The notes beneath the pieces are model-generated. The model was not told the DNA's origin. It saw only the letters and a program-made list of their open reading frames with translations, and searched no databases. The translations under genes and the position numbers were made by a program. Source: an uncultured bacterium (GTDB lineage Bacteria > Cyanobacteriota > Vampirovibrionia > Gastranaerophilales > Gastranaerophilaceae). Taken from it: 43,205 bases of DNA. Location of the stretch: the NCBI GenBank assembly GCA_902797985.1, contig CADBUZ010000019.1, positions 1-43,205 of the forward strand. The letters are read 5' to 3'. Positions 1 to 43,205 of the stretch are shown here, one piece after another. Each line of letters opens with the position of its first letter. The first letter of the stretch is position 1.

Positions 1-29
1 ATCAAGGAGCGTGGCTTTCTTTTCTTTTC

Positions 30-76
30 GTACTTTTCTTTTCTTTACCGTCGCAATATAAAGAAAAGAAAAGTAC
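30..76. repeat. 17-bp perfect inverted repeat
   Basis: The arms at 30-46 and 60-76 are exact reverse complements (GTACTTTTCTTTTCTTT and its complement) around a 13-base loop. The stem is almost purely pyrimidine on one strand and purine on the other. No T-run follows on the plus strand, so it is a poor intrinsic terminator. The rest of 1-234 is AT-rich with no convincing ORF; an AAGG ribosome binding site precedes the first gene. Confidence 0.6.
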
Positions 77-234
77 ATAACAAAAAATAAATAATTATAC
101 TATTAAATATTTATTATTTATGTTCACTTAATCACTCAGTCACTTATTCACCTATTTATTATTAATAGTATTTATTAAAATAAAAAATTCGTGATATATT
201 TGTATCATAGAGTATATTTTAATAAGGTTTTATT

Positions 235-780
235 ATGGAAGAAGTTAGAATAGATTTGAGAATACCTAATGAAGAGAGAAATTTAGAGGTACAAAGAAGT
301 TATGATTTGTGTCATAAGATAAATCAAATTAACCCAAATGCTAAAGAATGCAAAGAATTAATAAATGAATTGTTTAAAAATAACATCGGTGAAAATACTA
401 ATATTTTCCCGCCAATATTTGTTAATTTGGCAGAAAATGTCAAAATAGGTAAAAATGTCACTATTCTGAACGGGTTTCAATGTATGTCTGCAGGTGGTTT
501 GACAATTGATGATGATACAATGATTTCTTTAAATTGTACAATTGCAACAAACAATCACGATGTATATGACAGACCTGTTATTACGTGTAAACCTGTTCAT
601 ATTAAACGAAATGTTTGGATAGGGGTTAATGTTACGATTCTCCCCGGTGTCACTATAGGAGAAAATGCTGTTGTTGGAGCAGGTTCGGTTGTTACCAAAG
701 ATGTCCCTGATAATGCGGTTGTTGTTGGAGTCCCTGCAAAAGTTATTAAAATGTTGGATGCGGATAAATTTAAAAAATAA
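235..780 (+). CDS. Sugar O-acetyltransferase, left-handed beta-helix (hexapeptide repeat) family
   Basis: A 181-residue protein of the LacA/Maa (galactoside/maltose O-acetyltransferase) type, which moves an acetyl group from acetyl-CoA to a sugar hydroxyl. The C-terminal two thirds show imperfect [LIV]-G-x4 hexapeptide repeats, such as VKIGKNVTI, VWIGVNVTILPGVTIGE and AVVGAGSVVTKDVP, ending in the common VVVGVPAKVIK signature. His in ATNNHD (about residue 108) sits at the position of the catalytic His. The N-terminal ~55 residues are helical, as in the Maa cap. AAGG lies 8 bases before the ATG. It stands alone with no sugar operon around it, so the acceptor (cell-surface sugar or free sugar) cannot be told. 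Family confident, substrate unknown. Confidence 0.87.
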   Translation: MEEVRIDLRIPNEERNLEVQRSYDLCHKINQINPNAKECKELINELFKNNIGENTNIFPPIFVNLAENVKIGKNVTILNGFQCMSAGGLTIDDDTMISLNCTIATNNHDVYDRPVITCKPVHIKRNVWIGVNVTILPGVTIGENAVVGAGSVVTKDVPDNAVVVGVPAKVIKMLDADKFKK

Positions 781-868
781 TGGTAGATTTCTACTAATTA
801 ATAATCCATTGTGATTAATGGACTAAAATTGTTTAAAATGTTAAAATTTATATAAACAGGAGATAAAA

Positions 869-1159
869 ATGTATTGTAGCAAGTGTGGAAAAGAAATTGA
901 TAATGATGCGGTAGTTTGTGTACATTGTGGATGTCAGATTAAACCGTTGTTATCTATAAAAGAGAAAAATTGGTTAGTTACTTTAATTTTGTGCTTATGT
1001 TTTGGTGGAATTGGTGCGCACAGATTTTACACAGGATATATTGGACTTGGAATACTTCAAATTATTACGTTTGGCGGATTTGGGATTTGGTGGCTGATTG
1101 ATTTGATTATGATTTTGTGCCGTTCTTATAAAACAAAAGACGGAGAATATTTGGTATAA
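869..1159 (+). CDS. Zinc-ribbon TM2-domain membrane protein
   Basis: A 96-residue protein. Residues 2-22 form a four-cysteine zinc ribbon (CSKCGKEI...CVHCG). Residues 34-88 form a TM2 domain: a first hydrophobic helix, the loop GGIGAHRFYTGY with the family G-x-H-x-F-Y motif, and a second helix ending WWLIDLIMI. GGAG lies 7 bases before the ATG. TM2 proteins are widespread and mostly of unknown function; the ribbon could bind a metal or a partner on the cytoplasmic face. It has no obvious operon partner, with 88 bases to the gene before and over 200 to the next. Confidence 0.85.
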   Translation: MYCSKCGKEIDNDAVVCVHCGCQIKPLLSIKEKNWLVTLILCLCFGGIGAHRFYTGYIGLGILQIITFGGFGIWWLIDLIMILCRSYKTKDGEYLV

Positions 1160-1368
1160 ACTTTAGGTATTTATATATAATACAATAAATTATATTTTGC
1201 TATATCTCATTTAGAAAAGTTGACGAAAGTTTTTGAGGGGAATTTAAAAGATATTTTAAAACATTTGTTATTTTTATTTACTAATGAATTTAAATTAGTC
1301 TTCTGACTAATAGATTTTTGGGTAGTATCTATCTTAATATGTTTTTAGAAAATATTAGGAATTAAGAT

Positions 1369-1617
1369 ATGAACACACAAATTCAACAGATTAAGCTTAC
1401 CTCTCGTCAAGAAGAAGTATTGCGGTTAATGGCTCTCGGGAAAACAAATTTAGAAATAGCACAGGAATTATATATTACAATACATACCGTAAAAGCTCAT
1501 ATTTGTTCTATTTATGCATTATTAAAGACTTCCTCCAGAGTTCAGACCGTTGTGGTTGCTTTGCAATACGGATTAATAAATCTCGAAGAATTAAATACGC
1601 AGCAGATAAATAATTAG
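1369..1617 (+). CDS. Stand-alone LuxR/GerE-type helix-turn-helix regulator
   Basis: An 82-residue protein that is almost entirely a LuxR-family C-terminal DNA-binding domain: LTSRQEEVLRLMALGKTNLEIA (first helices), then the scaffold and recognition helices ELYITIHTVKAHICSIYALL, then a ~20-residue tail. No receiver or ligand-binding domain is present, so it resembles Bacillus GerE rather than a two-component regulator. AGGA lies about 8 bases before the ATG. Monocistronic; its target is unknown. It lies upstream of nadB, but the 94-base gap and absence of an overlap give no evidence that it controls NAD synthesis. Confidence 0.85.
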   Translation: MNTQIQQIKLTSRQEEVLRLMALGKTNLEIAQELYITIHTVKAHICSIYALLKTSSRVQTVVVALQYGLINLEELNTQQINN

Positions 1618-1711
1618 CTTTATAAATTCTTTAATTGTAAAAAACTATTGTTCGAAGTAATATATCTCATGGTACAGTTTTGAAAATACAATTCTATTTA
1701 GAAGGTTATAT

Positions 1712-3328
1712 ATGAAGTATTCAAATTATTCAGCAATAGTTATTGGAAGCGGGATTTCCGGATTGTTTTGTGCACTAAAGCTTGCTCAACAAATAAATCT
1801 TCCTGACGGACTTCTTGTTATTACAAAATCAAATTTTGGTGAAAGTAATTCACGCTATGCTCAAGGTGGTATTGTTGGAGTTATGAATGATAACGAAAAC
1901 GACTCGGTGGAATTACATATAAAAGATACACTTATAGCCGGTGCAGGACTTAGTGAGGTTAATATTATTAAATTTATATCAGAAAATTCTGATGAAGTTA
2001 TCAATGATTTAATAGAATATGGTGTTGATTTTGATAAGGATGAAAACGGAAATATTACATATACACTAGAAGGTGCGCATAGTGTAAATAGAATACTTCA
2101 CGCAGGTGGAGATGCGACGGGTAGTGTTATAGAAAAAACTCTATGCAGGCTTGTTAAAGAAAATCAAAATATAGATATTTTAGAAGATACAATAGTTGTA
2201 GAATTATTGACTGATTCAGATAGTGAGTGTAAAGGTGTAATTATATATAATGACGATACTCATGAATACGAAACTATATATTCTTCTGCAACAATTTTAG
2301 CAACAGGCGGTATTGGACAGCTATATAAATATACGACAAATCCGGAGGTTGCAACCGGAGATGGGGTTGAATTAGCGTATAATGCAGGTGCCGTTTTACA
2401 AGATTTAGAGTTTGTTCAGTTCCATCCGACAGCATTCGCTGTAGAAGGTAAAAATAATAGATTTTTGGTTTCGGAATCCGTTAGAGGAGAAGGGGCGAAG
2501 CTTCTGGATATAAATAAGGAAGAATTTATTTCTCAGTATAGTGATTTGAAAGAATTAGCACCCAGAGATGTCGTGACAAGAGCAATATACGATAGAATGG
2601 CAAAAACTAATTCAAACCATGTATACTTGAATGCAACAATTATTCCCAAAGAGATTTTAACTAAGAGATTTCCTACAATATCAAAAGTTTGCAAGGCAGA
2701 AGGTATAGATATTTCACAAGATTTAATTCCTGTTGCACCCGCAGCTCATTATTATATGGGTGGTATAAAAGCATCAATTGACGGAAAAACTTCTGTCAGA
2801 GGTTTGTATGCAATAGGAGAATGTGCTTCGACCGGGTTGCATGGTGCTAACAGATTGGCTAGTAATTCATTGTTAGAATGTGTTGTTTGTGCTCACGAGC
2901 TGGCTAATTATTTATCTTTTACAAGTTTGGTATCACCTAAAAAAATCGATGAAACTATTATGGCTACTATAAGTAAGTACATGACACCGTTAAGTGATGA
3001 AAATTTTGATGTTAAAGTTTTAAAAACTAAATTGAAAGATATAATGTGGAATTATGCAGGGATTATTCGTGATGAGAACTCTTTGCTTAAAGGTTTAGAT
3101 GAAATTTATAAGCTTAAATCTGAATTTAGAAGAAGTGACAAGTGTCTAAACAGGGAAGAATATGAATTGAGAAATATGTTATGCATTGCTCAGTTAATAA
3201 TTAAATCTGCATTGAAAAGAGAAGAATCAAGAGGTGCTCACTATAGAGCTGATTTTCCAATGACTAAAGCAGAAGGGATGCATAATTGTGTTATAAAAGG
3301 TGAAGGAGAACCAAGCTTTGTTAAATAA
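1712..3328 (+). CDS. nadB: L-aspartate oxidase
   Basis: A 538-residue flavoenzyme of the succinate dehydrogenase/fumarate reductase flavoprotein family. It oxidises L-aspartate to iminoaspartate, the first step of de novo NAD synthesis, in the cytoplasm. Visible signatures are the N-terminal FAD-binding VIGSGISGLFCALKLA, SRYAQGGIVGV, HSVNRILHAGGDATG, the FVQFHPTAF and PRDVVTRAI active-site blocks, PVAPAAHYYMGGI and the C-terminal FAD motif GLYAIGECASTGLHGANRLA. The tail SRGAHYRADFP is typical of NadB. Length matches the family. AGAAGG lies 7 bases before the ATG. It overlaps nadC. In an anaerobe fumarate would be the likely electron acceptor (inference). Confidence 0.95.
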   Translation: MKYSNYSAIVIGSGISGLFCALKLAQQINLPDGLLVITKSNFGESNSRYAQGGIVGVMNDNENDSVELHIKDTLIAGAGLSEVNIIKFISENSDEVINDLIEYGVDFDKDENGNITYTLEGAHSVNRILHAGGDATGSVIEKTLCRLVKENQNIDILEDTIVVELLTDSDSECKGVIIYNDDTHEYETIYSSATILATGGIGQLYKYTTNPEVATGDGVELAYNAGAVLQDLEFVQFHPTAFAVEGKNNRFLVSESVRGEGAKLLDINKEEFISQYSDLKELAPRDVVTRAIYDRMAKTNSNHVYLNATIIPKEILTKRFPTISKVCKAEGIDISQDLIPVAPAAHYYMGGIKASIDGKTSVRGLYAIGECASTGLHGANRLASNSLLECVVCAHELANYLSFTSLVSPKKIDETIMATISKYMTPLSDENFDVKVLKTKLKDIMWNYAGIIRDENSLLKGLDEIYKLKSEFRRSDKCLNREEYELRNMLCIAQLIIKSALKREESRGAHYRADFPMTKAEGMHNCVIKGEGEPSFVK

Positions 3329-4145
3329 ATTTTATATAGAAGAACATGTTAAAAACGCTCTAAAAGAAGATATTAGTTTTGAAGATATTACAACGGATAA
3401 TCTTACTGATGAAAATGATAAATTGAAATGTGTCTTGAATACAAGAGAAGATGGTGTTTTTTGCGGAAAAGATGTTTTCGAAACTGTGTTTAAAGTTTTA
3501 TCAGATGAAGTAAAAATAAAATTTTTCGTAAAAGATGGTGATGAAATAAAAAAGGGTGATAAGCTTGCTGAATTATCGGGACCGGCAAGAGCTATTTTGA
3601 CAGGAGAAAGAACGGCGCTTAATTATGTTCAAAGAATGAGTGCAATTGCAACAAAATCCAGAGAATATCAAAAAGCAATCGATGAATATAATGTTCGAAT
3701 GGTAGATACAAGAAAAAATACCCCAAATTTTAGAATTTTTGAAAAATATGCTGTTAAAGTAGGCTGTGGTTACGTTCACAGATTTAATTTGTCTGATTGT
3801 GCAATGATAAAAGATAATCATGTTAAATTCGCAGGTTCTATTACTAAAGCCGTTGAAAAACTTAGAAAATCTATATCCCATGCTCATAAAATCGAGGTTG
3901 AATGTGATACATTAGAACAAGTAAAAGAAGCTGTTAATTGTGATGTAGATATTATAATGCTTGATAATATGTCTATTGAAACAATGAAAGAAGCAGTTAA
4001 ACTTATAAATCATAGAGCAATTGTTGAAGCAAGCGGAAGAGTTAGTATTGAAACATTAAAAGAAATTGCTTCCGTGGGTGTTGATGTTATATCATCCAGT
4101 GCAATTGTTGCTAAAGCTCCTACTATGGATTTAGGACTTGATTAG
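3318..4145 (+). CDS. nadC: Quinolinate (nicotinate-nucleotide) phosphoribosyltransferase, TTG start
   Basis: Converts quinolinate plus PRPP to nicotinate mononucleotide, CO2 and PPi, the step after NadA. Motifs are VDTRKNTPNFR, EKYAVKVGCGYVHRFNLSD, MIKDNHV, IEVECDT, DIIMLDNMS and VEASGRVS. Compared with the usual RKTTPGLR and GGGxNHR, the Thr, Gly and Asn positions differ, so this is a divergent active-site rim. The reading frame is open from a GTG at 3300, but AAGGAG at 3303-3308 is correctly placed (9 bases) for TTG at 3318. That start overlaps the nadB stop by 11 bases and gives 275 residues, normal for NadC. Translationally coupled to nadB. Confidence 0.92.
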   Translation: MLNKFYIEEHVKNALKEDISFEDITTDNLTDENDKLKCVLNTREDGVFCGKDVFETVFKVLSDEVKIKFFVKDGDEIKKGDKLAELSGPARAILTGERTALNYVQRMSAIATKSREYQKAIDEYNVRMVDTRKNTPNFRIFEKYAVKVGCGYVHRFNLSDCAMIKDNHVKFAGSITKAVEKLRKSISHAHKIEVECDTLEQVKEAVNCDVDIIMLDNMSIETMKEAVKLINHRAIVEASGRVSIETLKEIASVGVDVISSSAIVAKAPTMDLGLD

Positions 4146-4262
4146 TTTGAAATTATTTTAATTCGTTTTTAGGTATTGTTACTGTAAATGGTATCAATGC
4201 CCTATAATTTTGTATTGTATTAATACAGTTATGTTTTATTTTAATAATAAATAGTATGTTTT

Positions 4263-4337
4263 TGTAAAATTTTGTAAAATGAAGGTTTTGATTTATATTT
4301 AAAAGTCCTTGTCAAATAAGCATGTTTATTATAGTAT
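4263..4337 (+). promoter_or_regulatory. rpsB promoter with upstream HLR1-like direct repeat
   Basis: TTGTCA (4309-4314), a 17-base spacer and TAGTAT (4332-4337) make a plausible sigma-70 promoter, with a start near 4344. At 4263-4278 is TGTAAA-ATTT-TGTAAA, two half-sites one helical turn apart, centred about 73 bases upstream of that start. Its reverse complement fits the published cyanobacterial HLR1 consensus. The same arrangement recurs at four other promoters in this window. Nothing else gene-like is seen in 4146-4343. Confidence 0.5.
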
Positions 4338-4343
4338 GACCAT

Positions 4344-4484
4344 GGTTACACTAGCTTGATAGGTGAAAACTTAGTCGTTAATTTTTTATTGGCGATGAAG
4401 CGGGTAACCCGTAGTATGACACAGTTAAAAGATGCGGAAATGAGTTGGTAAATGACTATTATTCCGCAAGAAAAGGAGAAAACT
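4344..4484 (+). ncRNA. Possible structured 5' leader of rpsB
   Basis: About 140 bases separate the inferred start from the rpsB ATG. They hold CGGG-TAA-CCCG (4401-4411) and a longer hairpin, GCGGAA (4434-4439) with TTCCGC (4462-4467), whose 3' arm ends 5 bases before the AAGGAG site at 4473-4478. Autoregulatory leaders are known for S2 operons in other bacteria; I do not recognise a described family here, so the role is inferred from position and structure only. Confidence 0.35.
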
Positions 4485-5267
4485 ATGGCAGTAGCGTCAT
4501 TAGTAGAATTATTAGAAGCAGGTGTACATTTCGGTCACCAAACAAGACATTGGAACCCTAAAATGAGACCATATATTTATGGGCCTAGAAATGGGATTTA
4601 TGTTTTAGATTTAAGAAAAACAACTGATATGTTAGATAAAGCATACGAAATCGTTAGAGATTATGCTGCTAAAAATAAAAACGTATTATTTGTAGGTACA
4701 AAAAAACAAGCGGCTGAAGTTGTTGCAGAAGAAGCAACAAGAGCAGGTGCATATTACATCAACAGAAGATGGCTTGGCGGTATGTTAACTAACTTTGATA
4801 CAATCAGAGCAAGAGTTAATAAATTAAGAGAATTAGAAGATTTTATTGCAAGCGGTCATGTTGAAAAATTACCTAAAAAAGAACAAGCTCAATTAAACAG
4901 ACAATTAGCTAAATTATCTAAAACTTTAGGTGGTATTAAAGAAATGAGAGGTCTTCCTGATATTATATTTGTTGTTGACCAAAAGAAAGAAGCAATTGCT
5001 ATTGCAGAAGCTAACAAGTTAAATATTCCTATTGTTTGTTTAGCTGATACTGATGCTAATCCTGATAACATCAATTACTTAATTCCTGGTAACGATGATG
5101 CTATCCGTTCAGTAAAACTTATTGCATCAAAATTAGCAGATGCTGTTCTTGAAGGTAAAGAACTTAGAGCTAATAAAGCAGCTGAAGGTAAAAAAGTAGA
5201 ATCTATTAAAGCTGAAGATGCAGGAGTTACAACTGAGCAAGTTGAAGAAACTGTAAGCGCACAATAA
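4485..5267 (+). CDS. rpsB: 30S ribosomal protein S2
   Basis: A 260-residue ribosomal protein S2, which binds late to the 30S subunit and helps dock S1. Typical blocks are [19 protein letters not shown] near the N-terminus, [46 protein letters not shown] and the [22 protein letters not shown] core. The frame is open from an ATG at 4452, but AAGGAG at 4473-4478 and the conserved [13 protein letters not shown] start show that translation begins at 4485. A ~35-residue Ala/Glu-rich tail follows the core. Next gene is tsf, the usual rpsB-tsf order, but separated here by a 169-base palindromic insert. Confidence 0.97.
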
Positions 5268-5281
5268 TAATTGAAAATTGA

Positions 5282-5416
5282 AAATGTAAAATGGAAAATT
5301 ATTTGGTCGGCTTTGCCAACTATTGAACACCTTGAAAGGTTAGCGTGAGCTTAGTTCAATTTATAGCCGTTAGGCTATTAAGTAAATTTCAATTATCAAT
5401 TTTCCATTTTCCATTT
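5282..5416. repeat. Palindromic intergenic element between rpsB and tsf
   Basis: 19-base terminal inverted repeats at 5282-5300 and 5398-5416 match at 18 of 19 positions (AAATG[T/G]AAAATGGAAAATT). Inside are two nested hairpins: TTGAAC (5323-5328) with GTTCAA (5354-5359), and TAGCC (5364-5368) with GGCTA (5373-5377). Size and architecture suggest a small non-autonomous repeat (MITE/REP-like). No ORF or target-site duplication is obvious. Transcription from rpsB into tsf would have to pass through it. Confidence 0.5.
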
Positions 5417-5436
5417 AAGAAAATAGGAGATAAAAA

Positions 5437-6300
5437 ATGAATATTACAGCTACAATGGTAAAAGAACTTCGTGATAAAACCGGTGCAGGCATGATGGATG
5501 CTAAAAAAGCATTAGTTGAAGTTGACGGAGATATGGATAAAGCAATGGAAGTACTTCGCCAAAAAGGTATCGCTTCTGCAGAAAAGAAAATGGGCAGAAT
5601 CGCTGCTGAAGGTAGAGTTGGTTCTTATATCGATTCTTCTGTTGGCGCTATGATTGAAGTTAACTGTGAAACTGACTTCGTTGCTAAAAATGAAGAATTT
5701 ATTGAATTAACAAATGGATTAGCAGAATTGGTTGCTAAGACTAACCCTGCTGATGTAGCAGCTTTAGAAGGAACAACTTGCCCTAAATGCGGTAAGTTAA
5801 TTTCTGATGTTTTGAAAGAAAAAATCGCTTCTATCGGTGAAAAAATTACTATCAGAAGATTTGTTCGTTATGAAGGTAATGTTGCAACTTATATTCACAA
5901 TGGTAAAATCGGTGTTCTTTTATCAACAGATAAAGCAGACGCAGATTTAGCTAAGGATATTTGTTTACACATCGCATCTTCTGCTCCTGAATTCGTTTCA
6001 AGAAATGAAATCCCTGCTTCTGTTATTGAAGAAGAAAGAAGAATTGAAATGGGTAAAGAAGATTTGCAAAAGAAACCTGAACAAATCAGAGAAAAAATTG
6101 TTGAAGGTCGTGTAAACAAATTAATGGCTGAAAGATGTCTATTAGAACAACCTTTTGTTAAAAATCCTGATTTAACTATCGAACAATTAGTATCAGGTAA
6201 ATTAAATATCAATAAATTTGATAGATTTGTTCTTGGTGAAGGTCTTGAAAAAAGATCTGAAAACTTCGCTGAAGAAGTTATGGGACAAATAAAAGGTTAA
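5437..6300 (+). CDS. tsf: Translation elongation factor Ts
   Basis: A 287-residue guanine-nucleotide exchange factor for EF-Tu. The N-terminal UBA-like domain has the hallmark KELRDKTGAGMMDAKKAL, followed by the core with GRVGSYI, MIEVNCETDFVAKNEEF and the second-repeat segment VLLEQPF-like CLLEQPFVKNP near residue 235. AGGAGA lies 6 bases before the ATG. Odd point: CPKCG at residues 115-119, in the linker between the two core subdomains, gives a CxxC pair I do not associate with EF-Ts. Follows rpsB and is closed by a hairpin at 6330-6356. Confidence 0.96.
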   Translation: MNITATMVKELRDKTGAGMMDAKKALVEVDGDMDKAMEVLRQKGIASAEKKMGRIAAEGRVGSYIDSSVGAMIEVNCETDFVAKNEEFIELTNGLAELVAKTNPADVAALEGTTCPKCGKLISDVLKEKIASIGEKITIRRFVRYEGNVATYIHNGKIGVLLSTDKADADLAKDICLHIASSAPEFVSRNEIPASVIEEERRIEMGKEDLQKKPEQIREKIVEGRVNKLMAERCLLEQPFVKNPDLTIEQLVSGKLNINKFDRFVLGEGLEKRSENFAEEVMGQIKG

Positions 6301-6329
6301 TAGCAGAGTAAATATATTGACTTGCATAG

Positions 6330-6358
6330 AGAGGATGGCTAACTTAGTCATCCTCTTT
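6330..6358 (+). terminator. Terminator after tsf
   Basis: AGAGGATG (6330-6337) pairs with CATCCTCT (6349-6356) and is followed by a short T-rich run. It lies between the convergent tsf and YihY-family genes and could serve both. Confidence 0.6.
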
Positions 6359-6371
6359 AAATTTAAATGTT

Positions 6372-7301
6372 TTATATATCATTATCGTCTTTGTATTCTT
6401 CGTAGAATCCGTTTTCTTTTGCTACTTCTTCTTGTTTTTCTATTACTTCTAAAATTTTATTTCTTTCTAATTTATCGTGAACTTGGGAGTTGATTTCTCC
6501 TCCAATTAGTACAAGCATAGATGTGAAATAAAACCAAATCATTAGCATTGCAAATGCTGCAATAGAGCCGTAAACAAAATTATATGTATGTAGTGTGTTT
6601 ACGTACATAGAAAAACCACCGGAAGCTATTAACCATATAGTACAGAAAAATAGTGTTCCGGGAATTGCACTTTTACATTTTAATTCTTCACTCCATGATA
6701 CGTCAGGGAAAATATAATAATGCAAAAATGCCATTACAAATAATGCTAAAAAGGCAATAGGCCATCTAATTGCAAGTAAAAGATTCGCAATATCAGGGCT
6801 TAGAGAGTTGTATGAAACCATAAATCTTATAATAATTTTCCCGAATATAATTAAGTTAACACTTAATGTCAATATCAATGTGTTTACTATAACCATTACA
6901 AGTGATAATAATCGGGTATATAAAAATGGGCGGGTTTCTTCTACTTTATAAGCTCTATTCAACCCTTTAATTATTACAGCAAGCGCATTCATTGACATGA
7001 ATAAAGTTATTAATAAACCGATTATTGCGACAGATTTCCCGCTGGTGAAATTAAGCACTTGGTCTAATACTGCGTGTATCATTGATAAGGTATCTGCAGG
7101 CATAAATTTTTCTAAAAATACAAACAAAGGTGTTATATAATAATTTTTACCCAATAAATTAAATAGTGAAATTAGGAATAATAAAGATGGGAAAATTCCA
7201 ATAACAAGCATATAACTCATTTCTGCGGCCATTCCGGAAAAATCATTGTCTATAATTGATATAATTGTAGTTTTTAAGAAATTGTATGTTTTATTGGCCA
7301 T
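6372..7301 (-). CDS. YihY/BrkB-family inner-membrane protein
   Basis: A ~309-residue integral membrane protein of the YihY/virulence-factor-BrkB (formerly 'ribonuclease BN') family. At least six hydrophobic segments are visible, with the family motif FSGMAAEMSYMLVIGIFPSLLF near the N-terminus and the ending VYGSIAAFAMLMIWFYFTSMLVLIGGEIN split over the last two helices. The true function of the family is unresolved and no nuclease residues are seen. An in-frame ATG at 7322 exists, but an AGAGG site lies 7 bases before the ATG at 7301, which I prefer. It overlaps the 3' end of the NrnA-type gene by 11 bases, so the two are probably cotranslated. Confidence 0.85.
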   Translation of the reverse strand: MANKTYNFLKTTIISIIDNDFSGMAAEMSYMLVIGIFPSLLFLISLFNLLGKNYYITPLFVFLEKFMPADTLSMIHAVLDQVLNFTSGKSVAIIGLLITLFMSMNALAVIIKGLNRAYKVEETRPFLYTRLLSLVMVIVNTLILTLSVNLIIFGKIIIRFMVSYNSLSPDIANLLLAIRWPIAFLALFVMAFLHYYIFPDVSWSEELKCKSAIPGTLFFCTIWLIASGGFSMYVNTLHTYNFVYGSIAAFAMLMIWFYFTSMLVLIGGEINSQVHDKLERNKILEVIEKQEEVAKENGFYEEYKDDNDI

Positions 7302-8259
7302 TTCCAATCCTCTTAATTTCATCTAAAATCTTTTTGACAGATGTTTCAACAGAGGATTTTATTGAGCATCCGGCAGCTCTTGAGTGACCTCCTCCTCCAA
7401 AAGCCGAACAAATTTCTGCTACATCATATAATTTGCTGCGCATAGATATTTTGCATAATTTATTCGGTTCTATCTCTTTTACAATAAATGCTATGTCTGT
7501 GCTGTCAATTGCTCGTAATTGTTCTGCTAATCCTTCTGTGTAATCATCTTTTGCTTTGTAATCTTCAAAATCTCTTCTATAAATTGTTGTATATGCAATT
7601 TTGTCATCATTTAGGAAAACGGATTTATTTATACAGTAATTTTGAAACATTACATAATTTTTTGATTTATGTTCATAACATTGTGTGAAAATTTTATTTG
7701 GGTTTGCGCCTATTTTAACTAAATCCGCTGCAATTTTAAAAACATTTTCTGTTGTGTTGTCAAATCTAAATCCGCCCGTATCTGTTAGAATAGCTGTATA
7801 TAAGCATTCTGCAGTGTCTTTATCAATTTCCCAATTAGAATTTTTAAACAGGGTGTATAAAACTTCTCCTGTAGAACTTGCCTCAGGAACAACGTAATTA
7901 TAATCACCAAAGTTATTATTTGTTTTGTGATGATCTATATTAATTGTTGTTTTTGCTTTATCAAAAAGAATTTTCATGTTGGAAATTCTGTCAATATCTG
8001 CAACGTCAACTGTTATTACTAAATCATATACTAATGACGTATCGTAAGATGATTTTGCAAGATTTATATTTGGCAAAAAGTTATATATTGGCGAAAGATA
8101 AGTTAATGTACACATATCCGCCCTTTTTTTAAATCGATTATAAATTGCTTTATATAATGCACAAGTAGAACCAAGTGCATCTCCGTCAGGATTTATATGT
8201 GATATTATTAATATCTTTTTGGCGCTTTTAATTATATCTTCCGTATTAGAGAAATTCAT
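7291..8259 (-). CDS. nrnA: DHH/DHHA1 phosphoesterase, NrnA-type nanoRNase/pAp phosphatase
   Basis: A 322-residue DHH-family enzyme expected to degrade 2-5-mer RNAs and dephosphorylate pAp with Mn2+. Metal-binding motifs are seen in order: SHINPDGDALGS (I), VDVADIDR (II), the namesake NIDHHKTN (III) and ILTDTGGFRF (IV). The C-terminal DHHA1 substrate motif is FGGGGHSRAAGC. There is no ribosome binding site; the -10 hexamer TATAAT lies exactly 6 bases upstream of the ATG, suggesting a leaderless mRNA. Divergent from the DciA-like gene and overlapping the YihY-family gene downstream. Confidence 0.88.
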   Translation of the reverse strand: MNFSNTEDIIKSAKKILIISHINPDGDALGSTCALYKAIYNRFKKRADMCTLTYLSPIYNFLPNINLAKSSYDTSLVYDLVITVDVADIDRISNMKILFDKAKTTINIDHHKTNNNFGDYNYVVPEASSTGEVLYTLFKNSNWEIDKDTAECLYTAILTDTGGFRFDNTTENVFKIAADLVKIGANPNKIFTQCYEHKSKNYVMFQNYCINKSVFLNDDKIAYTTIYRRDFEDYKAKDDYTEGLAEQLRAIDSTDIAFIVKEIEPNKLCKISMRSKLYDVAEICSAFGGGGHSRAAGCSIKSSVETSVKKILDEIKRIGNGQ

Positions 8260-8265
8260 TGTATA

Positions 8266-8294
8266 ATTATATCACGTGAATGGTTAATAGTGAA
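8266..8294 (-). promoter_or_regulatory. nrnA promoter, leaderless configuration
   Basis: Reading the minus strand: TTCACT (8289-8294), a 17-base spacer ending TGA (extended -10) and TATAAT (8266-8271), then 6 bases, then the ATG at 8259. The transcript should begin at or next to the start codon. Confidence 0.5.
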
Positions 8295-8322
8295 TATATA
8301 ATTAAATTTTGACTCTAATATT

Positions 8323-8652
8323 ATGAAAGAAATACATTATACAGATTTTAAAGGTATAGATGGTTTAATTGCAGAAATGCTCGAAAATGACAAGGTTTTG
8401 CAAAGAGCTATGAAGCGTTCTAATTTGTACAAATTTTGGTCTAAAGTTGTAGGAAAACCTTTTGATGAAAAATCAAAACCTTATGGAATGATTGGTGCAA
8501 ATACAATGATAATTGCGTGCGAAAATTCTGCAGTCGTTCAAGAGCTTACCTTGAGAAAAAAACAGTTAATCAAAAAATACGCACCTTATGTGAAACCTTT
8601 AAAGATTGATTTAAAAGATTTTGTTTTTGATGTAAAAAAATGGACAGTTTAA
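8323..8652 (+). CDS. DUF721/DciA-like protein
   Basis: A 109-residue protein matching the DUF721 fold of DciA, the ancestral bacterial helicase-loading factor that interacts with DnaB. The signature WSKVVGKPFDEKSKPYGM (family W-x2-[VI]-V-G then K/S-x-P), the strand NTMIIACENSAVVQELT and the helix RKKQLIKKYAP are in family order. No Shine-Dalgarno is visible before the ATG; TATAAT at 8297-8302 would give a leader of roughly 14 bases. Divergent from nrnA and convergent with dut, with only 4 bases between the two stop codons. The helicase-loader role is inferred from family. Confidence 0.72.
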   Translation: MKEIHYTDFKGIDGLIAEMLENDKVLQRAMKRSNLYKFWSKVVGKPFDEKSKPYGMIGANTMIIACENSAVVQELTLRKKQLIKKYAPYVKPLKIDLKDFVFDVKKWTV

Positions 8653-8656
8653 GTAA

Positions 8657-9094
8657 TTATTTCCCTGTTGAACCAAATCCGCCTTCGCCGCGTTCAGTAT
8701 CGGTTAATTCTGTCACGACTTCTAATTTAGCTTGTTCTGCTCTTGCAATTACCATTTGTGCAATTCTTTCATCAGGTTGAATTGTATAAGCTTCGTTTGA
8801 GATGTTTACAATAGGAACGCAAACCTCTCCTCTATAATCTTCGTCAATTGTCCCTACACAATTAATTAAAGTTATTCCGTGTTTTATTGATAGTCCTGAA
8901 CGTGGTCTTATTTGTGCTTCATAACCGTGCTCTAATTCTATTTTTAAACCTGTTGGGATAAGTTTTCTCTCAAGTGGTTTTAATTCAATAGCTTCTTCAA
9001 TTGCTGCACATAAGTCCATTCCCGCAGCTCCTTCGGTTTTATATTCAGGTAAAATCTTATTATTAGGTAATCTTTTTATTTTTAAAACTGTCAT
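8657..9094 (-). CDS. dut: dUTP diphosphatase (dUTPase)
   Basis: A 145-residue trimeric dUTPase that hydrolyses dUTP to dUMP and PPi, keeping uracil out of DNA and feeding dTMP synthesis. All five motifs are present: AGMDLCAA (1), [12 protein letters not shown] (2), [13 protein letters not shown] (3, with the catalytic Asp and uracil-binding hairpin), RIAQMVIAR (4) and the Arg/Phe arm [10 protein letters not shown] at the C-terminus (5). Length is standard. GAGG lies 7 bases before the ATG. Convergent with the DciA-like gene. Confidence 0.96.
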
Positions 9095-9170
9095 ACTTTC
9101 GCCCTCCGCTATCTAATTTTATCATGATTGAAAACTAACTCAAACCATGTAGTAGAGCATGTTACAGCTT

Positions 9171-9240
9171 TGTAAAGAAATGTAAATATTGGCTTAATTT
9201 TACTAAAGTTTTAAAAAAATATGCCGATATACATCATACT
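9171..9240 (+). promoter_or_regulatory. HLR1-like direct repeat and -10 upstream of the 507-residue gene
   Basis: TGTAAA-GAAA-TGTAAA at 9171-9186; the reverse complement TTTACATTTCTTTACA fits the HLR1 consensus fully. CATACT (9235-9240) is a possible -10, giving a start near 9247 and placing the repeat about 68 bases upstream. No good -35 is seen, as expected for an activator-dependent promoter. Confidence 0.45.
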
Positions 9241-9268
9241 AGGAACTAAAAAAGGAGCATTACGTTAA

Positions 9269-10792
9269 ATGGGTTTAGCGGTATCACAAGTAAGATTACT
9301 TGCATTAACAAATAGAAAAGCTGATATCGAACTGCAAATGCAGATTAATTCGAAGCGTAAACAAATGCTCACGAGAAAATCTACTGAGCTTTCTCAACAG
9401 TACTATCAAAGATTGCAAAATTCATCTATTCAATATGCAACATCTAATGGTTATGAAGATGTTAATTATGATTATTTGATGGGTAAACAAGCAAATGGTA
9501 ATATTACAGGTGATTTTTATTCTCAAGTTGCTTACGGATATGGTGATATAGCCAGCAAATCTGATAGTAGAATGATTTTAACAAACCAATATGGTGAAGT
9601 TGTTCTTAATGATAATTTAGCCATTGCCGTTAAAAAAGCTGAGCTTATGTACGACAGTACGGATGTGGGTTCTGTTGTTGCTACAAAAACAACAAATGCT
9701 ATTTTAAATTTAATCAATGACAATAAAGCTTCTAATACAGTATTTACTTCTCTTGCAGCAGCGTTGAACGGTGCCATTGAAAATATAAATAATATGTCAC
9801 CAAAACCAACTATTAATGGAAAGGTCGTTGCAGACGGAAAAGAAGCTGTTATAAGTTTGATGAATTCAATGCTAAAAAATGGCGGATACAAAAATGGCGG
9901 TATTGTATATGTAAATACCAGTGCAACAACAAGTAGTAGTTTTAATCCTTCCGGACAACAATATTATCAAACTCAAGCTGATGCTGTGACACATAATGGA
10001 CAAGCCGGTGGTATAACTTTACAAGATGGTTATTGTTATAAAATATATAACCAAAGTAATGTGATTATGCGCTCAGGTGCAGTATATAGCGGTGGATATT
10101 GGTATGAAAATATATCAGATCAAAATGCACAATATTTGGCTAATATAATAGATTATTTCGGTCCAATGATTAGTGCCGCTATTCAAAACGGTGCATCCGC
10201 TCAAGTAGAGGTTAAACCTCAATTAGGAACAGAACAAGTTTCATATTCCGGTCAGCCATCTCTGAGTGCTTCTAATCCGGTTGGGAAATATGTAAATACT
10301 TCAACTGGGGAGACAAAATATTATTTTTATAATGCATCTACAAATAGAACAGAGGAATGTCTGGATACAGCATCTTCTTCTGCACTTGAAAAATATTATA
10401 AAAAATTTCAATTTTCAATACCAGAAGAGGATGGAAATATTAATTATGAAACTGCTTTAAACACAGAAAAATTGCAAACTGGATTAAAATCAGGTGTATA
10501 CCAACTTTGTATGGTAACTGATGCATATAAAGGTATATATCACAAAAATACTACAATAGATTACTTTACTCATATGAACTATGTTGTTGATAAAACGGAT
10601 ACTTCTAAAAAAGAAGAAATTACTGCTTGGTTTAATGCAGAACAAGCTGCAATCTCAGAACAAGAAACCTACTGGGATACAGAAATAACTAATTTATCAA
10701 CAGAGTTAAACTCAGTGAATACAGAGATAGATGCTGTAAAACAACTCAAGTCGAATGCAATTAAGTCAGTATTTGACTGGGGTAGTTCATAG
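9269..10792 (+). CDS. Lineage-specific protein with helical/coiled-coil ends
   Basis: A 507-residue protein I cannot assign to a named family. Residues 1-50 (start MGLAVSQVRLLALTNRKADI) are a strongly helical, heptad-like segment without a signal peptide. The middle ~400 residues are Asn/Ser/Thr/Tyr-rich and predicted mostly non-helical. The last ~60 residues return to coiled coil (LSTELNSVNTEIDAVKQLK) and end FDWGSS. Helical ends around a variable middle is the layout of flagellin/hook-associated axial proteins, and a flagellar-type export set lies 20 kb away; that link is inference. GGAG precedes the ATG at 12-base spacing. Preceded by an HLR1-like site and followed by a terminator, so monocistronic. 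Confidence 0.7.
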   Translation: MGLAVSQVRLLALTNRKADIELQMQINSKRKQMLTRKSTELSQQYYQRLQNSSIQYATSNGYEDVNYDYLMGKQANGNITGDFYSQVAYGYGDIASKSDSRMILTNQYGEVVLNDNLAIAVKKAELMYDSTDVGSVVATKTTNAILNLINDNKASNTVFTSLAAALNGAIENINNMSPKPTINGKVVADGKEAVISLMNSMLKNGGYKNGGIVYVNTSATTSSSFNPSGQQYYQTQADAVTHNGQAGGITLQDGYCYKIYNQSNVIMRSGAVYSGGYWYENISDQNAQYLANIIDYFGPMISAAIQNGASAQVEVKPQLGTEQVSYSGQPSLSASNPVGKYVNTSTGETKYYFYNASTNRTEECLDTASSSALEKYYKKFQFSIPEEDGNINYETALNTEKLQTGLKSGVYQLCMVTDAYKGIYHKNTTIDYFTHMNYVVDKTDTSKKEEITAWFNAEQAAISEQETYWDTEITNLSTELNSVNTEIDAVKQLKSNAIKSVFDWGSS

Positions 10793-10850
10793 ATTTAAAA
10801 ATTTTTAGTTTCCTATTTTCCCTAATTCCTAATTTAATTTCTCAAAACAT

Positions 10851-10881
10851 GCCGTATCTCCCTGAAACGGCTTTTTATTTT
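10851..10881 (+). terminator. Terminator after the 507-residue gene
   Basis: GCCGT (10851-10855) pairs with ACGGC (10867-10871), followed directly by TTTTTATTTT. Confidence 0.7.
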
Positions 10882-10958
10882 GTCACTACGTGAACGGGTT
10901 ATTGCCTAACATGTTTAATTTTGAGAAATTATTTGTACGTTTTTGATATGTGATAAGC

Positions 10959-10988
10959 AAAAAGGATTGACATTCGCCAATCCTTTTT
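10959..10988 (-). terminator. Bidirectional terminator, ompH side
   Basis: AAAAAGGATTG (10959-10969) and CAATCCTTTTT (10978-10988) form a stem with A/T runs at both ends, so it can stop transcription from the minus-strand ompH gene and from the left. Confidence 0.8.
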
Positions 10989-11014
10989 TGTTAGTTAGTC
11001 TTATTTTTAAAGAA

Positions 11015-11479
11015 CTACTTAGCAGCTTTTTTAATAGCATCAGTGATATCAGCACCACCGTATAAAACAGCGCCTTTAACCAATACTAAAGAATATCCGC
11101 TATTTTTAGCTTCTTTTGCGATTGCAGCACCAATTTTAGCATCAATTTTTGTTGATTCTTCATATAATTCTTTTCTTTGAGAATCAACTTTTGCTTGTAA
11201 CTCTTTGTTGTATTTTTGAGTTAATGATTCTTTTGCAGCATCTGTTTTTTGTTTTTCAACGTCAGCTCTTGCTGCTTCAACCCAAGTTCTTAAAGCTTCT
11301 GATTTCTTTTCTTGTTTTTCTTTTAAAGCTTTTACTTGGCTGTTGTTGTTAATAACTTGTGCAACATCTACAACTGCAATTGATGATGCAGGAGCTGCTG
11401 TAGTTGCAATATTGCTGATTCCGAACCCCAAACCTAATGCTAATGCAGCAATAGACATAACTTTCACTTGTTTTTTCAT
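11015..11479 (-). CDS. OmpH/Skp-family periplasmic chaperone
   Basis: A 154-residue protein with a Sec signal peptide (MKKQVKVMSIAALALGLGFG, cleavage likely after TTAAPA). After the strand SSIAVVDVAQVI comes a long charged coiled coil (about residues 45-120, the Skp tentacle), then the closing GYSLVLVKGAVLYGGADITDAI typical of OmpH. Skp holds unfolded outer-membrane proteins in the periplasm, so this implies an outer membrane. Preceded by a good promoter and followed by its own terminator, hence monocistronic; not beside bamA or lpxD as in proteobacteria. AAAGGA lies about 8 bases before the ATG. Confidence 0.88.
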   Translation of the reverse strand: MKKQVKVMSIAALALGLGFGISNIATTAAPASSIAVVDVAQVINNNSQVKALKEKQEKKSEALRTWVEAARADVEKQKTDAAKESLTQKYNKELQAKVDSQRKELYEESTKIDAKIGAAIAKEAKNSGYSLVLVKGAVLYGGADITDAIKKAAK

Positions 11480-11531
11480 AGAATATTATCCTTTCTACAT
11501 ACTCTCTTTCGTAATACTATCCACAAGTAAT

Positions 11532-11559
11532 ATTATACATATATATAAAAAAATATCAA
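11532..11559 (-). promoter_or_regulatory. ompH promoter
   Basis: On the minus strand TTGATA (11554-11559), a 16-base spacer and TATAAT (11532-11537). A single TGTAAA half-site (11563-11568) adjoins the -35. The leader is about 45 bases. Confidence 0.65.
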
Positions 11560-11651
11560 CTTTTTACAAAGTTTTTATTATGTTTGACAGTGTTAAAAGG
11601 GCTATAGAAAGAGGTTTCATAAATTGTTCAGAAAAAATTGTTTCATATATT

Positions 11652-11715
11652 TGTTAAAATTTGTAAAACATGAATCATTAAGCTGGCAAAAAAATATTTT
11701 GTAATAACTTATACT
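11652..11715 (+). promoter_or_regulatory. HLR1-like repeat and -10 upstream of the FGA-motif gene
   Basis: TGTTAA-AATT-TGTAAA at 11652-11667, then TATACT at 11710-11715, giving a start near 11722. The repeat is centred about 62 bases upstream and no clear -35 is seen. Confidence 0.42.
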
Positions 11716-11763
11716 ATACGTGAAAGATGTGTAAGAAGTTCTTCTTTTTTAGAAGGTATTTAT

Positions 11764-12306
11764 ATGAAAGTACAGCCAATAAGTCAAAATATAATAGTTA
11801 CTACATCAAGAAAAGGGTGTCCTACATTTGGTGCTGATACAAAGGAACCAATAAAAAAAGATACCAATGTAGAAAAACAGTCTATTAAAAATATTATTGA
11901 AAAGAATAAAAAACCAATTGATGCTGAAACAAAATATAATACAATTGGCGTTATCGCAGGTGCGAGTTTTCTCGCATTAGTTGGAGTCGCGTTAGTTAAT
12001 TTAGAAAGCGGTATGAAGTTTTTTAATTCAGGGAAAAAGAATTTGAAAAGTTATCTTATACCTCATGTATCTGTAAAGCGTGTTCTCGGTGTTCATGGCG
12101 GCCCAACTTTTAATCCTATGTTAGGTCCTAAGTATATTGATATAGGATGGACTGAATATATTCAAGGAATTAATAAAAAAATTAAGTCCCATAATAAAAT
12201 TGACAAGTGTTATCAAGAATTGTTTACAAACAGTGTAGAAAGATTGAATGAACTGGAGTCGTTAGCTAAAAAACGCGTAATTAATCGTGGCGGCAAATGG
12301 GAATAA
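11764..12306 (+). CDS. Uncharacterised single-pass membrane protein with early PTFGA motif
   Basis: A 180-residue protein with no family I recognise. The N-terminal 20 residues are uncharged/polar up to GCPTFGAD, followed by a Lys-rich stretch to residue ~58, one hydrophobic helix (IGVIAGASFLALVGVALV, about 60-78) and a ~100-residue basic C-terminal region. There is no cleavable signal peptide because the hydrophobic segment starts late. AGAAGG lies 7 bases before the ATG. Flanked by an HLR1-like promoter and a terminator. The short N-terminal segment ending in an FGA-type motif could be a sorting or export tag; this is speculation. Confidence 0.65.
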   Translation: MKVQPISQNIIVTTSRKGCPTFGADTKEPIKKDTNVEKQSIKNIIEKNKKPIDAETKYNTIGVIAGASFLALVGVALVNLESGMKFFNSGKKNLKSYLIPHVSVKRVLGVHGGPTFNPMLGPKYIDIGWTEYIQGINKKIKSHNKIDKCYQELFTNSVERLNELESLAKKRVINRGGKWE

Positions 12307-12320
12307 TTAAAAAAATATAC

Positions 12321-12356
12321 AAAAGGCTATGAATTTATTTTCATAGCCTTTTTATT
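12321..12356. terminator. Bidirectional terminator
   Basis: AAAAGGCTATGAA (12321-12333) with TTCATAGCCTTTT (12340-12352), loop of 6, T-run following. Lies between two convergent genes. Confidence 0.85.
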
Positions 12357-12374
12357 TATTTGGATACTTACAAA

Positions 12375-13625
12375 TTAAATCGTTCTGCTTAATTTTCTTC
12401 TGTTTTTGTATGATGTTATTTCATCATTTGCTCTATCAGTTTGATCAGTAAATTCTATAGAGCTGTTTTCCGGAAGTCCGTAATATTGCGGTGCAACTTC
12501 GTCATTTGCACGTGCTTCACGAACTCGTAAGCAATTTGACAGATTTACATATGATTCGACAAGATTTTTTCTTACACTATTAAATCCTAGGTCGTTGTGT
12601 TTGTTTTCATCTTCAATGGAATCCAGATATTTGTCATAGTTGTCCCTTAATTCTGCAATATAAGTAGTTATTCGTTCTTTATATTCATCATCTAAAAGTC
12701 CGCTGTAATCCGATGCTTCATCCATCAATAATACTTCATCCGCTTTAGCTTTTAATGTATCTATAAGTTGTTTAGCCGCTTCAGGATTTTCAAATACTTG
12801 CTCAAAAGAAGCTTTTCCATTTTTAACTTCCGGATTTGTCATGAATGTTCCGTTTACATCCAGTATGTTATTTTTTGTGACTCCTGATGCTGATAAATCA
12901 CAATTTGTATGATCACTTTTTATAACTGCATCTACCCATTGATCAGAGATTGCTTTACCTGCATCCAGTCGTGATTTATTGTATGCATCATATTTTTTAT
13001 GAACCAGTTTTTCTAATTTTGCTTGATCAAATTTGTTATTAAGAATGTCATCGCAATATGCCAATCCTTCTTTTGGTTTATTTGCGTATTCAGATCTTAT
13101 TTTGTTGACATCAACTGTTTTTCCGTACTTGTCACAATATTCTTCTATTAGTCCCAGTCTTGCGTTAAATTGACCTGCATAATTTTCAGAGTCAGGTGCT
13201 TGTAGTCCTCCGCCAGTGTTTGCTCCGCCGGCTGTTGATAACCCAACATTTCCTTGTCCAAATGGGTTATAACCTGTATTATTCAAACCTGAATAATTTG
13301 GATTAATTGTAGGGGTAGTTATTGGGTTGGATGTTCCGCTAAAACCGGTACTATCAATCCCAAAATCATATATACCGCTTGAGCGCATAACATCAAAATA
13401 CCCTGTCATTACATCTATATTTGCAGCTAATTTTCTATTCCCAAGTTCAACGTCTCCTCGAGGTGTCGGATCAATAAAATCTGCTATGTTTAGTGTGCCT
13501 ATTGCACTATAAGCCTCGTGTGCCGCTACAGGAACTCCGCTGGCTACTAAAATATCTGCGTCTTTCCAATTTGATCTTACAAATGTTCCACCATCAACTT
13601 TAAATACTCCGTTTGGAATAGTCAT
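12375..13625 (-). CDS. Uncharacterised protein: conserved ~95-residue N-domain plus helical C-terminal region
   Basis: A 416-residue protein of no family I know. Residues 1-97 (start MTIPNGVFKVDGGTFV; core DPTPRGDVELGNRK and DVMTGYFDVM; end GIDSTGF) are about two thirds identical by hand alignment to the whole neighbouring protein at 13829-14122. Residues ~98-150 are a Gly/Asn/Pro-rich linker. Residues ~150-416 are charged and mostly helical. No signal peptide or membrane segment. An upstream in-frame ATG at 13640 lies within the GGGGGA ribosome binding site that serves the ATG at 13625. The shared DNA upstream of both genes shows that the pair arose by duplication. Confidence 0.72.
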   Translation of the reverse strand: MTIPNGVFKVDGGTFVRSNWKDADILVASGVPVAAHEAYSAIGTLNIADFIDPTPRGDVELGNRKLAANIDVMTGYFDVMRSSGIYDFGIDSTGFSGTSNPITTPTINPNYSGLNNTGYNPFGQGNVGLSTAGGANTGGGLQAPDSENYAGQFNARLGLIEEYCDKYGKTVDVNKIRSEYANKPKEGLAYCDDILNNKFDQAKLEKLVHKKYDAYNKSRLDAGKAISDQWVDAVIKSDHTNCDLSASGVTKNNILDVNGTFMTNPEVKNGKASFEQVFENPEAAKQLIDTLKAKADEVLLMDEASDYSGLLDDEYKERITTYIAELRDNYDKYLDSIEDENKHNDLGFNSVRKNLVESYVNLSNCLRVREARANDEVAPQYYGLPENSSIEFTDQTDRANDEITSYKNRRKLSRTI

Positions 13626-13655
13626 AATTAATTCCCCCATTTAATTCCCCGTACC

Positions 13656-13719
13656 ATGATAAAGTTTTTTTTAATTCAGAAATTGACTTTTATTTTCATG
13701 ATGTTTACATTTCTTAACA
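13656..13719 (-). promoter_or_regulatory. Promoter A: HLR1-like repeat and -10
   Basis: Minus strand: TGTTAA-GAAA-TGTAAA (13704-13719), then TATCAT (13656-13661), start near 13649. The repeat is centred about 62 bases upstream. The segment from here to the gene is duplicated at 14532-14596. Confidence 0.45.
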
Positions 13720-13780
13720 TGGTGAAACGCATGTCAGCACTATGATTGACATGTGTTTTATTAATTGAAATCAATAAAAA

Positions 13781-13810
13781 AGATACCGTTTATTTGTTTA
13801 AACGGTATCT
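13781..13810 (-). terminator. Terminator of the 97-residue paralogue gene
   Basis: AGATACCGTTTA (13781-13792) and TAAACGGTATCT (13799-13810), a perfect 12-bp stem with a 6-base loop; on the minus strand it runs into TTTTT. Confidence 0.88.
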
Positions 13811-13828
13811 ATAAAATGTTGTTTATTT

Positions 13829-14122
13829 TTATGCAACAAACCCTGTGCTATCAATTCCGAAATTGTAAATTCCGCTTGAGTTCATTACGTCGAAATAACC
13901 GGTCATTACATCCATACTTGCTGCAGTTCGTCTGTTAGCGAGTTCTATATCACCACGAGGGGTTGGATCAAGAAAATTTGCAATATTTAATATCCCAACT
14001 GCGCCATAATTTTCGTGTGCTTGCACAGGTACACCTGATGCACAAAATATATCTGCTTGACGCCATGGTGCACTTACAAAAGTGTTACCGTTAATAGCCC
14101 ATAAACCATTTGGAAAACCCAT
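13829..14122 (-). CDS. Short paralogue: stand-alone ~95-residue domain
   Basis: A 97-residue protein consisting only of the domain that begins the 416-residue neighbour: MGFPNGLWAINGNTFV, ASGVPVQAHENYGAVG, LDPTPRGDIELANRR, DVMTGYFDVM and GIDSTGFVA are shared or nearly so. It stops just after the point where the long protein enters its linker, so it may be either a natural single-domain protein or a shortened copy. The strong conservation of its sequence argues for function. GGAGG lies 7 bases before the ATG at 14122; the in-frame ATG at 14137 overlaps that site. A ~400-base hairpin-rich leader precedes it. Confidence 0.75.
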   Translation of the reverse strand: MGFPNGLWAINGNTFVSAPWRQADIFCASGVPVQAHENYGAVGILNIANFLDPTPRGDIELANRRTAASMDVMTGYFDVMNSSGIYNFGIDSTGFVA

Positions 14123-14170
14123 AATTAATTCCTCCATATATAAGTGTGTAATACAATTTTCAATTTTGTT

Positions 14171-14333
14171 TTCGGTAGTATACCTTTTTATATAGGGGGA
14201 TAGCTAGTATGCCCACCGAATTTCTTGTTGCACATATATCTATATGTGTAACTATATCGACGATATACGTCAATATGTTTGACTGTAACGTGTCTGACCT
14301 ATTTAGGTAGGATATTCCTACCTCTAAACAGGT
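14171..14333 (-). ncRNA. Putative structured leader RNA with four consecutive hairpins
   Basis: The 514-base gene-free stretch 14123-14637 holds this cluster. Plus-strand coordinates: 14171-14220 (TTCGGT arm with ACCGAA, ~11 pairs), 14231-14248 (CACATATA-TC-TATATGTG), 14254-14276 (9 pairs, loop ATATA) and 14297-14333 (GGTAGGA-TAT-TCCTACC extended by TTTA/TAAA and ACCT/AGGT). In hairpins 3 and 4 the only mismatched pair (C58/A72, and A14301/C14329) is a C-A clash on the plus strand but a G-U pair in minus-strand RNA, which points to a minus-strand transcript. It lies between a duplicated promoter (start near 14525) and the 97-residue gene. No known RNA family recognised. Confidence 0.5.
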
Positions 14334-14531
14334 TATATTAGTTTGTTAACATTGCTACGAATTCAATAGTAGAATTTCATACTGTTCTTAGACTAATACG
14401 TTAGACATGTTTAATTTTTTAGAACTAAAAGTAACCCACCATTTTGAGACACCTTTTGTCGAGCAAATAGTGTGTTTGTTAATTAAAATCGTTCATTAAA
14501 CGTATCTAATTACTCTTTTAATTCCCGTACC

Positions 14532-14596
14532 ATGTTAAAGTTTTTTTTTATTGAATAATTGACCTTTTTATAAAACATGTGTAACAAAACTTAACA
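14532..14596 (-). promoter_or_regulatory. Promoter B: duplicated copy of promoter A
   Basis: Minus strand: TGTTAA-GTTT-TGTTAC (14581-14596) and TAACAT (14532-14537), start near 14525. Around the -10, bases such as CCGTACCATG, the following A/T tract and AATTGAC match promoter A, but the ATG found 24 bases downstream in copy A is missing here, leaving a ~400-base leader to the next gene. Confidence 0.42.
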
Positions 14597-14637
14597 ATAT
14601 AGCTAAAAAACAAATTATAATTACGTTTTATAAGATT

Positions 14638-15384
14638 TTAAAAATGTCTGTGTGTAGGGTGAATTAACATATGTGCGATTTTATCAGCACCGTCAAAAGT
14701 TCTTTGAGCTAAAGTTTTTGATGCTTGAAGGTTATCATATTTTACAAATCTATGTTCTACCTCAAAGCTTCCGTCCTCATTTGTGTTTATTATTGCGTAG
14801 CAAGCATCAGGATTTTCTGTAAATGGCCTTCCAACACTTCCGTCATTTACAACAGTTTGATTATTGCTTGTTTGAAATCCGCATGGAATATGTGTATGTC
14901 CGCATAATATTAAATCTGCATCTGTTCCTTGAAGCATTTCTTCTACTTTTTCTAACGGAGTGTCCGGCATGATATCTTCATTGTTTCTTCTTGGAGAGCC
15001 GTGTACCATTAATATTTTTATTCCATCAATAGTTAATTCTTTTTGTTCAGGTAAATTGGCTAAAAAATTAATTTGATTTGGAGTTAAAGTTTCTGCTTCT
15101 TGCTTTAGAGCAGATGCCATTGCAGGAGCACCTTTTTTCACAGTATTATAAATATCTTCGCTGTATTCGGCTATCATTTTGTCTGTATTACCTTGTATCA
15201 TTTCAATGTTTTCTTTTTGTGATAGAGCAATACAAAAATTAACTGTGTCTGATGGTTCGGGACCGGCAAGTGCATAATCTCCTAAAAATAATATTTTTTT
15301 GCAGTCTTGATTTTGTGTATCGTCAAGAACAGACTCAAGAGCTAACAAATTTCCGTGAATATCAGACAATACAGCTATTTTCAT
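14638..15384 (-). CDS. Calcineurin-like metallophosphoesterase (YfcE/MJ0936 type)
   Basis: A 248-residue metal-dependent phosphoesterase. Dinuclear-metal motifs in order are LSDIHGNLLALE (D-x-H), FLGDYALAGPEP (G-D), IQGNTD (G-N-x-[DE]), MVHGSPRR and CGHTHIPCG (G-H-[TS]-H). Such proteins are generally cytoplasmic phosphodiesterases of broad or unknown substrate. The frame extends to 15423, but GGAG 10 bases before the ATG at 15384 and the universal KIAVLSDIHGN start fix the beginning. Divergent from nadA. The physiological substrate cannot be inferred. Confidence 0.87.
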   Translation of the reverse strand: MKIAVLSDIHGNLLALESVLDDTQNQDCKKILFLGDYALAGPEPSDTVNFCIALSQKENIEMIQGNTDKMIAEYSEDIYNTVKKGAPAMASALKQEAETLTPNQINFLANLPEQKELTIDGIKILMVHGSPRRNNEDIMPDTPLEKVEEMLQGTDADLILCGHTHIPCGFQTSNNQTVVNDGSVGRPFTENPDACYAIINTNEDGSFEVEHRFVKYDNLQASKTLAQRTFDGADKIAHMLIHPTHRHF

Positions 15385-15467
15385 ATAAAATTTCTCCTTT
15401 TTCCAATATATCAATTGTATCACAAATTTTTGTTGTATAATTGAAAAAAGGGGATTTTACCTAAACA

Positions 15468-16376
15468 ATGAGCGATATTATAGAAAAAATTAAAGAATTA
15501 AAACAAAAGAAAAATGCAGTTATATTAGCGCATTGCTATCAGAATGTTGAAATAGACGAGGTTGCGGATTTTGTTGGAGATTCGTTATATTTAAGTCAAA
15601 AAGCAAATGAAACAGATGCAGATATTATTGTGTTTGCAGGAGTATATTTTATGGCACAAACTGCAAAAATGTTATCTCCTGATAAAAAAGTTTTGCTTCC
15701 CAGATTAGAATCGGGCTGTAGAATGGCGGATATGATTGATTTAAAACAGGTACGGGAATTTAAGGCTCAACATCCTAATATACCTACAGTTTGTTATATA
15801 AATTCTACGGCAGAAGTTAAATCAGAATGTGATATGTGTTGTACAAGTTCTAATGCCGTAAAAGTAGTTAAAAGTATGGGAGAAAAGGAAATACTTTTCT
15901 TGCCTGACACTTATCTCGGCAAATGGGTTGAGGCTCAACTTGGAGATGTAAAAGTTACAACATATCCGGGGTTCTGTCCAACTCACCTTCAAATAAAACC
16001 AAAAGATATAATCGAAGCAAAAGCAAAATATCCAAATGCGAAAGTTTTAGCTCACCCTGAATGTCATCAAGAAGTAGTTAAGCTTGCTGATTACGTTGGA
16101 AGTACTACAGGTATTATGAAATACGCAATTGAAAGTGATGAGAAACAGTTTATTATTGCGACAGAAAAAGGTGTGGTTGACAGACTTTCACGAGATTATG
16201 TTGACAAAGAATTTATTCTTATTAAAGAGAATATAATATGTCCTAATATGAAGTGGCATTCATTACAGGATATATATGATGCTCTTGATAAAGAACAGTA
16301 CGAAATTACAGTTGATAGTGAAATTTCTAAAAAAGCTGTTCAATGTATTGATAGAATGTTACAAATATCTAAATAA
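15468..16376 (+). CDS. nadA: Quinolinate synthase
   Basis: A 302-residue [4Fe-4S] enzyme condensing iminoaspartate (from NadB) with dihydroxyacetone phosphate to quinolinate. Three cluster cysteines are recognisable: ESGCRMADM, YPGFCPTH and CPNMKWHSL. Other blocks are AHCYQNVEI, DFVGDSL, VCYINSTAEVK and HPECHQEV. It is the short (A-type) NadA. It lies 11 kb from nadB-nadC rather than with them, and runs into the rRNA methyltransferase gene with 2 bases between stop and next ATG. TATAAT at 15436-15441 is a plausible -10. The nearest purine run (GGGG) is 14 bases from the ATG, so the ribosome binding site is weak. Confidence 0.95.
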   Translation: MSDIIEKIKELKQKKNAVILAHCYQNVEIDEVADFVGDSLYLSQKANETDADIIVFAGVYFMAQTAKMLSPDKKVLLPRLESGCRMADMIDLKQVREFKAQHPNIPTVCYINSTAEVKSECDMCCTSSNAVKVVKSMGEKEILFLPDTYLGKWVEAQLGDVKVTTYPGFCPTHLQIKPKDIIEAKAKYPNAKVLAHPECHQEVVKLADYVGSTTGIMKYAIESDEKQFIIATEKGVVDRLSRDYVDKEFILIKENIICPNMKWHSLQDIYDALDKEQYEITVDSEISKKAVQCIDRMLQISK

Positions 16377-16378
16377 TT

Positions 16379-17212
16379 ATGAAAAATACAAATAACGCAA
16401 AGTATCATAGACATAATAAAAAAGAATTAAAGAAAGAATCTTCTACCGTAGATTTTTCTCAGATAAATACGGATGATATTGTATACGGGAAAAATTCTGT
16501 TATGGAGGCATTGAATAGTGGCAGAGAAATCAATAAAATTATGATTTCAAAGACTAATCATTCTGATAATAAATTAGAAGAAATAAAAGAGTTGGCACAA
16601 AGACTTGGGGTAGTTTTTCAATTTGTAGGAAAAGAAAAATTTGCTCAGTATAACGGACTAAATCATCAAGGGGTAATTGCTCAGATTGCACCTATCAAGT
16701 ATGTTGAGCTAGAGGATTTTATAGAAAAAAATCAAAATAATTCATCATTAGTAGTGTTAGACGGAGTTGAGGATGTCCATAATATTGGTGCAATAATCAG
16801 AACATGTGTTTGTGCGGGGATAAACGGAATTTTAATTCCTTCCCATCGAAATTGTCAAATAACTTCTACTGTGGAAAAAACGAGTGCAGGTGCAGTTAAT
16901 CACATAGATATAATAAAGGTTAATAGTCTTTCAACAGCAATTCAAACCCTAAAGGATAACAACTGGTGGGTAATTGCAACGGATGCAAGTGCGGATAAAA
17001 ATTATTATGATATAGATTATTGCGATATGAATTTCGCCATAGTTATGGGTGGTGAGCATAGCGGAGTTTCTAAGACTGTGCTTAACATGTCTGATTTTCA
17101 AGTTAAGATTCCAATGTTAAAAAAGTTTAACTCTTTAAATGTTTCTAATGCAATGAGTATAATAGTTTATGAAGCAGTTCGTCAAAGGTTATCAAAAGGC
17201 GAGGGAAAATGA
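16379..17212 (+). CDS. rlmB: SpoU-family RNA 2'-O-methyltransferase, RlmB type
   Basis: A 277-residue trefoil-knot (SPOUT) methyltransferase of the TrmH/RlmB family, expected to methylate 23S rRNA G2251 ribose using SAM. The N-terminal substrate domain starts [12 protein letters not shown] and includes [12 protein letters not shown]. The catalytic part has motif 1 [17 protein letters not shown], motif 2 [12 protein letters not shown] and motif 3 [18 protein letters not shown]. The ~35-residue basic, Lys/Asn-rich N-terminal extension precedes the domain. It starts 2 bases after the nadA stop with no clear Shine-Dalgarno and overlaps the sigma factor start by 4 bases (ATGA), so the three genes form an operon. 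The exact RNA site is inferred. Confidence 0.85.
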
Positions 17213-18204
17213 TTATGACAGATAAAAAAGTTGAAGATATAAGTATAGACATAGATGATATATCTGATGAAGGTATTGATTTTGATCAATTATCTGATAT
17301 ATCCGATGAAGATATCGAAAAAGATTTGAAAGAGAATGAATCTTTTGAGGATATTAATGCGGATGATTCTGTTAAATTATATCTGCAACAAATAGGTAAA
17401 ATTCCACTTCTGTCAAGAGAAGAAGAATATGAAGTTGCAAAAAAAATAAAAGAAGAACAATGTGGTTTATCAAGAAAAATATTAATTGATGCTAATCTTA
17501 GATTAGTTGTAAGCATTGCAAAAAAATATGTCGGCAGAGGTCTTTCATTTTTGGATTTAATTCAAGAAGGAAATTTAGGTTTAATTAAAGCAACAGAAAA
17601 ATTTGATTATACAAAAGGGTATAAATTTTCGACTTATGCAACTTGGTGGATACAACAATCAATCACAAGAGCTATCGCTGATAAATCAAGAATGATAAGA
17701 CTTCCTATGCATTTAATTGATACATTAGGAAAGATTAAGAAAACATCTATAATGTTAGCAACAAAGTTGGGAAGAACTCCTACAAAACAGGAATTGGCTG
17801 ACGAAATGGGTATTCCTCTGAAAAAATTAACAGAGATTACAAAGTCAGCTCAGTCTACTGTTAGTATTGATACTCCGACTAATCAAAAAGAAGATGCAAA
17901 TAAAATTATTGATTATATTGTAGATGAATCTTCTATTACACCTGATTCTATGGTATCTGATGAAAATCTTCAAATAGATACAACAAAGATGCTGAATAGT
18001 TTGAGTCAAAAAGAAAGAGATGTTCTTATTTTGAGATACGGCTTGGATTCTAATGGTCAAAAACGAACATTAGAAGAAGTTAGCACCTTCTTTAACGTTT
18101 CCCGTGAACGCATCAGACAAATTGAGAACAGAGCTATTTCAAAGTTGAAAAAACTTTGTAAAGTAAAATCTATAACATCTGATTTGAAAAGTTATTTAAA
18201 ATAA
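17209..18204 (+). CDS. Sigma-70 family RNA polymerase sigma factor (RpoD/SigA-like)
   Basis: A 331-residue sigma factor. An acidic ~45-residue N-terminus (Asp/Glu-rich) is followed by region 1.2 ([17 protein letters not shown]), region 2 ([36 protein letters not shown] and the -10 reader [16 protein letters not shown]), region 3 ([14 protein letters not shown]) and region 4 ([12 protein letters not shown], then helix-turn-helix [20 protein letters not shown]). Region 1.1 is absent. It may be the housekeeping factor or a group 2 paralogue; one window cannot decide. ATG overlaps the upstream stop; GAGGG lies 5 bases before. A second ATG lies 6 bases on. Confidence 0.88.
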
Positions 18205-18260
18205 CAAAATTTATTTATATTAAATCGGATATTAAATAGTATATTTAAATATCAATCTGA

Positions 18261-19295
18261 TTAAAATTGTTCTAAAAATCTCTTATCGTTATTAAAGAAT
18301 AATCTAATATCATCGATTGCATATTTGAGCATAGCAAGTCTTTCTACGCCCATGCCGAAAGCAAAACCTGTATAAACGTCAGGATCGATACCAACTCCTT
18401 TAAGAACGTTAACATCAACCATACCTGCGCCTAAAACTTCGAGCCAGCCTGTTCCGCTGCATGTACGGCATCCTTTGCCTTCACACATTATGCATTGAAC
18501 ATCAATTTCAACAGATGGTTCTGTGAATGGGAAAAAGCTGCTTCTGAATCTTGTTGGTCTTGCTGAACCAAAATATGAACGTATAAATTCGTTCAGAACC
18601 CCTTTTAAATCACCAAAGGTTACGTTTTTATCCACGTATAATCCTTCTATTTGATGGAAGAAGTTGTTTTTACGAGCGTTTAAAGTTTCATTTCTATAAA
18701 CTCTTCCCGGTGCAATAATTCTAATAGGTGGTTTCATTGCTTCCATTGCTCTGATTTGAGAGTTTGATGTTTGGCTTCTTAACACAGTAAATGGTGCTAA
18801 TTTAGTATAGAAAGTGTCTTGAACATCACGAGCCGGATGGTCTTTTGGTACATTAAGCATATCAAAGTTGAAATATTCTGTTTCAACTTCAGGCGCGTAT
18901 TCACTTTCTACTAAAGAAAAACCTAAATTTTGGAAAATAGATACAATTTCGTTTGTTGTAGAAGTTAGCGGATGAACTTTCCCTCGAGGAATGTATTTCC
19001 CCGGAAGGGTAATATCTATTTTTTCTTTTTCAAGTTTAGCGTCAAGCTCTTTTCTGTAAAATTGTTTGTATTTATCAGCTATTGCAGATTCTAATTTTTG
19101 GGTAATTTCGTTAGCTAAAGAGCCAACGATTTTCTTTTCTTCTATAGATAAGTCTTTTAAACCTTTTTTTATTGTATTTAATTCGCCTTGACGAGTTAAA
19201 TATTTTAGTTTGATATTATCTAAATCAGAACTTGATTGTGCTTTTTCAATATCATTGCTTGCTAATTCAAATATATTTTTTAATTTTTCTTGCAT
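18261..19295 (-). CDS. pheS: Phenylalanyl-tRNA synthetase alpha subunit
   Basis: A 344-residue class II aminoacyl-tRNA synthetase subunit holding the catalytic site of the alpha2-beta2 enzyme. An N-terminal coiled coil (about 1-85) is followed by motif 1 around KVHPLTSTTNEIV, HPARDVQDTFY, motif 2 APGRVYRNETLNARKNNFFHQ, FFPFTEPSVEIDV and motif 3 FGMGVERLAML. Between lies CIMCEGKGCRTCSGTGW, a cysteine cluster found in many bacterial PheS. AGGA lies 8 bases before the ATG at 19295; the in-frame ATG at 19304 abuts it. pheT is not adjacent. Last gene of a probable kdsA - MBL protein - pheS run, though a 139-base gap leaves room for its own promoter. Confidence 0.96.
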   Translation of the reverse strand: MQEKLKNIFELASNDIEKAQSSSDLDNIKLKYLTRQGELNTIKKGLKDLSIEEKKIVGSLANEITQKLESAIADKYKQFYRKELDAKLEKEKIDITLPGKYIPRGKVHPLTSTTNEIVSIFQNLGFSLVESEYAPEVETEYFNFDMLNVPKDHPARDVQDTFYTKLAPFTVLRSQTSNSQIRAMEAMKPPIRIIAPGRVYRNETLNARKNNFFHQIEGLYVDKNVTFGDLKGVLNEFIRSYFGSARPTRFRSSFFPFTEPSVEIDVQCIMCEGKGCRTCSGTGWLEVLGAGMVDVNVLKGVGIDPDVYTGFAFGMGVERLAMLKYAIDDIRLFFNNDKRFLEQF

Positions 19296-19434
19296 TATAT
19301 TCATCCTATTTTCTACGGTCTATTAATATTATAAATTGAACATAATATTTTGGGATATTTTTTTAAATGATGTTAATATATTCTGCATACATTTTACTAT
19401 ATGTAGAAAGACTAAGATTAAAAATAAAAGCTAT

Positions 19435-20046
19435 TTAAAGAATAGAATTATATTTTTTTTCGTATTCAACAGAAGTATCTGAGCCGTGTCCTGTATAAAC
19501 AATTGTGTGGCTGTCCAGATTGAAAATTTTGTTGAGAACGCTGGATTTCAAAGCATCAAAATCGCCGCCCGGAAGGTCGGTTCTTCCTACGCTATTTAGA
19601 AAGAGTGTATCACCTGAAAACAACATGTTTTCGTATTTGTAACCGACTCCACCCGGGGTATGTCCGGGTAAGTGAATTACATCAAGCTCAACTTCTCCAA
19701 CTTTAACTTTATCGTTGTCTTTTAGCCAAATATTAATAGTCGGGATTTCAATTGTAGGAAGTCCTACTGCGTGCATAAAGTCGTTTGTTCCGTCCAATAC
19801 ACTTTTATCGGCTTCGTGTAAATATACTTTGCAATTATATTTTTCTTGTAGTTTTTTTACTCCTGCAATATGGTCAAAATGTGCGTGAGTTAAAAATATA
19901 TATTTAAGCTCGGCATTATTTTCTTTTAGTACCGCATCAAGCTCGGGAATATCACCTGTGCAGTCTACAAGGGCGGCTTCGCCATTGTCAATTAATAGAT
20001 AGTTATTATTCCCCATATCACCGACTACAAATTTTCTAAAATACAT
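19435..20046 (-). CDS. Metallo-beta-lactamase-fold hydrolase (glyoxalase II-like)
   Basis: A 203-residue protein of the small YcbL/glyoxalase II-like group. The metal motif THAHFDHIAG (HxHxDH), the second His in HLPGHTPGG, the bridging Asp in FSGDTLFLNSVGRTDLPGGD and the last His in YTGHGSDTS are all present. It lacks the C-terminal glutathione-binding helical domain of true glyoxalase II, so a general thioester or persulfide hydrolase role is as likely. It starts 14 bases after kdsA and is probably cotranscribed. Substrate not determinable. Confidence 0.87.
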   Translation of the reverse strand: MYFRKFVVGDMGNNNYLLIDNGEAALVDCTGDIPELDAVLKENNAELKYIFLTHAHFDHIAGVKKLQEKYNCKVYLHEADKSVLDGTNDFMHAVGLPTIEIPTINIWLKDNDKVKVGEVELDVIHLPGHTPGGVGYKYENMLFSGDTLFLNSVGRTDLPGGDFDALKSSVLNKIFNLDSHTIVYTGHGSDTSVEYEKKYNSIL

Positions 20047-20060
20047 ATTATTTCTTTCTT

Positions 20061-20873
20061 TTATTTTCTAACTAACTCAAAAATTTCTTTACAAATAGAA
20101 AATACTTTTTCAGCATCTTTCAAGTAAAGCATGTTTGGTCCATCGCAAAGTGCTTTATCAGGGTTTGGATGGATTTCAAAAAATAATACATCTGCCCCTG
20201 TCGCCATAGCGGCTTTTGCGAGCATAGGAACAAAACTTCTGTCTCCGCCTGTTGAATCCCCGTTAGATCCTGGCATTTGAACGCTGTGTGTGGCATCAAA
20301 AACAACAGGATAACCAAACTCTTTCATTATAGGAATAGAACGAAAATCAACAACTAAGTTGTTATATCCGAAGCTGGTCCCTCTATCTGTTAGCATAATT
20401 TTATTATTTCCGCTGTCCTCGACTTTTTTTACAAGAGTTTTCATTTGTTGAGGAGCAAGGAATTGACCTTTTTTTATGTTAACGATTTTTCCTGTTTTCC
20501 CTGCAGATACCAGTAAATCAGTTTGTCTGCATAAAAAAGCAGGGATTTGCAAAATATCAGCAACTTTACTAACAGGTTCTGCTTGGTCAGGAGTGTGGAT
20601 ATCTGTTACTATTGGTAAATCATATTTAGCTTTTATTTCAGCCAACATCTCAAGTCCTTTTTCCATCCCTGGACCTCTGAAAGAGGTTATAGAAGAACGG
20701 TTAGCTTTGTCAAAAGATGATTTAAAAACATAATTTATATCAAGTTTTTGACAGATTTCTTTAAGTTCTGATGCAGTTTCGTCTAAAATTGATTGTGATT
20801 CAATCGCACATGGTCCTGCTAAAATTGTTAGTTTGTTATCACCTATTTTAAAATTGTTTAATTCAATAGCCAT
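20061..20873 (-). CDS. kdsA: 3-deoxy-8-phosphooctulonate (KDO-8-P) synthase
   Basis: A ~270-residue TIM-barrel enzyme condensing phosphoenolpyruvate with arabinose-5-phosphate, the first committed step to KDO of lipopolysaccharide. Blocks include [85 protein letters not shown] and [19 protein letters not shown]. It shows the organism makes, or once made, KDO-containing LPS. Two ATGs are possible (20879 and 20873). There is no ribosome binding site; TATAGT lies exactly 6 bases before the inner ATG, so I favour a leaderless start at 20873. Confidence 0.95.
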
Positions 20874-20879
20874 AGTCAT

Positions 20880-20908
20880 ACTATAGTAAAAAAAATGATT
20901 GTTTGCAA
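20880..20908 (-). promoter_or_regulatory. kdsA promoter, leaderless configuration
   Basis: Minus strand: TTGCAA (20903-20908), 17-base spacer, TATAGT (20880-20885), then 6 bases to the ATG at 20873. Confidence 0.55.
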
Positions 20909-21025
20909 TAAATAAAGAAGTGTTTTAAAAAACATATTAATTTATGTAACAAAATTCAATAAAATTTTTATATGAAGTCAAATTTTTTGCGTGAGTTGTT
21001 TTAACATGACATAGGAACGTGTAGA

Positions 21026-21535
21026 ATGGAAAAACATTTAGATATAAAAGAAGGTCAATTGTTTCAATCAAGAACGTCCAAAAGTTATTTTTGGCCATTC
21101 CCATTTTCAATGCCAATGCGTGATCCATATTATACAGGGCCAATGTCAGAGCCAATGTTATCACCTGCGGGCGGAATGGTAATGCCAAGAAGAAATCCAT
21201 ATTATGCGAAGCCGACAAATCCGTTTTTAAATCCATATAATGCACAATATAGACATACGATGTGGCCTGTGACACAGGCGATGCCAAGGGCAGGTGCTGC
21301 AGGAAGCTGTCCGCACCATGGTACATTTTGTCCGACACCAAGATCCGGCGGGTTTGGTATGCCACCGTTAGGGCCGGGAATGGGACGACCGCCAAGACCT
21401 CCTAGAGGGTTTGGAAGGCCGCCAATGGGGCCTCCGCCTATGGGGCCATTAGGGCCTTTAAGTGGCGGATATGGTATGCCTCCTATGGGACCGCCTCCTA
21501 TGGGGCCGATGGGTGGACCAAGACCATTCTTTTAA
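21026..21535 (+). CDS. Gly/Pro/Met-rich low-complexity protein
   Basis: A 169-residue protein of no known family. The first ~60 residues hold WPFPFSMPMRDPYY; a related NPYY motif follows near 57. Residues ~90-105 hold GSCPHHGTFCPTP, a possible Cys/His metal site. From ~108 to the end the chain is built of Gly-Pro-Pro-Met units (GPPPMGP occurs twice). Local G+C is clearly higher than in neighbouring genes because of Gly/Pro codons. No signal peptide or membrane helix. AGGA lies 9 bases before the ATG and a terminator follows, which supports a real monocistronic gene. Resembles Met/Pro-rich metal-handling or structural proteins only in composition. Confidence 0.65.
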   Translation: MEKHLDIKEGQLFQSRTSKSYFWPFPFSMPMRDPYYTGPMSEPMLSPAGGMVMPRRNPYYAKPTNPFLNPYNAQYRHTMWPVTQAMPRAGAAGSCPHHGTFCPTPRSGGFGMPPLGPGMGRPPRPPRGFGRPPMGPPPMGPLGPLSGGYGMPPMGPPPMGPMGGPRPFF

Positions 21536-21544
21536 GAATATAAC

Positions 21545-21577
21545 AAAGCACTTAATTATATTTATTAGGTGCTTTTT
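21545..21577 (+). terminator. Terminator after the Gly/Pro/Met-rich gene
   Basis: AAAGCACTTAAT (21545-21556) pairs with ATTAGGTGCTTT (21564-21575, one G-U) and runs into TTTTT. Confidence 0.85.
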
Positions 21578-21605
21578 GTTTACAAAGAGCCTTCGTTTTT
21601 ATTTT

Positions 21606-21613
21606 GGTATAAT
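21606..21613 (+). promoter_or_regulatory. nrdJ -10 element
   Basis: TTGGTATAAT, an extended -10 (TATAAT at 21608-21613 with TG one base before). No convincing -35. The leader would be about 20 bases to the TTG start. Confidence 0.5.
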
Positions 21614-21641
21614 ATAATTTTATGGATTAGGGGGATTGATT

Positions 21642-23624
21642 TTGGATAATATAAATTTAACGGAAAATGCAATTAAAGTTTTGGAAAAAAGGTATTTAAA
21701 AAGAGATAAAAACGGGGTGTGTACGGAAACACCAAACGATATGTTTAGAAGGGTTGCCTATACAATCGCATCAGGGAATTTGCAGTTTGGTGGAAATCAA
21801 GCTGAGATAGATAAACTTTCTGAGGAGTTTTATAATGCAATAACGAATTTATATTTTATGCCAAATTCTCCCACTTTAATGAATGCAGGCAGAGATTTAG
21901 GTCAGTTAGCAGCTTGCTTTGTTTTGCCGGTGGAGGACACTCTTGAAGGTATATTTGAAACAATTAAAAATACAGCGTTGATACACAAGTCTGGTGGAGG
22001 GACAGGTTTTTCTTTTTCAAGATTAAGACCAAAAAATGATGTTGTAAAATCGACTATGGGAGTATCATCAGGCCCTGTATCATTTATGGAGGTTTTTAAT
22101 GCGGCAACTGAGGCAGTAAAGCAGGGTGGAACAAGACGTGGTGCAAATATGGGGATTTTAAGAGTTGATCATCCTGATATTATGGAGTTCATTGATTGCA
22201 AATCAGATTTAACTAAACTCAATAATTTTAACATTTCTGTAGCATTAACAGATAAGTTCATGGAAGCATATTTGAATGGAGAAGATTATGATTTAATCCA
22301 TCCTAATACAAAGCAATCAGTCGGAAAGCTTAATGCAAAGAAGGTATTTGATAAAATTGTTGACAATGCGTGGAGGACGGGTGAACCGGGGATTATATTC
22401 ATTGATACAATGAATTATGATAATCCTACACCAAAGCTTGGTCAAATAGAATCTACAAATCCTTGCGGAGAAGTTCCATTATTGCCTTATGAAGCGTGCA
22501 ATTTAGGTTCAATAAATTTAAGCAGAATGGTTATTAATAAGGATAATGGATATGAAATAGATTGGGACTTATTGGCTCAAACAATAAGGACTGCAATTAG
22601 ATTTTTGGACAACGTAATAGTTATAAATAATTATCCGTTACCGCAAATTGGAGAAATGGTTTCAAATAATAGGAAAATAGGTTTAGGAATAATGGGCTGG
22701 GCAGATATGCTTATGAAATTGGGTATATCATATTCTTCTGATGAGGGGGTAAACCTTGCAGGTCAGATTATGGAATTCATTGATTATGAATCAAAATGCG
22801 AATCTGTGGAATTGTCCAAAAAAAGAGGAAGATTTGCTAATTTTGAAGGCAGTATTTATGATGGTGAAAATTATTTGTATAACAAATATAAGGGTAAATC
22901 TGCAGGTAAGATAACAGATGAAATGTGGTTGAAGCTCGATGAGGAGATAAAGAAGCATGGTATTCGAAATGCAACCACAACTTGTATTGCGCCAACGGGA
23001 ACTATATCAATGATTGCAGGTGCATCAGGCGGGATTGAACCATTATTTGGATTAGTATTTTCAAGATTGATTTTGGATAATACAGAATTGTTAGAAATTA
23101 ATCCTATTTTTAAAGAATATATGATGAATCACAATTTATATTCAGAAGAATTAATGAAAGAGATTTCAAAAGATGGTTCTGTAGCGCATGTATCAGGTGT
23201 ATCTGATGAGGTAAAAAGAATATTTGTAACAGCGCATGACATTAGTCCGTACTGGCATGTTAAAATGCAAGCAGCATTTCAATTGCATACAGATAATGCA
23301 GTATCCAAAACGGTGAATTTTGTAGAAAGTGCCACCAGAGAAGATATAGAAAACACATATGTGTTGGCATATAAGAGCCATTTAAAAGGAATAACCGTTT
23401 ATAGAAACAATTCAAGATTTTTCCAACCTATGAATTTAAAAGGTGATGAAAAGAAAAAAGAAGAAGATGTAGAAGTAAAATCACTTTTTGATGAGGTAAC
23501 AATTGAGGAATATAATCCAACGGGAGAGAAAAAGACAATAGTATGTCCTGAGTGTGGAAATAAAATAGAGATGTCAGAGGGGTGTTATATCTGTTTGAAT
23601 TGTGGGTATTCAGGGTGTTCGTAA
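21642..23624 (+). CDS. nrdJ: Adenosylcobalamin-dependent (class II) ribonucleoside-diphosphate reductase
   Basis: A ~660-residue B12-dependent reductase making deoxyribonucleotides without oxygen. Seen: FMPNSPTLMNAGRDLGQLAACFV (first active-site Cys), KSGGGTGFSFSRLRP, STNPCGEVPLLPYEACNLGSINL (radical and second redox Cys), TTTCIAPTGTISMIAGASGGIEPLFG, and a C-terminal zinc ribbon CPECGNK...CLNCGYSGCS. No NrdB-like partner is needed or present. TTG codons at 21636 and 21642 are possible; AGGGGG at 21629-21634 directly abuts the first, so the second with a 7-base gap is preferred. The tRNA-Leu gene follows 45 bases later. Confidence 0.94.
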   Translation: MDNINLTENAIKVLEKRYLKRDKNGVCTETPNDMFRRVAYTIASGNLQFGGNQAEIDKLSEEFYNAITNLYFMPNSPTLMNAGRDLGQLAACFVLPVEDTLEGIFETIKNTALIHKSGGGTGFSFSRLRPKNDVVKSTMGVSSGPVSFMEVFNAATEAVKQGGTRRGANMGILRVDHPDIMEFIDCKSDLTKLNNFNISVALTDKFMEAYLNGEDYDLIHPNTKQSVGKLNAKKVFDKIVDNAWRTGEPGIIFIDTMNYDNPTPKLGQIESTNPCGEVPLLPYEACNLGSINLSRMVINKDNGYEIDWDLLAQTIRTAIRFLDNVIVINNYPLPQIGEMVSNNRKIGLGIMGWADMLMKLGISYSSDEGVNLAGQIMEFIDYESKCESVELSKKRGRFANFEGSIYDGENYLYNKYKGKSAGKITDEMWLKLDEEIKKHGIRNATTTCIAPTGTISMIAGASGGIEPLFGLVFSRLILDNTELLEINPIFKEYMMNHNLYSEELMKEISKDGSVAHVSGVSDEVKRIFVTAHDISPYWHVKMQAAFQLHTDNAVSKTVNFVESATREDIENTYVLAYKSHLKGITVYRNNSRFFQPMNLKGDEKKKEEDVEVKSLFDEVTIEEYNPTGEKKTIVCPECGNKIEMSEGCYICLNCGYSGCS

Positions 23625-23669
23625 GATAAATTGCAAAAATCGATAATTTATTCTATAATAACTTAGCAA

Positions 23670-23751
23670 GTCGATGTGGCGGAATCGGTATACGCGCACG
23701 TTTGAGGGGCGTGTGGAGAGATCCTTGCGGGTTCAAGTCCCGCCATCGACA
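23670..23751 (+). tRNA. tRNA-Leu (GAG)
   Basis: Full cloverleaf: acceptor GTCGATG (23670-23676) with CATCGAC (23744-23750) and A as discriminator; anticodon stem CACGT/GCGTG around loop TTGAGGG (anticodon GAG, reads CUC/CUU); long class II variable arm GGA-GAGA-TCC; T-arm GCGGG-TTCAAGT-CCCGC. CCA is not encoded here, yet a copy of this 3' end with CCA attached lies at 24363-24379. Followed by a strong terminator. Confidence 0.95.
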
Positions 23752-23753
23752 AT

Positions 23754-23787
23754 AAAAAGAGGAATAACTTTCGTTATTCCTCTTTTT
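23754..23787 (+). terminator. Terminator after tRNA-Leu
   Basis: AAAAAGAGGAATAAC (23754-23768), loop TTTC, GTTATTCCTCTTTTT (23773-23787): a perfect 15-bp stem ending in a T-run. Confidence 0.92.
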
Positions 23788-23974
23788 ATATTGAAATGGC
23801 GAGGGCTTTAATTTGCCTGTGCGAAGCACAAGCGGGTTCAGAGGATTTTGCGTAGAGTGACGGCACGAAGTGCCTAACTCGAAGTAGCACGGAGCAAAGC
23901 GAACGACAATTTTGTGAAAACAAAATAAAGTGAGCGACTGCGAAGTGTGAAGCAATAATCCGATACTAGTCCCG

Positions 23975-24155
23975 CCGTTTAATGCGAGCGTAGCAAGACA
24001 GCGGATTTGCGGACGGACGACACGAAGTTAGTCCGGATAGCGAACAGATTTTGTTGGCAGGTACGAAGTACCGCAAAACTCTGTGAGCGTGGAGCAAATC
24101 CAAGACAGTCCCGCCATCGACAAAAAAGGGACAAGCTTTTGCTTGTCCTTTTTTT
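23975..24155 (+). repeat. Left copy of ~181-base direct repeat
   Basis: By eye, identical to 27884-28071 except that the right copy has 7 extra bases after GTACCGC. It includes a GGTACGAAGTACC mini-hairpin, the tRNA-Leu 3' end AGTCCCGCCATCGACA and a terminator hairpin. The two copies bracket the islet genes. Confidence 0.85.
24107..24122 (+). repeat. Copy of tRNA-Leu 3' end (no CCA)
   Basis: AGTCCCGCCATCGACA, identical to 23736-23751 of the functional tRNA; further identical copy at 28023-28038. Behaves like an attachment-site core. Confidence 0.7.
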
Positions 24156-24156
24156 G
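24122..24156. terminator. Hairpin terminator in the left direct repeat
   Basis: GGACAAGC-TTTT-GCTTGTCC flanked by A-run and T-run, able to act on both strands; identical hairpin at 28038-28072. Confidence 0.8.
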
Positions 24157-24362
24157 TTGAAAAGAGGACGCAGAACCCCTGTGCGAAGCACAAACGGGTT
24201 CAGCGCAAGCGAGCAGAGGAATGAGCAACGAAGTTGCGAAAGGCGAAACACGACTCGACGGAAACGTTGAGTTTTCGGCGGGAGTGTGAGCGGTTCCGTT
24301 TAACGCGAGCGTAGCAAGACGTCCCGCCATATCATTATGCTTACCCGAATAATCCGATACCA

Positions 24363-24379
24363 TCCCGCCATCGACACCA
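24363..24379 (+). repeat. Displaced tRNA-Leu 3' end carrying CCA
   Basis: TCCCGCCATCGAC, A, CCA: the same tRNA 3' end but with encoded CCA, then a terminator. It looks like the original end of the tRNA gene, pushed ~610 bases away when inserts replaced the end of the functional copy. Confidence 0.55.
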
Positions 24380-24380
24380 T

Positions 24381-24418
24381 AAAACAGACTAGGAATTTAT
24401 CCTAGTCTGTTTTATTTT
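24381..24418. terminator. Bidirectional terminator left of the islet
   Basis: AAAACAGACTAGGA (24381-24394), loop of 5, TCCTAGTCTGTTTT (24400-24413), followed by ATTTT. Ends the minus-strand fusion gene and whatever precedes it on the plus strand. Confidence 0.9.
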
Positions 24419-24439
24419 AAAAAATCTCATAACAACTTC

Positions 24440-26833
24440 TTATATAAACAGGTTTGAGTTAGCATTATTGCTTTCTGAAATATACTTTGCAACTCCACTT
24501 ATTTCAACTCCGTCTATCAGTTCTTCTTCTTTTATACCCATAACATCCATTGACATATTGCAGGCAATAAACTTTACACCGCTGTCTTGAGCTTGTTGTA
24601 TGAGTTCAGACAGGGTTGAAATATTCTTATTCTTCATAACCCATTTCATCATAGCAGAACCCATTCCGCCCATATTCATTTTAGAAAGGGTTAATTTTTC
24701 TGCGCCTTTTGGCATCATAAACCCAAACATTTTATCAATGAATCCTTTTTTAATAGACACGTTTGATTTTCGTAAGATGTTTAACCCCCAAAAAGTAAAG
24801 AACATTGTAACATCTTTACCGCTTGCTTTTGCGCCGTTTGCTATAATAAAAGATGCAAGAGCTTTATCTAAATCATTTGAGAATACAACAATAGTTTGTC
24901 CGTTACCATTATTTATAACTTTATTTTCCATATTTACCTCACTACCTTTTGAGATTGTAGCAATAATTTTTGTCTTATCCTGTTTTAAATCAAGCAAAGT
25001 ATTTCCTGTGCTTTCACACCAAGCACCGATGTCGGACTTAAATCCTCTGTCTGTTGAAGTTACTTCAAAGATATCACCATTATTTGCGTTATTTAGAGCA
25101 TTAGATACCTTCATAATCGGCCCCGGACATTGTAGTCCGCAAGCATCAATTTTAATAACCTCAGAATTTTGGCTATATCCACCTCCGACTGCAACAGGAG
25201 TTTTTGAAGCGACTTTACCTTCTTTATTTTTAGTTATTTCTTTATACAAGGTTATTCCGCCCATAAGAGAATATACGTTATTAAACCCTTTTTGAATCAA
25301 AATTCTTGATGCATTATAACTTGTATAACCTGTATTACAGAAAAGAACCACTTTTTTATCGGTAGGAATCTCATTTAATCTTGAGCGAATTTCACTAATA
25401 GGAATATTAATTGCACCTTCTATTGTTTTTGTTTTATATGCAATATTTGCTCTTACATCAATTAAATACGAGCCTTCCAAATCTTCAAAATATGCAGGTT
25501 TAACAAGCCCTTTAAGTATATTATCGGCACTCATGCCAAGCACATTTACCCCTGAATCTTTTGCTGAGTTATAAGGCGGAGCATAACACAGTTCACTATC
25601 TATAAGCTCCTGAACAGTTCCACTGTTTCTCATAACAGAGCTTATTACATCAATCCTTTTTTCAATACCTTCCTGCCCGACTGCCTGCGCACCTAGTATT
25701 TTCCCGTCAGGTGAGAATAAAAGTTTATAAAGTGTTTGGGTTGAGTCCGGATAATATCCTGCATGAGAATGACCGTAAACAAAAGTTTTCCAATACGGAA
25801 TTTCTTTTTGTTTTAACTGTTTTTCGTTGTTACCGACACTTGCAACAGTCAGACCAAATACTTTCAGGACAGATGTGCCTTGTGAGTTTTTATAGGTTGA
25901 CAGTTTCTTGTTCACTCCACAGATATTGTCAGCAATAATTCTCCCTTGTCTGTTTGCAGGTCCTGCAAGCGGAATAAGGGCATTATCACCTGTTACAAAA
26001 TCTTTTACTTCAACACTATCGCCTGCCGCGTAAATATCAGCATTTGAGGTTTGCATATATTTATCGACTAAAATTCCTCTGTTCACTTCTAAACCTGCAA
26101 CTTTTGCAAGTGCAGTTTCAGGACGGACACCGATTGCCATAATAACAATATCAAATTCAATAACTTTACCTGAATTAAGTATTATGTTGTTATCGTCAAA
26201 ACTTTTTACTCCGTCAGACAGAATAAGATTAACTCCGTTATCTCTCATTTCGTTTTGGGCAACAGATGCGATTTCTTCATCAACAGGGGCAAGTATTTGG
26301 TTTCCCAATTCAACAAGAGTTGTATCCAACCCCATTTCAGTAAGGTTTTCCGCCATTTCAATTCCGATAAAACCACCACCTACAACAACTGCTTTTTTAG
26401 AATTGTTTTGTTGGATATAGTTTTTGATTTTATCTGCATCATTAAGGTTTCTGACTATGAAAGTTTTATCTTTATCCATACCTTCAAAAGGCGGAACAAT
26501 CGGACTTGCACCCTGAGCGAGAACAAGTTTGTCATAGTTCATTTCCTCGCCGTTACTTAAAAACACCTTTTTTTCATCAGGCATAATGTTAATAACTTCA
26601 GTATTCAAAAGGATATCAATATTAAACCAAGATTTGAATTTTTCAGGAGTTGAAACAAGTATTTTTTCTCTTTCGTTAATAACACCTGAAACATAATATG
26701 GCAAACCGCAGTTTGCAATAGAAACTTCATTCGTTTTTTCAATGATTATAATTTCAGCATCTTCATTTAATCTTCTTAATCTTGCGGCACAGCTTGCACC
26801 TGCTGCACCACCGCCTACAATAATAACTTTCAT
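24440..26833 (-). CDS. CoA-disulfide-reductase-like / rhodanese / TusA / DsrE-like fusion protein
   Basis: A 797-residue four-module sulfur-trafficking protein. Residues 1-~320 form a two-dinucleotide-binding (FAD, NAD(P)H) oxidoreductase with VIIVGGGAAGASCAARL and the single redox cysteine C42 in SIANCGLPYYVSG, as in CoA-disulfide or persulfide reductases; ~330-440 is the dimerisation domain. ~455-545 is a rhodanese with active Cys in LFCNTGYTSYNA. ~570-640 is a TusA/SirA domain (DACGLQCPGPIMK, CPxP). ~645-797 is DsrE-like (VVFSNDLDKALASFIIANGA). It should shuttle persulfide sulfur between its own domains in the cytoplasm. GAGG lies 7 bases before the ATG. Lies 77 bases downstream of the RHH/NifX-like gene, same strand. 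Confidence 0.87.
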   Translation of the reverse strand: MKVIIVGGGAAGASCAARLRRLNEDAEIIIIEKTNEVSIANCGLPYYVSGVINEREKILVSTPEKFKSWFNIDILLNTEVINIMPDEKKVFLSNGEEMNYDKLVLAQGASPIVPPFEGMDKDKTFIVRNLNDADKIKNYIQQNNSKKAVVVGGGFIGIEMAENLTEMGLDTTLVELGNQILAPVDEEIASVAQNEMRDNGVNLILSDGVKSFDDNNIILNSGKVIEFDIVIMAIGVRPETALAKVAGLEVNRGILVDKYMQTSNADIYAAGDSVEVKDFVTGDNALIPLAGPANRQGRIIADNICGVNKKLSTYKNSQGTSVLKVFGLTVASVGNNEKQLKQKEIPYWKTFVYGHSHAGYYPDSTQTLYKLLFSPDGKILGAQAVGQEGIEKRIDVISSVMRNSGTVQELIDSELCYAPPYNSAKDSGVNVLGMSADNILKGLVKPAYFEDLEGSYLIDVRANIAYKTKTIEGAINIPISEIRSRLNEIPTDKKVVLFCNTGYTSYNASRILIQKGFNNVYSLMGGITLYKEITKNKEGKVASKTPVAVGGGYSQNSEVIKIDACGLQCPGPIMKVSNALNNANNGDIFEVTSTDRGFKSDIGAWCESTGNTLLDLKQDKTKIIATISKGSEVNMENKVINNGNGQTIVVFSNDLDKALASFIIANGAKASGKDVTMFFTFWGLNILRKSNVSIKKGFIDKMFGFMMPKGAEKLTLSKMNMGGMGSAMMKWVMKNKNISTLSELIQQAQDSGVKFIACNMSMDVMGIKEEELIDGVEISGVAKYISESNNANSNLFI

Positions 26834-26910
26834 ATAACCTCACAAATAATAAATTGCATTTTTATAATACATCTTTTACAGATTTATCTCAATTATTTAC
26901 CCACATTACC

Positions 26911-27525
26911 CTAGTGGTGGCAATGATGTCCTTCGCCATGATGATGACAATGATGATGATCGTGACCTTCTCCACCACAAGCATTTTCACCTGTTTCAAG
27001 AGTATTAGCCATATATTTTTCTAATAATTCTTTAATTTTTAATTCAGGGCAACCTGCTACAACTTCAACACCGTTCATTGCAAACATCATCATAGGTCTG
27101 CCGCCCATACCGCCTGCTAAAACCTTACTTACACCCTGTTCTGAAATCCAACTTGCACTTTGGCAAGAAATTCCTTCTTCAGGAACTCTTTCTTCTATGC
27201 TTAAAATTTCTTTTGTTTCAGGGTTGATTTCTACAAATGTGAATGAATCACAATGCCCAAAGTGTCCACATAATTTTCCTTCTGAAGTCGGAATACAAAT
27301 TTTCATAACTTTATCTCCTTTTAATTTTTCAATATTACTTTGTAATAAAATAGCACTTTCTAACGCTTCCGTATCAGTTATATTATGTCTTTTGGCATAA
27401 TCATGCAAAATATTCAAAATATTTTCGTTAATTCTTCTGTTAAACGGCACTTTTTTAAGACAAGTTTTCTTTCTACCTGCTTGTTCTCGTTTACCGCCCC
27501 ATCCAAATTTTTCATAACATCTCAT
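26911..27525 (-). CDS. RHH-like DNA-binding domain fused to NifX/dinitrogenase-cofactor domain with His-rich tail
   Basis: A 204-residue composite protein. Residues 1-~70 begin with a GGKREQAGRKK motif and a ribbon-helix-helix-like segment (VPFNRRINENILNILHDYA). Residues 74-~175 match the NifX/NafY/NifB C-terminal (dinitrogenase Fe-Mo cofactor) domain: MKICIPTSEGKLCGHFGHCD, VLAGGMGGRPM, VVAGCPELKIKELLE. The last ~25 residues are His/Gly/Cys-rich, a metal-binding tail. An ideal internal start exists: GGAG at 27315-27318 and ATG at 27306, exactly where the second domain begins, so a shorter 131-residue product is likely too. The outer ATG lacks a Shine-Dalgarno but follows a leaderless-type promoter. 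Probably a metal-responsive autoregulator. Confidence 0.78.
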   Translation of the reverse strand: MRCYEKFGWGGKREQAGRKKTCLKKVPFNRRINENILNILHDYAKRHNITDTEALESAILLQSNIEKLKGDKVMKICIPTSEGKLCGHFGHCDSFTFVEINPETKEILSIEERVPEEGISCQSASWISEQGVSKVLAGGMGGRPMMMFAMNGVEVVAGCPELKIKELLEKYMANTLETGENACGGEGHDHHHCHHHGEGHHCHH

Positions 27526-27531
27526 GATAAA

Positions 27532-27569
27532 AGAATAACACCCTAATTTGATTATGTCAATACATAATC
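27532..27569 (-). promoter_or_regulatory. Leaderless promoter with overlapping palindromic operator
   Basis: Minus strand: TTGACA (27555-27560), exactly 17 bases, TATTCT (27532-27537), then 6 bases to the ATG at 27525. A perfect inverted repeat GATTATGT-N4-ACATAATC (27550-27569) covers the -35, suited to binding by a dimeric regulator such as the RHH domain of the gene it controls. Confidence 0.65.
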
Positions 27570-27704
27570 AAGATAATATTTTATGCAACATTAAGACCTA
27601 ACACCATTCTCATATTGTAGTATTCTTGTGTGGACTGTTTCATGATGTGAACTATTCGTTGGTAGATATTATAAGGTTCCAAATTAGTAACCTTTACGAC
27701 ACCA

Positions 27705-27740
27705 TAAAACAGACGATGACTTTGGTTATCGTCTGTTTTA
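27705..27740. terminator. Terminator-like hairpin right of the islet
   Basis: TAAAACAGACGATGAC (27705-27720) with GTTATCGTCTGTTTTA (27725-27740, one G-U). The 18 bases CGACACCATAAAACAGAC starting at 27697 also occur at the left edge (from 24372). Between 27570 and 27704 I see nothing gene-like. Confidence 0.75.
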
Positions 27741-27770
27741 TTGCTCGTATGGCAATGACGCGAATCCGTT

Positions 27771-27833
27771 GAACGAAGTTCATTCGGGTTCAGTGCAAGC
27801 GAGCAGAGGAATGAGCAACGAAGTTGCGAAAGG
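27771..27833. repeat. Right copy of the X repeat with CGAAG mini-hairpins
   Basis: GAACGAAGTTC at 27771-27781, then 49 bases at 27785-27833 that match 24195-24243 with one difference and include GCAACGAAGTTGC (27815-27827). Non-coding. Confidence 0.7.
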
Positions 27834-27883
27834 TGAGCAAGAACAAATCAGAACCACGCTTCTGATTTTGATTGCGAACGGTT

Positions 27884-28071
27884 CCGTTTAATGCGAGCGT
27901 AGCAAGACAGCGGATTTGCGGACGGACGACACGAAGTTAGTCCGGATAGCGAACAGATTTTGTTGGCAGGTACGAAGTACCGCCGAAAACAAAACTCTGT
28001 GAGCGTGGAGCAAATCCAAGACAGTCCCGCCATCGACAAAAAAGGGACAAGCTTTTGCTTGTCCTTTTTTT
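27884..28071 (+). repeat. Right copy of ~181-base direct repeat
   Basis: 188 bases, same as 23975-24155 apart from a 7-base insertion, ending in the tRNA-Leu 3' end copy (28023-28038) and the GGACAAGC hairpin (28038-28072) that also terminates the minus-strand gene at 28098-28343. Confidence 0.85.
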
Positions 28072-28097
28072 TGATTATATGTTTATTATATTTGGTA

Positions 28098-28343
28098 CTA
28101 ATCGTAAAAAATACTTACTTCTGACATTTTAGCATCAATTAATCTTTGAACTTCTTCTTCTGATTTAGTTCCGTCAATCATACCCTGAAGTTGGCAATAA
28201 ATAGTTTCTGCTTCATGTCTTTTTTCTTCTGCTTTTGCAATTTCTTCTTCATTGTCGGTTGCTTCAGCCTCTTTTAAATCTTGACAAGCTTTTATTAAAG
28301 TGTCAGCAGCTTTAATAAATTCAGGGTTAATTTCTACGCCCAT
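28098..28343 (-). CDS. Small helical hypothetical protein
   Basis: An 81-residue acidic, almost wholly helical protein (KAADTLIKACQDLKEAEATD, EEEIAKAEEKRHEAETIY, EEEVQRLIDAKM) with no family I recognise and no signal peptide. GGAG lies 5 bases before the ATG, and the hairpin at 28038-28072 closes it. The three helices with a polar break resemble small YlbF-type or chaperone-like proteins only in general layout. Confidence 0.7.
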   Translation of the reverse strand: MGVEINPEFIKAADTLIKACQDLKEAEATDNEEEIAKAEEKRHEAETIYCQLQGMIDGTKSEEEVQRLIDAKMSEVSIFYD

Positions 28344-28608
28344 ATCAACTCCATGTTTTATAAATTGTAATACTATAATATATAAGTCATAGAATAATTT
28401 GCAATTTTAAAAAAATAAAAATTTGTTACATATATTAATCGTTCATGCTCATACTGAATTCATTCCACAGAGTTAACTCTTAAGAATTATTTCTTTACAA
28501 AACTTCATTTGTAAAAACTACTGTACATAAGCAATTTCCGATGTTTGAGCTATTTTTTTGTAAATAATACAGAAATTTATTGAATTTGTGGTATGTTGTT
28601 GGTATAAA
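28344..28608 (+). promoter_or_regulatory. Intergenic region with promoter of the phosphorylase-like gene
   Basis: Gene-free 28344-28673. TTGAAT (28580-28585), 17-base spacer, TATAAA (28603-28608) form a promoter with a start near 28615. Upstream are a perfect palindrome AGAGTTAACTCT (28469-28480) and an inverted pair TTTACA (28494-28499)/TGTAAA (28510-28515); either may be an operator. The 10-bp-phased HLR1-like pair seen elsewhere is absent. Confidence 0.5.
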
Positions 28609-28673
28609 TATAGAAAATGTTATCTTATAGATAGCTCAAAAGTATTATTATTTTAAAAGAAAAGGATAAAATT

Positions 28674-30365
28674 ATGTCATTACCAAACGTAGCATATTTC
28701 TCAATGGAAATAGCATTAGATCAATCACTAAATACTTATTCAGGTGGTTTGGGTTTCTTAGCAGGTTCACATATGTTGTCTGCAGGATACTTACAAATGC
28801 CTATGGTAGGTGTTACAATGTTGTGGTCTTATGGTTATTATGACCAAAGAATTGACCATTCCGGAAATGTAGAAGTTGCATATATTAGAAAGTATTATGA
28901 TTTTTTAACTGATATAGGTGTAACTGTTGAAGTTGAAACATTTGGCGAAAAAGTTAAAGTAAAAGCATATAGAGTTGAACCAGAACTCTTTGGTGCTTGT
29001 CCTGTATATTTGTTAACAACAGATATTGAAGGTAATAGTGAATGGGCAAAGAGAATTTCTCACAGATTATATGATGGTGATGAAAGAATCAGAATTGCTC
29101 AAGAAACAATTTTGGGTATTGCAGGTATTAGAGTTCTTCAAGAAGTTGGCTACAATTTTGACGTTGTTCATATGAACGAAGGTCATGCTCTTCCTGCAGC
29201 ATTTGAATTGTTAAGACAACATAATGGAGACTTGGCAGAAGTTAAGAAAAGAACAGTATTTACTACTCACACACCTGTTGCAGCAGGTAATGAAGTTCAC
29301 TGGGTTGATACACTTATGCAAGGCGGTTTCTTCTCAGGTTGTTCAAGAGAAAGAGCAATTGAGCTTGGTGGTGAAAACTTCTCACTTACAGTTGCAGCAT
29401 TGAGAATGTCAAGAATTGCTAACGCAGTATCTCAATTGCACGGTTTAGTAGCTAACAAAATGTGGGAATGGGTTGACGGAAGATGTCCAATCAGAGCTAT
29501 TACCAACGCTGTTAACTTACACTATTGGCAAGATAAGAGAATTACAGGTGATGATTCTTCTGAAAAATTACTTGCTACAAAACGTGAAATGAAAGAAGAA
29601 TTATTCAAGTATATAGCGAACGTTGCAGGTAAAAGATTCAACCCTGACGTATTAACAATTACTTGGGCAAGAAGATTTGCTGATTACAAACGTGCTTGGT
29701 TAATTCTTATGGATAAAGATAGAATTAATAAGTTATTAGATGAAGATAAAGTTCAAATCATATTCGCAGGTAAATTCCATCCGGATGATGTTATGGGTAA
29801 AGAAATGTTTAACAAATTGTTAAATCGTTCTCACTCATTAAAGAATGTTGTAGTTCTTCCGGGATATGAACTTCAATTATCTGCAATGCTTAAGAAAGGT
29901 TCAGATATTTGGTTGAATACACCTCTTAGACCATTTGAAGCATCAGGTACATCAGGTATGTCAGCTAATGCCAACGGTGCAGTACACTTATCTATCTTCG
30001 ACGGTTGGACTGTAGAAGGTACTTTTGATGGTATTAACGGTTATACTGTTGAATACGAAGGATTAGATGATGAAATGCCTTGGGAAGAAAGACATTGGAA
30101 AGATCATGAATGTATTATGGATATCATCGAAAATAGAGCTATTCCTACTTATTACAACAATAAGGAAGAATGGGCAAGAATGATGAGACAAGCTATCAGA
30201 ACTGCTGATGCATACTTCAATTCTGATAGAATGGTTGTTGAATATTATAACAGATTGTATAAGCCAATCGCTCATGATGATTCAACTACAGGTGAAACTA
30301 AGAAAGAAATGAATATTTCTGAAACACCTACATTCGATGCTTGGACTTATTCTAACATTAAATAA
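28674..30365 (+). CDS. Alpha-glucan phosphorylase homologue (GT35) lacking the PLP lysine
   Basis: A 563-residue protein of the short alpha-glucan/glycogen phosphorylase family. Family blocks: VAYFSMEIALDQSLNTYSGG, LGFLAGSHMLSAGYL (usual form LAGDHLKSASDL), VHMNEGHALPAAFEL, FTTHTPVAAGNEVHW, WARRFADYKRAWLI, IIFAGKFHPDD and RPFEASGTSGMS. In working phosphorylases the last block reads GTSGMK or GTGNMK, whose Lys binds pyridoxal phosphate; here it is Ser430. It may therefore be catalytically altered, a glucosyltransferase without phosphorolysis, or a binding/regulatory protein. AAAGGA lies 7 bases before the ATG; followed by a terminator, so monocistronic. Confidence 0.85.
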   Translation: MSLPNVAYFSMEIALDQSLNTYSGGLGFLAGSHMLSAGYLQMPMVGVTMLWSYGYYDQRIDHSGNVEVAYIRKYYDFLTDIGVTVEVETFGEKVKVKAYRVEPELFGACPVYLLTTDIEGNSEWAKRISHRLYDGDERIRIAQETILGIAGIRVLQEVGYNFDVVHMNEGHALPAAFELLRQHNGDLAEVKKRTVFTTHTPVAAGNEVHWVDTLMQGGFFSGCSRERAIELGGENFSLTVAALRMSRIANAVSQLHGLVANKMWEWVDGRCPIRAITNAVNLHYWQDKRITGDDSSEKLLATKREMKEELFKYIANVAGKRFNPDVLTITWARRFADYKRAWLILMDKDRINKLLDEDKVQIIFAGKFHPDDVMGKEMFNKLLNRSHSLKNVVVLPGYELQLSAMLKKGSDIWLNTPLRPFEASGTSGMSANANGAVHLSIFDGWTVEGTFDGINGYTVEYEGLDDEMPWEERHWKDHECIMDIIENRAIPTYYNNKEEWARMMRQAIRTADAYFNSDRMVVEYYNRLYKPIAHDDSTTGETKKEMNISETPTFDAWTYSNIK

Positions 30366-30387
30366 GTGATTAAATAAATATTCATAT

Positions 30388-30420
30388 GAAGGTTGGACTT
30401 TTTAGTTCAACCTTCTTTTA
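30388..30420 (+). terminator. Terminator after the phosphorylase-like gene
   Basis: GAAGGTTGGACT (30388-30399) pairs with AGTTCAACCTTC (30404-30415, one G-U), followed by TTTTA. Confidence 0.88.
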
Positions 30421-30443
30421 TTTCAAAAAATTTAAATTAAATG

Positions 30444-30637
30444 TTGACATTTTAGAGAAAATCCTTATATACATGAGCAAACCCCTTAAATTTGTTGATG
30501 GATTTTGAGAAAAACTAGCACAAATGGAGGATATTTAATCAAACTTGTTAAAGTATCTAAAGTTTGTGACGAAGAAATTAACAAACGGTATCGGGGCGAA
30601 GGTGTAACCCCCTTTAAGAAAAAAGAAGGTGTGCATT
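30444..30637 (+). promoter_or_regulatory. Flagellar-operon promoter and ~155-base leader
   Basis: TTGACA (30444-30449) and TATATA/TATACA (30466-30473, spacer 16-18). The leader holds GTTTGT (30562-30567)/ACAAAC (30581-30586) and GGGG (30593-30596)/CCCC (30608-30611) stems just before the fliE ribosome binding site. A frame open from TTG at 30505 to about 30678 overlaps fliE; it has no proper ribosome binding site and I do not call it. Confidence 0.45.
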
Positions 30638-30991
30638 ATGACAAACGGTTTTGGAAGTGGATGGTATCCACATTATGATTTAGCAGCTCGTATACAACAT
30701 ACAAAGTTGGATACAGGTACAATCGGTATGTATCCTGCTCGTATGGAACGTATTGAAGAACCCGGAGTGGGTGATTTTAAAGGAGTTTTATCAGGGTTGA
30801 TTGAAAATTTTAACAAGGATTTGAATGCGCCTGATAATCTTTTAAAAGATGTTATGTCCGGTAATGAAGATGTAGATATCCACGATGTAATGACAGCAAT
30901 GGCAAAAGCGGAAATTAATGTTAACGTTGCGACTACTATTGCGGGTAAAATCATTCAAACATATGATAAAATAATGCAAATACAGGTATAA
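30638..30991 (+). CDS. fliE: Flagellar hook-basal body protein FliE
   Basis: A 117-residue FliE, the adaptor between the MS ring and the proximal rod. The C-terminal two thirds carry the family pattern FKGVLSGLIENFNKD, VDIHDVMTAMAKAEINVN and IIQTYDKIMQIQV. The N-terminal ~45 residues (Gly/Trp/Tyr-rich) are longer and less usual. AAGAAGG lies 8 bases before ATG 30638; the in-frame GTG at 30629 is less likely. First gene of fliE-fliF-(fliG-like)-fliH-flhA. Confidence 0.88.
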   Translation: MTNGFGSGWYPHYDLAARIQHTKLDTGTIGMYPARMERIEEPGVGDFKGVLSGLIENFNKDLNAPDNLLKDVMSGNEDVDIHDVMTAMAKAEINVNVATTIAGKIIQTYDKIMQIQV

Positions 30992-31040
30992 TATAGAATT
31001 ACCACAATTGTGTACAATAATAGACTAGGGTGTAAATAAA

Positions 31041-32684
31041 ATGGATTTTAAAGCTTTATTAAATAACAGAAATTTTCTAATAGGTGCGCTGGCTGTAGGT
31101 GTATTAGTTTTTGCACTTTTAATAACAGTAGCGGTAGTTTCATCAGTAAGCGCATCAAAGGGCGGGCAGGTAGTTAAAGAAAAAGTAATCAAAACACCGC
31201 TTGATTTGTTAACAACTGATAATTTAGGTAAAGCTATAGAAATCCAAGCACTCTTGGCTCGTGAAGGTATTACGGTTGAAAGAAAAGTTGATGGTACAAA
31301 ATCAACACTATTTTTACCTAAATATACAAAATCTGAACGTGATAGAGCGTTATTAGCGATTGTAAAAAGCGGTCTTATGGATCAAAACGTAGGACTTGAA
31401 ATGTTTGACAAAGGTGATTTTACATCTACCAAAGAAGATAAGAAAATTCGTTTGGTTAGAGCAATTGATGGTGAGTTAGCAAGACTTATCAGAAAAATTC
31501 CTCCTATTCAAAATGCATCAGTATTTGTTTCAATTCCGGAACAAACAATGTTTTCATCTACTCAAAAACCTGTTACAGCAACAGTTCAACTTGATATGCC
31601 TAGTGGTGAAAAATTAGATGCGTTTAAGGTTAAAGCTATAACTAACTTGCTTATAGGTTCAGTTTCAGGTTTGACATCTGAAAATGTAGCGATTACTGAT
31701 ACTAACGGTAATGTATATAACAGTATTATGTCGCCAACTGATGAACAAGAAGAAAGAATGCGTGAACAAGATAAGTATATGCAACAAAAGGTTAATATTC
31801 AGTTAGACAGACTTGTAGGTAAAGGTAATTATACAGCTACAGTATCTACTTTCTTGAAACAAGCACCAACTGAGAAGTTTACAACTTGGTATGATCCAAA
31901 CACAAAAACTGCTATGAGTGAACAAACTTTCTCAGAAGGTTTAGGTGACCAAACAGCAGATAGTAATAAAAATACAAATGCAGTATCCGTTTATCTTCCA
32001 AATGGATTACCTGGCGGTGGTGCAGATTCTTCACAAAATAGAAATTATTCAAGAACAGCAAAAGAAGTTCAATATGGTGTTTCTAAAATCCAAACAAAAG
32101 AATATGCTAACTCAGGTACAATAGAAGATATATCAATCGCTGTTACATTAGATAAAGCGGCACTTCCACCTGATATTTCAATAGAAGAATTAAAAGAATT
32201 AGTGGCTCGTGCAGCAAGTCCAAAATGTAGACCTGAAAATGTTTCAATAGCATTTAATGATTCAAATGATCCATATTTGGCATCTGATAATCCGGAAAAA
32301 CTTCCTAAACCTGAAGAAACAGGAAACCCTTGGTGGTTAGCAGTAGCTTTGGTAGGTTTAAGTTTGATAATCGGTCACAGATTCGTTGTTAAACGTTTAG
32401 CTAAGATGAGAGAACAACACGAAGATGAAATGGATTTATTAAGAGAAAAATCATTACAACAAGAACGTCAACTTCAAGATGTAAGCAGACGAGCAGCAGA
32501 CCTAATGAGTCAGCAAGACCAAATGCAGCAAAACTTGATAGAAGAATTAAGCGCAAGAGGAATCGGTCAGCAAGGCAAAGACATATCAATGATAAGAGAT
32601 GCTTTGGCAGATCTGAAGGAAGAATTTGAAATGTTCGATGAAGAAGAAGGTGCAGTTCAAATGAAAAGCTGGATAGAACAATAG
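31041..32684 (+). CDS. fliF: Flagellar MS-ring protein FliF
   Basis: A 547-residue inner-membrane ring protein, the base of the flagellar rotor and export gate. N-terminal helix (FLIGALAVGVLVFALLITVA, about 12-31), the periplasmic ring-building domain with LTTDNLGKAIEIQALLAREG and IRLVRAIDGELARLIRKI, RIPEQT-like SIPEQTMFSSTQKP, and a second membrane helix near 432-448 (WWLAVALVGLSLIIG). The C-terminal cytoplasmic part is coiled coil ending EEEGAVQMKSWIEQ, in the place where FliF normally binds FliG. Length is typical. AGGG lies 9 bases before the ATG. Confidence 0.93.
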   Translation: MDFKALLNNRNFLIGALAVGVLVFALLITVAVVSSVSASKGGQVVKEKVIKTPLDLLTTDNLGKAIEIQALLAREGITVERKVDGTKSTLFLPKYTKSERDRALLAIVKSGLMDQNVGLEMFDKGDFTSTKEDKKIRLVRAIDGELARLIRKIPPIQNASVFVSIPEQTMFSSTQKPVTATVQLDMPSGEKLDAFKVKAITNLLIGSVSGLTSENVAITDTNGNVYNSIMSPTDEQEERMREQDKYMQQKVNIQLDRLVGKGNYTATVSTFLKQAPTEKFTTWYDPNTKTAMSEQTFSEGLGDQTADSNKNTNAVSVYLPNGLPGGGADSSQNRNYSRTAKEVQYGVSKIQTKEYANSGTIEDISIAVTLDKAALPPDISIEELKELVARAASPKCRPENVSIAFNDSNDPYLASDNPEKLPKPEETGNPWWLAVALVGLSLIIGHRFVVKRLAKMREQHEDEMDLLREKSLQQERQLQDVSRRAADLMSQQDQMQQNLIEELSARGIGQQGKDISMIRDALADLKEEFEMFDEEEGAVQMKSWIEQ

Positions 32685-32760
32685 GGGTAAATATAATACC
32701 CCCTTTTGTTTGATTAATAAATATCTTGCAAAAATATAAGAAAAGGAACATAATATAAGT

Positions 32761-33828
32761 ATGGCAATAGAAGGATTTGATTATAAAGAGTTTGCGAATA
32801 TGATGTCATCACAAGCCGGAGAGCTTGTGCCAAAGAATTTTAATGACATGCAGAAAAATTATGTCGTTAAGACATTAACAAACTTTACCCTTCTTGCAGG
32901 TGAAGCAATTTCAAACGACGAAAGTCTTAATTTTAATGCGGATCAGGCTGTATTTGTTACGCAAATTATAGCAGAATGGTCATTCCATAAATCTATTGAC
33001 CTTGTTCATTCAGGTATTATGCCTGAGCATTGGGATGGGGTTATGCAAAAGATTGCATTTACTATTTTTGAGATAGCGAAACAAGCTATTCAAAAAGAAA
33101 TCCCTCAAGATAAAACATTACAGCTTATCGAACACCATGTTGACAAAACGTATAAAGAAGCCATTGAAGATTTAGAAAAAAGAGGAATTATCTCAAGTGA
33201 GATTTCTCAACAAGCCGCAAGTCAATCAAACATTGATGATATGGCAAAGCAAGTTCAAGAACAAGAAGAAGCAGAAAGAGCAGCCCAAGCGGAAGCACAA
33301 GCAAATCTTCAAGCACAAGTTCAACCTGAACCTCAAGATGGCGGAATCGATGCCCCTGTTCCAACATCCGGCGGCAGACCTGCTGTGGGTGATAGGTTGA
33401 TAAGAGTAAAATCTATAGCGATGGTGTTGAAGCTTCTTGACGATAAACGTGCTAAGGAAGTGCTTAAGCAGTTCCCACCTGAAGTTGCCGAAGAACTTCA
33501 ACGTTATGTTAAAACTCCTCGCCTTGAAGAACAAGTTGATTTGAGAATCGCTTTGGATTGTCTTAAAGATTTAAAAATGATTATTCCTAAGAAGAAAAAA
33601 TTATCACAAGATAATATGGTTCGAGAAATGGATAAAGTATTTACTCAACACCAAATGGAAGAAGTTGAACAAGTTGTAAGACAAGAACGTCCGTTTGTAA
33701 AAAGATTTGTTTCACAATCATACGAAGGTGATTATTATCAAGGTGTTCCGTTGAGAGTTGCTAAGATTTTGGTTAATTATGTTAAAGAAAATATGAAAAC
33801 AGAGGAAGGTGAACAACCTAAAGAATAA
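32761..33828 (+). CDS. Putative divergent FliG-like switch protein
   Basis: A 355-residue cytoplasmic protein in the usual place of fliG. Residues 1-150 are helical with no clear family match. 155-200 is an Ala/Gln/Glu-rich linker. ~215-270 (IRVKSIAMVLKLLDDKRAKE, FPPEVAEELQRYVKTPRLEE) has the armadillo-like pattern of the FliG middle domain. I do not see the EHPQ motif of the middle domain nor a recognisable torque helix, and the C-terminal ~80 residues are unusual. It could be a highly diverged FliG or a replacement rotor/scaffold protein. AAGGAA precedes the ATG at long (13-base) spacing. Assigned mainly from context. Confidence 0.6.
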   Translation: MAIEGFDYKEFANMMSSQAGELVPKNFNDMQKNYVVKTLTNFTLLAGEAISNDESLNFNADQAVFVTQIIAEWSFHKSIDLVHSGIMPEHWDGVMQKIAFTIFEIAKQAIQKEIPQDKTLQLIEHHVDKTYKEAIEDLEKRGIISSEISQQAASQSNIDDMAKQVQEQEEAERAAQAEAQANLQAQVQPEPQDGGIDAPVPTSGGRPAVGDRLIRVKSIAMVLKLLDDKRAKEVLKQFPPEVAEELQRYVKTPRLEEQVDLRIALDCLKDLKMIIPKKKKLSQDNMVREMDKVFTQHQMEEVEQVVRQERPFVKRFVSQSYEGDYYQGVPLRVAKILVNYVKENMKTEEGEQPKE

Positions 33829-33889
33829 ATTTCATAAAATATTTTGCTTTAACTATTGTAAACAATTACCCTAAATGCCTAAATTAGTG

Positions 33890-33895
33890 TATAAT
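33890..33895 (+). promoter_or_regulatory. Possible internal -10 for a leaderless fliH start
   Basis: TATAAT at 33890-33895, then exactly 6 bases, then ATG 33902. The -35 region is poor, so this is the weakest of the four such cases here. Confidence 0.35.
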
Positions 33896-33901
33896 GCAGG
33901 T

Positions 33902-34642
33902 ATGATTATTAAGAAAAAAATTTCGAAATTAACAGAGGAGGAACGGCTGGCTAAAAAGGCTGCTAAAGAAGCTGCAAAACAGGCAGAAATGGCAGAAGCA
34001 GAAAAGCAGGTCGAAGAACCTAAAAAAGAAGAAGAATTAAATATTTTTGATGTCGATAAAATAGATTTCACTCAAAGAAAAGAACGCAGAACAGGCAATC
34101 GTCGTCGTGGTTATCGAAGGATAGATGATAGAAATTTAGTATCACGTGCTCAAGACGAAGCTGCACAGATTAAAGAAACTGCTTATCAAGAAGGATTTAA
34201 TGCAGGATTGCAGCAGGCTCAAGCTGATTTGGAAGCATTTAGAAATGTTTTAGGTGCTTTTATGGGTGCAGAAGATAGAGTGTTTAATGAAATTGCACCT
34301 AATATCCTTTCAATTGCTATGGAAATAGCTCAAAAAATCATTAAAACAGAAATAAAATCAGACCCGCAAATTGTTTTAGATACGGTTATTGATGTTTTAA
34401 AAACATTATCTAAAAACGAACCAAAAATAGTTTTAAGAATTAATCCTATACAGGTTCAATATATAAAGGATGTTCTCCCTGAACAAATAAGACTGTTGGG
34501 AATGGAAACAAAGTTATCAATATTGTCCGACGAAAGTGTTACAGAGGGAGGATGCATTGTTCAAACAAATAATGGTTTGGTAGATGCAAGTATTGAGGCT
34601 CAATTAGAAATTGTTCAAAATGCACTAAGGAGTATTGTATAG
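33902..34642 (+). CDS. fliH: Flagellar assembly protein FliH
   Basis: A ~246-residue regulator of the flagellar export ATPase, partner of FliI. N-terminal Lys/Glu/Ala-rich charged region (about 10-60), a basic segment RRTGNRRRGYRR, then the characteristic coiled coil QIKETAYQEGFNAGLQQAQA and the C-terminal domain with LSIAMEIAQKIIKTEI, VVLRINP-like IVLRINPIQVQYIK and SVTEGGCIVQTNNGLVDAS. In-frame ATGs at 33875 and 33902; neither has a strong ribosome binding site, and TATAAT 6 bases before 33902 favours that start. Overlaps flhA by one base. FliI is not encoded next to it. Confidence 0.85.
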   Translation: MIIKKKISKLTEEERLAKKAAKEAAKQAEMAEAEKQVEEPKKEEELNIFDVDKIDFTQRKERRTGNRRRGYRRIDDRNLVSRAQDEAAQIKETAYQEGFNAGLQQAQADLEAFRNVLGAFMGAEDRVFNEIAPNILSIAMEIAQKIIKTEIKSDPQIVLDTVIDVLKTLSKNEPKIVLRINPIQVQYIKDVLPEQIRLLGMETKLSILSDESVTEGGCIVQTNNGLVDASIEAQLEIVQNALRSIV

Positions 34643-36720
34643 TGGCAGCTGAAGGCAAACCAATAAGTGAAATATGTTTAGCAATTTTTGTTATCATTCT
34701 TATTTTGATACTTCTTATGGAGATGCCTAATTGGGTTATCAATTTTTCTATTTCGTTGAATATTACGTTGGGAATTGTTTTGTTAATGATTTCTTTGTAT
34801 ATACAAAAGCCTCTGGAATTGGCAGCTTTCCCAACTATTATTCTTTTAGGTACAATGTTTCGGCTAGTTTTATCAATTGCTTCAACTCGTCTTATTTTGG
34901 CAAAAGGTGAGGCAGGAGAAGTAATTCACGCTTTCGGGAATTTCGTTACCGGTGGTAATATGGTTGTTGGTGGTGTAATTTTCTTAATCATTACCGTCGT
35001 TCAGTTTATGGTTATTACAAAGGGTGCTGAACGTATTGCCGAAGTATCTGCCCGTTTTGCGTTAGACGCAATGCCGGGTAAGCAAATGACTATTGATGCC
35101 GATTTTAATGCTGGTTTGATTTCTCCTGAAGAAGCGGTTAAACGTCGTGAAGACCTTCAAAGAGAATCAAGTTTATTCGGTTCTATGGATGGTGCGATGA
35201 AGTTCGTAAAAGGTGATACTATGGCAGGTATCATCATTACTATTATTAACATTGTTGGTGGATTGATTATTGGTTGTTTAATGCAGCAAATGCCTCTAGC
35301 GGATGCAGTCAGTAAATATACTATTTTAACTATCGGTGATGGTTTGGCTTCTCAAGTCCCTTCTCTTTTGATGTCAATTGCTGCAGGTATCGTGATGACT
35401 CGTGCTTCTGCTGATGCTTCGTCATTGGGTTCTGATTTGACTAACCAAATTATGAATAAACCATATTCTTTATTCTTTGCGGCAGCATTTTTATTCTTGA
35501 TTACAATTACATGCCCAATTACAGGTTTGCCATTCTTGCCGTTCTTGATATTCTCAATTGGTTTAACTGTCGCAGGGTTCTCTGTTCTTATCAATGCAGA
35601 TGTCCAATCTCAGTTGGGACAACTTGAAAATGTACGTCAAAATATGCAAGATCTTGTTAACCCTAACAAGATGTATGAACGTCTTGGGGTGGATGTTTTG
35701 AGTTTACAAGTTGGTGCAGGTTTGTTAGTTATTGCAGACCCTGATCAAGAAGGTCAATTGCTTGCTAAAATTGCTGCTTTACGTCAAAGAGTTACGGACG
35801 AATTAGGTTATATTATTCCAAATATTCGTATTATGGACTCATCTGCTTTGGAAGCAAATGAGTACATGATATCTATTCGTGGTAATATGGTCGCAACAGG
35901 TTATGTATATCCGGGCAAATATATGGTTATTGCCGATCAATGGGATGCTGTTAGAAAAAATGTCCCTGACGATGCTATTATTGCAGTTGATCCTACTTAT
36001 CAAACACAAGCTTATTGGGTTAGTGCGGAAGATGCTCAAGCTACTAAATCTGTCACCGCAGTTGATGCGACTGACGTTCTTGTTACCCACTTGCAAGAAT
36101 GTGTTCGTAAACACGTAGATGATGTTATGACGAAAACAGATGTTCTTAAACTTATGGAGCTTGTTCGTTCTCAAGATCCTACGCTTGTTAATGACTTAGT
36201 TCCTGCTATTATTTCTACTTCAGATTTGAGAAAAATCTTCGTTAATCTTATTCGTGAAAAAGTTTCTATTAAGGATATTATATTTGTATTTGAAAGACTT
36301 TGTGACTATGCAAGATTTTCAAAAGAACCGGATATTTTATCAGAACGTTTGAGAGCGGCGCTCGGTCGTCAAATATGTTTGACAAATGTTCAAGAGGAAA
36401 ATATATTGTATGCGCTTACACTTTCTCCTGAATGGGAAAAAATACTTGATGATAGTTGTCAAAGAACTGAGCTTGGTACAATGTTCCTGCTTAATCCAAT
36501 GCAGGTTCAAGATTTGATTGAATCTACCGCAATGACTTTAATGAGGGCACACCAAAATATTGGCAAACAACCTGTTATTTTGTGTTCTCCTCGTATTCGT
36601 CTTCCTTTGTTCCAGCTTTTGGAACGTCATATACCTACAATTGTTGTAATTTCCTATTCTGAACTTATTACGGATATTCGTGTTGAAGCCGTTGATACTA
36701 TTGGCGAAAGTATGGGATAA
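34642..36720 (+). CDS. flhA: Flagellar export gate protein FlhA
   Basis: A 692-residue membrane protein, core of the type III export gate. The N-terminal ~330 residues hold eight hydrophobic segments with MFRLVLSIASTRLIL, FVTGGNMVVGGVIFLI, the FHIPEP segment RFALDAMPGKQMTIDADFNAG and SLLMSIAAGIVMTRAS. The cytoplasmic domain has VLSLQVGAGLLVIAD, NEYMISIRGNMVATGYVYPGK split across strands, and APRIRLPLF-like SPRIRLPLFQLLE near the end. GTG start overlaps the fliH stop (TAGTG), implying translational coupling. Homologous gates serve virulence-type secretion, but the company of FliE/FliF/FliH points to the flagellar branch. Confidence 0.95.
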   Translation: MAAEGKPISEICLAIFVIILILILLMEMPNWVINFSISLNITLGIVLLMISLYIQKPLELAAFPTIILLGTMFRLVLSIASTRLILAKGEAGEVIHAFGNFVTGGNMVVGGVIFLIITVVQFMVITKGAERIAEVSARFALDAMPGKQMTIDADFNAGLISPEEAVKRREDLQRESSLFGSMDGAMKFVKGDTMAGIIITIINIVGGLIIGCLMQQMPLADAVSKYTILTIGDGLASQVPSLLMSIAAGIVMTRASADASSLGSDLTNQIMNKPYSLFFAAAFLFLITITCPITGLPFLPFLIFSIGLTVAGFSVLINADVQSQLGQLENVRQNMQDLVNPNKMYERLGVDVLSLQVGAGLLVIADPDQEGQLLAKIAALRQRVTDELGYIIPNIRIMDSSALEANEYMISIRGNMVATGYVYPGKYMVIADQWDAVRKNVPDDAIIAVDPTYQTQAYWVSAEDAQATKSVTAVDATDVLVTHLQECVRKHVDDVMTKTDVLKLMELVRSQDPTLVNDLVPAIISTSDLRKIFVNLIREKVSIKDIIFVFERLCDYARFSKEPDILSERLRAALGRQICLTNVQEENILYALTLSPEWEKILDDSCQRTELGTMFLLNPMQVQDLIESTAMTLMRAHQNIGKQPVILCSPRIRLPLFQLLERHIPTIVVISYSELITDIRVEAVDTIGESMG

Positions 36721-36755
36721 AAACTTATTTAACATTTGTTGTTAAAGTTTTTATT
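36721..36755 (+). terminator. Probable terminator after flhA
   Basis: AAACTT-AT-TTAACA (36721-36734) pairs with TGTTAAAGTTT (36740-36750) with a 2-base bulge, then TTATT. Moderately convincing. Confidence 0.5.
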
Positions 36756-36893
36756 GAATTTTTTATAAACAGTTTTTGGATGAACTTTTCGAGTGTGAAG
36801 TTGAAAGAAGAAAAAGAAAAGTTATTAGTTTATTGATTATGAAACATATTTTTGGTAGTATAAGTTTGTAGAGAATTGAGAGGGATAATTAAT

Positions 36894-37703
36894 ATGGATT
36901 TAATGAATGGTAAAAAAGGCGTGATATTTGGTGTGTCAAATACTCACGGTATAGCATACGGTATTGCAAAACAATTGCACGAAGCCGGTGCTGATATTGC
37001 ATTTACATACGCAGGTGAAGCAATGGAAAAACGTGTTAGACCTATTGCTGAAGATATGGGCGCAAAAATTATTATGCCTTGTGATGTAACTAAAGAAGAA
37101 GAAGTAAAAGCAGTATTTGAAGCTTGCGAAAAAGAATACGGTAAAATAGATTTCGTTGTTCACGCAGTTGCTTTTGCTAAAAAAGAAGACTTAATGGGTA
37201 AATTTATTGACACATCATTAGAAGGATGGAATACAGCATTAGGTGTTAGTGCATACTCATTAGTGACAATATGTAGAAATGCTCAACCTATTATGAATGA
37301 AGGTGGTTCAGTACTGGCATTGACATATTTAGGTTCACAATTTGTAGTATCAAACTATAACGTAATGGGTGTAGCAAAGGCTGCATTAGAATCATCAATG
37401 AGATATTTAGCAATGGATATGGGCGAACACGGTGTTCGTGTAAACTGCCTATCTTCAGGTGCTGTTAAAACATTGGCTGCAATGGGTATAAGCGGATTTC
37501 CTAGAATGTTGAAAGCAGCTGTTGTTAAAGCTCCTTTGAAGAGAAACGTAACATTAGAAGATGTTGGTAGAGCAGGACTTTATTTGGCATCTGACCTATC
37601 AAGCGGTACAACAGGTCAAGTATTGTACTGTGACTGCGGTTGTCACGCTGTTTACGGTTCTTCTAAAGAAATGGAAATTATTTCCGAAAACGTTGATATG
37701 TAA
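36894..37703 (+). CDS. fabI: Enoyl-[acyl-carrier-protein] reductase (NADH), FabI type
   Basis: A 269-residue short-chain dehydrogenase doing the last reduction of each fatty-acid elongation cycle. NAD-binding start KKGVIFGVSNTHGIAYGIAK, the FVVHAVAFAKKEDL segment, the catalytic pair in LTYLGSQFVVSNYNVMGVAKAALESS (Tyr and Lys six residues apart in Y-x6-K) and GVRVNCLSSGAVKTLAA. The C-terminus is slightly long and Cys-rich (YCDCGCHAVYG). GAGAGG lies 9 bases before ATG 36894; an in-frame TTG at 36876 precedes it but lacks a site. Monocistronic with its own terminator. Confidence 0.95.
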   Translation: MDLMNGKKGVIFGVSNTHGIAYGIAKQLHEAGADIAFTYAGEAMEKRVRPIAEDMGAKIIMPCDVTKEEEVKAVFEACEKEYGKIDFVVHAVAFAKKEDLMGKFIDTSLEGWNTALGVSAYSLVTICRNAQPIMNEGGSVLALTYLGSQFVVSNYNVMGVAKAALESSMRYLAMDMGEHGVRVNCLSSGAVKTLAAMGISGFPRMLKAAVVKAPLKRNVTLEDVGRAGLYLASDLSSGTTGQVLYCDCGCHAVYGSSKEMEIISENVDM

Positions 37704-37724
37704 TTAGAAGATGAAAATAATTAT

Positions 37725-37762
37725 AAAAAGAAGACTATTTTATTTTAATAGTCTTCTTTTTT
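37725..37762 (+). terminator. Terminator after fabI
   Basis: AAAAAGAAGACTATT (37725-37739), loop of 7, AATAGTCTTCTTTTTT (37747-37762). Confidence 0.93.
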
Positions 37763-37873
37763 ACGTGAAATTGTTACATTTTATTGGTATTCGTAACAAT
37801 TTGTATAATAAATCGACTATGTTTTAGATATAATTGAGTTATTGGAGATTAGGGTATTTGGAAAGGGTAGTGA

Positions 37874-39262
37874 ATGATTAAACTCGATTATAGAGGAGTG
37901 AGTGCAGATGTTATCGGATCGGAACACGGTCTTAATATTAACGATGAGTTTAATAAATATAAAGATACTATCGCAAGTATAATTACTGATTTGAACCAAC
38001 GCAAAGATAAACCCGGACAATGGCTTCAATGGATGAATTTGGGCTACAATGAAGAAACGGTTTGGTATGTTAAAGAATATGCCTCAATGGTTGAAAATCG
38101 TTTTGAAAATATCCTTGTTTTAGGTATTGGCGGTTCTGCTCTGGGCGGACTTGCTGTGACAGAAGCGTTGCTTAAACCTTATTGGAATTTTTTGACTCCT
38201 GAACAAAGAAATAATTTCCCTAGAATTTTCTTTCTCGATAATATTGATCCTGACACTATCAACGGTATTTTAGATGTGTTGGATCTTAAAAAAACTTTAG
38301 TTAATATAATAACAAAATCAGGCTCAACTGCTGAAACTATGTCACAGTACATGATTATCAAAGATAGAATGGAAAGTGAACTTGGTGATTATTATAGAAG
38401 AAATATTGTTGCTACTACTGATAAAGAAACAGGTGTTCTTAGACAGTTAGCTGACCAAGAAGGTTATAAAACCTTTGTAGTGCCTGATGATGTTGGCGGA
38501 AGATTTTCTGTGTTTTCTGCTGTAGGATTGTTACCTTTTGCACTTGTTGGTATTGATATTGATGAAATTATTCAAGGTATAAAAGATATGGATTTGGCAT
38601 TGAAAAATACAGATATTTTTAATAATATCGCAGCTCAAAATGCACTTATTCATTATCTTATGGATACACAAAAAGGTAAAGATATATCTGTTATGATGCC
38701 TTATTCTTCAAGATTAAAATATATATCTGATTGGTATGTTCAGCTTTGGGCTGAATCTTTGGGAAAAGCATATAATAATAACGGTGAATGTGTTCATATT
38801 GGTCCTACCCCTGTTAAAGCTTTAGGTGCTACTGATCAACACTCGCAAATACAATTGTATAACGAAGGCCCTAATAATAAGGTTATTAATTTTATTAGAG
38901 TTGAAAATTTCGACACAACACTTGAAATCCCTAATATTTTTGAATATACGGGAATAGGATATTTAGGCGGAAAAACAATTAATGATTTGATGAATGCGGA
39001 AGCTGATTCAACAAGAGTTGCTTTGGCAGATTATTCCAGACCTACAATAACGATATCTTTATCAGAAATTAATGGTTATAATCTCGCTCAACTTTTATAT
39101 ATGTTTGAAGTGCAAACTGCTATCGCAGGTGAATTATATAATATTAATACATTTAATCAACCGGGAGTTGAACAGGCTAAAAATTATACTTATGCTCTAA
39201 TGGGACGTTCGGGCTACGAAGAATCTGCATCTGAAATTAAAAGTAAAATGTCTATAGCGTAG
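37874..39262 (+). CDS. pgi: Glucose-6-phosphate isomerase
   Basis: A 462-residue phosphoglucose isomerase interconverting glucose-6-P and fructose-6-P in glycolysis/gluconeogenesis. SIS-domain blocks: NILVLGIGGSALGGLAVTEA, NIITKSGSTAETMSQYMI, VVPDDVGGRFSVFSAVGLLP and GPTPVKALGATDQHSQIQLY. It is the short (~450-residue) bacterial form found in Firmicutes, Cyanobacteria relatives and others. AAAGGG lies 8 bases before the ATG. TATAAT around 37803 may be its -10. Followed by a weak hairpin at 39323. Confidence 0.95.
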   Translation: MIKLDYRGVSADVIGSEHGLNINDEFNKYKDTIASIITDLNQRKDKPGQWLQWMNLGYNEETVWYVKEYASMVENRFENILVLGIGGSALGGLAVTEALLKPYWNFLTPEQRNNFPRIFFLDNIDPDTINGILDVLDLKKTLVNIITKSGSTAETMSQYMIIKDRMESELGDYYRRNIVATTDKETGVLRQLADQEGYKTFVVPDDVGGRFSVFSAVGLLPFALVGIDIDEIIQGIKDMDLALKNTDIFNNIAAQNALIHYLMDTQKGKDISVMMPYSSRLKYISDWYVQLWAESLGKAYNNNGECVHIGPTPVKALGATDQHSQIQLYNEGPNNKVINFIRVENFDTTLEIPNIFEYTGIGYLGGKTINDLMNAEADSTRVALADYSRPTITISLSEINGYNLAQLLYMFEVQTAIAGELYNINTFNQPGVEQAKNYTYALMGRSGYEESASEIKSKMSIA

Positions 39263-39322
39263 GTTTAGTAACTAGGTGACGAAGTGACCAAGTAAAACTT
39301 TTAAATCTAAAACACTATTCCT

Positions 39323-39345
39323 TCATCTAAAAGGATGATTTTTTT
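39323..39345 (+). terminator. Weak terminator after pgi
   Basis: TCATC (39323-39327) with GATGA (39334-39338), then seven Ts. Short stem but a good T-run. Confidence 0.5.
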
Positions 39346-39376
39346 AAAATTTATACATAAATATTTATAATTAGGG

Positions 39377-39404
39377 TTGAAATTTATATACAAAACATTA
39401 TAAT
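39377..39404 (+). promoter_or_regulatory. Promoter of the giant repeat protein gene
   Basis: TTGAAA (39377-39382), 16-base spacer, TATAAT (39399-39404); the leader is about 70 bases to the ATG at 39481, with AAGG as ribosome binding site. Confidence 0.65.
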
Positions 39405-39480
39405 AATAGTATAACCCCAAAACTATGAGAAAGTAGGAAGAAAGTTATACCCCAATTTACAAGAGATTAAGGTAAATACT

Positions 39481-42400
39481 ATGAAAAGATTGAGTATTGC
39501 ATTAATATTATGTATGGTTATGTTTATGAACAGTGTTGCAACAGTATGTTATGCAGACACGACCAGTAAACACTTTGTCACCAATAACAGTTCTATTTCA
39601 GTAATAGACGAAGTCATAAGCAATTCTAAAGTGACTACTGCAGGAGCTGCTATAGATATTTATAAAGGCTATGTTAATGAAATAACCAATTCTCAATTCA
39701 AAGTCAATAATGCACAATATGGTGGTGCTATATATAATTATGGGGTATCTACTCTTGGTGAAATAAAAGAAAGCCTTTTTGAAGGAAACTATGCAAAATC
39801 AAATGGTGGGGCAATATACAGTGTAGGTAAATTCAGTCCTATATCAAATACAACTTTCAGCAACAATGCGGTGAGCGGGGATGCTTCGAAAAATGCGGGT
39901 TATGGTGGCGCCATATATGCAAAACTGACCAGTTCAAAAGAAACCCTCTCGATAATAAATTCTATTTTTGATAATAATAAGTCCTCCAGAAATGGCGGGG
40001 CTATAGCACTTTTTAGAGGTAATCTTGAAATTATAGACACAGCAGGGAAAACTGCATTCACTAACAATACTGTTGCAGGAAAAAATAATGATATTTACAT
40101 GGGTGGCTCAAATCAGACTATAACATTAACCGCCTATGGTGAAGATGCTTCTGTAACTGTAGGAAGCGGTGTCGATTTTAACAGCGGACTTAATATTAAA
40201 ATAAACGGTTCAACAGTTGCAAGTGATTATAGTACACGTGGTACCGGCACCGGAACAATTTATTTTACAGGGAATATTGGTTCTGCCTCTAAACGTGCAG
40301 GTATCCAATTATATGGCGGTACGTTATCATTGATAAATAGCAATATTAATACTGTTTATACCGGTAAAATGACTGTATACAATGATACAAAACTCGGTTT
40401 TGATATAAACCTTGATAGCGAAAACAGTAGTTATGATATATTTAATTTTTCATCTATAACAGGTACCGGAAAATTATTATTTGATTCAGATAGTTTCAAC
40501 ATCACAGGAGGATTTGATGACAATAGCAAATCTTATACAATGGCATTGTTATCCTCTTCATCTTCATTCAAATCAAGACTTCAACTAATGAATGGCGATA
40601 CAAAAGTCGGTGTTGTGTACAAATACGGTGACGACGGTACTCCTATTTATAAAATAAGAATAACTCCTGACGGGAAATTTATTATATCTGTTCCTTTATA
40701 TATAGATCCTATATCTAACCCTTTGGCATATACTATGAACTTTGATGATTCAGATATGAATACAGTAAATTTTGCAAACGCAACAATAGAAAAGAATTCA
40801 AAAAACTATATTACATTAACATTAAAGAAAAATATTACTATAGATTCTTGGGAAGATTATCCTAATAGTGAAGGAACTTTGGTAGAAAGAAATATTCAAA
40901 TACCAAGAAATGTAGACATCTATGGTAAAAACAAAACAATAACGGCATTAAACAATCTTAAAGGGATGTTAATTTCTCAAACGGATGAAAATAATCCACA
41001 TATGTTATATACAAACAGTACAACCTTCATAGATTTTAAAAATGCTATTACAAACGAAGGTGGAACAGTTTATTTATATAAAACAGGATTCAAAAATAAT
41101 GTAGATAATACAACAGACGGAAAGGGCGGTGCTCTTACAAACAAAAGCGGAATTATGTACGTTAATAAAGATGAAAAAAAAGCTGGCAGCAAAGCATTAT
41201 TTTATAATAACAAAGCTACCTCCGGTGGTGCAATATACAATAGTGGTGATTTAATTGTTAATTACGGTATATTTGGTGCAAACGCTAAGAAAAAAACAGA
41301 GTTTTCCAATGTTGCAACAAATGGTGGTGCTATATACAACCTTCAATCAGATACAAGTAGTCTTTTAATAACAAACTCTACATTTATTGATAACCACGCA
41401 GAAGAAAATGGTGGTGCAATCTATAACAAATATGCAGATACTGAAGTTAACGATGCTGTTAAAGTAGGCGGAACCTTCAAACGAAATATGACATTGGCAG
41501 AAACCAGCAGTGCCGGTGGTTTTGGTGGAGCTATTTATAACACAGGTAACATGATATCTGAAGGAAGCACTTTTGGTCAAAAATCAAGAGCTGCAGAAGC
41601 AAATGCGGCAATAAATGGTGGTGCTGTAGCAAACCTATCAGGCGGAAAATTCACATCTCAAAACTCATCGTATTTTTCAAACATTGCAACAGAAAAAGGC
41701 GGAGCTATCTACAATAGCGGAGTCGGAAGTAAACTTACCGTAAAAGGTGGTTCCTTCATATCAAATATAGCAGATGCCGGCGGTGCTATTTATAATGACG
41801 AAAACTCTATTTTAGACTTAGACCAATATTCAGACAGAGATTCAAAAGGACGAGAAATATTCATCACCTCAACATTTACGAGTAACATATCTGCAAACGG
41901 AAAAGGTGGTGCAATATATAACTGTGGCGAAATAGTTACACATAAAGATATAGATGGCATGCCATCAAGTGTTGCAGGTAATTTCACCAAAAACCAAACA
42001 ACACTTCTTGATCAAAAAGTAGAAATAGAAAAAGGGCAAACAGCAGAATATATATCTCCTATGGGTGGTGCTATATATAATGAAGGAAGTTTTGACCTTG
42101 CATTTGGTTCATTCACATCAAACTCATCAAGCTCAAAGGTAATAATTGCAATAGAACCATATACAGAAGATGCATATAGCAAAACCGTTACAATCACCCG
42201 CAACGCAGGTTATGGAGGGGCTGTATATTCTAATTCTGCTAATGATTTTTATGTAACTAACTCTAATTTTAATAAAAACTCTGCAGCAGAAGATGGCGGA
42301 GCTGTGTATAATGCTAACAGTGAATCAACGGTTTATGTTACAAACTCAGAGTTTAAATCAAATACAGCAAAATCAACCGTAACGACAAAAACAATCTTAA

Positions 42401-43205
42401 GAAATAAAAACGCAACAAATTCTAAAGCAAAAACAGTCACAACTAAAGAAAATATAGGACAAGCAGGCATTGTAGAAGTCAATACAGGCGGAAACTATGT
42501 TAAGTTATCCGAAGGCGAAGATAGCGGAACACTCTTTCAATCTAACAGTTCAGGAGAAGGCGGCGCTATTTATTCAAATTCTAATGTAAAAGTCAGACAC
42601 GTTGATTTTTCAAGAAATAGTGCTACAGGTCTAAGGGATGATGAAGATATTACTAAAGGTTCTGGTGGTGCAATTTTCGCAAAAGGTAATGTTTTTGTCA
42701 ATGCAGACAACTACAATAGCAGTTCTACTTTAGAAGAAAGTACAGCAACATTTACTTCTAACTCAGCAGTAAACGGTGGTGCTATCTATTCAGGCGGTAC
42801 AACACTTGTTAAAGATGCAACATTTACTTCTAACAAAGCATCTAATATGGGTGGTGCTATTTATACTACAAACGATATAAGAATTATTAACTCTAATTTT
42901 AATAAAAACTCAGCAGTAAACGGTGGTGCATTATACGTTCCTGAAAACAAAAACGCATACATAATTAACACAAGCATGACAAACAACACAGCATCAGGAG
43001 AAGGCGGTGCTATATATGCTTCAGAAGGTAGTAATGTTTATATCGTAGCATTTGATAACGACATAACATATACCGGAAATAAAGGTGCCAGAGCTGTTAA
43101 CTCAATTTATCTTGATAATGCAGATTTGTATCTTTATGCCAGAGGGTTTAAAGATAGCAGCGGTGTAGAAACAAAAAGAAATATAACTATTGCAGGTATA
43201 AAAGC
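39481..43205 (+). CDS. Giant GGA[I/L/V]-repeat (Pmp-like) beta-helix surface protein, 3' end outside window
   Basis: Open from ATG 39481 to the window edge, at least 1241 codons with no stop. A Sec signal peptide (MKRLSIALILCMVMFMNSVA, cleavage probably after VCYA) is followed by 22 GGA[I/L/V] motifs, most as GGAIYN or GGAIYS, alternating with S-x-F-x-x-N units such as STFSNN, NSNFNKN and ATFTSN. This is the pattern of Chlamydia polymorphic membrane proteins and related right-handed beta-helix autotransporters/adhesins. Four motifs lie before codon ~175, then a ~360-codon stretch without them, then 18 more. Whether an autotransporter barrel or another anchor ends it cannot be seen. Likely an exported adhesin. 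Confidence 0.88.
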   Translation, partial: MKRLSIALILCMVMFMNSVATVCYADTTSKHFVTNNSSISVIDEVISNSKVTTAGAAIDIYKGYVNEITNSQFKVNNAQYGGAIYNYGVSTLGEIKESLFEGNYAKSNGGAIYSVGKFSPISNTTFSNNAVSGDASKNAGYGGAIYAKLTSSKETLSIINSIFDNNKSSRNGGAIALFRGNLEIIDTAGKTAFTNNTVAGKNNDIYMGGSNQTITLTAYGEDASVTVGSGVDFNSGLNIKINGSTVASDYSTRGTGTGTIYFTGNIGSASKRAGIQLYGGTLSLINSNINTVYTGKMTVYNDTKLGFDINLDSENSSYDIFNFSSITGTGKLLFDSDSFNITGGFDDNSKSYTMALLSSSSSFKSRLQLMNGDTKVGVVYKYGDDGTPIYKIRITPDGKFIISVPLYIDPISNPLAYTMNFDDSDMNTVNFANATIEKNSKNYITLTLKKNITIDSWEDYPNSEGTLVERNIQIPRNVDIYGKNKTITALNNLKGMLISQTDENNPHMLYTNSTTFIDFKNAITNEGGTVYLYKTGFKNNVDNTTDGKGGALTNKSGIMYVNKDEKKAGSKALFYNNKATSGGAIYNSGDLIVNYGIFGANAKKKTEFSNVATNGGAIYNLQSDTSSLLITNSTFIDNHAEENGGAIYNKYADTEVNDAVKVGGTFKRNMTLAETSSAGGFGGAIYNTGNMISEGSTFGQKSRAAEANAAINGGAVANLSGGKFTSQNSSYFSNIATEKGGAIYNSGVGSKLTVKGGSFISNIADAGGAIYNDENSILDLDQYSDRDSKGREIFITSTFTSNISANGKGGAIYNCGEIVTHKDIDGMPSSVAGNFTKNQTTLLDQKVEIEKGQTAEYISPMGGAIYNEGSFDLAFGSFTSNSSSSKVIIAIEPYTEDAYSKTVTITRNAGYGGAVYSNSANDFYVTNSNFNKNSAAEDGGAVYNANSESTVYVTNSEFKSNTAKSTVTTKTILRNKNATNSKAKTVTTKENIGQAGIVEVNTGGNYVKLSEGEDSGTLFQSNSSGEGGAIYSNSNVKVRHVDFSRNSATGLRDDEDITKGSGGAIFAKGNVFVNADNYNSSSTLEESTATFTSNSAVNGGAIYSGGTTLVKDATFTSNKASNMGGAIYTTNDIRIINSNFNKNSAVNGGALYVPENKNAYIINTSMTNNTASGEGGAIYASEGSNVYIVAFDNDITYTGNKGARAVNSIYLDNADLYLYARGFKDSSGVETKRNITIAGIK

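Follow-up and report, generated by a model that had tools for sequence, protein, structure and literature searches.

Locus organization and promoter class

The window, a stretch of DNA of 43,205 nucleotides, represents contig C19 of a draft genome with a size of 1.86 Mb, presumably from a member of the Gastranaerophilales; the congeneric genome records with which it was compared are metagenome-assembled and originate from rumen and gut. Two neighbouring genes on its minus strand, a small and a large one, code for proteins with a common N-terminal domain, and the small gene is preceded by a long leader:

14580-14597, minus strand: upstream box of the leader promoter, TTAAGTTTTGTTA
14536-14562, minus strand: core of the leader promoter, TCAATT-N12-AAAACTTTA
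14536-14597, minus strand: entire promoter, member of a genome-wide class (initially annotated as a copy at 14532-14596)
~14526 to 14123, minus strand: leader of the small gene, ~404 nt, with predicted start
13829-14122, minus strand: small gene (97 aa, start at 14122), corresponding to the neighbour's N-terminal domain as a stand-alone copy
13781-13810, minus strand: intrinsic terminator of the small gene, comprising a 12-bp stem and an adjoining T run
12375-13625, minus strand: large gene (416 aa), with a leader of ~24 nt and a promoter of the same class at 13660-13686

The leader promoter is divergent from what we take, from its translation, to be a phosphoesterase-like gene (14638-15382); the genes beyond it, likewise named from their translations, are presumably nadA-like and rlmB-like.

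The initial annotation had pointed out that the promoter of the small ORF is a copy of that of its paralogue, located ~400 nt from the start codon as compared to ~24 nt at the large gene. This copy and its distance are borne out by our analysis, but the promoter is not the product of a local duplication; it belongs to a class represented by at least 12 distinct sites in the genome, all with the same 27-nt geometry. The consensus of the class comprises TCAATT or GCAATT (KCAATT), 12 nt, and AAAACTTTA. In most cases, TTAAGTTTTGTAA or a variant of it (the TTAAG...TGTAA box) is located about 35-45 nt upstream, and the start often reads ACGGG(A)ATTAA. A loose version of the pattern matched the genome 17 times, as compared to 3 matches of a reversed control.

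The genes located behind promoters of this class code for unknown proteins, for a terminated RNA present in twin copies, and for a transcript with a second long leader; with their fixed spacing, the sites of the KCAATT-N12-AAAACTTTA class (loci L045-L061) represent a possible regulon. The twin RNAs (L047, G000:C3 ~129100, and L056, G000:C20 ~39950) are near-identical, ~145 nt long, and have a terminator-like end; neither matched an Rfam model at E values up to 1. The second long leader (L049, G000:C13 ~29350-29700; homologue L072) comprises ~346 nt in front of the gene of a 382-aa protein, and a segment of ~60 nt of this leader is 81-87% identical in several congeners. A further structured leader of ~439 nt (z -4.3) with the same promoter class occurs on a second contig of the congener G007 (L041, 1069-2130, minus strand). 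It precedes the gene of a 206-aa protein, the C-terminal part of which has a weak, possibly compositional similarity to PHROG profiles of phage tape-measure proteins (E 2e-8). BLAST comparison of the small-gene leader with the other long leaders of the class, L049 and L041, gave no match, and homology based on short common words such as UAAUUAGAUAC was judged unconvincing.

Structure and conservation of the leader RNA

Alignment of the leaders from congeneric genomes revealed three zones, namely, a conserved 5' domain, a variable middle part which contains the hairpins first pointed out at this locus, and a conserved 3' end:

14515-14526, minus strand: GGGAAUUAAAAG, comprising the predicted start of the transcript and the 5' strand of helix P1, directly after the promoter
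14422-14526, minus strand: 5' domain, the first 105 nt, a three-way junction of P1, P2 and P3 (folding, covariation, covariance-model matches)
14515-14525/14421-14431, minus strand: helix P1
14505-14512/14480-14487, minus strand: helix P2
14465-14476/14433-14444, minus strand: helix P3
14457-14460/14448-14451, minus strand: tip helix P3b of P3
14155-14420, minus strand: variable middle and 3' part, lacking sequence conservation with most homologues
14297-14333, minus strand: hairpin 1 (folding), imperfect pair A14301/C14329, no counterpart in homologues
14254-14276, minus strand: hairpin 2 (folding), imperfect pair C14258/A14272
14227-14252, minus strand: hairpin 3 (folding on both strands), its sole imperfect pair G14230/T14249 favouring the plus strand
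14171-14222, minus strand: hairpin 4 (folding), with a long internal loop
14120-14154, minus strand: conserved 3' end GUAUUACACA...AUAUGGAGG with Shine-Dalgarno sequence (14131-14135) and start codon (leader comparison)

The four stem-loops at 14171-14333 are present as initially described, and they fold far better than expected by chance: the minus strand of 14165-14340 has a predicted energy of -51.1 kcal/mol (z = -5.6), which was reached by 0 of 200 shuffled sequences. A fold of equal quality is predicted for the plus strand (-52.3 kcal/mol, z -4.0). The imperfect pairs of hairpins 1 and 2, which are G-U pairs in minus-strand RNA only, had been put forward as independent evidence for transcription of the minus strand. 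Both pairs are as described; however, G14230/T14249 of hairpin 3 is of the opposite sense, forming a G-U pair in plus-strand RNA and a mismatch in minus-strand RNA, so that the tally is 2:1 and the argument does not constitute independent evidence. A strand call from these pairs was therefore rejected. Neither the leader alignment nor BLAST identified sequence counterparts of the four hairpins in homologous leaders. The middle part is structured in most genomes, in the window without strand specificity, and an element GAUAGUGC is common to the middle parts of G003, G004, G005 and G007, with no counterpart in the window. Contrary to the initial emphasis on 14171-14333, this segment thus belongs to the fast-changing part of the leader, and the conserved structured domain is located 5' of it.

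For the 5' domain (14420-14526), the minus strand yielded -27.9 kcal/mol (z -4.75, 0 of 200 shuffles), and the plus strand -14.2 kcal/mol (z -1.4). Transcription of the minus strand is supported by the predicted fold of this domain rather than by the G-U pairs of the hairpins. Each of six leaders, when folded alone, gave the same P1-P2-P3 topology, P3 being interrupted by an internal loop and capped by the tip helix. In each of them, P1 closes off the 5' end, beginning at nt 1-3 of the transcript as predicted from the putative start site.

In an alignment of the six leaders, 94% of the pair cells contain standard pairs (95% in hand-aligned helices), and two-sided changes occur at 9 pairs, located in P2, P3 and the tip helix (A-U/U-A in P3; A-U/G-C in P3b). 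In P1, the 5' strand, GGGAAUUAAAAG, is the same in the six sequences, which precludes two-sided changes in this helix. The junction domain furthermore contains an invariant asymmetric internal loop, UGYUCG / CUCA. The covariation score of 0.300 exceeded that of shuffled alignments (0.152 +/- 0.023) and that of slid controls, i.e., structures moved by 1-3 columns (at most 0.071); the counts are small and phylogenetically linked, coming from six related sequences, and the alignment, having been fitted to a model derived from five of these six, is biased towards that structure. Covariation of the 5' domain is thus good, though not final, evidence. A covarying structure of the kind to be sought by a covariance search does exist, in 14422-14526.

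The changes between leaders track base pairing rather than codons, which argues against a hidden coding frame and against attenuation by a leader peptide. Several leaders do have, in the P2 loop region, a short reading frame that begins with an in-frame AUG, MN(D/G)F(N/S)-stop, but the AUG is replaced by ACG in G006, an upstream ORF of at least 8 codons with a Shine-Dalgarno sequence was found only as one weak case (G007), and the ORF list contains no frame of 40 aa or more within the leader on either strand; a leader peptide is accordingly very improbable.

The Shine-Dalgarno-proximal segment is conserved as strongly as the 5' end of the leader. The motif in front of the Shine-Dalgarno sequence has been retained by 7 of 8 congeners and also occurs in the unrelated L049 leader of the same genome, which has the UAUUACACA segment before its start codon in common with the small-gene leader, but not the 5' domain. 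Duplex energies for pairing of UAUUACACA with upstream parts of the leader, as in an anti-Shine-Dalgarno interaction, were no better than those of shuffles in any genome. Predicted accessibility of the Shine-Dalgarno sequence varies by genome from 0.16 to 0.60, and therefore no common translation switch is visible; such a switch, with inconsistent accessibility and pairing at the level of shuffles, is unsupported.

The initial proposal of "a structured cis-regulatory RNA or a small non-coding RNA" can now be narrowed down. A stand-alone small RNA might be produced from the leader promoter, with the small gene being translated mainly from another start, and the predicted ~145-nt terminated twin RNAs elsewhere in the genome would be RNAs of this kind under the same promoter class. 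However, no terminator was found inside the leader between the promoter and the start codon of the small gene, and the Shine-Dalgarno-bearing 3' end is conserved together with the 5' end. An autonomous small RNA therefore is unlikely, whereas the cis leader stands. With high confidence, the comparison of sequences identifies the region as a cis leader of the small gene which is conserved, structured and encoded on the minus strand; the initial assignment as structured leader RNA of the 97-residue gene is upheld by covariation and by the homologues found.

Distribution of the leader and co-diversification of the encoded proteins

Within the genus, BLAST matched 14525-14421 in four other genomes. 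A first BLAST search for the 5' domain missed the full domain of G005 and the domain of G007, both of which were recovered by a covariance model (R1), raising the occurrence of the 5' domain to 6 of 8 congeneric genomes. Outside the genus, R1 found no match in draws of 383 genomes of the family and 383 of the order (overlapping draws; strict filters, by which weak matches are lost). All eight congeneric genomes possess a leader of 252-436 nt which is flanked by the same promoter and a small gene, next to the same divergent phosphoesterase gene. G001 and G002 likewise possess the locus, the promoter, and the small and large genes, with leaders of 396 nt and 252 nt, respectively; their 5' domains have diverged beyond recognition, although a P1-like helix remains in G002. 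In the sister genus g40, the large gene follows a promoter of the same class with only a short leader in between; a small gene, or any other second copy of the N-terminal domain, was not found. Since all eight congeners have the leader and no small gene was found in g40, leader and stand-alone gene probably arose before the genus radiated. The view that the leader was inserted or acquired in this particular genome is not supported, as it occupies the same locus in every congener.

These data also bear on the idea that a mobile element of palindromic DNA, such as a MITE, a REP-like element or att-type hairpins, came to lie upstream of the gene. While the series of short palindromes which fold on both strands is reminiscent of such elements, the leader is single-copy in the genome (the promoter part alone recurs), has no terminal repeats, is of similar length in all congeners, and its junction with the promoter was unmatched in viral contigs, which together render a mobile origin highly improbable.

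The small protein corresponds to the N-terminal domain of the large protein in stand-alone form. Identities between the two within one genome are 67% in the window and 65, 70, 86, 68 and 58% in other genomes (58-86% in 6 of 7 genomes; loci 12375-13625 and 13829-14122, minus strand, with homologues L027, L034-L037, L083 and L084), and 36% in G006, the assembly of which does not place the two genes side by side. Comparison of small proteins from different genomes gave identities of only 21-47%, in some cases over short alignments, whereas the C-terminal parts of the large proteins are 52-62% conserved. Within-genome alignment scores of 269-457 (120 in G006) compare with a maximum of 211 for small-large pairs across genomes; because the within-genome scores, except for G006, surpass every cross-genome score, the pair diversifies together. 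Identical residues of the window pair are encoded by the same codon at only 26 of 61 positions, so that the match either dates back a long time or is maintained by selection, and simple recent gene conversion was rejected as its cause. The G003 pair, with 65 of 79 same codons, would fit a recent event.

AlphaFold predicted four strands and a helical hairpin for the small domain (mean pLDDT 77.5) and a helical C-terminal part of the large protein. A search of PDB structures with both proteins returned no fold match with an E value below 0.001, and no family of Pfam, NCBIfam or PHROG fits.

The co-diversification raises the question of whether the leader is a protein-binding site, possibly for feedback by the common N-terminal domain which balances the small and large proteins. 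Presence of the leader on the stand-alone copy only would suit such a role, as would the joint diversification of the two copies together with a likewise fast-changing middle part of the leader. Conservation of the 5' domain, however, contrasts with proteins that are almost entirely different from genome to genome (21-47% identity), making recognition by the variable domain less likely, and the small protein is neither rich in basic residues nor of a known RNA-binding fold. We consider this explanation improbable.

Possible role of the leader

No Rfam model matched the segment at the gathering score, the best sub-threshold matches having E values of 1.8 or more, in agreement with the initial impression that it belongs to no known riboswitch family; the leader domain is a real, previously uncatalogued, genus-specific structured leader RNA. 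A ligand-sensing riboswitch, or another alternative-fold switch controlling the small gene, would be in keeping with the compact conserved junction, its invariant asymmetric internal loop, and its position close to the beginning of a long leader. Several observations conflict with this interpretation: even at E values up to 5, no riboswitch of Rfam was matched, and the expression platform is not conserved, with neither a terminator nor common anti-Shine-Dalgarno pairing. Moreover, the RNA is confined to one genus and, unlike typical riboswitches, the domain occurs once per genome and not before metabolic or transport genes. A riboswitch is therefore as unlikely as a stand-alone small RNA.

The best explanation as a whole, to which we assign a probability of about 0.5, is a cis-acting structured 5' UTR which protects the 5' end of the transcript and tunes translation of the small protein; the mechanism acting on stability and translation, taken on its own, is more tentative. 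Transcription of the minus strand from the strong-looking promoter of the genome-wide class would generate a transcript of the ~404-nt leader and the small gene. By analogy to known leaders, P1, situated at the predicted first nucleotides, may shield the 5' end from decay. The folded body and the conserved Shine-Dalgarno-proximal segment would then determine how much of the small protein is made in proportion to the large one, whose gene has the same domain and promoter class but no such leader.

Stabilization of mRNAs by stem-loops in the 5' UTR has been reviewed, examples being the leaders of E. coli ompA, H. pylori vacA and A. baumannii recA (PMC7509114). The leader described here resembles them in having a helix at or near the predicted 5' end, a long leader, a presumably highly expressed gene, and no visible metabolite logic. 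It is not related to them in sequence, it is longer (252-436 nt), and it contains a covarying three-way junction rather than a simple hairpin; stabilization is proposed here by analogy. Conserved covarying secondary structure in a 5' UTR is also a property of the candidate structured motifs and riboswitch-like cis-regulatory RNAs of Rfam 15, but the present leader matches no model, is restricted to one genus and one locus, and has no discernible expression platform. In autoregulatory leaders, such as those of ribosomal protein genes or the rne 5' UTR, the product or an RNase sets its own level via the leader structure, which could likewise apply here; in contrast to these systems, no recognizable RNA-binding protein is encoded at the locus, and a hypervariable protein is combined with a conserved 5' domain. 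A more speculative and rather improbable variant is that the conserved RNA represents a new class of RNA acting as a dedicated stoichiometry controller, the 5' junction and the element before the start codon sensing the amount of the small/large pair or of a factor common to the promoter class and adjusting the level of the stand-alone domain; a conserved RNA would then deal with a protein domain of which almost nothing is constant between species.

A full-text literature search retrieved nothing on riboswitches or leader RNAs of Gastranaerophilales, and the structured RNAs of these non-photosynthetic relatives of cyanobacteria appear to be little studied. The locus yields a covarying RNA motif, a promoter class common to several unknown proteins and RNAs, and a co-diversifying gene pair with promoters of that class. 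If the leader does control the balance of the pair, it would represent a simple case of a conserved RNA governing a hypervariable protein system.
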